46,911 nucleotides of DNA from Spirochaetales bacterium (GTDB lineage Bacteria; Spirochaetota; Spirochaetia; DSM-27196; SLAA01), in contig SLAA01000038.1 of the NCBI GenBank assembly GCA_007127105.1, positions 1 through 46,911 on the forward strand, read 5' to 3'. A program made the translations under genes and the position numbers. Positions 1-46,911 of this stretch are shown one piece after another. Under the pieces are notes generated by a model that worked only from the letters and a program-made list of their open reading frames with translations, was not told the DNA's origin and searched no databases. Position 1 is the first letter of the stretch, and every line of letters starts with the position of its first letter.

Positions 1-1
1 C

Positions 2-28
2 AGCGGCCACCGCCGACCACTGGCCGCT
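2..28 (-). terminator. Hairpin downstream of the ABC-2 permease (possible terminator, cut by window edge)
   Basis: Bases 2-9 and 21-28 form a perfect 8-bp G+C-rich inverted repeat with an 11-base loop. It starts 5 bases past the permease stop codon on the minus strand. A U-run would lie outside the window, so the terminator call is an inference from position and stem strength. Confidence 0.45.
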
Positions 29-33
29 CTACC

Positions 34-855
34 TTAATCCACCAGCTTTTTGTTCAGCAATTTAAGCGCCGCGGTTCCCATAGCACCGGTCACGACCACG
101 ATGTACAGAATACTCCACCACAACTCCGGGCTCCAGCCTCCGCCAGCGAGTGCCCGTGTGAGGCGAACCGGGTGGGTTAGTGGTAGAACTATAGCTATGG
201 GTTGCGCCGCCCGAGGAAGGTTCTCTATAGGGAAGACCACACCGGCAAAGAAGAACATTGGCGAGATCAGTCCCGAAAACAAAAAGTTAAACTGGTTGAT
301 ATTCTTCACAAAAGCGTTCATCAGCAACCCAAGAGTTGCAAACATTGCACCTGTGAAGAAACCAATCACCGGGGCAAAGAGGATCCAGCCTGGTGAGAGA
401 ATTCCAGCAGTCATTGCAACAATGAGCACGGCCAGGGTAAACACAAACCCCTTTGTTGCCGCCCATACAATTTCGCCGAGCAGAAGGTTGTTCGCAGTGA
501 TGGGAGCGCCAAGCATGCCGTCGTAGACCTTGTCAAACTCAAGTCTAATGTAGGTACCGAAGGAACACTCAAAGGTTGCGGTAAACATTGCTGCGGTCAC
601 CAGCAGTCCAGCCGCCAGGTACTGTATGTAAGGTTGCCCATTCATGGTGCCCACGAACTGGCCCAGGCCCATTCCAATTCCGACAAGGAAGATCAAGGGT
701 TCAAGGAATGGCGGCAGGGCATTCGAAATAAGGGTGCGGCTGTACACCCGAACATGACGATACCAGACACTCATGATTCGCCCAACAAAACTCCGTGGAC
801 GGGCAGTGGCGCTATCTATTGGTGCAGACAAAAAGTTTGCGGTGCTACTGGGCAT
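34..855 (-). CDS. ABC-2 type transporter permease (NodJ-like)
   Basis: Inner-membrane half of an ABC-2 exporter, about 273 residues. Around six hydrophobic segments follow a short cytoplasmic N-terminus, and the sequence resembles the NodJ/DrrB branch, including the PMFFFAGVVFPIENLP stretch near the C-terminus that is typical of that family. The frame stays open upstream to 993, but that part lies inside the ATPase gene. ATG at 855 overlaps the ATPase stop (845-847) by 11 bases, which indicates translational coupling. The partner ATPase is immediately upstream. NodIJ exports lipochitooligosaccharide in rhizobia, but relatives move drugs, lipids or polysaccharides, so the substrate cannot be read from sequence. 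Confidence 0.9.
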   Translation of the reverse strand: MPSSTANFLSAPIDSATARPRSFVGRIMSVWYRHVRVYSRTLISNALPPFLEPLIFLVGIGMGLGQFVGTMNGQPYIQYLAAGLLVTAAMFTATFECSFGTYIRLEFDKVYDGMLGAPITANNLLLGEIVWAATKGFVFTLAVLIVAMTAGILSPGWILFAPVIGFFTGAMFATLGLLMNAFVKNINQFNFLFSGLISPMFFFAGVVFPIENLPRAAQPIAIVLPLTHPVRLTRALAGGGWSPELWWSILYIVVVTGAMGTAALKLLNKKLVD

Positions 856-1786
856 CGTTGAGCCTCCGACCGGTGATTCGTAAGAACAAGTCCTCAAGAT
901 TGCTGGGACGCACAAGGAACTCGTCCGGAGCCAGGTGTGACCCAAGGTCCTCAAGGTGCGAGATGTTGCCAGCGTAGTAGAGCACCCGTTCACCCGAGTC
1001 CTCTACGCGAATCTCAGGGTGCCCGTTGGGCTTAAGCATTGCTACTAACTCATCCTTGCGCTCGGGTCGGTTTAGTTCCAGGACATAGGACTCTATGTTG
1101 TCGCTGAGGAGTCGTCGCGGTGCCCCCTCAAGTACCTTTTTGCCTTTGTCCATGATCACAATCGTGTCGGCAATCTGGTAGGCCTCCTCCATATAGTGAG
1201 TGGTCAGCAATATGGTGACGCCGGTCTTGATCAGACTTCGGAGTTTGTCCCAGATGAGCTGCCGCACCTGTGGGTCGAGCCCGGTTGTGGGCTCGTCGAG
1301 TATCAGGAGCCGTGGGTTGCCCAGCAAGGCGCGTGCGATAATGAGCCTGCGTTTCATGCCGCCGGAGAGTTCACGGACTCGAGCGGTGCGCCGTTCAGAT
1401 AGCTCCATGAACTCCAGCAGATAGTCTATACGGGCGGCGGCCTTGGATGCTGCCAGTCCGTAGAACTTAGAATATATCTGGAGGTTCTGTAATACGTTCA
1501 GCTCCTGGTCCAGGTTGTCGTCCTGGGGTGCAACACCGGCAAGGGCCTTAATGTTGAGTTCGGACGACCGTGGGTCATAGCCAAATACTGACAGCTGTGT
1601 CTCGTCCCGTGGATCCGGCCTCGCCTTGCCGTAAAGAACCTTCATGGTCGTCGTTTTGCCCGCACCATTCGGACCAAGGAACGCAAAGCAGCCGGGGCCT
1701 TCAATTCTAAAGCTTAAGTCGTCAACCGCGCGGGTATCCCGATAGGTTTTATGTAGGTGGTTTACCTCAATGATGTCTGTACTCAT
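845..1786 (-). CDS. ABC transporter ATP-binding protein (NodI-like)
   Basis: Cytoplasmic ATPase of the ABC-2 exporter, about 313 residues. It has Walker A (GPNGAGKTTT), a Q-loop region (APQDDNLD), signature LSGGMKRR, Walker B (LLILDEPTTGLDP) and an H-loop (LTTHYMEEA). The C-terminal extension of about 90 residues is usual for NodI/DrrA proteins. The frame extends upstream to 1861, but the family alignment begins at MSTDIIEV, so ATG at 1786 was chosen. Its SD is weak. It is the first gene of the pair and diverges from the RND operon across 163 bases. On the minus strand about 10-35 bases before the start are TTGTTT and TACCTT spaced 16 apart, a weak promoter candidate. Confidence 0.93.
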   Translation of the reverse strand: MSTDIIEVNHLHKTYRDTRAVDDLSFRIEGPGCFAFLGPNGAGKTTTMKVLYGKARPDPRDETQLSVFGYDPRSSELNIKALAGVAPQDDNLDQELNVLQNLQIYSKFYGLAASKAAARIDYLLEFMELSERRTARVRELSGGMKRRLIIARALLGNPRLLILDEPTTGLDPQVRQLIWDKLRSLIKTGVTILLTTHYMEEAYQIADTIVIMDKGKKVLEGAPRRLLSDNIESYVLELNRPERKDELVAMLKPNGHPEIRVEDSGERVLYYAGNISHLEDLGSHLAPDEFLVRPSNLEDLFLRITGRRLNDAQ

Positions 1787-1949
1787 GGACTGTAAGGTAG
1801 ACAATTTCCGACAAAAAACAAAGTGCGGCGCTGTGCCGGGAGCAGGACGGACTGCATGCACGCCAGCTTTCTAACGGAATTTACGTCCGAATTAGGACTA
1901 TGCGCCTGGCACGGGAAGGCGTATCTTACGGTGGGCGGAGGTAGATGTA

Positions 1950-3038
1950 ATGAAGTTGTTGCCGATTCTGGCTATTGTGCTCCTTGTTGTTTCCTGTGGC
2001 CGGGGAGGCGCGGACGGGCGGTCTGCCGCCACCGGAGACTGGGCGGCCGACAGCGCCGATGACTGGATGCAACCTGCTGTCGAGGTGGTTGAGGCTCGTA
2101 GTGGTCGCCTCGTAGATACAGTGGAGTCCACCGGTATTGTTGCCGGTGCGCGCGAGGTTCTGCTGGTAACCGAGACGCAGGGGATTATACGCGAGCTTGG
2201 GTTTGAGCTTGGTGACTCGGTAAAGGCCGGGCAGGTGATGCTCCGCTTTGATGACGGGGTTGAGCGCTACGCCATGCAACAGGCCCGTGAGGAGCTTGAG
2301 ACCGCACGACTTGACTCTGCAGCTATTGAACGTCTCTTGGAGCGCGGGAGCGCCAGTAGGCTGGACCTGTCCAGAGCCCGCGCCGCCGTTGGGGGCGCAG
2401 GAGCCCGTTACGAGTCGGCACGGCGGCAGTTCGAGGCTCGTACCGTGCGAGCCCCTTTTGATGGGGTGGTCGCGTCTCGTCCCCCGGAGATAGAGGCAGG
2501 CAACTATCTTGGCGCCGGGAGTTCGGTCGCTCGAGTGGTGGATCTCAGCAGCCTCCGTGTTGATTTGGCTCTTGGAGAAAGGGAGATTGCACTAGTATCT
2601 CGGGGCGACCGGGCCGAGGTGCGTACACGGGCCTGCCCTGAGCCCCTGAGCGGTGGAGTTGTGTCAGCAGTTGCCGCCGGTGCAGATTCGGCAACCGGGA
2701 GTTACCGTGTGCGGGTAACCTGGGAGAATGAGTGTGGTGACCGAGCTCGCGTAGGAATGGCAGCCTCGGTGCGAATACAGGTTGAGAATGGCGTGGTCGG
2801 AATTCTTCTACCTGCGTCTGCCATTGTTCGCCGTCAAGACGCCAGTTTTGCCTATGTGCTGACTGAGAACGACCGTGCAGAGCGGCGAGAGCTTCGCTTA
2901 GGTGAGCAGTTCGCGGATCGGGTGCTGGTACTCGAAGGAGTTGCCGAGGGAGAACGAGTAGTGAACTCCGGGCTTACTCGTGTGCGTGACGGAGTAGTGG
3001 TAAGGCCATCCATGGTCTCGTCAGCAGTTGTGCGCTAA
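1950..3038 (+). CDS. RND efflux periplasmic adaptor lipoprotein (membrane fusion protein)
   Basis: Adaptor linking an RND pump to an outer-membrane channel, 362 residues. The N-terminus is a lipoprotein signal ending in a lipobox (VVSC) at about residues 13-16, so it should be lipid-anchored in the periplasm. A biotinyl-lipoyl-like domain split by a helical hairpin follows (about 50-170), then beta-barrel and membrane-proximal domains. The segment RAPFDGVVASRPPEIEAG is the usual second lipoyl half. ATG at 1950 has GGAGGT 8 bases upstream. The pump gene follows after 18 bases. No TolC-like channel is encoded here, so one must be supplied from elsewhere. Confidence 0.93.
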   Translation: MKLLPILAIVLLVVSCGRGGADGRSAATGDWAADSADDWMQPAVEVVEARSGRLVDTVESTGIVAGAREVLLVTETQGIIRELGFELGDSVKAGQVMLRFDDGVERYAMQQAREELETARLDSAAIERLLERGSASRLDLSRARAAVGGAGARYESARRQFEARTVRAPFDGVVASRPPEIEAGNYLGAGSSVARVVDLSSLRVDLALGEREIALVSRGDRAEVRTRACPEPLSGGVVSAVAAGADSATGSYRVRVTWENECGDRARVGMAASVRIQVENGVVGILLPASAIVRRQDASFAYVLTENDRAERRELRLGEQFADRVLVLEGVAEGERVVNSGLTRVRDGVVVRPSMVSSAVVR

Positions 3039-3056
3039 GGGTTTCGGGAGTTATTC

Positions 3057-6000
3057 ATGAGTATAGGCAGATTCTCGGTATCGAACTCGGTACTGGTGAC
3101 CATTGCTACCATCGTCATTCTTGTCTTAGGTCTATTCAGTCTCAGAAATTTACCGCAGGAACAGTTCTCAGAGGTGCCGTTCTTTTTTGTCAACATCACG
3201 GTACCTTACCCCGGTGTAGCGGCCGCAGATGTGGAACGTAACGTCACCATTCCTATTGAAGACGAGATGCAGGGGCTTGATCGTCTTGATACGGTACGCT
3301 CTATCTCGGATGAAGGAATCTCGGTAGTCACTCTGGAGTTTGACCAGGGAGTCGGCCCGCGTGAGTTTGACTCGCTTTTTCAGGAGGTGAGGAATCGATT
3401 CTCCAACGTTGGCCTGCCGGATGGAACACTGCAGGCCTCAATCGAAGACTTCTCGTCCAACGACTTTCTTCCTGTCATAGAGGTCGTGCTCTACGGACTA
3501 ACCGAGTACGAAGTTCTCAACCGTTCAGCGCTTGAGCTCAGAGATCGACTCCGCAGGGTGCCCGAGGTCTCGGGAGTAACGCCGGTCGGATCACGCGATC
3601 GGAAGGTGCTTATTTCGGTTGATCGCAGTCGGGCCGAGGCAATTGGAGTTTCGCTTGACGAGGTTGTTGCAGCGGTTCGCGCTCGCAATGTTACGGTTCC
3701 AGGAGGCACAATCAGTAGTGGCGCGCGCGACTATATCCTGCGAACCGTCGGTGAAATTCGGGACCTTGATGAGTTCGCCCGCACCGTTGTCCGTACCGCT
3801 GGCAGCGACGGTCAAGGTGTGGTTTTGCTGGGGGATGTAGCCGAGGTACGTGAGGACTATGATTCCGAGGCCGGAGGGGCGCGCTTTAACGGCCTCCCGG
3901 CAATCTCCTTGCGAATAACCAAAATTCCGGGTGGCAGTTCGATTGGGGTCATTGATGAAGCGAGACGAGTCGCCATTGCGTATGCATCCGAGCTACCCGC
4001 AGGCGTTGAGTTAGCCTTCTTCAATGACTCAACGGTGCAAATTCGTGACAGTCTTGATGTACTGATTTCAAATGCCGTACTCGGCCTTATTCTTCTGGTG
4101 GTGATCCTGTTCCTGTTCGTGGGCATCCGCAATGCGCTCATGACCGGGCTCGGAATTCCAGTAACCTTTGCGGTTACCTTCATTATCCTTGAGGCGACCG
4201 GGGAGACACTCAACAGTAACACCCTGTTTGCACTCGTGCTTGTGCTTGGGCTCATTGTTGACCATGCCATTGTGATTGTTGAGAACAGTTATAGGCTGCA
4301 GTCGCAGGGCCTGTCGCAGCGTGAGGCTGCGGTCCGCGGGGTGGACCAGGTCGTCATTCCCATTATCGCTGCAACCGCCACGACGATTGCCGCATTCCTG
4401 CCGCTGGCATTCCTGCCGGGCGTCATAGGTCGATTTCTCCGCGTCGTACCCATCACCGTCACAATTGCGCTTGTGGCCTCTACGTTTGAGGCAAGCGTGT
4501 TTCTTCCGTCACACTACGCTGACTGGCCGGGAGGGTCCAGGCCACCACGGCGCCGTGTGCTTGAGAGAATCCAGTCGCTGTACGCCGGATTCATTCGCCG
4601 CGTCTATAAGCACAAGTTTAAGACAGTGGCGCTCATGTTTGTGATTATGATTGGAACCTTTGGGTTGGTGCGTACCATACCACCGGATCTCTTTGCAGCT
4701 GAGGACTTCTCGGTGTTCTTCATTGAGATTGAGATGCCTCCCGGCACACCGTTGCAGCGCACAGACGAAATAGTCGCGGAGTTCGAGGCTGAAGTGCTTC
4801 CACGAATTGGGGAGGGAGAGATTATCTCGGTTGTTTCTACTATAGGATTCACCGGGCGTCAGGACGGTTCGGTGACTCGTAGCAGCGTTGCTCAACTCAC
4901 GGTCGATATAGCCGAGCTTGATGACGGCCGAACACGGAGCATCGCCGAGGTCATGGGTGACATACAGGAGGGAACGCTTCATATAGCAGGCCCGGAGACG
5001 GTGCGCTTTCGCAAGGCTCCAAGTGGGCCACCTCAGGATCCGCCCATTGTTTTTCGGTTCTTTGGTGAGGAGCTGGATGAGCTTGCTCAGGTAACTGAGG
5101 CGGTGCGTTTGCGACTATCCGACTACCCGGAAGTCTTTGATATTCAAGACAACCTGGATCAAGGGAGCCCGGAACTGCGTATCTTGGTGGATGAAAACGC
5201 CGCTGCCCGGTTTGGACTGAGTAAGCAGAGTATTGGGAACTTCGTGCGGGCAAGCTTTGACGGTATTCCGGCTGGCAGCTTTTTTAGTCGTAACGAAGAG
5301 GCCGAGGTGTTGGTACGTTATGGCGGACCGACTCAGTCCGGGGTCGAACAGTTGGTGCAGTTGCGAATTCCCAACATGGCTGGCTTGCAGGTGCCGTTCT
5401 CAAGCGTTGCACGCATAGAGGAGGCCGGGGGAATATCAAGTATTCGCCGTCTTGATGGACGTAGAGAGGCTACGGTTGAGGCCGAGACCTACACGAATGA
5501 CAACCTTGCAGAGATCAACCAGACAGTTCGGAGTCTGTATGATAACGAACTTGCTGAGCGCTTCCCAGGAGTGGAGATAGCAGTTGGCGGGCGCTTTGCC
5601 GAGATACTCAATATCCTTCTGGATATACTCCGTGTCTTTCTGATTGGTCTCTTTGCTATCTATGCAATACTTGGCACGCAGTTCAAGAGTTACCTGCAAC
5701 CTTTTCTCATTCTACTTTCGGTGCCATTTGCATTCGTGGGGGTCATTCTGTATCTGATACTGTCCGGAACCGCTCTGTCTACCACAGTCATTTATGCCGG
5801 AGTTGCGCTGGCCGGAATTGCGGTCAATGATACCATTGTGCTGGTGTCCTTCATTAACGAGCGTCGAAAAGAAGGTGCCCCGGTAGCTGAGGCGGTGATA
5901 GACGGGGCGGTAACTCGGCTGCGGCCGATCCTCCTGACTTCATTTACCACCATTGGGGGGCTGCTGCCCATAGCTATGGGTCTTGGGGGTGAGTCCATAG

Positions 6001-6131
6001 TCTGGGGGCCAATGGCGAGCACCATTGTGTTTGGCCTCTTGTTCTCAACCTTGACCGCACTTGTTGTTGCTCCGTGCCTGTATGGGATTCTGTACGAGCG
6101 CCGAGATCGCCGCCGCCCGAGCGAGGCCTGA
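3057..6131 (+). CDS. RND (HAE1/AcrB-type) efflux transporter
   Basis: Inner-membrane proton-driven pump, 1024 residues, the full length for this family. It has the expected layout: TM1, a large periplasmic loop, TM2-6, cytoplasmic link, TM7, a second periplasmic loop and TM8-12. The TM4 motif that is DD in AcrB reads D402-H403 (GLIVDHAIVIVEN). The TM10 position of AcrB Lys940 reads N924-D925 (GIAVNDTIVLV). The proton relay therefore differs from AcrB. ATG at 3057 has GGGAG 7 bases upstream. It is co-transcribed with the adaptor. The substrate is unknown: drug, lipid and metal branches cannot be separated by eye, though the lack of AcrB-type acidic pairs argues against a close AcrB ortholog. 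Confidence 0.95.
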   Translation: MSIGRFSVSNSVLVTIATIVILVLGLFSLRNLPQEQFSEVPFFFVNITVPYPGVAAADVERNVTIPIEDEMQGLDRLDTVRSISDEGISVVTLEFDQGVGPREFDSLFQEVRNRFSNVGLPDGTLQASIEDFSSNDFLPVIEVVLYGLTEYEVLNRSALELRDRLRRVPEVSGVTPVGSRDRKVLISVDRSRAEAIGVSLDEVVAAVRARNVTVPGGTISSGARDYILRTVGEIRDLDEFARTVVRTAGSDGQGVVLLGDVAEVREDYDSEAGGARFNGLPAISLRITKIPGGSSIGVIDEARRVAIAYASELPAGVELAFFNDSTVQIRDSLDVLISNAVLGLILLVVILFLFVGIRNALMTGLGIPVTFAVTFIILEATGETLNSNTLFALVLVLGLIVDHAIVIVENSYRLQSQGLSQREAAVRGVDQVVIPIIAATATTIAAFLPLAFLPGVIGRFLRVVPITVTIALVASTFEASVFLPSHYADWPGGSRPPRRRVLERIQSLYAGFIRRVYKHKFKTVALMFVIMIGTFGLVRTIPPDLFAAEDFSVFFIEIEMPPGTPLQRTDEIVAEFEAEVLPRIGEGEIISVVSTIGFTGRQDGSVTRSSVAQLTVDIAELDDGRTRSIAEVMGDIQEGTLHIAGPETVRFRKAPSGPPQDPPIVFRFFGEELDELAQVTEAVRLRLSDYPEVFDIQDNLDQGSPELRILVDENAAARFGLSKQSIGNFVRASFDGIPAGSFFSRNEEAEVLVRYGGPTQSGVEQLVQLRIPNMAGLQVPFSSVARIEEAGGISSIRRLDGRREATVEAETYTNDNLAEINQTVRSLYDNELAERFPGVEIAVGGRFAEILNILLDILRVFLIGLFAIYAILGTQFKSYLQPFLILLSVPFAFVGVILYLILSGTALSTTVIYAGVALAGIAVNDTIVLVSFINERRKEGAPVAEAVIDGAVTRLRPILLTSFTTIGGLLPIAMGLGGESIVWGPMASTIVFGLLFSTLTALVVAPCLYGILYERRDRRRPSEA

Positions 6132-6191
6132 ACTTGCTCGGAAATTCTGCGGCAGATGATCTCGCGGAAAACAATCTCGGTAGCTAAGCGC

Positions 6192-9026
6192 TTAGTCCTC
6201 GACAGGATAGAGCATGAGTAGGAGTGAGCGATCCCGTACGAGGTGGTGTTCGGCAGCGTCGCGAATCCTTTCGGCGGTCAGCGCTTCTATGAGTTGCGGT
6301 ACAGCAAGCAGTGACTCGAGAGGGCGCTCATATTTGTAAGCAAACTCGAGCGCTGAGTTCCAGTAGCTATTTGACCGCAGATCTTGTTCATGCTCACGGC
6401 GTTGTGTTTCCTTGACACGGTCGAGGTAACGCTCAGCAATATCGGTAGAAGCGGCGAGTGCCGCGGTCTCTTCCTCTACGACTCCGGCAAGCCTGCGCAA
6501 CTCTGCCGGGTCGGCACCAAAGCTCAGGAGCAGTAGGTACTCGGGTTCGGGATAGCGGCTGAGGGAGCGTTGTACACCCACCGAGTAGGTGCCACTCTCC
6601 CGCTCGCGAACGCGGTCTCGCAACTGCAAGCGCAGAACGTCGGCGAGGCTGGCCAGAAGGTGATTCTGCTCCTGTGACCAGTCGTGCTCGCCGTGGTAGA
6701 CGAGCGCCAAGCGCCCGGCATCCTCAATTCCAGCGCGTACCTCATCCTCAACTCGACTATCGGGTCGAGGAGTGCGTCGGTCATGGAACCTTGGTGCTGG
6801 CCGCTCGTTTGGCAGTGAGCCGAGGTAGGCGAGGACGAGCTCTCTGAAGTCCGCAGATTCTCCGGTCGTAATGTTTCCTACAAACACAAAGGTAAAGGCC
6901 CCCGCATTTCCGTAAAGATCGTGGTGGAGTTCTACGGCCTGGTGCCGGTCGAGTTCTCCAAGCATTTCGGCCCGAAAGGGACGCGTGCGAGTGTTTCCTG
7001 GCGAGAGTAGTTCAGTTAGGCGGTCTTGAAACACGGCAAAGGGCTGGGTGGCACGGCTGCGCAGTGCTACCTCATCGCGTCGAATGAAGTTCTCAAAGCT
7101 CTGTGCATCTAACCTGGGTTGGGTCATCTGAAGATGTATGAGCTGGAAAAGGGTATCAAGATCCTCGGTCGACGCACGGCCCGACAGTCCGTGAAACACC
7201 GACTCCACAACGTGTTCGACTCGCACCGACTTCCCGGCCAGCAGCCGGTCAAGCTCGCTCTGGGTGAACTCGGCAACACCGGAACGAGCGAACATGTCCT
7301 TGAGTTTTCGTGCTTCCAGCACGCGATCGTCATTGGCAAAAGATGTGCCGCCTTGTGCAAAGGCAGAGAACTGAACTTCATCGCTGCGAAACTCGGTCTC
7401 CTTCCAGACTACGCGAAGTCCGTTGTTAAGTATCCACTCGGTAGCATCAACCTCTTCATGGTAGATTTCCGAAACGATCTCTCCGGGCTCCGGGCTTGAC
7501 TCTATGAGCGGACCGTCCGATCCGGTAAAGCTAAAATCGCTCAGGCTCGCGGTTTCGGCGCGGCGCAGTGCAGAAGCCAACTCAACTTCATTTGGGGGTT
7601 CCAGGCCGGGGCGCTCCGGAAGCGTGACCATGACGACCCTGTTGCGGTCACTCAGGAACTGCTCTGCCCGAGCGTTGAGCTCTTTCAGGCTGATCTCGGG
7701 GAGGAGCTCCTGTGTGAGGGCGTACTCGTACTCAATGCCGGGAATGGCTTCACCGTGCAGAACATGAGATGTGTATTCCACCATGTAGCGGTCACTCGGA
7801 GTTCGTTCGCGTTCGTTGTAGGCGGTGCGCATTGAGCGCTCAAAGCGGCGAGTTGCAAGCTGCCGTTCCACCTCACTAAATCCGTGAATCTGCACCCGTT
7901 GTGTCTCGCGCGCAATGGCCTCTAGTCCGGCTGTTATTCCGCCTTCGTCGGTTACTGCTTGGAGGAGATGCACATCGGCTGCTCGAACAATCCTACCGGT
8001 GGCGGCGCTTGCCTGGAGAAAAGGGGCATCGCTGGCTTGGGCAAGTTCGGAGAAACGTTCATTCATCATCATGGCGTAGAGGATGTCACCCAGACGCTCA
8101 CGGTACTCAGCTCTGGTTTGCATTGGATTCGGTGAGCGCTTGTTATACACCGCAACGGAACTACGTGGGGCTTCCGGATCGGAGGCCACCGCAAAGAGCG
8201 TCTCGGTGTGGTCGGGCACCAAAAACTCGGGTCGTTCAGGTGCGCCTTCTCGGGACTCAATTCGACCAAAGAATGTATGGATGAGCTCCTCGACAAGGTC
8301 AGTGTCAAAATCACCAACAGCTATCACCGACATGAGCTCCGGGCGGTACCAATCCCGGTAGAAGGCCACGAGCTCCTCGCGCGGGGCATTCATAAAGACC
8401 TCGGGCTTGCCAATAGGGAGGCGGTCAGCATAACGGGATCCCTGGAAAAGTACAGGAAACTGTGCATCACGTAGCCGTGTCTGAGCCCCAAGCCCAACGC
8501 GCCACTCCTCCAGGATAACGCCACGCTCTCGTTCCACCTCCTCGGGTTCAAAACTAACTTTGTGTGCCCAGTTTTCGAGTATGTGAAAGGCGCGTTCAAG
8601 GCGTTCGGTCGAGTCGGTGGGGAGCTGGAGCATGTACACTGTTTCTTCGAAGCTGGTGTATGCGTTGACATCTGGCCCAAAACGCATGCCGAGTGACTCG
8701 AGGTAGGCGACGATCTCGTCTTTTTCAAAATCCTCGGTACCGTTGAACGCCATGTGTTCAACAAAATGAGCCAGCCCCAACTGATTCTCGGTTTCCAGTG
8801 TGGACCCCGCATTCACGACAAGTCGCAAAAAGGCGCGACCAGCCGGTTCTTCATTCTTGCGAATGATATAGCGGACACCATTCTCCAGTTGGCCATGACG
8901 GACCGCAGGGTCTATTGGGAGTGCGAGTCCATCTTCCACGGACTGCGCTCCGACGGCCAGCGGAAACAACAGCAGAATGAGAACTGCAGTAATCAGACGC
9001 TTTGCATGAGTGACAATGAAACGCAT
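6192..9026 (-). CDS. M16 family zinc metallopeptidase (pitrilysin/insulinase type)
   Basis: Secreted or periplasmic zinc peptidase, about 944 residues, with the usual two-half M16 architecture. Residues 1-28 form a signal peptide (basic start, hydrophobic core, cleavage near VGAQS). The inverted zinc motif HxxEH is H87-F-V-E90-H91, and the distal glutamate lies in the VERERGVILEEWR stretch about 75 residues later. The second half lacks the motif, as expected for the inactive half. The frame is open upstream to 9107, but ATG at 9026 has GAGGT upstream and starts exactly at the signal peptide. It is the last gene of the mla-containing cluster, 77 bases after the PRC-barrel gene. Its substrates are unknown. 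Confidence 0.93.
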   Translation of the reverse strand: MRFIVTHAKRLITAVLILLLFPLAVGAQSVEDGLALPIDPAVRHGQLENGVRYIIRKNEEPAGRAFLRLVVNAGSTLETENQLGLAHFVEHMAFNGTEDFEKDEIVAYLESLGMRFGPDVNAYTSFEETVYMLQLPTDSTERLERAFHILENWAHKVSFEPEEVERERGVILEEWRVGLGAQTRLRDAQFPVLFQGSRYADRLPIGKPEVFMNAPREELVAFYRDWYRPELMSVIAVGDFDTDLVEELIHTFFGRIESREGAPERPEFLVPDHTETLFAVASDPEAPRSSVAVYNKRSPNPMQTRAEYRERLGDILYAMMMNERFSELAQASDAPFLQASAATGRIVRAADVHLLQAVTDEGGITAGLEAIARETQRVQIHGFSEVERQLATRRFERSMRTAYNERERTPSDRYMVEYTSHVLHGEAIPGIEYEYALTQELLPEISLKELNARAEQFLSDRNRVVMVTLPERPGLEPPNEVELASALRRAETASLSDFSFTGSDGPLIESSPEPGEIVSEIYHEEVDATEWILNNGLRVVWKETEFRSDEVQFSAFAQGGTSFANDDRVLEARKLKDMFARSGVAEFTQSELDRLLAGKSVRVEHVVESVFHGLSGRASTEDLDTLFQLIHLQMTQPRLDAQSFENFIRRDEVALRSRATQPFAVFQDRLTELLSPGNTRTRPFRAEMLGELDRHQAVELHHDLYGNAGAFTFVFVGNITTGESADFRELVLAYLGSLPNERPAPRFHDRRTPRPDSRVEDEVRAGIEDAGRLALVYHGEHDWSQEQNHLLASLADVLRLQLRDRVRERESGTYSVGVQRSLSRYPEPEYLLLLSFGADPAELRRLAGVVEEETAALAASTDIAERYLDRVKETQRREHEQDLRSNSYWNSALEFAYKYERPLESLLAVPQLIEALTAERIRDAAEHHLVRDRSLLLMLYPVED

Positions 9027-9047
9027 GGAAACCTCGATTGTTAGTGA

Positions 9048-9075
9048 TGACCGGGTGATTGTGGTGACCGGGTGA
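9048..9075. repeat. Direct repeat in the PRC-barrel/M16 spacer
   Basis: TGACCGGGTGA occurs at 9048-9058 and again at 9065-9075, a 17-base period, in the 77-base spacer just upstream of the peptidase start. It could be a regulator or RNA-structure site, or a small duplication. Function unknown. Confidence 0.6.
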
Positions 9076-9103
9076 AGTTCATAGTTCCGAGATGACGGCG
9101 AGT

Positions 9104-9895
9104 TCAAAGCTCCGGTGGACGTTCCCAGTACCGGTGCAGCTCAAAGTGGTTGCAGATGTCGTGCTCAAGGTCGCGGGTAATGACCGAACCGGGGCTGTAA
9201 GTCGGGGCAAAGCGGAATTTCTCGGTGCCATGATTCATCTGTACACTGGAAGCTGCCCAGACCACCTGGTCTACACTTCTTGTTGATGCCAGTATTTGCT
9301 TGGACTTCTCTGTCTTGGTGAGTTCAATTTGCAGGTATCGTACCCGCCATGTTTCGCACTCGAACCAGAAATCACGAACCTTTCCAACCTCACCGTCGAC
9401 TGCATTGACATGGTAACCGGTGACTTCATTACAGCTTCGGAGTTTGCTCTCGTTTTCCGGTTCAACATCACTCTGCTCAGCTTCTTCGTTACCATGCTCA
9501 GCAAGAGCTCCAGTTGGAGTAGAATGGGCGCCCCAGAGGCCAGCCCCACCCCAGTAAACCGGAAAGTCGTAATAGACAAAAAGCTCGTTTTCAATTTGAC
9601 GGGATATAGGGCGGTCGGTGTCTGTATCAGGACTGTTCTTGACCTGCTCTTTGGTGAGGGAAACCGCAACGCATTTGCTTTCCGGATACACCCCGGTGAT
9701 GGCAAGCGGAGTAATGAGCACGGAACGTCCAAAGAGCCAGGGGCCGGTACGGACTACCAGGTATCGGACGACCCAGCGCTCTTCATCGAAGTACAGATCT
9801 TCGACATGGCCAACCTCGCCGTCGGAGGCCTGCAACTTGTAGCCATGGAGCCCGCGTGCACCAAAAAATAGTGGATGCTGTTCCTGTTCTTCCAT
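9104..9895 (-). CDS. Double PRC-barrel domain protein
   Basis: About 263 residues carrying two PRC-barrel-like domains in tandem, one at about 10-75 (LHGYKLQASDGEVGHVEDLY) and one at about 155-220 (TGYHVNAVDGEVGKVRDFWF). The two copies are clearly related and are joined by an acidic, Glu/Asn-rich linker. No signal peptide or membrane segment is seen, so it is probably cytoplasmic. PRC barrels occur in photosynthetic reaction centre H subunits, RimM and many stress proteins, and usually act in protein or RNA docking. ATG at 9895 has GGAGGT 6 bases upstream. It sits 63 bases downstream of mlaD in the same direction. Its role is unknown. Confidence 0.85.
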   Translation of the reverse strand: MEEQEQHPLFFGARGLHGYKLQASDGEVGHVEDLYFDEERWVVRYLVVRTGPWLFGRSVLITPLAITGVYPESKCVAVSLTKEQVKNSPDTDTDRPISRQIENELFVYYDFPVYWGGAGLWGAHSTPTGALAEHGNEEAEQSDVEPENESKLRSCNEVTGYHVNAVDGEVGKVRDFWFECETWRVRYLQIELTKTEKSKQILASTRSVDQVVWAASSVQMNHGTEKFRFAPTYSPGSVITRDLEHDICNHFELHRYWERPPEL

Positions 9896-9958
9896 CACAA
9901 CCTCCAGTATAGTGCTGCATGCGAACCGGGTAAAGCTCTTTCCCGACGCGCGCATCAC

Positions 9959-10762
9959 TTACTCGTCTTCTATCTCCTCGAATACCTGTCGTATTCCTTC
10001 GGAGGCAACACGTAAATTATCCGACAATTCCACCAGGTTGGCAAGAATCTCCTCAATCCGATCTCCAGTCGTATGATCCTGAAGCCGAGCAAGGGTTGAC
10101 CCGTCTTCGCTTAGTCGGGCTCCAAGCATAGCGACCTCAAGAGCCGCCTGCTGAATAGTTGCTATGGTTGCCGCTATCTCGCCTTCACCGACCACGTCGT
10201 CAAGATTATTCAATAGGGCATCTGCCCGGGCGCTTGCCGAGCTCAGGTTTGCAACCACCTGGTCAACCATGTCGGCGTTGCGCTTCAAGAGCTCATTCAG
10301 CAGCTCCGAGGTCTCGCTTACATTTCGAACCGCCCGGCCCCCATCCGCCATGATCGAGGCCAGGTCGACCGTCGGGTCACCCTGAAAGCGGGTGCCGGGC
10401 TCGGCAATTGGGGCAGAACCGGAACCGGGATACACTTCCACCGTCTGGTCACCAAACATTCCACGAGTCAGAATCGCAAACCCCTCGTCTTCACGCAGGT
10501 ACAGGTTTCGGTCAAGTCGGATACCTACAATTACGCTCGTTTGGGTTTCGGGATTTATCTCAAGGCTGACGACTGAGCCAATCTTAATTCCCAGTTTGCT
10601 CACCACGGTGCCTCGGCTAATGGTACCTGCATGATTGAACTCTACCTCGTAGCTTGGTCCGGCGCTGAACACAAAATTCAAGGCAATAGAATACAGTGTC
10701 ACCAGAATTGCGGCCGAGATGAGCGTGAAGATGGCAGCTCGTGTCTTACTTCCTGTTCGCAT
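9959..10762 (-). CDS. mlaD: MlaD-like MCE domain protein (lipid transport)
   Basis: Substrate-binding component of an Mla-type ABC transporter, about 267 residues. One N-terminal TM helix (about 8-33) anchors a periplasmic MCE domain (about 36-115, with VVSKLGIKIGSV and GMFGDQTVEVYPGSG). A helical C-terminal region of about 140 residues follows, longer than in E. coli MlaD, and could form a tunnel or coiled coil between hexamer subunits. ATG at 10762 overlaps the mlaF stop by 17 bases and has GAGGAG upstream, so it was preferred to the longer frame from 10795. Family knowledge assigns phospholipid transfer between the two membranes; direction and lipid cannot be deduced. Confidence 0.9.
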   Translation of the reverse strand: MRTGSKTRAAIFTLISAAILVTLYSIALNFVFSAGPSYEVEFNHAGTISRGTVVSKLGIKIGSVVSLEINPETQTSVIVGIRLDRNLYLREDEGFAILTRGMFGDQTVEVYPGSGSAPIAEPGTRFQGDPTVDLASIMADGGRAVRNVSETSELLNELLKRNADMVDQVVANLSSASARADALLNNLDDVVGEGEIAATIATIQQAALEVAMLGARLSEDGSTLARLQDHTTGDRIEEILANLVELSDNLRVASEGIRQVFEEIEDE

Positions 10763-11504
10763 GGTACTCCTCGTGCAGAATCTCACGTTGTTCAATAAAG
10801 CGTGTTCGCAGTTCAGACTCAGGCCGCTTAAACTCGGCGCGTGCTTCTATTACGCTAATGCGGCCATCCTCAATCAGAGCCACAGTGTCACCAGCGAATA
10901 GGGCCAGATCGACATCGTGGGTGACAATGAGCGATGTGATATTCACCGTGTCACTGAGTTTCTTGATCATTGTATCCACCGTGCCAGCGCTAATGGGGTC
11001 AAGGCCGGTTGTGGGTTCATCGTAGAAAAGGTATCTGGGCTGGGTGATCATGCAGCGGGCGATGGCGGCTTTGCGTTTCATGCCGCCGGATAACTCCCGC
11101 GGCACAACATCAAGAAAGGGTGTCATCTCGACGATATCGGCATAGCGCCGTACCTCGCGGTCAATCTCTGCAGGGCTGTGTTTGCGATGATAAGCCAGTG
11201 GAAACGCAATGTTCTCGTAGACAGTCATTCCGTCGAACAAGGCGCCTTCCTGGAGTAGCATCCCTATTGCCGAGCGAATGACCTTAGCTTTGCGTGGTGA
11301 GGCTGTAACAATGTTGTGGCCGTCAATGTCGATAACTCCCTTGTGCGGCACCAGGAGGCCACAGATGCATTTCAGGAGCACCGACTTGCCAATGCCGCTA
11401 CGGCCCATAATGACCGTAGCCTTATTGTCTTCAATGACTATATCAAGCCCGTTGAGAACGCGCTTGTCTCGAAACCTCATATGGACACTGCTACATCTGA
11501 TCAA
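10746..11504 (-). CDS. mlaF: MlaF-like ABC transporter ATPase
   Basis: Cytoplasmic ATPase driving the MlaE permease, about 252 residues. It has Walker A (GRSGIGKSVLL), signature LSGGMKRK, Walker B (LFYDEPTTGLDP) and H-loop (IVTHDV). The open frame runs back to 11642 inside mlaE, but that stretch has no ABC homology. The chosen start is TTG at 11504: it overlaps the mlaE TGA stop as TTGA, has AAGGGGG 6 bases upstream, and places the protein start just before the conserved RCSSVHMRF strand. ATG at 11480 would remove part of that first strand. It lies between mlaE and mlaD, overlapping both. Confidence 0.92.
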   Translation of the reverse strand: MIRCSSVHMRFRDKRVLNGLDIVIEDNKATVIMGRSGIGKSVLLKCICGLLVPHKGVIDIDGHNIVTASPRKAKVIRSAIGMLLQEGALFDGMTVYENIAFPLAYHRKHSPAEIDREVRRYADIVEMTPFLDVVPRELSGGMKRKAAIARCMITQPRYLFYDEPTTGLDPISAGTVDTMIKKLSDTVNITSLIVTHDVDLALFAGDTVALIEDGRISVIEARAEFKRPESELRTRFIEQREILHEEYHANRK

Positions 11505-12283
11505 AGGAAGCCCCCTTGGCGGAGGCCAACACTCACCAACAGATCCGTTACCAGCACCACAAAGATATTGAGTACCAGTGCCTTGGTGGTTGTTTCGCCC
11601 ATATCCGCTGCACTTTCGCAGTAGAAGGTTCCAAAGCAACATGCGTTGAGTGAGACAAAGAAACCAATCAGGACGGCACGGATCATGGTGCTGGTAATAA
11701 CGGTGGCGTCCAGAAAGATAAAGGCGTTGTCCATGAATATGGGAAGGGGTAGTTCAAACCACCAGTTCAGCAGGAATGCCGAGCTAAAGATTGCAATCCC
11801 GTGCGTGATTCCGACAAATATCGGCAAAACCAGCAGCGAGGCGACCACTCTTGGAATAACGAGGTACTTGAACGGCTCAACGTCCATGAGCTTTAAGGCA
11901 TCCAGTTGACCGGTCATTTGCATGGAGCCAATCTCAACCGTCATTGCCGTCCCGACCTTGGCTGAGTAGATGGTTGAGGCCAGCATGACCGAGCCGGCGC
12001 GCAGGATCACCTCCACCGTCGCGGTGCTCACATAGCGGGTGGCACCCAGATAGCGTCCGTAGTAGCCGCTTACCCAGGTGAGCAACAGACTGAGCATTAT
12101 GCTGCCAGCGATTATTGGACCAATTGCGCTGTCAAAGACGAGAAAGAACTGCCTAGCGGTCTCTTTCCAGGGAAAGCCTCGACTGAACAACCATCGGGTG
12201 AAACTCCGATAGCGCTGCATAAGGGAGATGAAGTCGGAGTACATTCGAGCGGCTGTAGACGGTGTCGTTTGAACTTTGCTCAT
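11501..12283 (-). CDS. mlaE: MlaE-like ABC transporter permease
   Basis: Inner-membrane permease of the lipid transporter, 260 residues. It has the MlaE/Ttg2B layout: an N-terminal interfacial helix, then about five hydrophobic segments, with the conserved EIGSMQMTGQLDALKLMDVEPFKYLVIPR block (family signature EIGTMRVTEQIDAL) at about residues 115-145. It is the first gene of the envelope cluster, with AAGAG as a modest SD. No MlaB STAS-domain or MlaC carrier is encoded in the window, so the complex is a reduced E-F-D set unless partners lie elsewhere. It diverges from cysK over 180 bases. Confidence 0.93.
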   Translation of the reverse strand: MSKVQTTPSTAARMYSDFISLMQRYRSFTRWLFSRGFPWKETARQFFLVFDSAIGPIIAGSIMLSLLLTWVSGYYGRYLGATRYVSTATVEVILRAGSVMLASTIYSAKVGTAMTVEIGSMQMTGQLDALKLMDVEPFKYLVIPRVVASLLVLPIFVGITHGIAIFSSAFLLNWWFELPLPIFMDNAFIFLDATVITSTMIRAVLIGFFVSLNACCFGTFYCESAADMGETTTKALVLNIFVVLVTDLLVSVGLRQGGFL

Positions 12284-12437
12284 TTGCTCTTAACTATACT
12301 CACTGCCCGCGATTGAGGCTATGGAGATCAGCGCATCACAGGCCAAGTTGCTAGTGCTTTCCCTCGCTATCCACGAGCTGCGGCCGGAATTTCCCAGTCC
12401 AGCAACAAACACCCTATACCCCATAGAATTAATAGTG

Positions 12438-12443
12438 TATAAT
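12438..12443 (+). promoter_or_regulatory. Candidate -10 box for cysK
   Basis: A perfect TATAAT lies 20 bases before the cysK start, leaving a leader of only about 14 bases that carries AAGGAGGT at 12453-12460. No good -35 box is visible at 16-18 bases spacing, so an activator may be needed. This would also drive the genes downstream of cysK. Confidence 0.5.
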
Positions 12444-12463
12444 CCGCGCTTTAAGGAGGTGTC

Positions 12464-13396
12464 ATGAAACCGGTTGAGTCGATAACAGAACTCATTGGAA
12501 GAACTCCACTCGTGCAACTGCGCAGCTTTGCGCCCCAGTCCGCATCAGGTGTTGAGCTCTACGGAAAGCTGGAGAATAGAAATCCGGGTGCAAGCGTGAA
12601 GGACCGAATAGGTCTGGCAATGATTGAGGCCGCCGAGGAGTCGGGAGAGTTACAGCCTGGTGGATCTATAGTCGAGGCGACCAGCGGTAACACCGGCATT
12701 GCGCTGGCCTATATTGGAGCCGTGAAGGGGTATAAGGTTGTTCTCACCATGCCTGACACCATGAGCATTGAACGGCGGCGGCTCCTTTCGGCATATGGCG
12801 CCGAGTTGAATCTCACGCCGGGACACCTGGGCATGAAGGGTGCGGTTGAGCTGGCCGAGGAAATTGTGGCTGAACGTAGTGGGGCGGTGCTCATGCGGCA
12901 GTTCGCCAATGTCGCCAATCCTGAGGCGCATCGGCAAACTACAGCCGAGGAGATATGGCAGGATCTTGAAGGGAGAATAGATATCTTTGTAGCGGGCGTA
13001 GGCACCGGAGGAACGCTCACCGGTGTCGGGAGCGTGCTCAAGCAGCGGAACAAGGCCATTGAACTCGTTGCGGTTGAACCTTCGGACTCCCCGGTGCTGT
13101 CCGGCGGAACACCCGGGCCACATCGCATTCAGGGAATCGGCGCTGGGTTCGTACCAGAGGTGCTGGATCGGAGCTTGATTGACGAGGTGCTTCAGGTGAA
13201 GTCGGAGCAGGCCGCCGAGGCGACACGCCAGCTGGCCAAAAAAGAAGGGATTCTTGCGGGTATTTCGGCTGGTGCCAATGTGTACGCGGCGGCTCAGGTT
13301 GCCGCTCGTCCGGAAAATGCTGGCAAGCGCATTGTTACGATTATCTGTGATACCGGAGAACGGTATTTGAGCACCTGGCTATTCGACAACGTTTAA
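12464..13396 (+). CDS. cysK: Cysteine synthase (O-acetylserine sulfhydrylase)
   Basis: PLP enzyme making L-cysteine from O-acetyl-L-serine and sulfide, 310 residues, cytoplasmic. The PLP lysine is K46 in NPGASVKDRIG. The TSGNTGIALA loop binds the amino-acid substrate, and GTGGTLTGVG binds the PLP phosphate. Length and motifs match CysK/CysM; the overall pattern is closer to CysK, but the two are hard to separate by eye. ATG at 12464 has a perfect AAGGAGGT. It starts a 13.4-kb run of genes on the plus strand, with metY 13 bases downstream, so both sulfhydrylation routes are made together. Confidence 0.95.
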   Translation: MKPVESITELIGRTPLVQLRSFAPQSASGVELYGKLENRNPGASVKDRIGLAMIEAAEESGELQPGGSIVEATSGNTGIALAYIGAVKGYKVVLTMPDTMSIERRRLLSAYGAELNLTPGHLGMKGAVELAEEIVAERSGAVLMRQFANVANPEAHRQTTAEEIWQDLEGRIDIFVAGVGTGGTLTGVGSVLKQRNKAIELVAVEPSDSPVLSGGTPGPHRIQGIGAGFVPEVLDRSLIDEVLQVKSEQAAEATRQLAKKEGILAGISAGANVYAAAQVAARPENAGKRIVTIICDTGERYLSTWLFDNV

Positions 13397-13409
13397 GGAG
13401 TAATGAAAC

Positions 13410-14696
13410 ATGAGTACACAGAAACTGGAAACACTCGCCATTCACGCCGGCTTAAGCAAGGAGTCGGGTGGCGAACCGAGCCGCGCACCTGCGCTGCATA
13501 GAACTACCGCCTACAACTTTCGCGACACCACGCATGCTGCGAATTTGTTCGCTCTCAAGGAGCTCGGGTACATCTATACCCGTCTCCATAATCCAACACA
13601 GGACGTACTCGAACAGCGGCTTGCGGCCTTGGACGGCGGAGCGGCTGCGCTGGCACTGGCCTCCGGTACCTCGGCGGTATTCTATTCCATAATTAACATA
13701 GCTGGTACGGGTGACGAGATTGTCTCGAGTAGCCATCTCTATGGCGGAACCTATACAATGTTCAACGACATCCTCCCGCAGTTTGGAATCACGGTGCGCT
13801 TTGTCGACCCCACTGACCTTGCCGCCATTGAGGCCGCAATTAATGATCGTACGCGCGCGGTATTTCTTGAAACCATTGGAAATCCTGGTCTTACGGTCCC
13901 TGACTTTGAGGCGGTTGCCGAGGTCGCGCATCGATTTGGTCTGCCTCTTATCGCGGACGCAACCTTCACCACACCGGCTCTCTTCCGGCCTTTGGATCAC
14001 GGCGTGGATATTGCAGTGTACTCGTTGACGAAGTGGATTGGTGGTCATGGCACCGGCATTGGTGGCGCGGTGGTAGATTCCGGACGCTTTGACTGGAAGA
14101 ATCCCAAGTTCCGTACCCTCAACGAACCTGACGGTAGCTATCATGATGTGCGCTTTGCCCATGATCTGGGAGATCTCTCGCCCTTGGCTTACATTCTCCG
14201 CATGCGACTTGTGCCCTTGCGCAACCTGGGTGCTGCTATTGCTCCCGACAACGCGTGGATCTTCCTTCAGGGCATTGAGACACTGGGGTTGCGAATGGAA
14301 CGCCACTCCGAGAACGGTGCCGCGGTAGCTGAGTACCTGGAGAAGCATCCTAAGGTTGAGTGGGTTCGTTATCCGGGGCTGAAAGGGCACCCGACTCACG
14401 CCCAAGCCAGGAAGTATTTCACTAAGGGCTTTGGAGGCATGGTGGTGTTTGGGATCAAGGGAGGCCGACCGGCTGGAGAAACATTCATTAATGGAGTCGA
14501 GCTTTTCTCACATGTCGCGAACGTTGGGGACGCTAAGTCCCTGGCAATACATCCGGCAAGTACGACTCACTCGCAACTGGATGATGCACAGCAGGCCGAG
14601 GCCGATGTCGATGCTGGTCTGGTGAGACTCTCGGTTGGAATTGAGCACATTGACGATATTCTTGCCGATCTTGAGCAGTCGCTCGCCAAGGTTTAG
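13410..14696 (+). CDS. metY: O-acetylhomoserine aminocarboxypropyltransferase (sulfhydrylase)
   Basis: PLP enzyme of the Cys/Met-metabolism family, 428 residues, joining O-acetylhomoserine and sulfide into homocysteine (methionine route). The PLP lysine is K208 in YSLTKWIGGHGTGIGG. ETIGNPGLTVPD and the C-terminal HPASTTHSQL motif are diagnostic of the OAH sulfhydrylase branch and separate it from MetB/MetC, which are about 380 residues. The start has the SD AAGGAG. Co-transcription with cysK is likely (13-base gap). metF at 45020-45940 supplies the methyl group for the next step. No homoserine acetyltransferase is in the window. Confidence 0.95.
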   Translation: MSTQKLETLAIHAGLSKESGGEPSRAPALHRTTAYNFRDTTHAANLFALKELGYIYTRLHNPTQDVLEQRLAALDGGAAALALASGTSAVFYSIINIAGTGDEIVSSSHLYGGTYTMFNDILPQFGITVRFVDPTDLAAIEAAINDRTRAVFLETIGNPGLTVPDFEAVAEVAHRFGLPLIADATFTTPALFRPLDHGVDIAVYSLTKWIGGHGTGIGGAVVDSGRFDWKNPKFRTLNEPDGSYHDVRFAHDLGDLSPLAYILRMRLVPLRNLGAAIAPDNAWIFLQGIETLGLRMERHSENGAAVAEYLEKHPKVEWVRYPGLKGHPTHAQARKYFTKGFGGMVVFGIKGGRPAGETFINGVELFSHVANVGDAKSLAIHPASTTHSQLDDAQQAEADVDAGLVRLSVGIEHIDDILADLEQSLAKV

Positions 14697-14725
14697 GACG
14701 TCTCAAGCAGGCTGAAGGAGCCGAC

Positions 14726-16780
14726 TTGCGAAAAACAGGGCCGAGTGTCTATACTCGGCCCATGTATCGCTCCCCATCTCAACAACGCACCACATACACC
14801 GGTGGCCTAAACCGGGAGTCCGACGACAAAGGCCTGGTCCGCCGACTCGCCGACGCTCTTCAGCGAGAGTCCTGGGGTAGAACGATCCTTGGTCTTGCCT
14901 GGACCGCCGGGCCGGTAACCTATTTTGCGCTTTTCGGTGGATACTACATAAGCTATGGTACCGCGCCACCGACCAACCTTATTCTGTACTTTGCAGTTTA
15001 CACCGTCATTGCTGGTGTGTTCGCGGTGGTCATGCGTATTGGGTACCATGTAGTACGTGGTGGAGAAAAGGAGGAGGCCGAGCGCTTGCTGACCGAGACG
15101 CTCGGAGACATTCCGACCGTGCTTATGACGGCTCGCGACCAACTGCTTGAGGGCTACGACCCAAGCAACCGCCGACTGCTCGCTGCCAAGCACGTTATAG
15201 AAAACTCCGACGCCCTTCCGAACGCCGTTGCTCGGGCAGTCTATGATCTGACCGAAAGCCGACAACTGGCAGATGCGGTTGAAGGAATAGATGTCTATAG
15301 GCGGGGCGGGCTTTACTCGCGGGTAGAAGATCTGCGTTTGGAAGTGCTGCCGGAGCTTGAAGGCGCCTTAGAGGACCTGAGGAAGCGCGCACCTGCACTC
15401 GCGGATTTGCTGCATGATCGTTTCCATGGCCGTGTTACCAACAAGGCCGCAGGCCGTATGCGCACGGAAGGCTTCCTGGAGCGGATACTCAGTGCGGGTG
15501 AGAACGACAACTTCACCTTTCTGGGGCTGAGCGATGTAGATGAGATCATGGTACTGCTCTTCGAACTACTGGCGGGCAGGGAGCTGCCATATTTCAGCCC
15601 GCACTATAGCGGAGGTCAGATTTTTCGTGACAGCTCACTCAACCTTGATAAGGCTCGTCGTGAGTACCGCAGCGCGGTGTTTGCACGCAACAGCCGTCTG
15701 CGCATGCTGGTAGAGCTGCTCAACGAGTCCGAGGAGATACACCGTGTTGCCGCCGCAATACCGGTGCTCCAGTCCGTGCAGGAAATGAGTTCCAACATCG
15801 TACGTGCTATTGAGACCTTGTATGAAGACATGGCTCGGCGCAGCGAGATGTTGCATCGTAAAGATACCGGCACTAAGGCTCGTGAGCACCTTCGTGATCA
15901 ACTTGCCCAGGAGCTGAGACATTTTCGCCAGACTATGCAGCTTTACCGTTCACTCTATGAAGCGAATCACCAGGTGGATCGGGCCTATACTGCGTTGTTT
16001 GCCGCGGAAAAAAAGTACTCCAATACCCGTCGGCGGCATGGAAAGGAGTTTGCCCTGCGCCTGCTTGGCTCGGAAGACAAGCGCGACGGGATTCGGATTA
16101 TTGAGCGAACCATTGCTCTTGACCTCCGTGAGCGCCAAAGTGTTGCACGGGTTCTTTCACCGGTTTTTCGGCGGTGGAATAGGTCGATGTCGGCTGCCGA
16201 GCGCATTCCTGACGAGGATCGCAGACGTGAAGCGCAGCATGCGCTGACCAAGCAACTGGCGGTGGAGTCGGCCTTGGCGCTAGATAAAAAGCTTCATGTG
16301 AGCAGGCCCGCGGTACAGTTTGCTATCGAGAGCACGAACGCCGCAGCGCTCGGTGCCATTGAAAGCGGTCTTACACGCTCATACCGCATTGGCTGGGCTA
16401 TGTCGCTTGTGCGGGAACTTGCGCCTCCGGGGCGAGAGGCGGTACACCGGATTGCCCGCTACTTAACGGTGCATCACCACCTCCCGCTCACTGCCGAGGC
16501 TCGAGCAGTTCTCGTAGAAGAGTTCGATGCAGACCCTGCAGAGCTCGACCGTATAGCTTTCGAGACATCTACCGAGGCTGCTCACGAGCTGACTGTCGGC
16601 CGAGAGCAACTCCTCCTGCTGGCACCGCCCTCGCGTAGATATCTGAGCCTCATGGAGCGACTCAACCGAGTGTTGGGAGTACGAGCGTCCTTGCGCTTGT
16701 CAAGCCTCCGGCCTGCGTACTATAAGTATGAGGATGCAGGAGTACAGCAGTCGGCAGCAGCATCGACAGACGCTTCGTGA
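14726..16780 (+). CDS. Unknown membrane-anchored helical protein
   Basis: Not recognised. 684 residues from a TTG start at 14726 that has AAGGAG 5 bases upstream. The alternative ATG at 14762 (residue 13) has no SD and sits directly after a 9-bp hairpin. Two TM helices (about 53-75 and 85-108) are followed by about 570 mostly cytoplasmic residues rich in Arg, Glu, Leu and Ala. These are predicted helical, with coiled-coil-like stretches around 320-420. No enzymatic motif, Walker box or metal cluster is visible. The C-terminal tail (QQSAAASTDAS) overlaps the argJ start by 53 bases. It lies between metY and argJ in a tight run leading into the MoxR/Bat genes. A scaffold or sensor role is speculation. 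Confidence 0.85.
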   Translation: MRKTGPSVYTRPMYRSPSQQRTTYTGGLNRESDDKGLVRRLADALQRESWGRTILGLAWTAGPVTYFALFGGYYISYGTAPPTNLILYFAVYTVIAGVFAVVMRIGYHVVRGGEKEEAERLLTETLGDIPTVLMTARDQLLEGYDPSNRRLLAAKHVIENSDALPNAVARAVYDLTESRQLADAVEGIDVYRRGGLYSRVEDLRLEVLPELEGALEDLRKRAPALADLLHDRFHGRVTNKAAGRMRTEGFLERILSAGENDNFTFLGLSDVDEIMVLLFELLAGRELPYFSPHYSGGQIFRDSSLNLDKARREYRSAVFARNSRLRMLVELLNESEEIHRVAAAIPVLQSVQEMSSNIVRAIETLYEDMARRSEMLHRKDTGTKAREHLRDQLAQELRHFRQTMQLYRSLYEANHQVDRAYTALFAAEKKYSNTRRRHGKEFALRLLGSEDKRDGIRIIERTIALDLRERQSVARVLSPVFRRWNRSMSAAERIPDEDRRREAQHALTKQLAVESALALDKKLHVSRPAVQFAIESTNAAALGAIESGLTRSYRIGWAMSLVRELAPPGREAVHRIARYLTVHHHLPLTAEARAVLVEEFDADPAELDRIAFETSTEAAHELTVGREQLLLLAPPSRRYLSLMERLNRVLGVRASLRLSSLRPAYYKYEDAGVQQSAAASTDAS
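14738..14761. repeat. Perfect 9-bp inverted repeat
   Basis: GGGCCGAGT at 14738-14746 pairs exactly with ACTCGGCCC at 14753-14761, with a 6-base loop. It ends one base before the ATG at 14762 and falls inside the TTG-initiated frame (codons 5-12). No U-run follows, so it is not a classical terminator. In RNA it could influence the choice of start codon; as DNA it could be an operator. Confidence 0.7.
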
Positions 16781-18023
16781 ACGTGGCAGCCTGCCGGAAG
16801 GTTTCCGGATAGCAGTGTCGAGTCTCCAGTTTGTTCCTGAGGAACGTCCGAGCACCGATCCCTTCAAAATGAACGTGAGTCTCATTCTTGCAGATGAGCC
16901 ATGCAGGAGCTTTGGACTCTCGCTCACAAAGAACCGTATTCCTGGAGCCCCAATCGTGCGAGCACGAGCCTTACTCGGGGGTGAGAGTCTGCAAGGAATC
17001 CTTATCAATAATAGAGTTGCAAATGTCTGCACCGAGACCGGAGTGGAGGACGCGGGAGATATACTTGCTCACCTTGGCGGTGAGCTGGGACTGAACCCCT
17101 CGGTTCTGCTCTCGTCCTCTACCGGAATTATTGGCTGGCGTTTGCCGGTAGAGCCCATGAAGGCCGCTCTTCCGGGGCTGGTGGCTCAGTTAGGACACGA
17201 CTCATTACTCACGGTGGCTGAGTTCATTATGACTACCGACTCCTTTCCAAAACTGCGACGAATAGAACTCGGTGGCGGCAGTATAGTTGGCATTGCGAAA
17301 GGCGCCGGGATGATTGAGCCGAACATGGCGACCATGCTGGCTTTTATCCTGACAGATCTCGATGTCCCACGTGAGCTGCTTAGAGAGGAGCTTGCAGGTG
17401 CTGTCAACGCCAGCTTTAACAGGATCTCGGTGGATGGGGATCAGAGTACCAGCGACATGGTGGTGGCGCTTGCAAGCGGTCGTCGTGAGAAACCGGATCC
17501 CGGCGAGTTTCGCGAGGCCTTAGCGCTCATCTGTCGCCAGCTGGCCGAGGACGTGGTGCGCAACGGCGAAGGAACGCGTCATGTGCTGCGCACAACGGTT
17601 TCCGGGGCTCAGTCCGAGCCACAGGCCGCTGCGGTGGCTAAGGCGGTGGTCAACTCGCCATTGGTCAAGACCGCGCTGTATGGAAACGACCCAAACGTTG
17701 GGCGTATCATTGCTGCGGTCGGAGACTACTGTGGAAATCATGATATTGCGATAGACTCGCACAACGTGCAGCTCTCTATAGGTGAAGAATCTGTGTTCTT
17801 TGCCGGGAGTTTCCACCTGGACAAGGCAAAGGAGCTGCGGCTTTCGCGTTACCTGCAGAGTACCGAGCTCCTGCCGAACAATACAGCCGGGTTGGAGTAT
17901 CCCCCGCATGAAATGTGTGTGGAGATTGCCATAGATCTAGGACTAGGTTCTGCCTCGGCCACGGTATACGGTTCCGATCTGTCGGATGAATACGTACGGA
18001 TCAACGCCGACTACCGAACCTGA
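16728..18023 (+). CDS. argJ: Bifunctional glutamate N-acetyltransferase / ornithine acetyltransferase
   Basis: Arginine biosynthesis enzyme, 431 residues. ArgJ transfers acetyl from N-acetylornithine to glutamate and, in the bifunctional type, can also use acetyl-CoA. The precursor cuts itself before a threonine that becomes the nucleophile, here T202 in KGAGMIEPNMATML, splitting the protein into alpha and beta chains. The oxyanion STGIIG motif is present at about residue 130. The start overlaps the previous gene by 53 bases; ATG at 16734 is an alternative and neither has a strong SD. The N-terminus SLPEGFRIA is typical of the family. No other arg gene is in the window. Confidence 0.93.
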   Translation: MRMQEYSSRQQHRQTLRERGSLPEGFRIAVSSLQFVPEERPSTDPFKMNVSLILADEPCRSFGLSLTKNRIPGAPIVRARALLGGESLQGILINNRVANVCTETGVEDAGDILAHLGGELGLNPSVLLSSSTGIIGWRLPVEPMKAALPGLVAQLGHDSLLTVAEFIMTTDSFPKLRRIELGGGSIVGIAKGAGMIEPNMATMLAFILTDLDVPRELLREELAGAVNASFNRISVDGDQSTSDMVVALASGRREKPDPGEFREALALICRQLAEDVVRNGEGTRHVLRTTVSGAQSEPQAAAVAKAVVNSPLVKTALYGNDPNVGRIIAAVGDYCGNHDIAIDSHNVQLSIGEESVFFAGSFHLDKAKELRLSRYLQSTELLPNNTAGLEYPPHEMCVEIAIDLGLGSASATVYGSDLSDEYVRINADYRT

Positions 18024-18055
18024 GCACGAACACACATCAACAGCAAGGACCGATA

Positions 18056-19054
18056 ATGAGCGACTTTGATACTATTGAACCCAGCGAGTTCGAACACCAG
18101 GTTAAGCGTGCCGGTGATCTGCTTGACCGCACGCGTACCGAGATTGGCAGACGGGTAGTTGGTCAGGGTGAAATGATTCGCGGCATGCTAACCGCTATAC
18201 TTGCGGGTGGACATGTGCTGCTTGAAGGGGTTCCCGGTCTTGCCAAGACACTTGCCGTTAAGACCCTTTCCGAGGCGGTAGATGCGGGTTTCAGACGCAT
18301 ACAGTTCACGCCAGACTTGTTGCCAGCGGACCTCATAGGCACCATGGTGTACCGGCAGCAAACCGGAGAGTTTGTACCGAGAAAGGGCCCCATTTTTTCC
18401 AATATCGTGCTAGCGGACGAGATCAATCGTGCACCCGCAAAGGTGCAGTCTGCAATGCTTGAGGCAATGGAGGAACGACAGGTTACCATTGGTGAGAACA
18501 CCTATCCATTACCGGACCCCTTTTTTGTCATGGCCACCCAGAATCCTATAGAGCAGGAAGGTACCTACCAGCTGCCTGAGGCACAACTTGACCGTTTCAT
18601 CCTGAAGTTGACGGTCGACTATCCGTCTAGTGAGGATGAACTGGCTATTCTCAGACGCGTTGGGATTCCGCACGATATCCCGGTAGAACGTGTTCTCTAC
18701 AAGGCTGACATTCGCAGACTCAAGGAGGTCGCTGCCCAGATTACTATGGATGAGCGGATAGAGGAGTACATTGTAGCGATAGTAACCGGCTCTCGCAGGC
18801 AGGAACGGGCCGTGAACTCCTTTGCTCGTTACATTGAGTTTGGAGCCTCTCCCCGGGCGACAATCTATCTGTATCGTTGTGCCAAGATCAACGCGCTCTT
18901 TGAAGGGCGGAGCTTTGTAATTCCCGAGGACGTTAAGGCGGTGGCAGCGGGGGTACTGCGACACCGGATCATTCTCTCGTATGAGGCCGAGTCCGAGGAA
19001 CTCTCGTCGGACGATCTGATTACCGGATTGTTGCAGTCGGTGCCAGTGCCGTAG
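18056..19054 (+). CDS. MoxR family AAA+ ATPase
   Basis: Chaperone-like AAA+ ATPase, 332 residues, cytoplasmic. It has the MoxR variant Walker A GVPGLAKT, Walker B (IVLADEINRA), sensor 1 (MATQNPIEQEGTYQLPEAQLDRF, the family hallmark) and a C-terminal lid domain. MoxR proteins assist metal insertion or maturation of VWA-domain partners. Here two VWA proteins and a DUF58 protein follow at once, the conserved MoxR-Bat layout. It begins 32 bases after argJ with AAGGA upstream, with no promoter or terminator visible between, so transcription probably continues from upstream. The DUF58 gene starts 7 bases after its stop. Confidence 0.95.
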   Translation: MSDFDTIEPSEFEHQVKRAGDLLDRTRTEIGRRVVGQGEMIRGMLTAILAGGHVLLEGVPGLAKTLAVKTLSEAVDAGFRRIQFTPDLLPADLIGTMVYRQQTGEFVPRKGPIFSNIVLADEINRAPAKVQSAMLEAMEERQVTIGENTYPLPDPFFVMATQNPIEQEGTYQLPEAQLDRFILKLTVDYPSSEDELAILRRVGIPHDIPVERVLYKADIRRLKEVAAQITMDERIEEYIVAIVTGSRRQERAVNSFARYIEFGASPRATIYLYRCAKINALFEGRSFVIPEDVKAVAAGVLRHRIILSYEAESEELSSDDLITGLLQSVPVP

Positions 19055-19061
19055 GTTTTTC

Positions 19062-19958
19062 ATGAAGAATCCCTCTCACTCCGAAGGAGATGCCGCACTC
19101 CTTTTCAAGAAGGTGCGGCGACTCGAACTGATCTCAAACAAGGTTGTTGAGAGCCTGCTTGCGGGCAACTACCGTTCGGTTTTCAAGGGTCCTGGCATTG
19201 AGTTTGATGAGACGCGTGAGTATGTCGAAGGGGACGATGTCCGCCTCATTGACTGGAACGTCAGCTCGCGTCTTGACGGCGTATTTACCAAGACCTTCCG
19301 TGAGGAACGTGAGCTCACCCTGTTCATGATTGTTGATGTTAGTCCTTCGGTGTACGACCTTACGCTTGACAGCGCACGGCGTGAAATCCAGAGTTTGCTT
19401 TTCTCTATTCTTACCTTTGCCGGAGTGCGAAACAACGACCGCATAGGCGGACTGTTCTTTTCCGACCAGGTGGAAGCCTGGGTACCTCCGCGTAAGGGCC
19501 GACGGCATGCGCTGCGTCTCATTCAGGATCTGTTGAGCTTTAAGCCGGTGGGTACTGGATCAAACCTTGAGCAAGCCCTGCGAGGTGCGAACGAAGGACT
19601 ACCGCGTCGTGGAATCTGTGTCATTATTTCTGACTTCAAAACCGCCGGTTTCTACCGAGAGTTGGCGCTTCTTGCTCGCCGGCACGATGTCATTGCGATT
19701 CGTGTAAACGACCCGGTGGAGGACGCCTTCCCTTCCGTGGGGTTGATACAGCTGGAAGATCCGGAAACCGGGAAAACTATTCTGGCACATGGGCGAGGGC
19801 GGGCCTTCCGGCGTCAGTTCAAGGATTTTTGGGAGGTGGATCGAAGAGCGTGGGCGCGCGAATGTGGTCGTCTTGGCGTGGCGGTGCTTGAGATTGGCGT
19901 TGACGAGGATCCGGGAGTTGAGCTGGTGCGCTTCTTTCGACGCAGGAGAAAGAAATGA
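19062..19958 (+). CDS. DUF58 domain protein (MoxR partner)
   Basis: 298 residues, no signal peptide or TM helix. The DUF58 signature lies at about 45-65 (FDETREYVEGDDVRLIDWNVS), followed by a degenerate VWA-like fold (FMIVDVSPSVYDL, about 90-102) that keeps the DxSxS metal-site pattern. DUF58 proteins always accompany MoxR and the Bat VWA proteins, and probably recruit or scaffold them at the membrane. Its stop overlaps the next start by 4 bases (ATGA at 19955-19958), so the pair is translationally coupled. Its exact biochemical function is not known. Confidence 0.93.
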   Translation: MKNPSHSEGDAALLFKKVRRLELISNKVVESLLAGNYRSVFKGPGIEFDETREYVEGDDVRLIDWNVSSRLDGVFTKTFREERELTLFMIVDVSPSVYDLTLDSARREIQSLLFSILTFAGVRNNDRIGGLFFSDQVEAWVPPRKGRRHALRLIQDLLSFKPVGTGSNLEQALRGANEGLPRRGICVIISDFKTAGFYRELALLARRHDVIAIRVNDPVEDAFPSVGLIQLEDPETGKTILAHGRGRAFRRQFKDFWEVDRRAWARECGRLGVAVLEIGVDEDPGVELVRFFRRRRKK

Positions 19959-20920
19959 GCCGCGGATGTAGGCGTTGCATGATCTGCCTTTTCCTGCTCG
20001 TCATGCTGACTTGGCCGAGTGTCCTTGGTTTCGCCGAGAGTTACACCGTGACCGAAAGTGTGGTGCTGCCCTCGGAGTTCTACGTAGGTGACCGAGCCGA
20101 ACTGCGTGTTCGTATCCGCACGGCGAGTAGTGTTGAGCTGATAGTGCCGGTCGCACTGCCGGAAGCCGCCTGGGCGGTGTTCCACGACATGAGGCTCTTT
20201 CCGATAGATGCCCAGCAAACCGAGATTCGGGTTTCCTTCACCGCCTTTCGACCGGGTACGCAAACTCTTCCCTCGGTAGATCTAGGCGGCATCCGCTTGA
20301 GCGGACTAACCGTGCATGTGGCCTCGGTACTTGAGGACGGCCGCACCGAACCGGCTCCGCTCCAAGCACCTATGCTGCTGCCGACAACGCGACTGCGACT
20401 CGCTGGCTTTGTAGCATTGATCATTGTTGGGCCATTGCTTCTCTGGATGCTGCTTCGCCTTGGGCGTGGTCAGATCTCGACCCTGGTTGCACGATACAGG
20501 CGGGCACAACCATACCGGCGTTTGCGGAAGTCGCTCAATCGGCTGGAGTCGAGTGTGGATGAGCTTGACGCTCGGAGCTTCTACATCGTTTTTCTTGAAG
20601 ATATCAGGCGCTACTTCACACAACGATTGGGACGCGACCTTATGTCGGCTACGAGTGTAGAGATCATTCACTATATCTCAGATATCGACGCCCGCGGATC
20701 AGATTTGATTGCAGAGGTGTTTCGGACCGGTGACCTGGTTAAGTTTGCCGGACGGTCGTCCAGTCCTGAACAACGCCGAAAACACCTGGATGGAGTGGCT
20801 CAGGTAGTGGCCGAGCTAGAGTCTTCACCGACTGGCCGCAGTGGCGTTGGTGGACAACGAGGGGGAGGAGCAGGCGGAAGAAAAGGTGTTCGAGGGGGGT
20901 CGCAACGTGTGGGTGCTTGA
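19955..20920 (+). CDS. BatD-like / DUF4381-like membrane protein
   Basis: 321 residues. A signal peptide (about 1-27) precedes a periplasmic beta-rich region of about 100 residues. One TM helix (about 149-168) and a cytoplasmic helical domain follow (VDELDARSFYIVFLEDIRRYFTQRLG). The cytoplasmic part resembles the DUF4381 proteins found in MoxR/VWA operons, where it sits between DUF58 and the first VWA gene. The extreme C-terminus is a low-complexity Gly/Arg tail. It overlaps the next gene by 14 bases if that starts at GTG 20907. The family assignment rests on position and layout rather than a strong motif. Confidence 0.8.
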   Translation: MSRGCRRCMICLFLLVMLTWPSVLGFAESYTVTESVVLPSEFYVGDRAELRVRIRTASSVELIVPVALPEAAWAVFHDMRLFPIDAQQTEIRVSFTAFRPGTQTLPSVDLGGIRLSGLTVHVASVLEDGRTEPAPLQAPMLLPTTRLRLAGFVALIIVGPLLLWMLLRLGRGQISTLVARYRRAQPYRRLRKSLNRLESSVDELDARSFYIVFLEDIRRYFTQRLGRDLMSATSVEIIHYISDIDARGSDLIAEVFRTGDLVKFAGRSSSPEQRRKHLDGVAQVVAELESSPTGRSGVGGQRGGGAGGRKGVRGGSQRVGA

Positions 20921-21908
20921 ACAACCGGTTGCGCTGCTGCTGTTGGCATTTGTGCCCCTTGTCATGTACTTGCGACATGGAGCGCCGAACCGGGGAGGCA
21001 GACTGCGGTTTCCTATATCGGTATGGGGAGGACGACACTTCGTTCCACGCGTCTGGAGTGTGGCATTTCTGTATCGACTCTCTATTCTTGCATTCTGGCT
21101 GGGTGTGGTGATATGCATTGTTGCCTTGTCTTCTCCGGCGAGGGTCTACCGGGAGCGAATTAACCTTACCCGTGGCATGGATATTGTGTTTGTGCTGGAT
21201 GAGTCTCCAACAATGGCAGCCATGGACTTTGCGCCCTACAGCCGGTTTGAAGCTGCCAAAAGAATTATTCGGCGCTTTGTGCGTGGCCGCGAGAATGATG
21301 CAATTGGGTTAGTCAGCTTCGCGCGTGACGCTGCTTTACGGGTTCCTCCAACCGTAGATCATCAGCATCTGCTTAAGGAACTAGATCAGCTCTCAATTAT
21401 GGAACTTGGGGACGGCACCGCAATTGGTTTGGGCATTGCCTTGGGAGCCTTGCATCTACAGTCGAGCAGCGCTGAACAACGAGTGCTTGTTCTCTTGACC
21501 GACGGAAAAAATAATGTAGCCGAAATACTGCCAGGTGTTGCGGCCCGTGTAGCCCGGGATCTCGGGGTGCGCGTCCATACCGTGGGAATTGGCTCGCCGG
21601 GAGAAATCCCTATTGAGTTCACCGATCCGCATACCGGTCGAAGCTACAGGGGCATCGTGACCGATGCTTATGAAGCCGATGCCCTGCGGGATCTGGCGGA
21701 GATTACGGGCGGAAACTTCTTTGAGGCAGCAAGTCTTGGTTCGCTTGAAGCGATCTTTCAGACGCTCGATACCGTGGAGACGGTTGAACGGCGGGCACGG
21801 GTGGAGGTACGCACCGAAAGTCTGTCCAGGCACTTCATCTTCCTTGGCTTCATGCTCATCATCTTTGACTTTGTGACGCGACGAGTGCTGTTGAGGGAGC
21901 GCTTATGA
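20907..21908 (+). CDS. batA: VWA domain membrane protein (BatA-like)
   Basis: 333 residues with two N-terminal TM helices (about 3-22 and 53-75), a periplasmic or cytoplasmic VWA domain (about 90-280) and a C-terminal TM helix (about 310-330): the BatA layout. The metal-ion-dependent adhesion site reads D98-x-S100-x-T102 rather than the usual DxSxS, and LLTDGKNN supplies the later aspartate. GTG at 20907 was chosen because a GAGGGGGG tract lies 7 bases upstream and the protein then starts at the hydrophobic helix. GTG at 20841 lacks an SD. Bat proteins were linked to aerotolerance in Bacteroides and to stress survival in Leptospira. The mechanism is unsettled. Confidence 0.9.
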   Translation: MWVLEQPVALLLLAFVPLVMYLRHGAPNRGGRLRFPISVWGGRHFVPRVWSVAFLYRLSILAFWLGVVICIVALSSPARVYRERINLTRGMDIVFVLDESPTMAAMDFAPYSRFEAAKRIIRRFVRGRENDAIGLVSFARDAALRVPPTVDHQHLLKELDQLSIMELGDGTAIGLGIALGALHLQSSSAEQRVLVLLTDGKNNVAEILPGVAARVARDLGVRVHTVGIGSPGEIPIEFTDPHTGRSYRGIVTDAYEADALRDLAEITGGNFFEAASLGSLEAIFQTLDTVETVERRARVEVRTESLSRHFIFLGFMLIIFDFVTRRVLLRERL

Positions 21909-22894
21909 CCGTGACTCATCCCGAAGTATTTCATCTCTTGGCGTTTCTCCCAGTTGTGGTTCTCGTGCTGGTGCTAAACTACCGGGCCGGTTGTAAGGAT
22001 ACAACCCGACTGATAGGGAGTCTGCATGAGACGACCGTGAGAAATCTCTTCTTGATCAAAAGCTTCTTTGGCGGCCTCAGTTTCGTTGCCTTCTATGTCT
22101 TGCTGGTTGCCTCTTTGGCAGGGATCAGCTGGGGTCTGACGACCGTGAGAGAGGACAGGAGCGGGCTCGATGTCGTATTCGCGGTCGATGTATCACTTTC
22201 AATGCTGGTGGAAGACGCCCAGCCGTCGCGGCTCGCGCGCAGCGGTGACCTCATGCGAGCCGTGGTGCAGGATCTGGACGGAGCACGTTTTGGCGTGGTG
22301 GCTTTTACCGGCAGCGCAACCCGTTTACTCCCACTTACCGAGGACAATGCGGCAATAGAGTCCACCTTGAACCTCATGGGCCCGGAGTTGCTCAGCACAC
22401 CCGGTACAGACCTTGAACGCGCGCTCACCACGGCGCTTGCGTCCTTCCCAGCCGACTCCGATCGACACCGTGCAGTCGTCGTCTTCTCAGATGGCGAGGC
22501 GCATAGTGGGGATGAAACCGGGCCAGCTCGTGAGGCTGCCGAGCGTGGGATTGGGGTGTTTACGGTGACGGTAGGGACTCCGGAGGGCGGTCCGGTGTCG
22601 CTGCGGGATGGTGGACGAGCCTTTGATCGAGACGGGAATCCGGTGCACAGTCGAGCAGAACCAGCCAGAATGCGACGAATCGCCGAAATTGCCGGGGGAG
22701 TTCATTTAGATGCATCCGAGGCCGGAGTTTTTTCACGCCTTCCCGATGCCTTGTCCGAGTTCGAGGGTAGACGCGACAGCGAAGGATTTCGTACGGTTCC
22801 TGTTGAACGTTACGGGTTTTTTCTTGGATGGGCCTTGGTCATGTTAGCTATCCACGTACTTGTGCGATCTCTGAGATGGAGGAGGTGGTTTTGA
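21905..22894 (+). CDS. batB: VWA domain membrane protein (BatB-like)
   Basis: 329 residues, paralogous to the preceding gene with the same TM-TM-VWA-TM layout. Its metal site is canonical: D95-V-S97-L-S99 (FAVDVSLSML), with VVFSDGEAHSG providing the later aspartate. The start overlaps the previous stop as ATGA (21905-21908). BatA and BatB are thought to form a membrane complex; having one variant and one intact metal site may divide their ligand binding. Coupled to the TPR lipoprotein gene through a TTGA overlap. Confidence 0.92.
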   Translation: MTVTHPEVFHLLAFLPVVVLVLVLNYRAGCKDTTRLIGSLHETTVRNLFLIKSFFGGLSFVAFYVLLVASLAGISWGLTTVREDRSGLDVVFAVDVSLSMLVEDAQPSRLARSGDLMRAVVQDLDGARFGVVAFTGSATRLLPLTEDNAAIESTLNLMGPELLSTPGTDLERALTTALASFPADSDRHRAVVVFSDGEAHSGDETGPAREAAERGIGVFTVTVGTPEGGPVSLRDGGRAFDRDGNPVHSRAEPARMRRIAEIAGGVHLDASEAGVFSRLPDALSEFEGRRDSEGFRTVPVERYGFFLGWALVMLAIHVLVRSLRWRRWF

Positions 22895-23478
22895 AAATGT
22901 ATCGGACACCTTTTCTGTTGCTGCTAGTGGCGCTGAGCGGATGCGGATTTGGGGATCCGCATCTTACCGTATTGCGAGGCAATTTAAGCTTTGAGCGCGG
23001 GGAGTTCCAGGACTCAATCGTTCGATATCTGGATGCACTGGAAGCCGATATAGAGTTTGAGAGTCATGTCTTGTACAACTTGGGGACCGTGTATCATGCG
23101 GTGGCTGAGAACGAGGCCGCCGTCGAGGCCTGGGATCTTGCTGGTGCCAATGCTCCACCGGATGTGCTCTTTGCTTTGCATCACAACAGAGGAAGCCTCT
23201 ACTATCGGCAAGGTCGTTACGCCGAGGCCTACGAGCAGTTTCGGCGAGCTCTCATGATCGAGCCCTCCTCCATGGGGTCCAAGATTAACCTGGAGCTTGC
23301 GCTGCAGCGCGTACAGGCGGCGGAGTCTGCCCCAGCAACCCGTAGTGGTGGTGCTGGCGCAAACGGCGCAGTTTCGGATGAAGCACGGCGCGTGTTGGAG
23401 TACATGCGCCGAAAGGAGACGGGACAGTGGCGGGCAACCGATACGCAGGAACCCCGAGACGTCGAACGCTACTGGTAG
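22891..23478 (+). CDS. batC: TPR-repeat lipoprotein (BatC-like)
   Basis: 195 residues. A short lipoprotein signal ends in LSGC (Cys at about 19), then about three tetratricopeptide-type helical pairs (about 25-145), each with the spacing of an A/Y..G..Y.A pattern. A charged tail follows. TTG at 22891 was chosen because it overlaps the batB TGA as TTGA and has GGAGG 5 bases upstream. ATG at 22897 is two codons in and 11 bases from that SD. The longer frame from 22828 lies inside batB. TPR proteins of Bat operons mediate protein contacts, and this one should sit in the periplasm, lipid-anchored. Confidence 0.88.
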   Translation: MKMYRTPFLLLLVALSGCGFGDPHLTVLRGNLSFERGEFQDSIVRYLDALEADIEFESHVLYNLGTVYHAVAENEAAVEAWDLAGANAPPDVLFALHHNRGSLYYRQGRYAEAYEQFRRALMIEPSSMGSKINLELALQRVQAAESAPATRSGGAGANGAVSDEARRVLEYMRRKETGQWRATDTQEPRDVERYW

Positions 23479-25478
23479 TATGCGGGCTGCTTCTCGCCGT
23501 CTCGTTACGAGCAGTCGGCGACGAACGCGTCCAACCCATAGTTCCAGGCGATCCGGTATCTGTCGGTGACGACTTCCTGCTGGAGTTGGAGTTCACCTAT
23601 CCGGGCGGGAATGAGCAACCCGAGCTATCTGCACCCGAGTACCCACCGCAGGTCACCAGCTCCGGCGAAGCAACAATAGAAGTCTCCTCTCGTCTGTCGG
23701 GCGCCTTTGGCGACGGGCGTCAAGTGCGGGTGAGGGTACCCTTACGTGCCGCATCCGCCGGGCGTGCGATCATTGAAGAGTTCAGCCTTGATTTTGGCGG
23801 GGATGTGGTACGGACAAAGCCGGTGCTGATTGAGGTGCGCCCAAGAGGTGGTGGGGAGATCCCGTTCGACTTAGTGTGGCATGTGGAGCTTGAGTCGCTG
23901 TACGTGGGGCAGACCATTCCCGTTTCGCTTGAAATGCGCAATCTTCGTGAAGCTGCCTTTCCGGACGACCTCCAGGTGAGCGAGCCGAACAACGCTGAGT
24001 TCGTGTCGGTGCCTGGACTGGGAGGCATACAGCGAAAAAGCATTGGTGATGTTACCCTCCTGACTATCCCGGCCGCAGCGTATCTGCTGACGCCCACCGC
24101 TCCGGGTGAGCTAACACTGCCTCAGGCTCAACTACGCGCGGGCGGAATGACCCGAACTGCCGCACCACGCAGTTTTACGGTGCAGGAACTCCCCGAAGAG
24201 GTGCGTGGCACTGGTGCATATGGGCAGTTTGACTACACCTTTGAACTTGATCCTCCGGCGCTCGTAGAAGGCAGTTCTGCTACTCTATTTGTTCGGCTGC
24301 ATGGCGAAGGGAATTTTGATCAGCTGCAACTGCCCTCTTTTCAGTCGCACGAGTTTATTGTGGCTGGTGAAGGAGTACGCAGACGCGTTGAACCCTCGGC
24401 AGGTGGGTACCAGGGGAGTATTGAGGCCCGTTACCGAATCACCCCACGGAGGGCCGGAACCATTGAGCTACGAGTTCCGCCCTTTGTCTGGTTTGATTCG
24501 GCGGAACAACGAGTGGCACGTATCGTGCCTTCACCAATCCGCTTGGATGTTGAGGCTCGTACGGATACGGCGCGGGCTCATGAGGAACTCGCCGAACGCA
24601 GACCACTAACTGTTGAAGAGATCGAGCGCATGCAACCGGCGAACTGGTATAGGCAGCCGAGTTCATACCTCTCACTCATTCCGGGCATGGTTGTGCTGGT
24701 TCTGGGGATGGTGGTTCGTAGACGGCGTGCCGCTGCAGGCTCAACCGCGCTGCTGGTAGGCCTCTTTGTCTTGACTAGTCTTCTTGGCGCATCTGCACCA
24801 CCCTTAACTCCGGACAACAGAGTCGCGCAAGCGGTAGAGGCTCATACGCAAGGAGATTACCTCGAGGCATTGAACATCTATGGTGAACTCATGACCGAGT
24901 GGCAGGAAAGCCCTGGACTGTGGTATAACGCAGGACTTGCCTATTTGGGTGCCGGGCGAAGCGCCGAGGCGGTCTATTCGCTGAGGCGTTCGGTTATGCT
25001 TGATCCTGGTCTTTCGACCTTACGTAACGAGCTTAACTCGGTGGAGGCTGAGCTTGAACTTGATAGGCAGTTAGAGCTTCCCTTTGTGTATCATCCTGAC
25101 CTTTTCTTTCTGCTGATGATCGTGGCGTTGAGTGCGGCGGCCGTTCTTGGGGGGCTTTCGGCGCTACGAGGCGGCGCCATAATTGGAATAGTCCTCCTGT
25201 GTTTTTGTGGCATTCTGAGTCTTGGGGCTATGGTGTACTCAGCCCAAGTTCTCGAGCACCCGGTGACCGTTGTTGGGAGCGAAGGCGTGAGCATGAGGCG
25301 CATTCCGGATCACGAGGCCGGAGCATGGTTACAGCTTCGTGCCGGGTCAGCGGTTGACGCCTCGGTGAGGCACGGTGATTTCGTGCTGATCAGGACCGGT
25401 GACCGCGTTGAGGGTTGGGTTGAAGCAGACTCCCTCATAGGTACTGGCGGCTTTACGGTAAGTGGCAATGGCAGATAA
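23427..25478 (+). CDS. BatD-type protein fused to TPR and SH3-like domains (BatD-BatE fusion)
   Basis: 683 residues in several parts. A signal peptide (about 1-32) precedes a BatD 'oxygen tolerance' beta-sandwich region (about 35-375). Two TM helices follow (about 413-430 and 440-457), then a TPR unit (about 465-545: ALNIYGELMTEW...LWYNAGLAYLGAGRSAEAVYSL), two more TM helices (about 560-606) and a C-terminal SH3-like segment (about 610-675). In Bacteroides and Leptospira the BatD and BatE (TPR/SH3) parts are usually separate genes, so this looks like a fusion. GTG at 23427 has AAGGAG 9 bases upstream and overlaps batC by 52 bases. It is the last Bat gene before smr. Confidence 0.88.
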   Translation: MAGNRYAGTPRRRTLLVVCGLLLAVSLRAVGDERVQPIVPGDPVSVGDDFLLELEFTYPGGNEQPELSAPEYPPQVTSSGEATIEVSSRLSGAFGDGRQVRVRVPLRAASAGRAIIEEFSLDFGGDVVRTKPVLIEVRPRGGGEIPFDLVWHVELESLYVGQTIPVSLEMRNLREAAFPDDLQVSEPNNAEFVSVPGLGGIQRKSIGDVTLLTIPAAAYLLTPTAPGELTLPQAQLRAGGMTRTAAPRSFTVQELPEEVRGTGAYGQFDYTFELDPPALVEGSSATLFVRLHGEGNFDQLQLPSFQSHEFIVAGEGVRRRVEPSAGGYQGSIEARYRITPRRAGTIELRVPPFVWFDSAEQRVARIVPSPIRLDVEARTDTARAHEELAERRPLTVEEIERMQPANWYRQPSSYLSLIPGMVVLVLGMVVRRRRAAAGSTALLVGLFVLTSLLGASAPPLTPDNRVAQAVEAHTQGDYLEALNIYGELMTEWQESPGLWYNAGLAYLGAGRSAEAVYSLRRSVMLDPGLSTLRNELNSVEAELELDRQLELPFVYHPDLFFLLMIVALSAAAVLGGLSALRGGAIIGIVLLCFCGILSLGAMVYSAQVLEHPVTVVGSEGVSMRRIPDHEAGAWLQLRAGSAVDASVRHGDFVLIRTGDRVEGWVEADSLIGTGGFTVSGNGR

Positions 25479-25884
25479 CTCACGAACAGGCGACTCAAGC
25501 CGTCTTGAATGGTCACAATGGCTTGATACCTACCCGCCGCCCGACGGCACAAAAGATGAGATCCCGGCCGAGGCTGCATTGCGCAAACAGGAACAACGCC
25601 TTGCCAAACGAAGGCTCCCTATAGACGACGAGCTTGACCTTCATGGTTGCACCGTCGACGAGGCGCTCCATCGTACCCGCCGGTTCATTGAGACGTCACA
25701 TTCGCGAGGTTTGCGCAAGGTGCTGGTCATACACGGAAAAGGGAATCACAACAACGGTGAGTCCCTTCTTCGTGCTCCGGTACGAAGCTTGCTTGCCGCA
25801 CACCCAGGAGTGGGTGAGACCGGCACCCCGGGGCGCGACAACGGGGGAGACGGGGCTGTGTGGGCTATACTTCGGTATAGATAA
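25468..25884 (+). CDS. Smr domain protein
   Basis: 138 residues with an N-terminal charged linker and a C-terminal small MutS-related (Smr) domain, showing the LDLHG motif (about 56-60) and HGKG loop (about 90-93). Smr domains are nucleases or ribosome-associated mRNA-cleaving modules, as in the stand-alone SmrA/SmrB proteins of proteobacteria; SmrB cuts mRNA at collided ribosomes. ATG at 25468 overlaps the fusion gene by 11 bases; GTG at 25462 is an equal alternative. It ends the long plus-strand run and abuts the infA stop with no base between. Confidence 0.88.
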   Translation: MADNSRTGDSSRLEWSQWLDTYPPPDGTKDEIPAEAALRKQEQRLAKRRLPIDDELDLHGCTVDEALHRTRRFIETSHSRGLRKVLVIHGKGNHNNGESLLRAPVRSLLAAHPGVGETGTPGRDNGGDGAVWAILRYR

Positions 25885-26103
25885 TTAACGTTCTCGGTAA
25901 ATGATACGTCCCCGGGTCAGGTCGTAGGGGGAGAGCGCAACTCGCACCTTGTCACCCGGAACAATTCGAATGTAGTGCTTTCGCATTTTTCCCGAAAGGT
26001 GAGTGAGAATTACATGACCATTCTTGAGTTCTACCCTGAACATTGTGTTCGGGAGAGACTCTTTTACAATGCCTTCAACTTCAATGGCTTCTTCTTTCGC
26101 CAC
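25885..26103 (-). CDS. infA: Translation initiation factor IF-1
   Basis: 72 residues, full length, a single S1-like OB fold. IF-1 binds the 30S A site during initiation. The sequence [35 protein letters not shown] is the conserved core. The start is GTG at 26103 with GGAGGAG upstream, so the key initiation factor itself uses a non-AUG start. It is monocistronic here, between popT upstream and the convergent Smr gene. A good promoter lies at 26173-26201. In many bacteria infA sits beside rpmJ in the ribosomal cluster, which it does not here. Confidence 0.98.
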
Positions 26104-26172
26104 GGCTCCTCCATGATTGAGCGCTTCATTCCGACTAATCCCTCAGCCGTATTCGCGTATGCTTAGTACTCT

Positions 26173-26201
26173 ATCGTATCCGCCCCCAGATGGCTTGTCA
26201 A
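26173..26201 (-). promoter_or_regulatory. Sigma-70-type promoter of infA
   Basis: On the minus strand TTGACA (26201-26196, consensus) and TACGAT (26178-26173, 4 of 6) are separated by exactly 17 bases. The -35 box overlaps the last codons of popT. The predicted leader is about 65 bases. Confidence 0.7.
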
Positions 26202-27100
26202 CGGTAGGCATCGCCTGGGCTTTGTGTCGGTTCCGCCTGGGTGCGTGCTGGAGATAGCTTCTGGGTCTTCTTCTCGGCTCCAAGATAATAGGCGAGCGAG
26301 AACCCTACCACCATCGAGGCAATGCTCATGACTCCCGCCATACCGCTTGGGAGACCTGGCCAAAACCCGGGTATGGAACCCACAACCAGACCGAGTATGG
26401 CGTAGTAGGTTGCGCCATGAAATCTACGCAGAAAGAAGCTAATCAGTTTTGCAATGAATATCAGTCCCGCAAGCGATCCGGCGATAAACACGCCAATCAC
26501 GACTACATTGCCCTCCCGCAGGCCTGCGATAAAGGTCGTGTACATTCCAATGAGGAGCAGAATAAAGGAGCCGCTTATCCCAGGTATAATCATCGCTCCA
26601 GAACTAATGACACCGCTGAGAAACACGAGTCCGGCGCTCACTAAACCAAGTGTACGAATTGGGTCGGACTCCGGTGGACGCTCGGCGAGGGACATATAAA
26701 CCATGAATCCAAGGGTGAGCAACAACGGAACGAGATAGATCGGTCGAAACGAATCCTTGCGGGCGGTCTTTATGAGGAATGGGAGGCTACCGAGAATCAA
26801 GCCAAGAAAGAAAAACGATGTGGCAACTGGGGAGGTCTCAAGCAGATATCCAATCACATGAGCAAAACCGAAGAGCCCTATCGCCACCCCCAGAACAATA
26901 GGGGCCAGGAACCGGGCGTTCGCTTTCCATCCACCATTATCGCGGAAGAAACCGCTCAGGCTACGCAGGGCGTCTTCGTATATTCCTGTTACCACCGCGA
27001 TGGTACCCCCGCTCACACCGGGAATGGTGTTCGCAATTCCAATGAGCGCGCCACGTAGAATGTTGAGCAACACCACGATCCTTCCATCCTTATCTGTCAC
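26198..27100 (-). CDS. popT: DUF368 polyprenyl-phosphate transporter (PopT family)
   Basis: Multi-spanning inner-membrane protein, about 300 residues with eight or more hydrophobic segments and two inverted halves, each marked by PGxSG (PGVSGGT near residue 30; PGISGSF near 175). Members of this family (PopT) move undecaprenyl phosphate back across the membrane for reuse in peptidoglycan and polysaccharide synthesis. GTG at 27100 was chosen because GGGGAGG lies 6 bases upstream and the protein then starts just before the first helix. ATG at 27130 has a weaker SD. It precedes infA on the same strand and diverges from the aldo/keto reductase. Confidence 0.9.
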   Translation of the reverse strand: MTDKDGRIVVLLNILRGALIGIANTIPGVSGGTIAVVTGIYEDALRSLSGFFRDNGGWKANARFLAPIVLGVAIGLFGFAHVIGYLLETSPVATSFFFLGLILGSLPFLIKTARKDSFRPIYLVPLLLTLGFMVYMSLAERPPESDPIRTLGLVSAGLVFLSGVISSGAMIIPGISGSFILLLIGMYTTFIAGLREGNVVVIGVFIAGSLAGLIFIAKLISFFLRRFHGATYYAILGLVVGSIPGFWPGLPSGMAGVMSIASMVVGFSLAYYLGAEKKTQKLSPARTQAEPTQSPGDAYR

Positions 27101-27193
27101 CTGTACCTCCCCAAAACATTCGTCAGGCATTCCTTTCCCTTATCATGGGATTTTGATAGAGTTTCGTCAAATGAAGTCAGCGTGGGAGGAATC

Positions 27194-28165
27194 ATGCGCA
27201 CACGTCAATTAGGCAACTCGGATATAGAACTCACCACCATTGGGCTTGGCGCCTGGGCTATAGGCGGGGCTGGGTACGCATTCGGCTGGGGTAACCAGGA
27301 CGACACCGACTCGATACAGACCATCCATACCGCGCTGGATCTTGGCATTAACTGGATCGATACCGCGCCCGTATACGGACTCGGACACTCGGAAGAGATT
27401 GTTGGCAAGGCTATTCGTGGCGTGGGTGAGCGTCCCTACATCTCGACGAAGTGTGGCCTGGTCTGGCCAGCGGGCGGCAAGAAAGTGAGCCATGACTTGT
27501 CGGCGGCGAGTGTGAAGCGTGAGTGTGAGGCCTCCTTGAAACGCCTCGGCATAGACAGTATCGATCTGTACAACATCCACTGGCCCATTCCGGATGAGCG
27601 CATTGAAGAGGCATGGGCCGCAATTGCTGATCTCATACAGGCTGGCAAGGTTCGCTACGGTGGGGTGTCCAATTTTTCGGTGAGCCAGGCGCGCCGGGTT
27701 GCGGCAATTCATCCGGTGACTTCGCAGCAGCCTCCCTACAGTATGCTGGTTCGAGGTATTGAGGCCGACGTACTTCCTTACTGCCGTGAGAAGAATACTG
27801 GAGTTGTTGTGTACAGCCCAATGCAGAACGGCCTGCTCACCGGTAAAATGACGCACGAACGAATTGCAGCATTGCCGAAAGACGACTGGCGTCGACGCAA
27901 TGAACACTTTCAGGAGCCGCAGCTAAAGGCAAATCTCGAGCTGGTAAAGGAACTGTCAAACCTCGCCGAGGAGCTGGGGCAGACCCCGGCACGCATAGCA
28001 ATTGCGTGGGTTCTTGCTTCTGAAGGAGTAAGCTCCGCAATTGTTGGCGCCAGACGTCCCGACCAGGTAGAGGAGAACGCAGCAGCGGCAGACCTTGTCC
28101 TGAATGATGCGACCAAGGCGCGTATCGCTGAGCTTCTGCGCCAACGGATTGAAAAATTGGGCTAA
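27194..28165 (+). CDS. Aldo/keto reductase (intact catalytic tetrad)
   Basis: NADPH-dependent oxidoreductase, 323 residues, (beta/alpha)8 barrel, cytoplasmic. The tetrad is complete: D56 and Y61 (WIDTAPVYG), K86 (YISTKCG) and H129 (YNIHWP). The C-terminal GARRPDQVEENA is the cofactor-phosphate segment. It belongs to the broad AKR11-13-like class with general-stress or sugar-aldehyde roles; the substrate is unknown. ATG at 27194 has GGGAGGA upstream, better than GTG 27182. Monocistronic. It contrasts with the altered paralogue at 44037-45020. Confidence 0.93.
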   Translation: MRTRQLGNSDIELTTIGLGAWAIGGAGYAFGWGNQDDTDSIQTIHTALDLGINWIDTAPVYGLGHSEEIVGKAIRGVGERPYISTKCGLVWPAGGKKVSHDLSAASVKRECEASLKRLGIDSIDLYNIHWPIPDERIEEAWAAIADLIQAGKVRYGGVSNFSVSQARRVAAIHPVTSQQPPYSMLVRGIEADVLPYCREKNTGVVVYSPMQNGLLTGKMTHERIAALPKDDWRRRNEHFQEPQLKANLELVKELSNLAEELGQTPARIAIAWVLASEGVSSAIVGARRPDQVEENAAAADLVLNDATKARIAELLRQRIEKLG

Positions 28166-28213
28166 ACCCCGAGCATGGAGACAAGAAATAAAAAAACTTG
28201 CATCTACAAATCC

Positions 28214-28242
28214 TTGACGATCCAGTGCCACCTTTCTACCTT
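28214..28242 (+). promoter_or_regulatory. Candidate promoter of the betaine transporter operon
   Basis: TTGACG (28214-28219) and TACCTT (28237-28242) are separated by 17 bases, about 75 bases before the first gene. The -10 match is only partial (3 of 6). Confidence 0.35.
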
Positions 28243-28316
28243 ACTAGGGTTGTGACTCGAAAGCGAGAGTGCCCGTTGTGGGTAGTTCGGCAATGCGATA
28301 CATAAGGAGCGAAATG

Positions 28317-29282
28317 ATGCAAAAGGTTATGACTCTGCAAAGGCCGAGAGGAAGGGTTGGCTTAGTTCTGGGGTCGGTGGTTATCCTACTGTTGGTGCTG
28401 GCATGTTCACCGGCCGAGGTCGAGGTCGTTGAAAAGGGTCCGGTTGTGGTTGCCTCGAAAATTGACACCGAGGGCGCTTTGCTGGGATCCATGATCGTGC
28501 AAATTCTGCAAAACGACGGCTTTGCCGTGACCGATAGAACGCAGTTTGGACCGACCGATGTCATCCGACGAGCCATCATTAATGACGAAATCGACCTGTA
28601 TCCCGAGTACACAGGAAACGGTGCTTTCTTCTTTAGCGACGGTCCGCAGGATGTCTGGAACGACGCTACAGCCGGGTATGAGGCTGTCCGAGAGCTTGAC
28701 CGGGAGGCCAATGACATTGTCTGGTTGCAGCCAGCACCGGCCAACAACACATGGGCTATTGCGGTACGGGAAGATCTGGCCGAGGCCGAAGGCTTGTCCA
28801 CGCTTGAAGATCTCGCTCGGTACATGAACGCCGGTGGGCGGGTACGGTTGGCCGGTAGCGAAGAGTTTGCGGCTAGAGATGACGCTCTTCCGGCCTTTGA
28901 GACTGCCTACGGGTTTGAGTTCACCTCGGATCGTCTCTTGCTGCTTTCCGGAGGCGACACAGCCGTCACCGCTCAGGCAGCCGCGCGACAGACCGACGGA
29001 GTGAATTTGGCCATGGCCTATGGTACCGACGGACAGTTGTCAGCGCTTGGACTGCGTGTGCTCGAAGACACTCTTGGGGTTCAGCCAGTCTACGAGCCCG
29101 CACCGATCATCCGGGCTGCGGTGCTTGAGGAGTATCCGGAAATAGAAGATCTATTGGCACCGGTGTTTGAAGCCTTGACACTCGAGGTTCTGCAAGGACT
29201 CAACGCAGCCATACAGGTTGAGGGCCGTGACGCCTCGGAGGTTGCTCGAGAGTACCTAAACGAACACGGATTCCTTAACTAG
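28317..29282 (+). CDS. yehZ: Glycine betaine/osmolyte ABC transporter substrate-binding lipoprotein (OsmF/YehZ-like)
   Basis: Substrate-binding protein of the OpuAC/OsmF class, 321 residues. A lipoprotein signal ends in VLAC (Cys at about 30), although E. coli OsmF is a soluble periplasmic protein. The family motif IDLYPEYTGNGA (about 95-107), with its aromatic-rich binding pocket, marks quaternary-ammonium binders. ATG at 28317 has AAGGAG 7 bases upstream; ATG at 28314 is equally plausible. It is first in an operon with the same order as E. coli yehZYXW. Ligands could be betaine, choline or proline betaine. Confidence 0.88.
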   Translation: MQKVMTLQRPRGRVGLVLGSVVILLLVLACSPAEVEVVEKGPVVVASKIDTEGALLGSMIVQILQNDGFAVTDRTQFGPTDVIRRAIINDEIDLYPEYTGNGAFFFSDGPQDVWNDATAGYEAVRELDREANDIVWLQPAPANNTWAIAVREDLAEAEGLSTLEDLARYMNAGGRVRLAGSEEFAARDDALPAFETAYGFEFTSDRLLLLSGGDTAVTAQAAARQTDGVNLAMAYGTDGQLSALGLRVLEDTLGVQPVYEPAPIIRAAVLEEYPEIEDLLAPVFEALTLEVLQGLNAAIQVEGRDASEVAREYLNEHGFLN

Positions 29283-29345
29283 GGTAGTTGCGGTAGCTGA
29301 GCAAGCCAAGGAAGTACGGTTGCTGAACGAATCAATGGAGAATAT

Positions 29346-30518
29346 GTGCGGTTAGCCTGCGAGAAGACGACCGCCCTCGGGGCGGTCATTGGCATTGGTG
29401 CACTGAGTTTGCCCTTTCTTCTCATGAAGGAGAACAGGGTAGCTCTCGGTATTCCCTACCTCTATCATACCTTGCCGGGCGGTCCTCATGTTCTCCTTCC
29501 CATCACTTTGTTGGTCATGAGTCTGGCGGCAGCCTTTCTTCCGCAGCGGCCTGCGGTGAGGGCCACTAAGATTGTCTTGGGGCAGCTCTATCTGGCCGTA
29601 ATGCTGTTGGCACTGTCGCTTTCAGGCGCCGTGCTGGTCGCTCCGGAAGCCTTTGGACGCGTGAGTCCTTCCACTGGATTCTGGCTGGCAGTGCTTGCCG
29701 CTTACATACTGATACAGGGATCATTAAAGAACGCGCCGGTGGTGTATCCAGTTCGCATGTTTATTGGGGCTGCCCCGCTCATCCTGGCACTGGGACTGTT
29801 TCTGGGTGGTGGCCTTGACAGCTGGGCGGTAGTCATGGAGTTTGCCAATAGGCGTGATCGATTCATGAGCGAGTTAGCGACCCATCTGTATATATCACTT
29901 ACTGCCGTGGGCCTTGCAACTCTCATTGGGGTACCTCTCGGGGTGCTTGCGTGGAAGCAGCGCCACCTGGAAAAACCGGTCTTTGGTGGGGTCAATGGGT
30001 TGCAGACCATTCCCAGCCTGGCCCTCTTTGGCCTCATGATAGCGCCCCTTGCGTATCTTTCCCGTCAGTTTCCGCTTCTGCGAGAACTTGGGGTTCGTGG
30101 AATTGGAAACGCACCAGCTCTCATAGCTGTTACACTCTACGCTCTCCTGCCCATTACGCGGAACGCCTATGCAGGTTTAGCCGCAATTGAGACCGGAGTA
30201 ATTGACTCCGGCCGGGGGATGGGCATGACCCGGGTTGAGCTCATGCGCTATGTTGAGGTGCCCATAGCTCTTCCCATAATGCTGTCGGGAGTCCGGGTGT
30301 CTACGGTGCAAGCCATTGGAAATACCGCAGTTGCAGCCCTTATTGGGGCCGGTGGTCTTGGGGCTTTTGTTTTTCAAGGTCTGGGGCAAGGGGCCCCCGA
30401 CCTCATTGTCATGGGGGTACTACCAATCATTGCGCTGTCGATATTTGTCGACCGCGGCTTGGCGGTGCTTATCGCGGTGCTCACACCTCCTGGGCAGAAG
30501 GATGTCCTAAATGATTGA
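29346..30518 (+). CDS. yehY: Osmolyte ABC transporter permease (YehY-like)
   Basis: Inner-membrane permease, 390 residues, close to the 385 of E. coli YehY and longer than a typical OpuBB. The first 150 residues hold about five extra hydrophobic segments. The second part is the BPD-type permease core with the EAA loop (GMGMTRVELMRYVEVPIALP, about 294-313). The start is GTG at 29346 with GGAGAA upstream. It overlaps the ATPase start by 8 bases. It pairs with the smaller permease two genes on, giving a heterodimer. Confidence 0.9.
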   Translation: MRLACEKTTALGAVIGIGALSLPFLLMKENRVALGIPYLYHTLPGGPHVLLPITLLVMSLAAAFLPQRPAVRATKIVLGQLYLAVMLLALSLSGAVLVAPEAFGRVSPSTGFWLAVLAAYILIQGSLKNAPVVYPVRMFIGAAPLILALGLFLGGGLDSWAVVMEFANRRDRFMSELATHLYISLTAVGLATLIGVPLGVLAWKQRHLEKPVFGGVNGLQTIPSLALFGLMIAPLAYLSRQFPLLRELGVRGIGNAPALIAVTLYALLPITRNAYAGLAAIETGVIDSGRGMGMTRVELMRYVEVPIALPIMLSGVRVSTVQAIGNTAVAALIGAGGLGAFVFQGLGQGAPDLIVMGVLPIIALSIFVDRGLAVLIAVLTPPGQKDVLND

Positions 30519-31605
30519 GTTTGAACATGTGGTTAAAGAGTACAATGGCGTTAGCGCGGTCGATGACATCTCGTTGGAGTTGCCAGCAGGGAAGATCTGC
30601 GTGTTCATTGGGCCTTCCGGCTGCGGAAAGACCACGAGTCTACGGCTTATTAATCGGATGATAGAGCCGAGCTCCGGAACAATTCGTCTTGACGGAACAC
30701 CGGTGTCGAAGATCAGGGCAGAGGAACTGCGGCGTGGAATAGGGTATGTGATTCAGAGCGTCGGCCTCCTCCCTCATATGTCGGTGCGTGAGAACATAGG
30801 CATTGTTCCGCGCCTGTTGGGATGGGACAAACACAAGCGCGACACGCGGGCCGATGAGCTGCTTGAGCTGATTGGTCTTTCCCCAGGCGCCTATCGTGAT
30901 AAGTTGCCGCACGAGCTTTCCGGGGGCGAGGCGCAACGGGTGGGGGTGGCCCGTGCACTGGCTGCAGATCCACCGGTACTTCTCATGGACGAACCCTTTG
31001 GCGCGGTTGATCCCCTTGGGCGCGAGGTGCTGCAGCGAGAATTCCTTTCGCTCAATCGTGAGTTAAAGAAAACGGTGGTCTTCGTGACTCATGATCTAGA
31101 TGAAGCGATACGCCTTGGAGATCGAATAGTTCTCATGCGCAGCGGCAAGGTGGTTCAGGACGATATCCCCGAACGCATACTGGGAGCCCCTCGCAACGAG
31201 TTTGTGCGAGAGTTCGTAGGAGCCGACCGCGCGTTAAAACGGCTTTCCTGTTTCACGGTTGAGTCGCATATGCATAAAGCCGCCTTCCTGGATCGGGCCT
31301 TGCTACAGAACGGGAGACCGCCGGAGGATATGCAGGTAAACGGCACCGGAATGCTCTGGATTGTGGATGCAGGTGAAGTTCTGGTGGGTATGTGCCGGCG
31401 CAGTGGCGGGAAGTGGGGCGATGTACGAGAGGTGCGTGCCGAGGAACTCGGTGTGACTACTGTAAGCTCGCTGCGAGACGCGTTGTCCCGTCTGCTTGGC
31501 CGAGGCCTGAAAGCAGTTCCGGTGCTTTCGGATGACCACCGTTTGGTTGGCGAGGTTCGGCTCACCGACATTGAGGCGGTGAATCAGAGTGATGGTTATG
31601 TCTAG
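30511..31605 (+). CDS. yehX: Osmolyte ABC transporter ATPase with C-terminal CBS-like domain (YehX/OpuA-like)
   Basis: 364 residues. Walker A GPSGCGKTTS (about 32-41), Q-loop, signature LSGGEAQR, Walker B LLMDEPFGAVDP and an H-loop (FVTHDLDEA) form the nucleotide-binding domain to about residue 235. The rest looks like a pair of CBS modules, the second clearer (TVSSLRDALSRLLGRGLKAVPVLSDDHRLVGEVRLTDIEAV). In OpuA, tandem CBS domains sense ionic strength and second messengers and gate transport. The ATPase is longer than E. coli YehX (308), mainly because of this region. The stop overlaps the next start. Confidence 0.92.
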   Translation: MIEFEHVVKEYNGVSAVDDISLELPAGKICVFIGPSGCGKTTSLRLINRMIEPSSGTIRLDGTPVSKIRAEELRRGIGYVIQSVGLLPHMSVRENIGIVPRLLGWDKHKRDTRADELLELIGLSPGAYRDKLPHELSGGEAQRVGVARALAADPPVLLMDEPFGAVDPLGREVLQREFLSLNRELKKTVVFVTHDLDEAIRLGDRIVLMRSGKVVQDDIPERILGAPRNEFVREFVGADRALKRLSCFTVESHMHKAAFLDRALLQNGRPPEDMQVNGTGMLWIVDAGEVLVGMCRRSGGKWGDVREVRAEELGVTTVSSLRDALSRLLGRGLKAVPVLSDDHRLVGEVRLTDIEAVNQSDGYV

Positions 31606-32407
31606 TTCTTCACAGCCGAAGCTATCCGCCCGGGAGCGCTTTCGGGTGCGCATGATCATGGGCTCTGCCGATGTCGTAGGCCCGGTGCTGCTTGTGGTGG
31701 GAGTAGCGGCTCTTTTGTGGTTCGCCGCGAACCCCGCACAGCTTGAGGCTTTGTTGCGGATGATCTTTCCGGGGCGTCGCGGTTACCTGTACGAACGAGC
31801 CTCGCTTATGACCCTGCTTGGTGAACACCTGGTGTTGGTTGCCGTTTCGGGAAGTGCGGCCGCGGTGGTCGGGATTAGTTTGGGAGTACTGGTTACTCGG
31901 TCTGTGGGACGTGACTTTCTGGGTATTGTGCGGGACTTGAGTTCACTGGCGCAAACCTTCCCGCCGGTTGCGGTGCTCGCGCTGGCGGTGCCCGCGCTTG
32001 GGTTCGGATTCAAGCCAGCCGTGGTTGCCCTTTTTGTGTATAGCATCCTCCCGGTCATTAACAACACGATATCGGGTCTGGAGGCGGTGCCGCCAGACAT
32101 TGTTGAGGCTTCACGCGGTATGGGAATGACACCGGTTCAGATTCTGCTTTTCACCGAGTTGCCGGTCGCGGCACGCGTGATCATTGCTGGAGTACGAACC
32201 TCGGTGGTGATCAATATTGGTACCGCGACAATTGGAGCTGTCGTTGGCGCCGGTGGTCTGGGGGCAATCATTATCTCAGGTCTGGTACGGGACAACTACG
32301 CGCTCGTGTTTACTGGTGCTGTTTCCGCTGCAGTACTGGCTTTTAGCGCTGACTGGTGCTTCGCACGTTTGGAACGGAGCTTCTATATCGCACGCAGTGA
32401 TCGTTGA
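31592..32407 (+). CDS. yehW: Osmolyte ABC transporter permease (YehW-like)
   Basis: Second permease of the betaine system, about 271 residues (E. coli YehW 243). The core of about six TM helices carries the EAA loop GMGMTPVQILLFTELPVA (about 172-189), parallel to the YehY-like paralogue. The start is uncertain: ATG 31592, GTG 31589 and ATG 31598 are all in frame, none with a strong SD, and each overlaps the ATPase gene. The stop codon (32405-32407) lies within a tandem 12-base repeat. Confidence 0.9.
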   Translation: MVMSSSSQPKLSARERFRVRMIMGSADVVGPVLLVVGVAALLWFAANPAQLEALLRMIFPGRRGYLYERASLMTLLGEHLVLVAVSGSAAAVVGISLGVLVTRSVGRDFLGIVRDLSSLAQTFPPVAVLALAVPALGFGFKPAVVALFVYSILPVINNTISGLEAVPPDIVEASRGMGMTPVQILLFTELPVAARVIIAGVRTSVVINIGTATIGAVVGAGGLGAIIISGLVRDNYALVFTGAVSAAVLAFSADWCFARLERSFYIARSDR

Positions 32408-32421
32408 TTGTGATCGTTGAT
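32397..32421. repeat. Tandem 12-base direct repeat across a stop codon
   Basis: GTGATCGTTGAT occurs at 32397-32408 and 32410-32421, separated by one base and spanning the yehW stop. The heptamer GTGATCG appears a third time at 32449-32455, inside the spacer of the next candidate promoter. It could be a regulator site cluster or a slippage duplication. Confidence 0.7.
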
Positions 32422-32438
32422 AAAGAGTCCCACTCCGA

Positions 32439-32467
32439 TAGACAGCGGGTGATCGCTCTGTTACCAT
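32439..32467 (+). promoter_or_regulatory. Candidate promoter of the amylosucrase operon
   Basis: TAGACA (32439-32444) and TACCAT (32462-32467) with 17-base spacing, just upstream of the amylosucrase start, leaving a leader of about 15 bases. GTGATCG sits in the spacer. Confidence 0.45.
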
Positions 32468-32488
32468 GCAGCTACCGGGAAGAAAGGC

Positions 32489-34453
32489 ATGGATAAACGA
32501 CAATCAGACTGCATCCTCAGCACCGTTATTGACGACCTTCGGAGTTCCAAACTGGAGCTCGACGAACGCTTCTTCACTCGACTCGGTGCCCAGTTCTTCA
32601 GCATTGTAGATCTGCTGGAAAATCTCTATGGAAAATCGGTTGAGTTTGAGAGTGCCGTTTCCCAGTTGTTGTGGCGACTTGCCCACTCGTATGAGGCCCG
32701 TCCTGAGCGAATGCGTCTGCTTGATCTCGAGCGTGAGCGGCACCCGGCCTGGTTGCAGGACAGCCGACATGCAGCGTATATGGCCTATTTGGATCGCTTC
32801 GCTGGAGATCTTTCGGGCTTGGAGGAGAGAATCTCCTACCTGCGTGAGTTGGGCATAACCATAGTCCATCTCATGCCCCTCCTCAAAGGGCCTGCTGGAA
32901 AGAGTGATGGTGGCTATGCGGTAAGCAACTATCAAGAAGTCGAACCTCGGCTCGGCAGTATAGATGATCTACGTCGGGTTGCTGGCAGACTGCACGACGA
33001 GGGTATGCTGCTGGAGCTTGATCTGGTTGTTAATCACACCTCAAACGAGCACGAATGGGCTCTTAAAGCTCGCGCCGGTGAGCAACAATACCAAGACTAC
33101 TACTACATGTTTGACAACCGGACAATACCGGACCAGTTCGAACAGTCTATGCCGGAGGTCTTCCCTGAGACTTCGCCTGGCAACTTCAGTTATGTTCCGG
33201 AGCTTGGCAAATGGGTCATGACCGTCTTTAACGACTTCCAGTGGGACCTCAACTATACCAACTGCGATGTCCTGGTCGAGATGACCGAAATTCTGTTCTT
33301 TCTTGCAAACTGCGGCGCCGACGTTATTCGTCTAGATGCGGTACCCTTTCTTTGGAAACGTATCGGTACCAGTTGTCAGAATCAGGACGAGTCACATCTC
33401 ATACTCCGGATTTTCCACGCCTGTGCGCGCGTTGTTGCTCCTGGAGTAGCCTTGGTCGCAGAGGCAATTGTTGAGCCAAAGGAGATTGTGCGGTATTTCG
33501 GAGAGGGTGAGTATGCGGGGCGTGAATGCGACACCGCCTACCATGCCACCATGATGGTGCTTCTTTGGGACGCACTTGCCACCGGTAATACGCGCGCCTT
33601 CCATCAGGGGCTTTCATCCATACCTGGAATACCAGCCTACACGACCTGGTTCACCTACATCCGCTGTCATGACGATATAGGTCTTGGATATGCCGATGAA
33701 GATCTCCATGCAGTTGGCTATGACCCTTCTTTGCATCGGGCCTTTATGGTGGCGTACTACACAGGCCGCTTTTCCGGTTCTGGTGCTCGTGGCGCTCCCT
33801 TTATGGCCAACCCCAAGACCGGCGACGCCCGTATCTCGGGTAGTGCGGCCTCATTGGTCGGGTTGGAGTACGCCTTGGAAACTGGAAATGAGGAGGAGAT
33901 TACCAAGGCTATTAACAAGCTGGTTCTGCTGTACTCAATCTGTTATTCCATAGGCGGAATTCCCATTGTGTATTACGGTGATGAGCTGGCAACGCTGAAC
34001 GACATCTCCTATCTTGATGATCCCGCGAAACACGACGACAATCGCTGGATGCATCGACCCATGTTCGACTGGGCCGCCGCCGAAAGGCGTAACAGCCCAG
34101 GCACAGTGGAGAACCGCGTCTTTTCTCGCCTGCAGCGACTGCTCGGGCTTCGGGCTTCGTTGCCTCAGTTCGGGAGCGAGACTCCGGCATCTATGGTGGA
34201 CCTCGCAAACGACTCGGTTCTGGCCTATGAACGCAGCAGCGACGAGAATGGCTTGGTCGTCGTGTTGGCAAACGTTTCCGACCGCTCACAGGCGGTTCGA
34301 CTCGATGGTGTGTACCCCAGTGTTCAGGCATGGTCCGATGTAGTGACCTGCGAAGCTCCCCAGCAGTTTGATGATGTGCTTATACTCCCAGCTCATGGGT
34401 TCTACTGGCTTAGGCCTTCTTCGGCAGAGGTGGAGTGTTGTGAAGACTGCTGA
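32489..34453 (+). CDS. ams: Amylosucrase (GH13)
   Basis: Transglucosidase that uses sucrose to build alpha-1,4-glucan, releasing fructose, 654 residues. Alignment from memory with Neisseria polysaccharea amylosucrase is close throughout: HLMPLxKxPxGKSDGGYAVS, NHTSNEHEWA, FNxFQWDLNY, RLDAVPF, SEAIV-like AEAIV, and CHDDIG. The nucleophile is D283, the acid/base E325 and the transition-state stabiliser D395 (numbering here). An N-terminal helical domain of about 90 residues precedes the barrel. No signal peptide is seen, so it should be cytoplasmic and need sucrose import. It overlaps the following cNMP/GGDEF gene by 14 bases. Sucrose hydrolase is an alternative within the family. Confidence 0.9.
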   Translation: MDKRQSDCILSTVIDDLRSSKLELDERFFTRLGAQFFSIVDLLENLYGKSVEFESAVSQLLWRLAHSYEARPERMRLLDLERERHPAWLQDSRHAAYMAYLDRFAGDLSGLEERISYLRELGITIVHLMPLLKGPAGKSDGGYAVSNYQEVEPRLGSIDDLRRVAGRLHDEGMLLELDLVVNHTSNEHEWALKARAGEQQYQDYYYMFDNRTIPDQFEQSMPEVFPETSPGNFSYVPELGKWVMTVFNDFQWDLNYTNCDVLVEMTEILFFLANCGADVIRLDAVPFLWKRIGTSCQNQDESHLILRIFHACARVVAPGVALVAEAIVEPKEIVRYFGEGEYAGRECDTAYHATMMVLLWDALATGNTRAFHQGLSSIPGIPAYTTWFTYIRCHDDIGLGYADEDLHAVGYDPSLHRAFMVAYYTGRFSGSGARGAPFMANPKTGDARISGSAASLVGLEYALETGNEEEITKAINKLVLLYSICYSIGGIPIVYYGDELATLNDISYLDDPAKHDDNRWMHRPMFDWAAAERRNSPGTVENRVFSRLQRLLGLRASLPQFGSETPASMVDLANDSVLAYERSSDENGLVVVLANVSDRSQAVRLDGVYPSVQAWSDVVTCEAPQQFDDVLILPAHGFYWLRPSSAEVECCEDC

Positions 34454-35429
34454 GGAAATCCGACGCATACTGCGTTCGGTCGACTTTTTTGCACCCCTGA
34501 CCGACGAAGAGCTTGATGTAATTGCCGCCCACAGTGAGTGTCGGGATGTTGCTGCCCACCAAACGGTGTTTTCGGTAGGCGATCCGGGGGACTGCCTCTA
34601 CGTCCTTGCTGAAGGCGAGGTGCTGGTTACTAAACCTACCGAGGAACGCCAGTCCCGTGACCTTGCAAGGCTCATTGCTGGTGACTCATTTGGTGAGCTT
34701 GAGTTCTTTAGCTCCCGGCAACGTACGGCCGACGCCAGAGCGACCAAGGATAGTCGCCTTCTCATGTTTCCCGGCGGCGGTGTCCAGTTTGAAGACCTTC
34801 TTGCACAGTATCCAAAGGTGCTTGCCCGAGCTCTCCACTCCTTTATCGCGCTCATTGCAGGACGAATTCGGTCTGTGAATCAGTTGGTATCCGAAAACTC
34901 TCCCTGGGTACAGGATCTAAAAAAGCAGGTCTTTACCGACAAGTTGACTGGGCTTCTCAACGCAGCCTATCTGGATGAACCGCTGCCGGAGTTCCGCGGG
35001 GAGAAAGACTCGGCCACCGGCGCGGTGATTATGGTGAAACCGGACAACTTCAAAGAGATCAATGACCGCTTCGGCCACGACCCAGGCGATCTGGCCATTA
35101 TCCGCCTTGGGCGGCTTTTGTCCGACTGGGCGCCCCAACCTGCTACCGTGCTTCGTTACCGTGGTAACGAGTTCTGTGTGCTGCTGCCGACAGCAGATGA
35201 GGCGACTGTACGCGCATGCGCGGAAGATCTGTGTAGCCGGATTCGCGAGTTGAGCTGGCAGGAGATCACCAACGAAACCGAGTTGAGAGTAACCGTCAAT
35301 GTGGCGGTTGCATTTGCCGGACGCGACGGTGCCGACGCACGAGAACTATCTGACAAGGCGCATGAACTCGTGTTCGCGCTCCGGTCATCCGGAGGGAATA
35401 GGGTAGGTTATGTCACTAAAGATGAGTAA
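34440..35429 (+). CDS. cNMP-binding/GGDEF-like protein with degenerate GGDEF motif
   Basis: 329 residues. A cyclic-nucleotide-binding (Crp/Fnr-type) domain at about 10-125 has the phosphate-binding cassette FGELEFF...RTADARA. Its Glu and Arg are retained, so nucleotide binding is possible. A linker follows, then a GGDEF fold (about 160-325) whose signature is R241-G-N-E-F245 instead of GGDEF, with no RxxD inhibitory site. It is probably not a cyclase and may act as a receptor or partner. GTG at 34440 overlaps amylosucrase by 14 bases and has GAGG/GGAG upstream; the frame from 34368 is inside amylosucrase. It overlaps its paralogue by 20 bases. Confidence 0.88.
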   Translation: MKTAEEIRRILRSVDFFAPLTDEELDVIAAHSECRDVAAHQTVFSVGDPGDCLYVLAEGEVLVTKPTEERQSRDLARLIAGDSFGELEFFSSRQRTADARATKDSRLLMFPGGGVQFEDLLAQYPKVLARALHSFIALIAGRIRSVNQLVSENSPWVQDLKKQVFTDKLTGLLNAAYLDEPLPEFRGEKDSATGAVIMVKPDNFKEINDRFGHDPGDLAIIRLGRLLSDWAPQPATVLRYRGNEFCVLLPTADEATVRACAEDLCSRIRELSWQEITNETELRVTVNVAVAFAGRDGADARELSDKAHELVFALRSSGGNRVGYVTKDE

Positions 35430-36399
35430 GTTGAGCCAGCGACTAGACTCGGTCGAAATCTTCTCAGACCTCGACGCAACTGAACTCTCCTTACTTGCCG
35501 AGAAGCTGCGGCAACTGGAACTGAAGTCTGGGGAGACCCTCTTTCATCAGGGCGACTCCGGTGTCGAACTCTACGTCGTCGGAGCAGGATGTGTTTCAAT
35601 TTCGCTGCAGATACCAGACGGAGACCGCATTGAGCTTAAACGCTTTGGCCCGGGAGAGTTCTTTGGAGAGATGTCTATATTTGAACACATGCCTCGATCG
35701 GCAGACTGTGTAGCGGTGGAGCCTACCTTGCTGTTTGCACTGCACAAGGACGACTTTTTCGGGCTTATTGAAACAAGACCCCAGACAGCAATCAAAATGA
35801 TGTATAGGATGCTCGGCGTTACTACACATCGACTGCTCAATATCAGTGAGTTCCATTCCGAAATGGTGCTCTGGGGTGAGGATGCGCGACTCCGATCCAT
35901 TACCGACGACCTTACCGGACTGTATAACCGACGCTTCCTTGACTCCGCCTTTGAGGAGCAGTTTGGCAAGGCTCAGCGTAACGGCTCACAACTTGCGGTG
36001 CTCATGATTGATCTTGACCACTTCAATGCCGTGAACGACAAATGCGGTTTGCCGGTGGGAGACGAGATCCTTGCTGCGGCAGCCGAAATTTTTAGATCCA
36101 GCCTGGGGTCGCAGGGAATTGGTGCTCGCTATGGAGGCGACGAGTTTAGCGTCCTCCTGCCGGGAATGGGAGTTAAGGACGCGCTTGCGGTGGCAGAGGC
36201 TATACGGGCGGGTGTCGAGGCCATGGATATTCCCGCAGTGCGAGATGCTGGTCTGTCCGGCGTCACGACAAGCCAGGGACTTGCGGTATATCCCATACAC
36301 GCGCAGGACCTTACAGGGCTGCTTGAGGCGGCTGACAAGGGTGTGTATCGTTCCAAGGAACGCGGTCGCAACCGTGTTGAGCTACCCGTAGATTCATAG
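35410..36399 (+). CDS. cNMP-binding/diguanylate cyclase protein (intact GGDEF)
   Basis: 329 residues, the same length and layout as its upstream neighbour: cNMP-binding domain (about 15-130, cassette FGEMSIFEHMPRSADCVA with Glu and Arg retained), linker and GGDEF domain (about 165-325). The signature is G242-G-D-E-F246, so cyclic-di-GMP synthesis is plausible. The RxxD inhibitory site normally just upstream is absent (GSQGIGARY). It starts inside its paralogue with a GGAGGG SD, so both are made together. Nothing follows on this strand until trxB. Translational coupling to amylosucrase suggests a shared signal, though the connection is unproven. Confidence 0.92.
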   Translation: MSLKMSKLSQRLDSVEIFSDLDATELSLLAEKLRQLELKSGETLFHQGDSGVELYVVGAGCVSISLQIPDGDRIELKRFGPGEFFGEMSIFEHMPRSADCVAVEPTLLFALHKDDFFGLIETRPQTAIKMMYRMLGVTTHRLLNISEFHSEMVLWGEDARLRSITDDLTGLYNRRFLDSAFEEQFGKAQRNGSQLAVLMIDLDHFNAVNDKCGLPVGDEILAAAAEIFRSSLGSQGIGARYGGDEFSVLLPGMGVKDALAVAEAIRAGVEAMDIPAVRDAGLSGVTTSQGLAVYPIHAQDLTGLLEAADKGVYRSKERGRNRVELPVDS

Positions 36400-36478
36400 C
36401 AAGTCCGGGACACGTCATTGCCCCATTGCACCAGGCCCCTGCCAGCGGTCTGGACTCTGAGCTGGACTGTGAGCAGGT

Positions 36479-37216
36479 TCAGCGACTCTCAACCGCGAAA
36501 CTATGAACGATATCGGCCGTCTGCTGGATCTGTGCTGGCGCGGCTGCAAAGTCGTCGTGGGCAACCTGCTCCTGTGCTGCAAAAATTCGGGTTTGTGCCC
36601 GCAACACCTCGGCAAACTGAAGGGTTTGGGCCGAGGGGACAACCTTGTCAAACTCACTTGCAATAACAAGGCTCGGTACTGGAAGGGGGCCTGCAATTCT
36701 CTCGGTGTGAAACCATACCGGCGCAAAGAGCATAGTTTGAAGCTCCTTGGACTCAGGCACCGCCTCGGCAAAAAGGGCTTTCTGACGCTCTGCCGGTGAG
36801 TTGTCCGAGAAGAAGCGCAGTCTGGCGAGCGCATCTGGAATGAGACGGAAGCGAATAAGAAGTCGCGTAATGGCGGCACCAACTCTACTCATGCGGTGTT
36901 CGCCGTAGGGTGCCGCAATAATGACAACCCGGTCGACGACATCGCCTCCAAGCTCCTGAGCTACAAGCGCCGCCAGAACTCCTCCAAGACTGTGCCCCAC
37001 CAGAATAAGGCGCTGTCCGGACGAATGAGCGAGCTTGCTGCAGTACGACTTCGTTGAGGTGATCATGGTGTCGAGTGAGGACATCTCCAGGTCCGGTGCG
37101 TGTACCTTCTCGAAACGTTCAGCCAGTACCGGGTTGAGGTAGCGCCAGAAGGAGCCTCGGACCCCGTAGCCGTGGAGAAGAACTACCGTCTGGTTGCTCT
37201 TTTCTTGTCTGCTCAT
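36479..37216 (-). CDS. Alpha/beta hydrolase
   Basis: 245 residues, cytoplasmic. It has the alpha/beta-hydrolase fold with the oxyanion turn HGYGVRG (about 17-23), nucleophile elbow GHSLGG (about 87-92) carrying the catalytic serine, a helical lid, an acid in SEFDKVVP (near 195) and the histidine in AHDDF (near 224). The class includes esterases, MhpC and BioH-type enzymes; the substrate is unknown. ATG at 37216 overlaps the rlmN stop as ATGA, with GGAGA upstream. The frame open to 37381 is inside rlmN. Confidence 0.9.
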   Translation of the reverse strand: MSRQEKSNQTVVLLHGYGVRGSFWRYLNPVLAERFEKVHAPDLEMSSLDTMITSTKSYCSKLAHSSGQRLILVGHSLGGVLAALVAQELGGDVVDRVVIIAAPYGEHRMSRVGAAITRLLIRFRLIPDALARLRFFSDNSPAERQKALFAEAVPESKELQTMLFAPVWFHTERIAGPLPVPSLVIASEFDKVVPSAQTLQFAEVLRAQTRIFAAQEQVAHDDFAAAPAQIQQTADIVHSFAVESR

Positions 37217-38226
37217 GCGGGATTCGTCTCCCCAGCTAGCATACCACAGGCAGCCTCGATATCCTGCCCACGAGAAACCCGAATAGTAGTAGGGACTCCG
37301 CCTCGCTCGAGCTCGGCGCGGAATGCTTCCACCCGACGGGGGTCGGAGCTTTGCAGGCTTGTCCCGGGGATGGTGTTCCATGGAATCAGGTTCACCCGAA
37401 TCATGAGTCCCTTAAGTATTCTCGTGAGCTCAAGGGCATGTCGAGGACTGTCGTTAAGCCCTGCAAACGGAATGTACTCGATCGTTATGCGACGGCGCTT
37501 GTCCTCCCGCCGATTCCTCAGCATGCTTACAATTTCGCGGGCAGGGTTGAGTTTTTCGGCAGGCAGGAATGACTCACGTTCCTGCGCAAACGGAGAGTGC
37601 AAACTCAATGCCAGACGAACCGGGCTAGCCTCCAGGAACTCCTCGAGCTTCGCCAGTATGCCAATGGTTGACACAGTGATTCGTCGGGTAGATAGGCCGC
37701 AGACCTTGGTGAGTATGTCCAGGGCGGCAAGTGTATTGTCCAGGTTATCAAGCGGTTCACCCATTCCCATGAACACAATATTGCTTATCTGTTCGTATTC
37801 CGGGATGCTCTGGTACTGACTCAATATCTCGCCGACACTCAGATTCCTGCCAGCGCCGAGTCGGGCCGTCATGCAAAAGGCACAGCCACGTTTGCAACCG
37901 CTCTGAGAGGACACGCACAGAGTGTGGCGTTGCTGGTCGGGAATTGATACCGCCTCAAATACGGCTCCATCCTGAGGCGACTCGAACAAGTATTTCTTTG
38001 TACCGTCGCGAGATGTCCGGCATTCCTTTGGGGCCAGTCGCCCCACGGTGAAGCTTGACGCCAGGAGTTCTCGTCGGGCCTTGGAGATGTTGTTCATGTC
38101 TTCGATCTCGGCAAAAGGCGGCCTGTACAGCCACTGTGTGAGTTGAGCTCCGGTGAATTTGGGCCAGCCGAGTGAGGTTGATAGTTCTGATAGCTGCCCT
38201 GGGGTGAGGCCGTATAGTTCAGTCAA
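37213..38226 (-). CDS. rlmN: 23S rRNA (adenine2503-C2)-methyltransferase
   Basis: Radical-SAM enzyme methylating A2503 of 23S rRNA, and probably A37 of some tRNAs, 337 residues. The iron-sulfur motif is C-x3-C-x2-C (SGCKRGCAFCMTARLG), GMGEPLDN is the SAM-binding segment, and the reactive C-terminal cysteine is in EAACGMLAGE. RlmN and Cfr share this fold; length and context favour RlmN. The start is TTG at 38226, with GGAG about 8 bases upstream. It is probably an operon with the hydrolase (4-base overlap) and possibly the upstream 61-residue gene. Confidence 0.94.
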   Translation of the reverse strand: MTELYGLTPGQLSELSTSLGWPKFTGAQLTQWLYRPPFAEIEDMNNISKARRELLASSFTVGRLAPKECRTSRDGTKKYLFESPQDGAVFEAVSIPDQQRHTLCVSSQSGCKRGCAFCMTARLGAGRNLSVGEILSQYQSIPEYEQISNIVFMGMGEPLDNLDNTLAALDILTKVCGLSTRRITVSTIGILAKLEEFLEASPVRLALSLHSPFAQERESFLPAEKLNPAREIVSMLRNRREDKRRRITIEYIPFAGLNDSPRHALELTRILKGLMIRVNLIPWNTIPGTSLQSSDPRRVEAFRAELERGGVPTTIRVSRGQDIEAACGMLAGETNPA

Positions 38227-38298
38227 AGGTGTACTCCGTGTTGTGCGGTCTCGAGGCAGCCCGAAAGAGAGGGCCGAGGCTATGCCCCGGCCGCTGCG

Positions 38299-38484
38299 CT
38301 ACGCGGTCTCATCTACATGGTTGCCACGATACTCATCCGCGGGTGGTGGAGGTGAATCAGCAGCAGTAGTACCACCAGCCTCCGGTCGCACCTGCTGATC
38401 CTCCCGTGGTGCTTCGGGTGGAGCGGGAGGATACTCTTGTGGTGAGTATGTAGCGACTGTTGGATCCATATATCCAATAAACAT
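38299..38484 (-). CDS. 61-residue proline-rich protein of unknown function
   Basis: MFIGYMDPTVATYSPQEYPP... 61 residues, Pro/Glu/Asp-rich, acidic, with no TM helix or signal peptide; probably disordered. The evidence that it is real is in the signals: AAAGGAGGT lies 5 bases before ATG 38484, and a near-consensus promoter (38506-38534) ends 21 bases before it. The longer open frame from 38697 crosses that promoter and was rejected. rlmN starts 72 bases downstream on the same strand. The conserved-looking N-terminus (FIGYMDPTVATYSP) is not known to me from any family. Confidence 0.65.
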   Translation of the reverse strand: MFIGYMDPTVATYSPQEYPPAPPEAPREDQQVRPEAGGTTAADSPPPPADEYRGNHVDETA

Positions 38485-38505
38485 ATCGCACCTCCTTTTA
38501 CCTTG

Positions 38506-38534
38506 AGTATACCACGGTGAGTACCGGTGGTCAA
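38506..38534 (-). promoter_or_regulatory. Strong sigma-70-type promoter of the 61-residue gene
   Basis: On the minus strand TTGACC (38534-38529, 5 of 6) and TATACT (38511-38506, 5 of 6) are exactly 17 bases apart. This is one of the best matches in the window. Confidence 0.8.
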
Positions 38535-38592
38535 AGCGCTCCGGGGAATCAAAGGATAAAAAAGCTAAAATGTGCATTATAATAGGATCACC

Positions 38593-38608
38593 AGCAGTCT
38601 TGACTGCT
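38593..38608. promoter_or_regulatory. Palindrome over the trxB -35 box (candidate operator)
   Basis: AGCAGTC-TT-GACTGCT is a perfect 7+7 inverted repeat with a 2-base centre. Its right half contains the -35 box TTGACT (38600-38605). A repressor bound here would block RNA polymerase. The regulator is unknown. Confidence 0.5.
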
Positions 38609-38628
38609 TCCTCCCTGGTGCGTATATT
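38600..38628 (+). promoter_or_regulatory. Sigma-70-type promoter of trxB
   Basis: TTGACT (38600-38605) and TATATT (38623-38628) with 17-base spacing, both 5 of 6 matches. The predicted leader before the trxB start at 38740 is about 105 bases. Confidence 0.7.
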
Positions 38629-38739
38629 CAAGTTTAAGAATATTGCGCCTGTGCACCGGGCCGCCTCAGATAAAAGTAGTGGATCAATGGCATTCAAGGT
38701 GCTCGTGCGTGCAGTTTCACCAAAAAGGAAGTGCTAACT

Positions 38740-39681
38740 ATGGAAAACGTAATTATTATCGGCTCCGGGCCAGCGGCTCACACTGCGGCGGTGTATGCCG
38801 CGCGGGCGGAACTTCAGCCGCTGCTCTTTGAAGGCTTTATGGCGGGGGGTGTTGCGCCAGGGGGGCAACTGACCACTACAACCGAGGTGGAGAACTACCC
38901 TGGCTTCCCCGAGGGCATTGAAGGGCCTGCTCTTATGGATCTTATGCGCAAACAGTCGACTCGATTCGGCACCCGCATCAAGACCGAGACTATAGCGCGT
39001 GCCGACCTTTCACAACGGCCCTTTAAGGTCTATACCGAGAGCGGTACCGAGTACCAAAGCAAGGCCCTCATCGTTGCCACCGGAGCTACGGCCAGAACCC
39101 TGGACTTCCCGGGTGTAGAGCGACTTTGGCAACGGGGTATCTCGGCCTGCGCTGTTTGCGACGGGGCGCTGCCCGTCTATCGCGACAAGCCACTCGTAGT
39201 AATTGGTGGTGGTGACTCGGCGTGTGAGGAGTCATTGTATCTATCCAAGTTCGGAAGCGAAATACACATGCTTGTACGCCGCGACGAAATGCGAGCGTCC
39301 AAGATTATGCAACAGCGTGTCTACGATCACCCCAAGATCACGGTGCATTGGGATACCCTCGCGGTTGAAGTCCTGGGCGACTCAGTGGTAAGTGAGGTGC
39401 GTGTTAAGAACAAAAAGACACAAGAGGAAACGGTAATTACTGCCGGGGGACTATTCTTTGCTATTGGCCATGAGCCGAACACCGCCTTTCTTGAAAACCA
39501 GCTGAACACCGACGAAACCGGATATGTACTGACATCGCCCGACTCAACGGTGACGAGTATTGAGGGCGTTTTTGCCTGTGGTGATGTGCAGGACAAGCAC
39601 TACAGGCAGGCCGTTACCGCGGCTGGTTCAGGGTGTATGGCCGCGCTCGAGGCTGAACGCTGGTTAGCCGAGCAGGAATAA
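38740..39681 (+). CDS. trxB: Thioredoxin reductase
   Basis: NADPH-dependent flavoenzyme reducing thioredoxin, 313 residues, cytoplasmic dimer. It has the [19 protein letters not shown] motif at the N-terminus, the redox-active C137-A-V-C140 (SACAVCDG), an NADPH-binding GGGDSACEE with [13 protein letters not shown], and a C-terminal FAD motif ([10 protein letters not shown]). ATG at 38740 has AAGGAAG upstream; GTG at 38731 is inside the SD. Monocistronic. It is the centre of thiol redox control, together with the cysteine genes elsewhere in the window. No trxA is in the window. Confidence 0.96.
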
Positions 39682-39714
39682 AAAAAAGTCCGAAACCCCT
39701 GAGGGTTCCGGACT
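39680..39714 (-). terminator. Intrinsic terminator of the exported-protein gene
   Basis: Bases 39687-39714 form a 12-bp stem with one mismatch and a 4-base loop. On the minus strand it is followed by a run of seven U. It lies 56 bases past the stop of the 39771-40229 gene and overlaps the last trxB codon on the plus strand. Confidence 0.85.
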
Positions 39715-39770
39715 TCCATGGTTGTACCACTGCGCCGCCTGGTACCGCTGTACCCTATGCGGCTCTGCTG

Positions 39771-40229
39771 CTATCTACGAGGGGCGCGTCGTACCTCACC
39801 GCGGCGAGCGTCGTCGCGGCCTTGCGGTGCGCGGGAGAAGTCATCTCCTCCGCGGCCGCCGCGCATATGGCCGCCGCGCGTACCGGAATCCAGCACATAG
39901 GTACGCCCGCCCACCGTAAGCTCGCTTGCGCGAATGAAATGATCACCCTCATCTACACCAAAGCGTGGACCCGGCATCTCGTAACCGGTGACCTCAACCC
40001 TGTCGCCGGAACTGATCTCTACGGTTTCCGGAAGCGCAAAGGCGGGCATGAGGTGATAGGTGTGGTTTCCGCTACGTACCGCCACTCTACCCCAGTCGTC
40101 AACGACTGCGGAGCCAGATACAGATATTGTTTCGGTTTCCAGGTCTGGGCGATAGCCGCGTGCTTGGGCCGAAGCAATGCTCACACCAAGAATCCCTACC
40201 AGTGCAACCAACAGAACAGCTTTCTTCAT
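39771..40229 (-). CDS. Exported protein of unknown function with Gly/Arg-rich tail
   Basis: 152 residues. A clear signal peptide (about 1-22, cleavage near SASA-QARG) is followed by a beta-rich region (about 32-118) of OB-like character, repeating strand segments such as ISVSGSAVVDDWGRVAVRSGN and DRVEVTGYEMPGP. A C-terminal stretch of about 35 residues is rich in Arg, Gly and Asp. ATG at 40229 has AAGGAG 7 bases upstream. It is monocistronic with its own terminator. The OB-like reading is an inference from pattern, and no family is recognised. Confidence 0.8.
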   Translation of the reverse strand: MKKAVLLVALVGILGVSIASAQARGYRPDLETETISVSGSAVVDDWGRVAVRSGNHTYHLMPAFALPETVEISSGDRVEVTGYEMPGPRFGVDEGDHFIRASELTVGGRTYVLDSGTRGGHMRGGRGGDDFSRAPQGRDDARRGEVRRAPRR

Positions 40230-40538
40230 AGTTGTCTCCTTTCGGTTTGACGCCCTGCTGTTTTGGGCGCCTTCCGTTTGTATGCTACCAATAACTTAGC
40301 AAGCTTCGTGCCAACCGTCGGTTTTACGCATTCTTTTGCTGGTCTCCCTCCCAGCACTGGCCATATGCGCCGGATAAGGCCGATTTCGGCAGGTGCTGGC
40401 AGCAATAGGCGCCTGACGACTGAAAAATACGGGCCCATCTGTGCCTTGGTTGCGAAAAAAGGCAGGTGCGCAAGGGCGGACTCGCTTGTGCTTGCACTCT
40501 GGAGACAGCGGGTACTGGGTAGTTGTTACGCGGTCCGA

Positions 40539-40565
40539 GTGCCGTGGGTACTATTTACCCGGCAC
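40539..40565. repeat. Hairpin in intergenic region
   Basis: GTGCCGTGGGTA (40539-40550) pairs with TACCCGGCAC (40556-40565) through a 10-bp stem with a 2-base bulge and 5-base loop. No U-run follows on either strand, so a terminator is unlikely. It lies upstream of the pgmB promoter. Confidence 0.55.
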
Positions 40566-40596
40566 AGACGGGAGGTGGAGCAGATCGCTCTACGTC

Positions 40597-40625
40597 TTGT
40601 GCAGTGCCTCGGTATGGTTTACACT
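40597..40625 (+). promoter_or_regulatory. Candidate promoter of pgmB
   Basis: TTGTGC (40597-40602) and TACACT (40620-40625) with 17-base spacing, 20 bases before the start codon. Confidence 0.45.
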
Positions 40626-40645
40626 GTCTCCGGAAGGTGAAGAAT

Positions 40646-41302
40646 ATGTCTGGACAAGCGAAAGCCCTCATTTTTGACCTGGACGGTGTGGTTGTTTTTA
40701 CCGACAAGTACCACTACCTCGGGTGGAAGAAGCTCGCCGACGAGAACGGCTGGAGCTTCGATGAGGAGTTCAACAACAATCTACGTGGAGTTTCCCGTAT
40801 GAAGTCTCTTGAGCTGATGCTCGAGCACAACGGACTCGACCTTCCTGAAGATGAAAAAAACCGTTTAGCCGACCGCAAGAATGAATACTATAAGGAGCTA
40901 TTGCAACGCATCAATGAGAGTGATCTCTACCCCGGTGCGGTCGGATTCGTGAAGAAGGTAAGGGAACGCGGTCTCAAGACTGCACTTGCCTCCTCAAGCA
41001 AAAATGCCCAGGCGGTATTGGTCGCGCTTGACCTTGAGCCGCTCTTTGACGCAGTAGTAACAGGCAACGACATTACGCTGTCCAAGCCTGATCCGGAAAT
41101 CTTCCTCCTGGCAGCCAAGAAACTGGGCATGAAACCTGAAGACTGTGTTGTCTTTGAAGACGCGGGAAGTGGTGTTGAGGCCGCCCATCGTGCTGGAATG
41201 AGGGCTGTAGGTGTAGGGCCTGTTGAAACGGTCGGCGCTGCCGAAATCGTCATGCAGGACTATGCGGAACTAGATTTGGAAAACGTTTTATCCGGCGCAT
41301 GA
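40646..41302 (+). CDS. pgmB: Beta-phosphoglucomutase-like HAD phosphatase
   Basis: HAD-superfamily enzyme, 218 residues, the size of beta-PGM. Nucleophile and acid/base are the two Asp of FDLDGVV (about 9-15); the cap contains the beta-PGM signature RGVSRMKSLELML; SSSKNAQ is motif II, the Lys of LSKPDPE motif III, and EDAGSGVEAA the Mg-binding motif. Beta-PGM converts beta-glucose-1-phosphate to glucose-6-phosphate, the product of maltose, trehalose or kojibiose phosphorylases. No such phosphorylase is nearby, so the linkage is open; it could be another sugar phosphatase. GGAAGGTG precedes ATG 40646. Confidence 0.85.
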   Translation: MSGQAKALIFDLDGVVVFTDKYHYLGWKKLADENGWSFDEEFNNNLRGVSRMKSLELMLEHNGLDLPEDEKNRLADRKNEYYKELLQRINESDLYPGAVGFVKKVRERGLKTALASSSKNAQAVLVALDLEPLFDAVVTGNDITLSKPDPEIFLLAAKKLGMKPEDCVVFEDAGSGVEAAHRAGMRAVGVGPVETVGAAEIVMQDYAELDLENVLSGA

Positions 41303-41401
41303 GTTGTGCGACGACTGGAAATGAAGCCCCCGTCTTAACGCTACAGACACGGACAGATACGGTAAGGCAACCGGGGAATACGACGTGTTGCAAGTAGAAA
41401 T

Positions 41402-43288
41402 ATGAAATTTAGTGATCTAACTCTTAGGAGTGAGGTGCACCAGGGCCTGGAGGAGATCGGGTTTACCGACTGCACCGATGTTCAGGAACACACCTTCACT
41501 CACTCGCTCAAAGGCCGGGATGTGCTGGTACAGTCCCAGACCGGTACCGGTAAGACAGCCGCGTATCTTATTACCATTTTCCAGCAGCTATCGGAGCAGG
41601 GTGCGTATCCTGGGAAAAAGGCGCTGGTTGTAGCGCCGACCCGTGAGCTGGCAGTTCAAATTGAACAGGACGCGCGCGATATAGGAAAGCACGTCCCATG
41701 CAAGGTCGGCTGCTTCTACGGCGGAACCGGTTATGTGCAACAAGAGAAAACCATTGCCGAGGGCGTGGATCTTATCATAGGGACGCCAGGGCGCCTCATA
41801 GACTTCAATCGGTCTGGGAAACTAGATTTCCGAGAGGTCGGTGTGCTGGTCATTGATGAAGCAGATAGGCTTTTTGATATGGGCTTTTACCAGGATATTC
41901 AGCAAATCATGCGCAAGACTCCGGACAAGGAGCACCGTTTGACGATGCTGTTCAGCGCAACACTCAGCCAGAGCGTGCGGAATCTTTCCTGGAAGTACAT
42001 GAACGACCCTGCCGAGATTGAGATTGAGCCGGAACACCTCGCGGTAGACAAGATCGAGCAAAGCATTTATCACGTTGCTCGCAGCGAGAAATTTGCTCTC
42101 CTGCTTGGTGTTCTTGAGCAGTATAACCCAAGCAACGCCATAATCTTCACCAATACACGGCGAAGCGCCGAGGAAGTTTCTTTTCGGCTCAAGTTCAATG
42201 GGTTTCATTGCGAGTTTCTCATGGGCGACCTTCCTCAGCAGAAGCGACTGAAAATTATCGAGCGTGTAAAGAAAGGGGAGACCCGTTTTCTCGTAGCCAC
42301 CGACGTCGCCGCCCGCGGCTTGCATGTGGACGACCTTGAGATGGTTGTCAACTACGACATACCCGAGGACGCTGAGAACTACATTCATCGCATTGGCAGA
42401 ACTGCACGCGCAGGGAAGAGTGGCCGAGCAATTGCCTTAGCCTGCGAGCAGTATGTATTTGGTTTGGAAAACATTGAAAGCATGTTGGGCATGAAGATCC
42501 CTGTGGCCGAGTTTGATGAGAGCCTCCTCCGAGAGGATCAGGCCCACGGCAAGCGACCGCCACGTCGGGAGCGTCTCGGCGGGCCCGGCGACCGCAGACC
42601 CGCTATGCGTGGCGGCCCCCGCGGGCATTCGGGCGGGCGCCGCAGTGGTGCACCGGTGGAGGGTGGCTCTCGCAGCGCACCTAAGCGCCCAACACATCGG
42701 CCAGAGCACAGTGTTGCTGGTGCGTCCGGCCCAGCCGGTGAGGCAAGAGGTGCCGCGAAAGCACCTGGTGAACGAGATCGCAGTGCGTCTCCTCGGCCAG
42801 TTCGCAAGCGAGGTGGCCGTGGTGGTGCTCCCCAAAAAACCGAGACCGCTGCTTCTTCAGCGTCCAAGCAGGCGGCCGCGAAGACCAGCAGCTCATCTCC
42901 AAAGGGAGGCTCCTCAAAGGCAGACCCTGCGTTGAATGATCGGCTGCGTGAGTATGAGCGAAAGTATGGTGAGAGTTTCCGACCGGTGGATGTCGGATCA
43001 AGCAGCTCTGGCGGAGGCAACGCCGATGGAAACACTGGTGGCAGCAGGCCCTCCGGAAAGCGACGCTCTCGTGGGCGTGGCGATAGGGATAGGGGCGGCA
43101 GGCCGGATCAGGGCTCGGTGCAGTCGCAGTCGCAGTCCAAACCTGTGCCTCAAGAGGCGCCTTCCAAGACAGGCTCTGCTGGAGAAGCATCCGTGAAGAA
43201 CGACGCCACGAAACAAAGGCCTGCGAAGAAGGGAGGCGCCGAGGGTGTCTTTGGCCGTCTTCGTGGGATATTTCGTAAGGGTGAGTAG
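41402..43288 (+). CDS. DEAD-box ATP-dependent RNA helicase with long disordered C-terminus
   Basis: 628 residues. The helicase core (1-375) shows all motifs: Q motif (EEIGFTDCTDVQ), I (QTGTGKTAAY), Ia (PTRELAVQ), Ib (TPGRL), II (VIDEADRLFDMGF), III (LFSATLS), IV (IIFTNTRR), V (ATDVAARGLHVDDL) and VI (HRIGRTARAGK). The last 240 residues are low-complexity, rich in Gly, Arg, Ser, Pro and Lys with RGG-like runs, typical of RNA-binding or condensate-forming tails. No SD was found before ATG 41402. It resembles RhlE/DeaD proteins involved in ribosome assembly and RNA decay. rpsD follows after 107 bases. Confidence 0.95.
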   Translation: MKFSDLTLRSEVHQGLEEIGFTDCTDVQEHTFTHSLKGRDVLVQSQTGTGKTAAYLITIFQQLSEQGAYPGKKALVVAPTRELAVQIEQDARDIGKHVPCKVGCFYGGTGYVQQEKTIAEGVDLIIGTPGRLIDFNRSGKLDFREVGVLVIDEADRLFDMGFYQDIQQIMRKTPDKEHRLTMLFSATLSQSVRNLSWKYMNDPAEIEIEPEHLAVDKIEQSIYHVARSEKFALLLGVLEQYNPSNAIIFTNTRRSAEEVSFRLKFNGFHCEFLMGDLPQQKRLKIIERVKKGETRFLVATDVAARGLHVDDLEMVVNYDIPEDAENYIHRIGRTARAGKSGRAIALACEQYVFGLENIESMLGMKIPVAEFDESLLREDQAHGKRPPRRERLGGPGDRRPAMRGGPRGHSGGRRSGAPVEGGSRSAPKRPTHRPEHSVAGASGPAGEARGAAKAPGERDRSASPRPVRKRGGRGGAPQKTETAASSASKQAAAKTSSSSPKGGSSKADPALNDRLREYERKYGESFRPVDVGSSSSGGGNADGNTGGSRPSGKRRSRGRGDRDRGGRPDQGSVQSQSQSKPVPQEAPSKTGSAGEASVKNDATKQRPAKKGGAEGVFGRLRGIFRKGE

Positions 43289-43337
43289 ACTACATCGAAA
43301 GAGTTGAACGATACTGACAACAGTTCAGACGAGAATC

Positions 43338-43367
43338 TTGACAGCCTACCCGGATTTTCGTTATGGT
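43338..43367 (+). promoter_or_regulatory. Promoter of rpsD
   Basis: Consensus TTGACA (43338-43343) and TATGGT (43362-43367, 4 of 6) with 18-base spacing, ending 28 bases before the rpsD start. This indicates that rpsD is transcribed on its own. Confidence 0.65.
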
Positions 43368-43395
43368 AAGGCTTCATTTTGTAAGGAGACCGTGA

Positions 43396-44010
43396 ATGGC
43401 ACGAAATACCAAGGCGAAGGGCAAAATCGTCCGTCGCTTCGGCGTAAACATCTTTGGCAACGAAAAGTATGATCGCCTGCTAAAAAAGAAACCGAATCCG
43501 CCCGGAAACCCTAAAAAGGGTCGCGTGCGTCAAACCGAGTATGGAAAGCAACTTGGTGAGAAGCAAAAGCTCAAATGGGCTTATGGCCTGTCAGAGCGAC
43601 AGTTCCGTAACCTCTTCTTTAAAGCGAAAGCTCAGAAGGGAGTGACCGGACACAACATGCTGATTCTGCTTGAGCGGCGTATTGACAACGTTGTCTATAG
43701 ACTTGGAATGGCTTCAAGTCGTTCGCAGGCTCGTCAGTTGGTGAGTCATGGGCATGTTCTGCACAACGGTCGCAAGACCACCATTCCTTCAGTGCTGGTT
43801 CGCCCAGGAGACACCGTCAGTGTCCGCCCGCGCAAGCCTACTCAGGACATGGTTCGGCAGTATCTTGCAGATAATGCAACGCGTCCGGTACCACCTTGGC
43901 TTGCACTTTCTAAGGATGACATGAGCGCCTCGGTTTCCGTACTGCCGACTCGTGATATCATCCCGACAATTGCGGAAGAGCAACTCATCGTCGAGTTCTA
44001 CTCCAAGTAG
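43396..44010 (+). CDS. rpsD: 30S ribosomal protein S4
   Basis: 204 residues, full length. S4 nucleates assembly of the 30S body and binds 16S rRNA. The N-terminal helical domain (FGVNIFGNEKYDRLLKKK..., LSERQFRNLFFKAKAQKG) is followed by the S4 RNA-binding motif (GMASSRSQARQLVSHGHVLHNGRK, about 97-120). No zinc-binding cysteines are present, so it is the C-minus type. ATG 43396 has AAGGAG 8 bases upstream. In most bacteria rpsD lies in the alpha operon; here it is between an RNA helicase and a reductase gene, so autoregulation of that operon by S4 would not apply as in E. coli. Confidence 0.98.
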   Translation: MARNTKAKGKIVRRFGVNIFGNEKYDRLLKKKPNPPGNPKKGRVRQTEYGKQLGEKQKLKWAYGLSERQFRNLFFKAKAQKGVTGHNMLILLERRIDNVVYRLGMASSRSQARQLVSHGHVLHNGRKTTIPSVLVRPGDTVSVRPRKPTQDMVRQYLADNATRPVPPWLALSKDDMSASVSVLPTRDIIPTIAEEQLIVEFYSK

Positions 44011-44036
44011 TCCGGGCAATTATAACGCGGGACTGC

Positions 44037-45020
44037 ATGGAAAATGCCACGCTACCGCTCTACCGGCTCGGTGTAGACGGGCCTCAGATAACTCCAGTCG
44101 GCCTCGGAACCGCCCAATTCGCGGGTGGAACCGGGGCTGTTGGGCGTTATTGGGGTGAACTTCCTCAAGACGAAGTACACGAAATTGTCGCGACGGCCGT
44201 GAGGGGCGGGGTGAACTGGTTCGAGACCTCCCAGCACTATGGTGCCGGAAACGCAGCCCGAGCCCTGGCCTCGGCGCTCAGTGCTGTACAACCGAATGGG
44301 GCCACACCCTTTATTGCTTTCGCAAGAAGCACGCCACTTCTTTTTGCTTCCAACATACACTCACATCAAGCAACTCACGCAGCCTCTTTAGATCCATATT
44401 CAATTGGGATGTACCAGTTCTCGGCTCAACGAGGCGCCGTTTCAATAGACGCCCTCATGCGCGGTGCTGCGGCACTCAAGACCGAGGGGCGGATCTCTGG
44501 TATTGGTGTAAGCAGTTTCTCTGCTGAGCAAATTGCCAAGGCGGCAAGCTGCCTTGCAGACGAAGGCATCAGCCTCTGGGCCAATCGTGTTCGGTTTAAC
44601 TTGCTTGATCGAGGAATAGAAAGCAATGATGTGCTCGCCGCTTGCCGCCAACTTGGTGTCACTGTTGTTGCGTGCTCGCCTCTCGCCCAGGGTGTGTTGG
44701 GTGGGCTGTACCATGACAGCTATCGGCGCAGCCGCGAGATTCCCGGCTTGCGGCGCTTGTCCCCCCGTTTCCACAAGGCCTACCTGAAGCGGACACAGCC
44801 ATTACTCCATGTACTAGCCGATGTTGCGGGTGAACGTGGAGTCGGTGTTACAGAGGTGGCGCTCAACTGGACTACTCGCTTCTTCGGAGAGGCGGTAGTT
44901 GCTGCTGTAGGTACGCGCAGCGTAGGGCAGTCACAAAGCGCTGTAGAGTCAATGCAGTTTAGACTTTCGGAACGTGAACTGGCGCGTATTGACGAGGCCT
45001 CACGAGAGGTAGGCAGGTAA
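44037..45020 (+). CDS. Aldo/keto reductase-like protein with altered catalytic residues
   Basis: 327 residues with the AKR barrel, related to the gene at 27194-28165. Of the tetrad only the tyrosine remains: Asp is replaced by E63 (WFETSQHYG), Tyr is Y68, the Lys strand reads FIAFARS (Ala at the Lys position) and the His strand reads MYQFSAQ (Ser at the His position). Cofactor-binding features at the C-terminus (VGTRSVGQSQSAVESM) look kept, so NADP(H) may still bind. Hydride transfer as in normal AKRs is doubtful. TAATG overlap (45018-45022) couples it to metF. A regulatory, chaperone or new catalytic role is possible. Confidence 0.9.
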   Translation: MENATLPLYRLGVDGPQITPVGLGTAQFAGGTGAVGRYWGELPQDEVHEIVATAVRGGVNWFETSQHYGAGNAARALASALSAVQPNGATPFIAFARSTPLLFASNIHSHQATHAASLDPYSIGMYQFSAQRGAVSIDALMRGAAALKTEGRISGIGVSSFSAEQIAKAASCLADEGISLWANRVRFNLLDRGIESNDVLAACRQLGVTVVACSPLAQGVLGGLYHDSYRRSREIPGLRRLSPRFHKAYLKRTQPLLHVLADVAGERGVGVTEVALNWTTRFFGEAVVAAVGTRSVGQSQSAVESMQFRLSERELARIDEASREVGR

Positions 45021-45940
45021 TGCATGTCGGTGATATTTTCGCAGCGCATAAGCGTAGCTTCAGCTTTGAGTTCTTCCCACCAAAGACGCCTGCCGGGAGC
45101 GACAGGCTGTTTGCCGCGCTGAGCCAGCTGGAAACCCTTAAGCCCAGTTTTGTATCGGTAACCTATGGTGCGGGCGGGGGTACTCGTGACCGCACTCACG
45201 ACCTCGTTCTCCGCATCAAGAGAGAAACACAGCTGGACCCTATTCCCCACCTCACCTGCGTGCATCAGTCGCGATCCGAGCTTGAGGAGCTGCTTCTCCG
45301 CTATGCCGAGGCCGGTGTTGATAACATTATGGCACTTAGGGGGGATCCTCCCCAGGGTGAACATCATGATCCTGCCGGTGAAGACTTCCCTCAAGCGGTA
45401 GACCTTGTGTCGTATATTCGTGAGTTCAACCGACGTGGACTTCATCCAAACTCGCGGGGTTTTGGCATTGGCGTGGCTGGCTTCCCGGAGGGGCACCCAG
45501 CTACTCCAAACCGGCTTCTTGAGATGCAGTATTTGAAAGAGAAGGTCGATGCTGGAGCGGACTACATCTGCACGCAGCTCTTCTTTGACAACCGGGACTT
45601 CTACGACTTCACCGAGCGGTGTCGAATTGCTGGAATAACGGTACCCATTGTCGCCGGGATTATGCCTATTCTTAACCAGCGTAGTTTTGAACGAACTCCG
45701 GAGCTAGCCCTTGGCGCTCGGTATCCGGCTGCATTTCTTAAGGGCATGCAAAAGTGTGCAGACGATACTGAGATTGCGAGCTTCGGACTAGAGTGGTCGG
45801 TGAGGCAGTGTTACGAGCTTTTGTCCCAGGATGTAGAGGGGATCCATTTCTATACGCTCAATCACTCTCCAGTGACCATTGAGATTTTTCGACGTTTGGG
45901 TCTTTCCTCAAGTTTTGCTGCGGAACTTGCCGATACATGA
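45020..45940 (+). CDS. metF: 5,10-methylenetetrahydrofolate reductase
   Basis: FAD enzyme reducing methylenetetrahydrofolate to methyltetrahydrofolate, the methyl donor for methionine synthesis, 306 residues. The N-terminus FSFEFFPPKTPAGSDRLF is the family hallmark with its catalytic Glu; SVTYGAGGGTRD, the HLTCV strand, ALRGDPP and QLFFDN are all present. It is a TIM-barrel protein, cytoplasmic. Its start overlaps the preceding stop by one base (TAATG), so translation is coupled with the AKR-like gene. It complements metY and cysK in the same window. Confidence 0.96.
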   Translation: MHVGDIFAAHKRSFSFEFFPPKTPAGSDRLFAALSQLETLKPSFVSVTYGAGGGTRDRTHDLVLRIKRETQLDPIPHLTCVHQSRSELEELLLRYAEAGVDNIMALRGDPPQGEHHDPAGEDFPQAVDLVSYIREFNRRGLHPNSRGFGIGVAGFPEGHPATPNRLLEMQYLKEKVDAGADYICTQLFFDNRDFYDFTERCRIAGITVPIVAGIMPILNQRSFERTPELALGARYPAAFLKGMQKCADDTEIASFGLEWSVRQCYELLSQDVEGIHFYTLNHSPVTIEIFRRLGLSSSFAAELADT

Positions 45941-45944
45941 GTTA

Positions 45945-46911
45945 ATGACACATGACCCACTTTATTCGGCCAGTGAACTGCGAAAACTCCCGGTACTCAG
46001 TACAGACTCTGAGCTAAACGACCGAATTACCAAGATTTGCGCCAAGTTCGACAACTACTTCCAGCCGGTCTTTCTGAGTGATCCCATAGAGGCACTCGAG
46101 TATCTTGAGTTTGAACTCCCCGAGATCAACGTCATTCACTTTTCGGACCAGCAGATGGACACCGATCTCGTGCTCGAAAAAATCAAAGCCGACCCCTGGC
46201 TGCATTACGGTGGAATCATAGGCGTGCATACGCGCGACGATGAGCTGGAAGTGACCCGTAAGACTCCCAACTCCAATGTTCTCTGTCTCATTAGTCGCGG
46301 GGAGTTTGTTGGGACCTTTTATCGCGTTCTGCGAATCCTTGTCCAGAATAGGCAGATTGTCTTCCAACGTGAGCTTCAGAATGCCTTGCTTGGCACGATC
46401 TCCGGCAGCTTTGTCATGGACAACGACCCCTCGAACATTCGAACCTACGCCAATCTGGTAAGCAACTACCTGTACAACTCGAGTTATGTGAATCGCGAGC
46501 AGAGAGACCGGCTTCATGTGTCGCTGTTTGAGCTGCTCATGAATGCGGTGGAACATGGAAACTGCCGGATTACGTATAACGAGAAAACACAATGGTTGGA
46601 GACGCACGGAGACATTCTCCAGCTTATTCGCAGAAAGTGTATGGACAAGGATATACGTGGGCGGAAGGTGTTTTTTTCCTACCGGATTACCCCCGAGCGG
46701 TCCTATTTCACCATTAGGGACCAGGGAGATGGTTTTAACTGGCGCGAACGGGAGAACGCGCGTGATGAGGTAAACCTCGCTCTGCATGGACACGGCATAA
46801 AGATGGTGGGTCATTACGTTGAGAACCTGGGCTACAACGACCGCGGTAATGAAGTGTCCTTTGAGTTCCCCCATGCTAACCACGAGAGCAATGCGGTGCC
46901 AGGCGTATTCG
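45945..46911 (+). CDS. Receiver-like plus HATPase (anti-sigma/histidine-kinase-like) protein, 3' end cut off
   Basis: Translated by hand from ATG 45945, 4 bases after metF; at least 322 residues, continuing past the window. Residues about 20-125 resemble a degenerate response-regulator receiver domain. A helical linker (about 130-175) leads to an ATPase of the HATPase_c_2/RsbW type (about 170-305): N-box FELLMNAVEHGN with N200, G1 box DQGDGFNW and G2 box HGHGIKMV. No dimerisation/phospho-accepting His motif is seen. RsbW-type proteins phosphorylate anti-anti-sigma factors, but here the domain might only sense ATP or bind a partner. No strong SD was found. Confidence 0.78.
   Translation, partial: MTHDPLYSASELRKLPVLSTDSELNDRITKICAKFDNYFQPVFLSDPIEALEYLEFELPEINVIHFSDQQMDTDLVLEKIKADPWLHYGGIIGVHTRDDELEVTRKTPNSNVLCLISRGEFVGTFYRVLRILVQNRQIVFQRELQNALLGTISGSFVMDNDPSNIRTYANLVSNYLYNSSYVNREQRDRLHVSLFELLMNAVEHGNCRITYNEKTQWLETHGDILQLIRRKCMDKDIRGRKVFFSYRITPERSYFTIRDQGDGFNWRERENARDEVNLALHGHGIKMVGHYVENLGYNDRGNEVSFEFPHANHESNAVPGVF

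Follow-up and report, generated by a model that had tools for sequence, protein, structure and literature searches.

XpaC/Halogen_Hydrol (PF10112) is presumably the described family closest in layout to the protein treated here (the orphan protein), both having an N-terminal two-helix membrane hairpin that is followed by helices. Both occur in Spirochaetia (XpaC in 16 of 118 genomes), but XpaC proteins are ~200-260 aa long, against ~600-672 aa for the orphan proteins, and the two share no profile similarity. A profile of 18 orphan-family members was compared with one of 11 spirochaete XpaC proteins, from 14 that were fetched; the profile-profile probability was 0.3% (E 0.21) with the alignment falling outside the hairpin, and kinship was rejected. 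In a small sample, where most negatives are unlisted, XpaC-type proteins were present in some genomes lacking the orphan gene (G015, G021, G022) and in no listed carrier of it (G000, G013, G050).

The orphan gene lies in a contig of 46,911 nucleotides from a Spirochaetales bacterium (SLAA01000038.1; the whole contig is the window below), where its neighbors include the BatA/BatB-type VWA proteins encoded in the MoxR operon. These too are membrane proteins, but they carry a VWA domain that the orphan protein lacks, and in them conservation is lower in the membrane segments than in the bodies, the reverse of what is seen in the orphan protein. PMC3557215 reports Bat homologues in all families of Spirochaetes. 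Among titles and abstract openings, the literature search returned nothing on the orphan family, and nowhere were argJ, MoxR and a spirochete found together.

The gene, its start and its putative promoter

The features of the locus are as follows.

14726..14755, + strand: putative promoter TTGCGA-18-TATACT; TTG 14726 is part of the -35 hexamer
14738..14761, + strand: perfect 9-bp inverted repeat with a 6-base loop; encloses the -10 box TATACT and ends at the ATG
14762..16780, + strand: orphan gene with the corrected (probable) start ATG 14762, 672 aa plus stop
14873..15055, + strand: membrane hairpin, residues ~38-98, WG..LAWTAGPVTY.AL.GGYYI.YG..APP.L..YF..YT.IAG...RI.Y
15062..16561, + strand: predicted cytoplasmic, predominantly helical body, residues ~101-600; helix prediction from a low-confidence model

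An earlier note had described an open reading frame at 14726-16780 (+) with a TTG start and 684 aa, and it is present exactly so. We consider it a true gene rather than a chance frame because the whole frame stays open in homologues at ~30-96% identity, and because differences from the 96%-identical relative in locus L030 fall mainly at third codon positions (24/14/177 at positions 1/2/3), a pattern that points to purifying selection. The start is probably better placed at ATG 14762 (672 aa) than at TTG 14726, since in the 26 loci with a readable motif the distance from the chosen start codon to the invariant hairpin motif WT[AT]GPVT is 37-48 residues, and since TTG 14726 falls inside the promoter. 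The 53-base overlap with argJ noted earlier holds if argJ starts at ATG 16728; this overlap recurs in the same-genus relative L034 and is absent in three sister-genus loci (L035-L037). A search of the window's own genome found no paralogue.

The TATACT -10 box ends 6 bases ahead of ATG 14762, a spacing that would fit a leaderless mRNA. By eye, TTGC...TATACT is kept in all eight own-family loci that include the upstream region (the window, L030, L032 and L004-L008); in the sister genus it lies farther upstream, and GGAGG precedes a TTG start in 4/5. In the window the full pattern is present a single time, against 0.12 expected by chance. Promoter-like sites in general number 6 in 6 kb against 3.0 expected, so that the site by itself is unexceptional and the promoter argument rests on its conservation. 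Because the site is conserved in its own family, the orphan gene most likely begins a transcript of its own instead of merely ending that of cysK-metY. The inverted repeat at 14738-14761, which was scored as a minus-strand terminator-like site, is also found in L030 and, imperfectly, in L032, and by eye was not seen in the sister genus; it is a possible operator or start-site hairpin.

Relatives and gene neighborhood

The absence of any known family, claimed earlier, holds for Pfam, NCBIfam, PHROG, PADLOC and PDB profiles. Searches of Pfam and NCBIfam (with the single protein and with 18 members) and of PHROGs and PADLOC (18 members) gave scattered weak matches, the best at E ~0.001, that were inconsistent between members, and no Pfam or NCBIfam match came near cut-off for any of the 18. 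The PDB profile search gave no match (best E 0.2). No AAA_3, VWA, BatD or TPR domain was found in the 18 members, and neither blastp nor an hhalign comparison of four profile blocks detected an internal repeat.

Of 100 genomes drawn around the window, its own included, 27 have relatives of 603-672 aa, and so do 23 of the 46 genomes of its own order, the distribution being patchy. By taxonomic family (f1 to f8 are our labels) the carriers are 9/9 in f1, 7/7 in f7, 2/2 in f5, 1/1 in f6, 3/8 in f4, 1/7 in f3, 0/8 in f8 and 0/4 in f2, counts in which several genomes are incomplete and some matches are fragments at contig ends. Four carriers (G050, G063, G068, G075) lie outside the order. A broader sample of 392 genomes from the phylum contained three with a match, none of them new, a rate that may be low since G050, G063 and G075, which may have been drawn, are not among the three. 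Plasmids, phages and viral contigs yielded no relative. A pattern scan that reached beyond the phylum, sensitive to close relatives only, returned four loci, all spirochaetal, and the named relatives are metagenome-assembled genomes of Spirochaetaceae or Spirochaeta sp. Where resolved, the gene tree follows taxonomic families (f1 together, 99/98; f5 inside f7, 100/100; f13 with f26, 100/100), its deep forks being unresolved. Judged from these sequences, the gene would found an undescribed, lineage-restricted inner-membrane family, so far only in some Spirochaetia.

Pfam bore out the neighbors named earlier, with metY upstream and argJ, MoxR and DUF58/VWA proteins downstream. On the minus strand at 9962-12283, divergent from cysK, is an MlaE-type permease, beside which are what look, from their sequences, like an ABC-type ATPase and an MCE-like protein. 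Around relatives 20 loci were fetched, several of them short contigs. The gene has cysK and metY upstream in 9 of these, spread over three taxonomic families, and argJ and moxR downstream in 4, all from its own family. With the window added, an M16 peptidase is present in 8/21 loci and an AcrB-type pump in 6/21. Elsewhere the neighbors are a DEAD-box helicase and a sulfate permease, a Na+/H+ antiporter, an ABC ATPase, an MCP, a GFO/IDH oxidoreductase with DctP, an HxlR regulator with a hydrolase, or a tRNA synthetase; the sulfate permease follows the orphan gene in the two f5 loci, and in two loci the antiporter gene immediately precedes it. No neighbor is constant among the loci compared. We read the position between metY and argJ as local gene order, not partnership.

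The argJ-moxR pair itself is independent of the orphan gene. MoxR and ArgJ were each found, in independent searches, in all 27 genomes chosen (16 carriers and 11 non-carriers), and by their coordinates moxR follows argJ immediately on the same strand in all of these Spirochaetia genomes except G070, 26 in total (16728-19051 in the window), carriers and non-carriers alike. The orphan gene adjoins the pair in 5/5 own-family genomes and in 0/11 other carriers, where the pair is on a different contig in nine, 1.37 Mb off in G013 and ~300 kb off in G068. We know of no obvious link between arginine biosynthesis and the MoxR/Bat system.

Conservation of hairpin and body

The layout proposed earlier, two N-terminal transmembrane helices and a long helical cytoplasmic part, stands as a plausible reading, with its two helices unequal: hydropathy shows the second clearly in 17/18 members, while the first, rich in Gly and Tyr, is below the hydropathy cut-off in 18/18 and might instead be re-entrant or interfacial. 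The AlphaFold model has a pLDDT of 38.8 and a pTM of 0.22 (5 near-identical sequences, three fragments), and because of this low confidence we infer both the helical character of the body and any oligomer.

The membrane hairpin is the best-conserved part of the orphan protein. Mean pairwise identity among the 18 members is 63% in the hairpin (78% in the first helix, residues 46-67, and 57% in the second, residues 75-98), 40% in the body (101-600) and 24% in the N-terminal tail. The best-kept block of the body is residues 225-330. Conservation in the second helix is confined to one face (Y76 F77 Y80 T81 A84 G85 A88 R92 Y95), whereas the first, AWTAGPVTYxALxGGYYIxYG, is conserved at nearly all positions, with residue 58 polar (N/Q/T/H) in 16/18. 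Conservation on all sides suggests that the first helix would be buried among protein, with the hairpin in an oligomer or against a partner or ligand. Its [GSA][YF]G segment is reminiscent of a K+ filter, a likeness that was rejected because the first Gly varies and the pore helix is missing.

As a control, the window was compared with three sister-genus loci over its first 27 kb, for the listed proteins with at least 19 aligned predicted membrane residues. The ratio of identity in membrane parts to that in the rest is 1.70-1.86 for the orphan protein and 0.43-0.99 for six neighbors (two VWA proteins, the 321-aa protein without a family, a BatD-like protein, an M16 peptidase and an ABC-2 permease), a comparison in which the orphan hairpin was set by hand (46-98) and the others by hydropathy, some partners being truncated at locus ends. 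Apart from the orphan protein, only the AcrB-type pump exceeds 1 (1.34-1.39), and there the membrane part is a working part.

Proposed working and alternatives

The reading that we prefer, with about an even chance of being right, is a membrane-hairpin device that forms an oligomer and bears a helical cytoplasmic domain for regulation or binding, working alone, in a lineage-restricted Spirochaetia family. The N-terminus and the body would face the cytoplasm. The first helix would pack against the second and against other protein, and the hairpin may assemble into an oligomer or contact a membrane partner or ligand, while the body might sense, gate or recruit. The gene would act on its own, outside MoxR/Bat and outside cysteine/methionine synthesis. 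A more specific version, of which we are doubtful, is a new two-helix device of Spirochaetia whose oligomer would have the Gly/Tyr/Trp-rich first helix as its working part (a pore, or a lipid or ligand site), gated or coupled by a 500-residue helical domain of unseen fold. The family joins the many uncharacterized spirochaete membrane proteins as a clean and testable case, with the hairpin as its probable working part.

The earlier note had offered the protein as a new component of the MoxR/Bat machinery or as an anchor for metabolic enzymes. A component of the MoxR/Bat (VWA) machinery is very improbable, and the reading is already largely refuted. In each of the five own-family genomes searched for both, the gene does lie just ahead of argJ-moxR in the same orientation, and from its promoter it may head their transcript. 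The co-occurrence test proposed earlier was negative, however: the gene lies away from the pair in all 11 carriers outside the family, and MoxR is present in all 11 non-carriers. The vWA-MoxR-associated domain VMAP-M7 matched only 3/18 members, at a best E of 0.0098 that is not significant, as one of 22 families at such a noise level. An anchor or scaffold for the cysteine/methionine enzymes CysK and MetY is somewhat less improbable, though still quite unlikely. The cysK-metY adjacency recurs in three families, so that a link to sulfur amino acid metabolism keeps some plausibility, and the sulfate permease of the f5 pair would suit this reading too. Against it, the adjacency was not seen in 11/20 loci (some truncated where a contig ends), the synteny block contains the M16 peptidase and the efflux pump as well, and the gene has its own promoter-like site. 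Anchoring in general is disfavored by the hairpin being the best-kept part, which is not expected of a passive anchor and is the reverse of the neighboring membrane-anchored proteins.

Two further readings concern the hairpin itself. The orphan protein might belong, in divergent form, to one of the known two-TM helical families, the best candidate being XpaC/Halogen_Hydrol, with which it shares the general layout of an N-terminal hairpin and then helices; the profile comparison given above, aligned outside the hairpin, and the lack of any Pfam or NCBIfam match near cut-off in 18 members make this unlikely. There is also only a slight chance of a small pore or channel, in which oligomeric first helices would line a pore gated by the cytoplasmic body. 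The near-invariance of that helix, its richness in Gly, Tyr, Trp and Thr, polar residue 58 and, in two loci, an antiporter gene just ahead of the orphan gene would suit a pore, but in the [GSA][YF]G segment neither the first invariant Gly nor the pore helix of a K+ filter is present, and the neighbors are not constant.

The test that removed MoxR/Bat as a false lead also showed argJ-moxR to be a constant pair in Spirochaetia. In the window, the row from moxR onward (18056-25475) reads MoxR, DUF58, the 321-aa protein without a family, VWA, VWA, TPR and BatD, then an Smr-domain protein; several consecutive reading frames in it overlap by a few bases.
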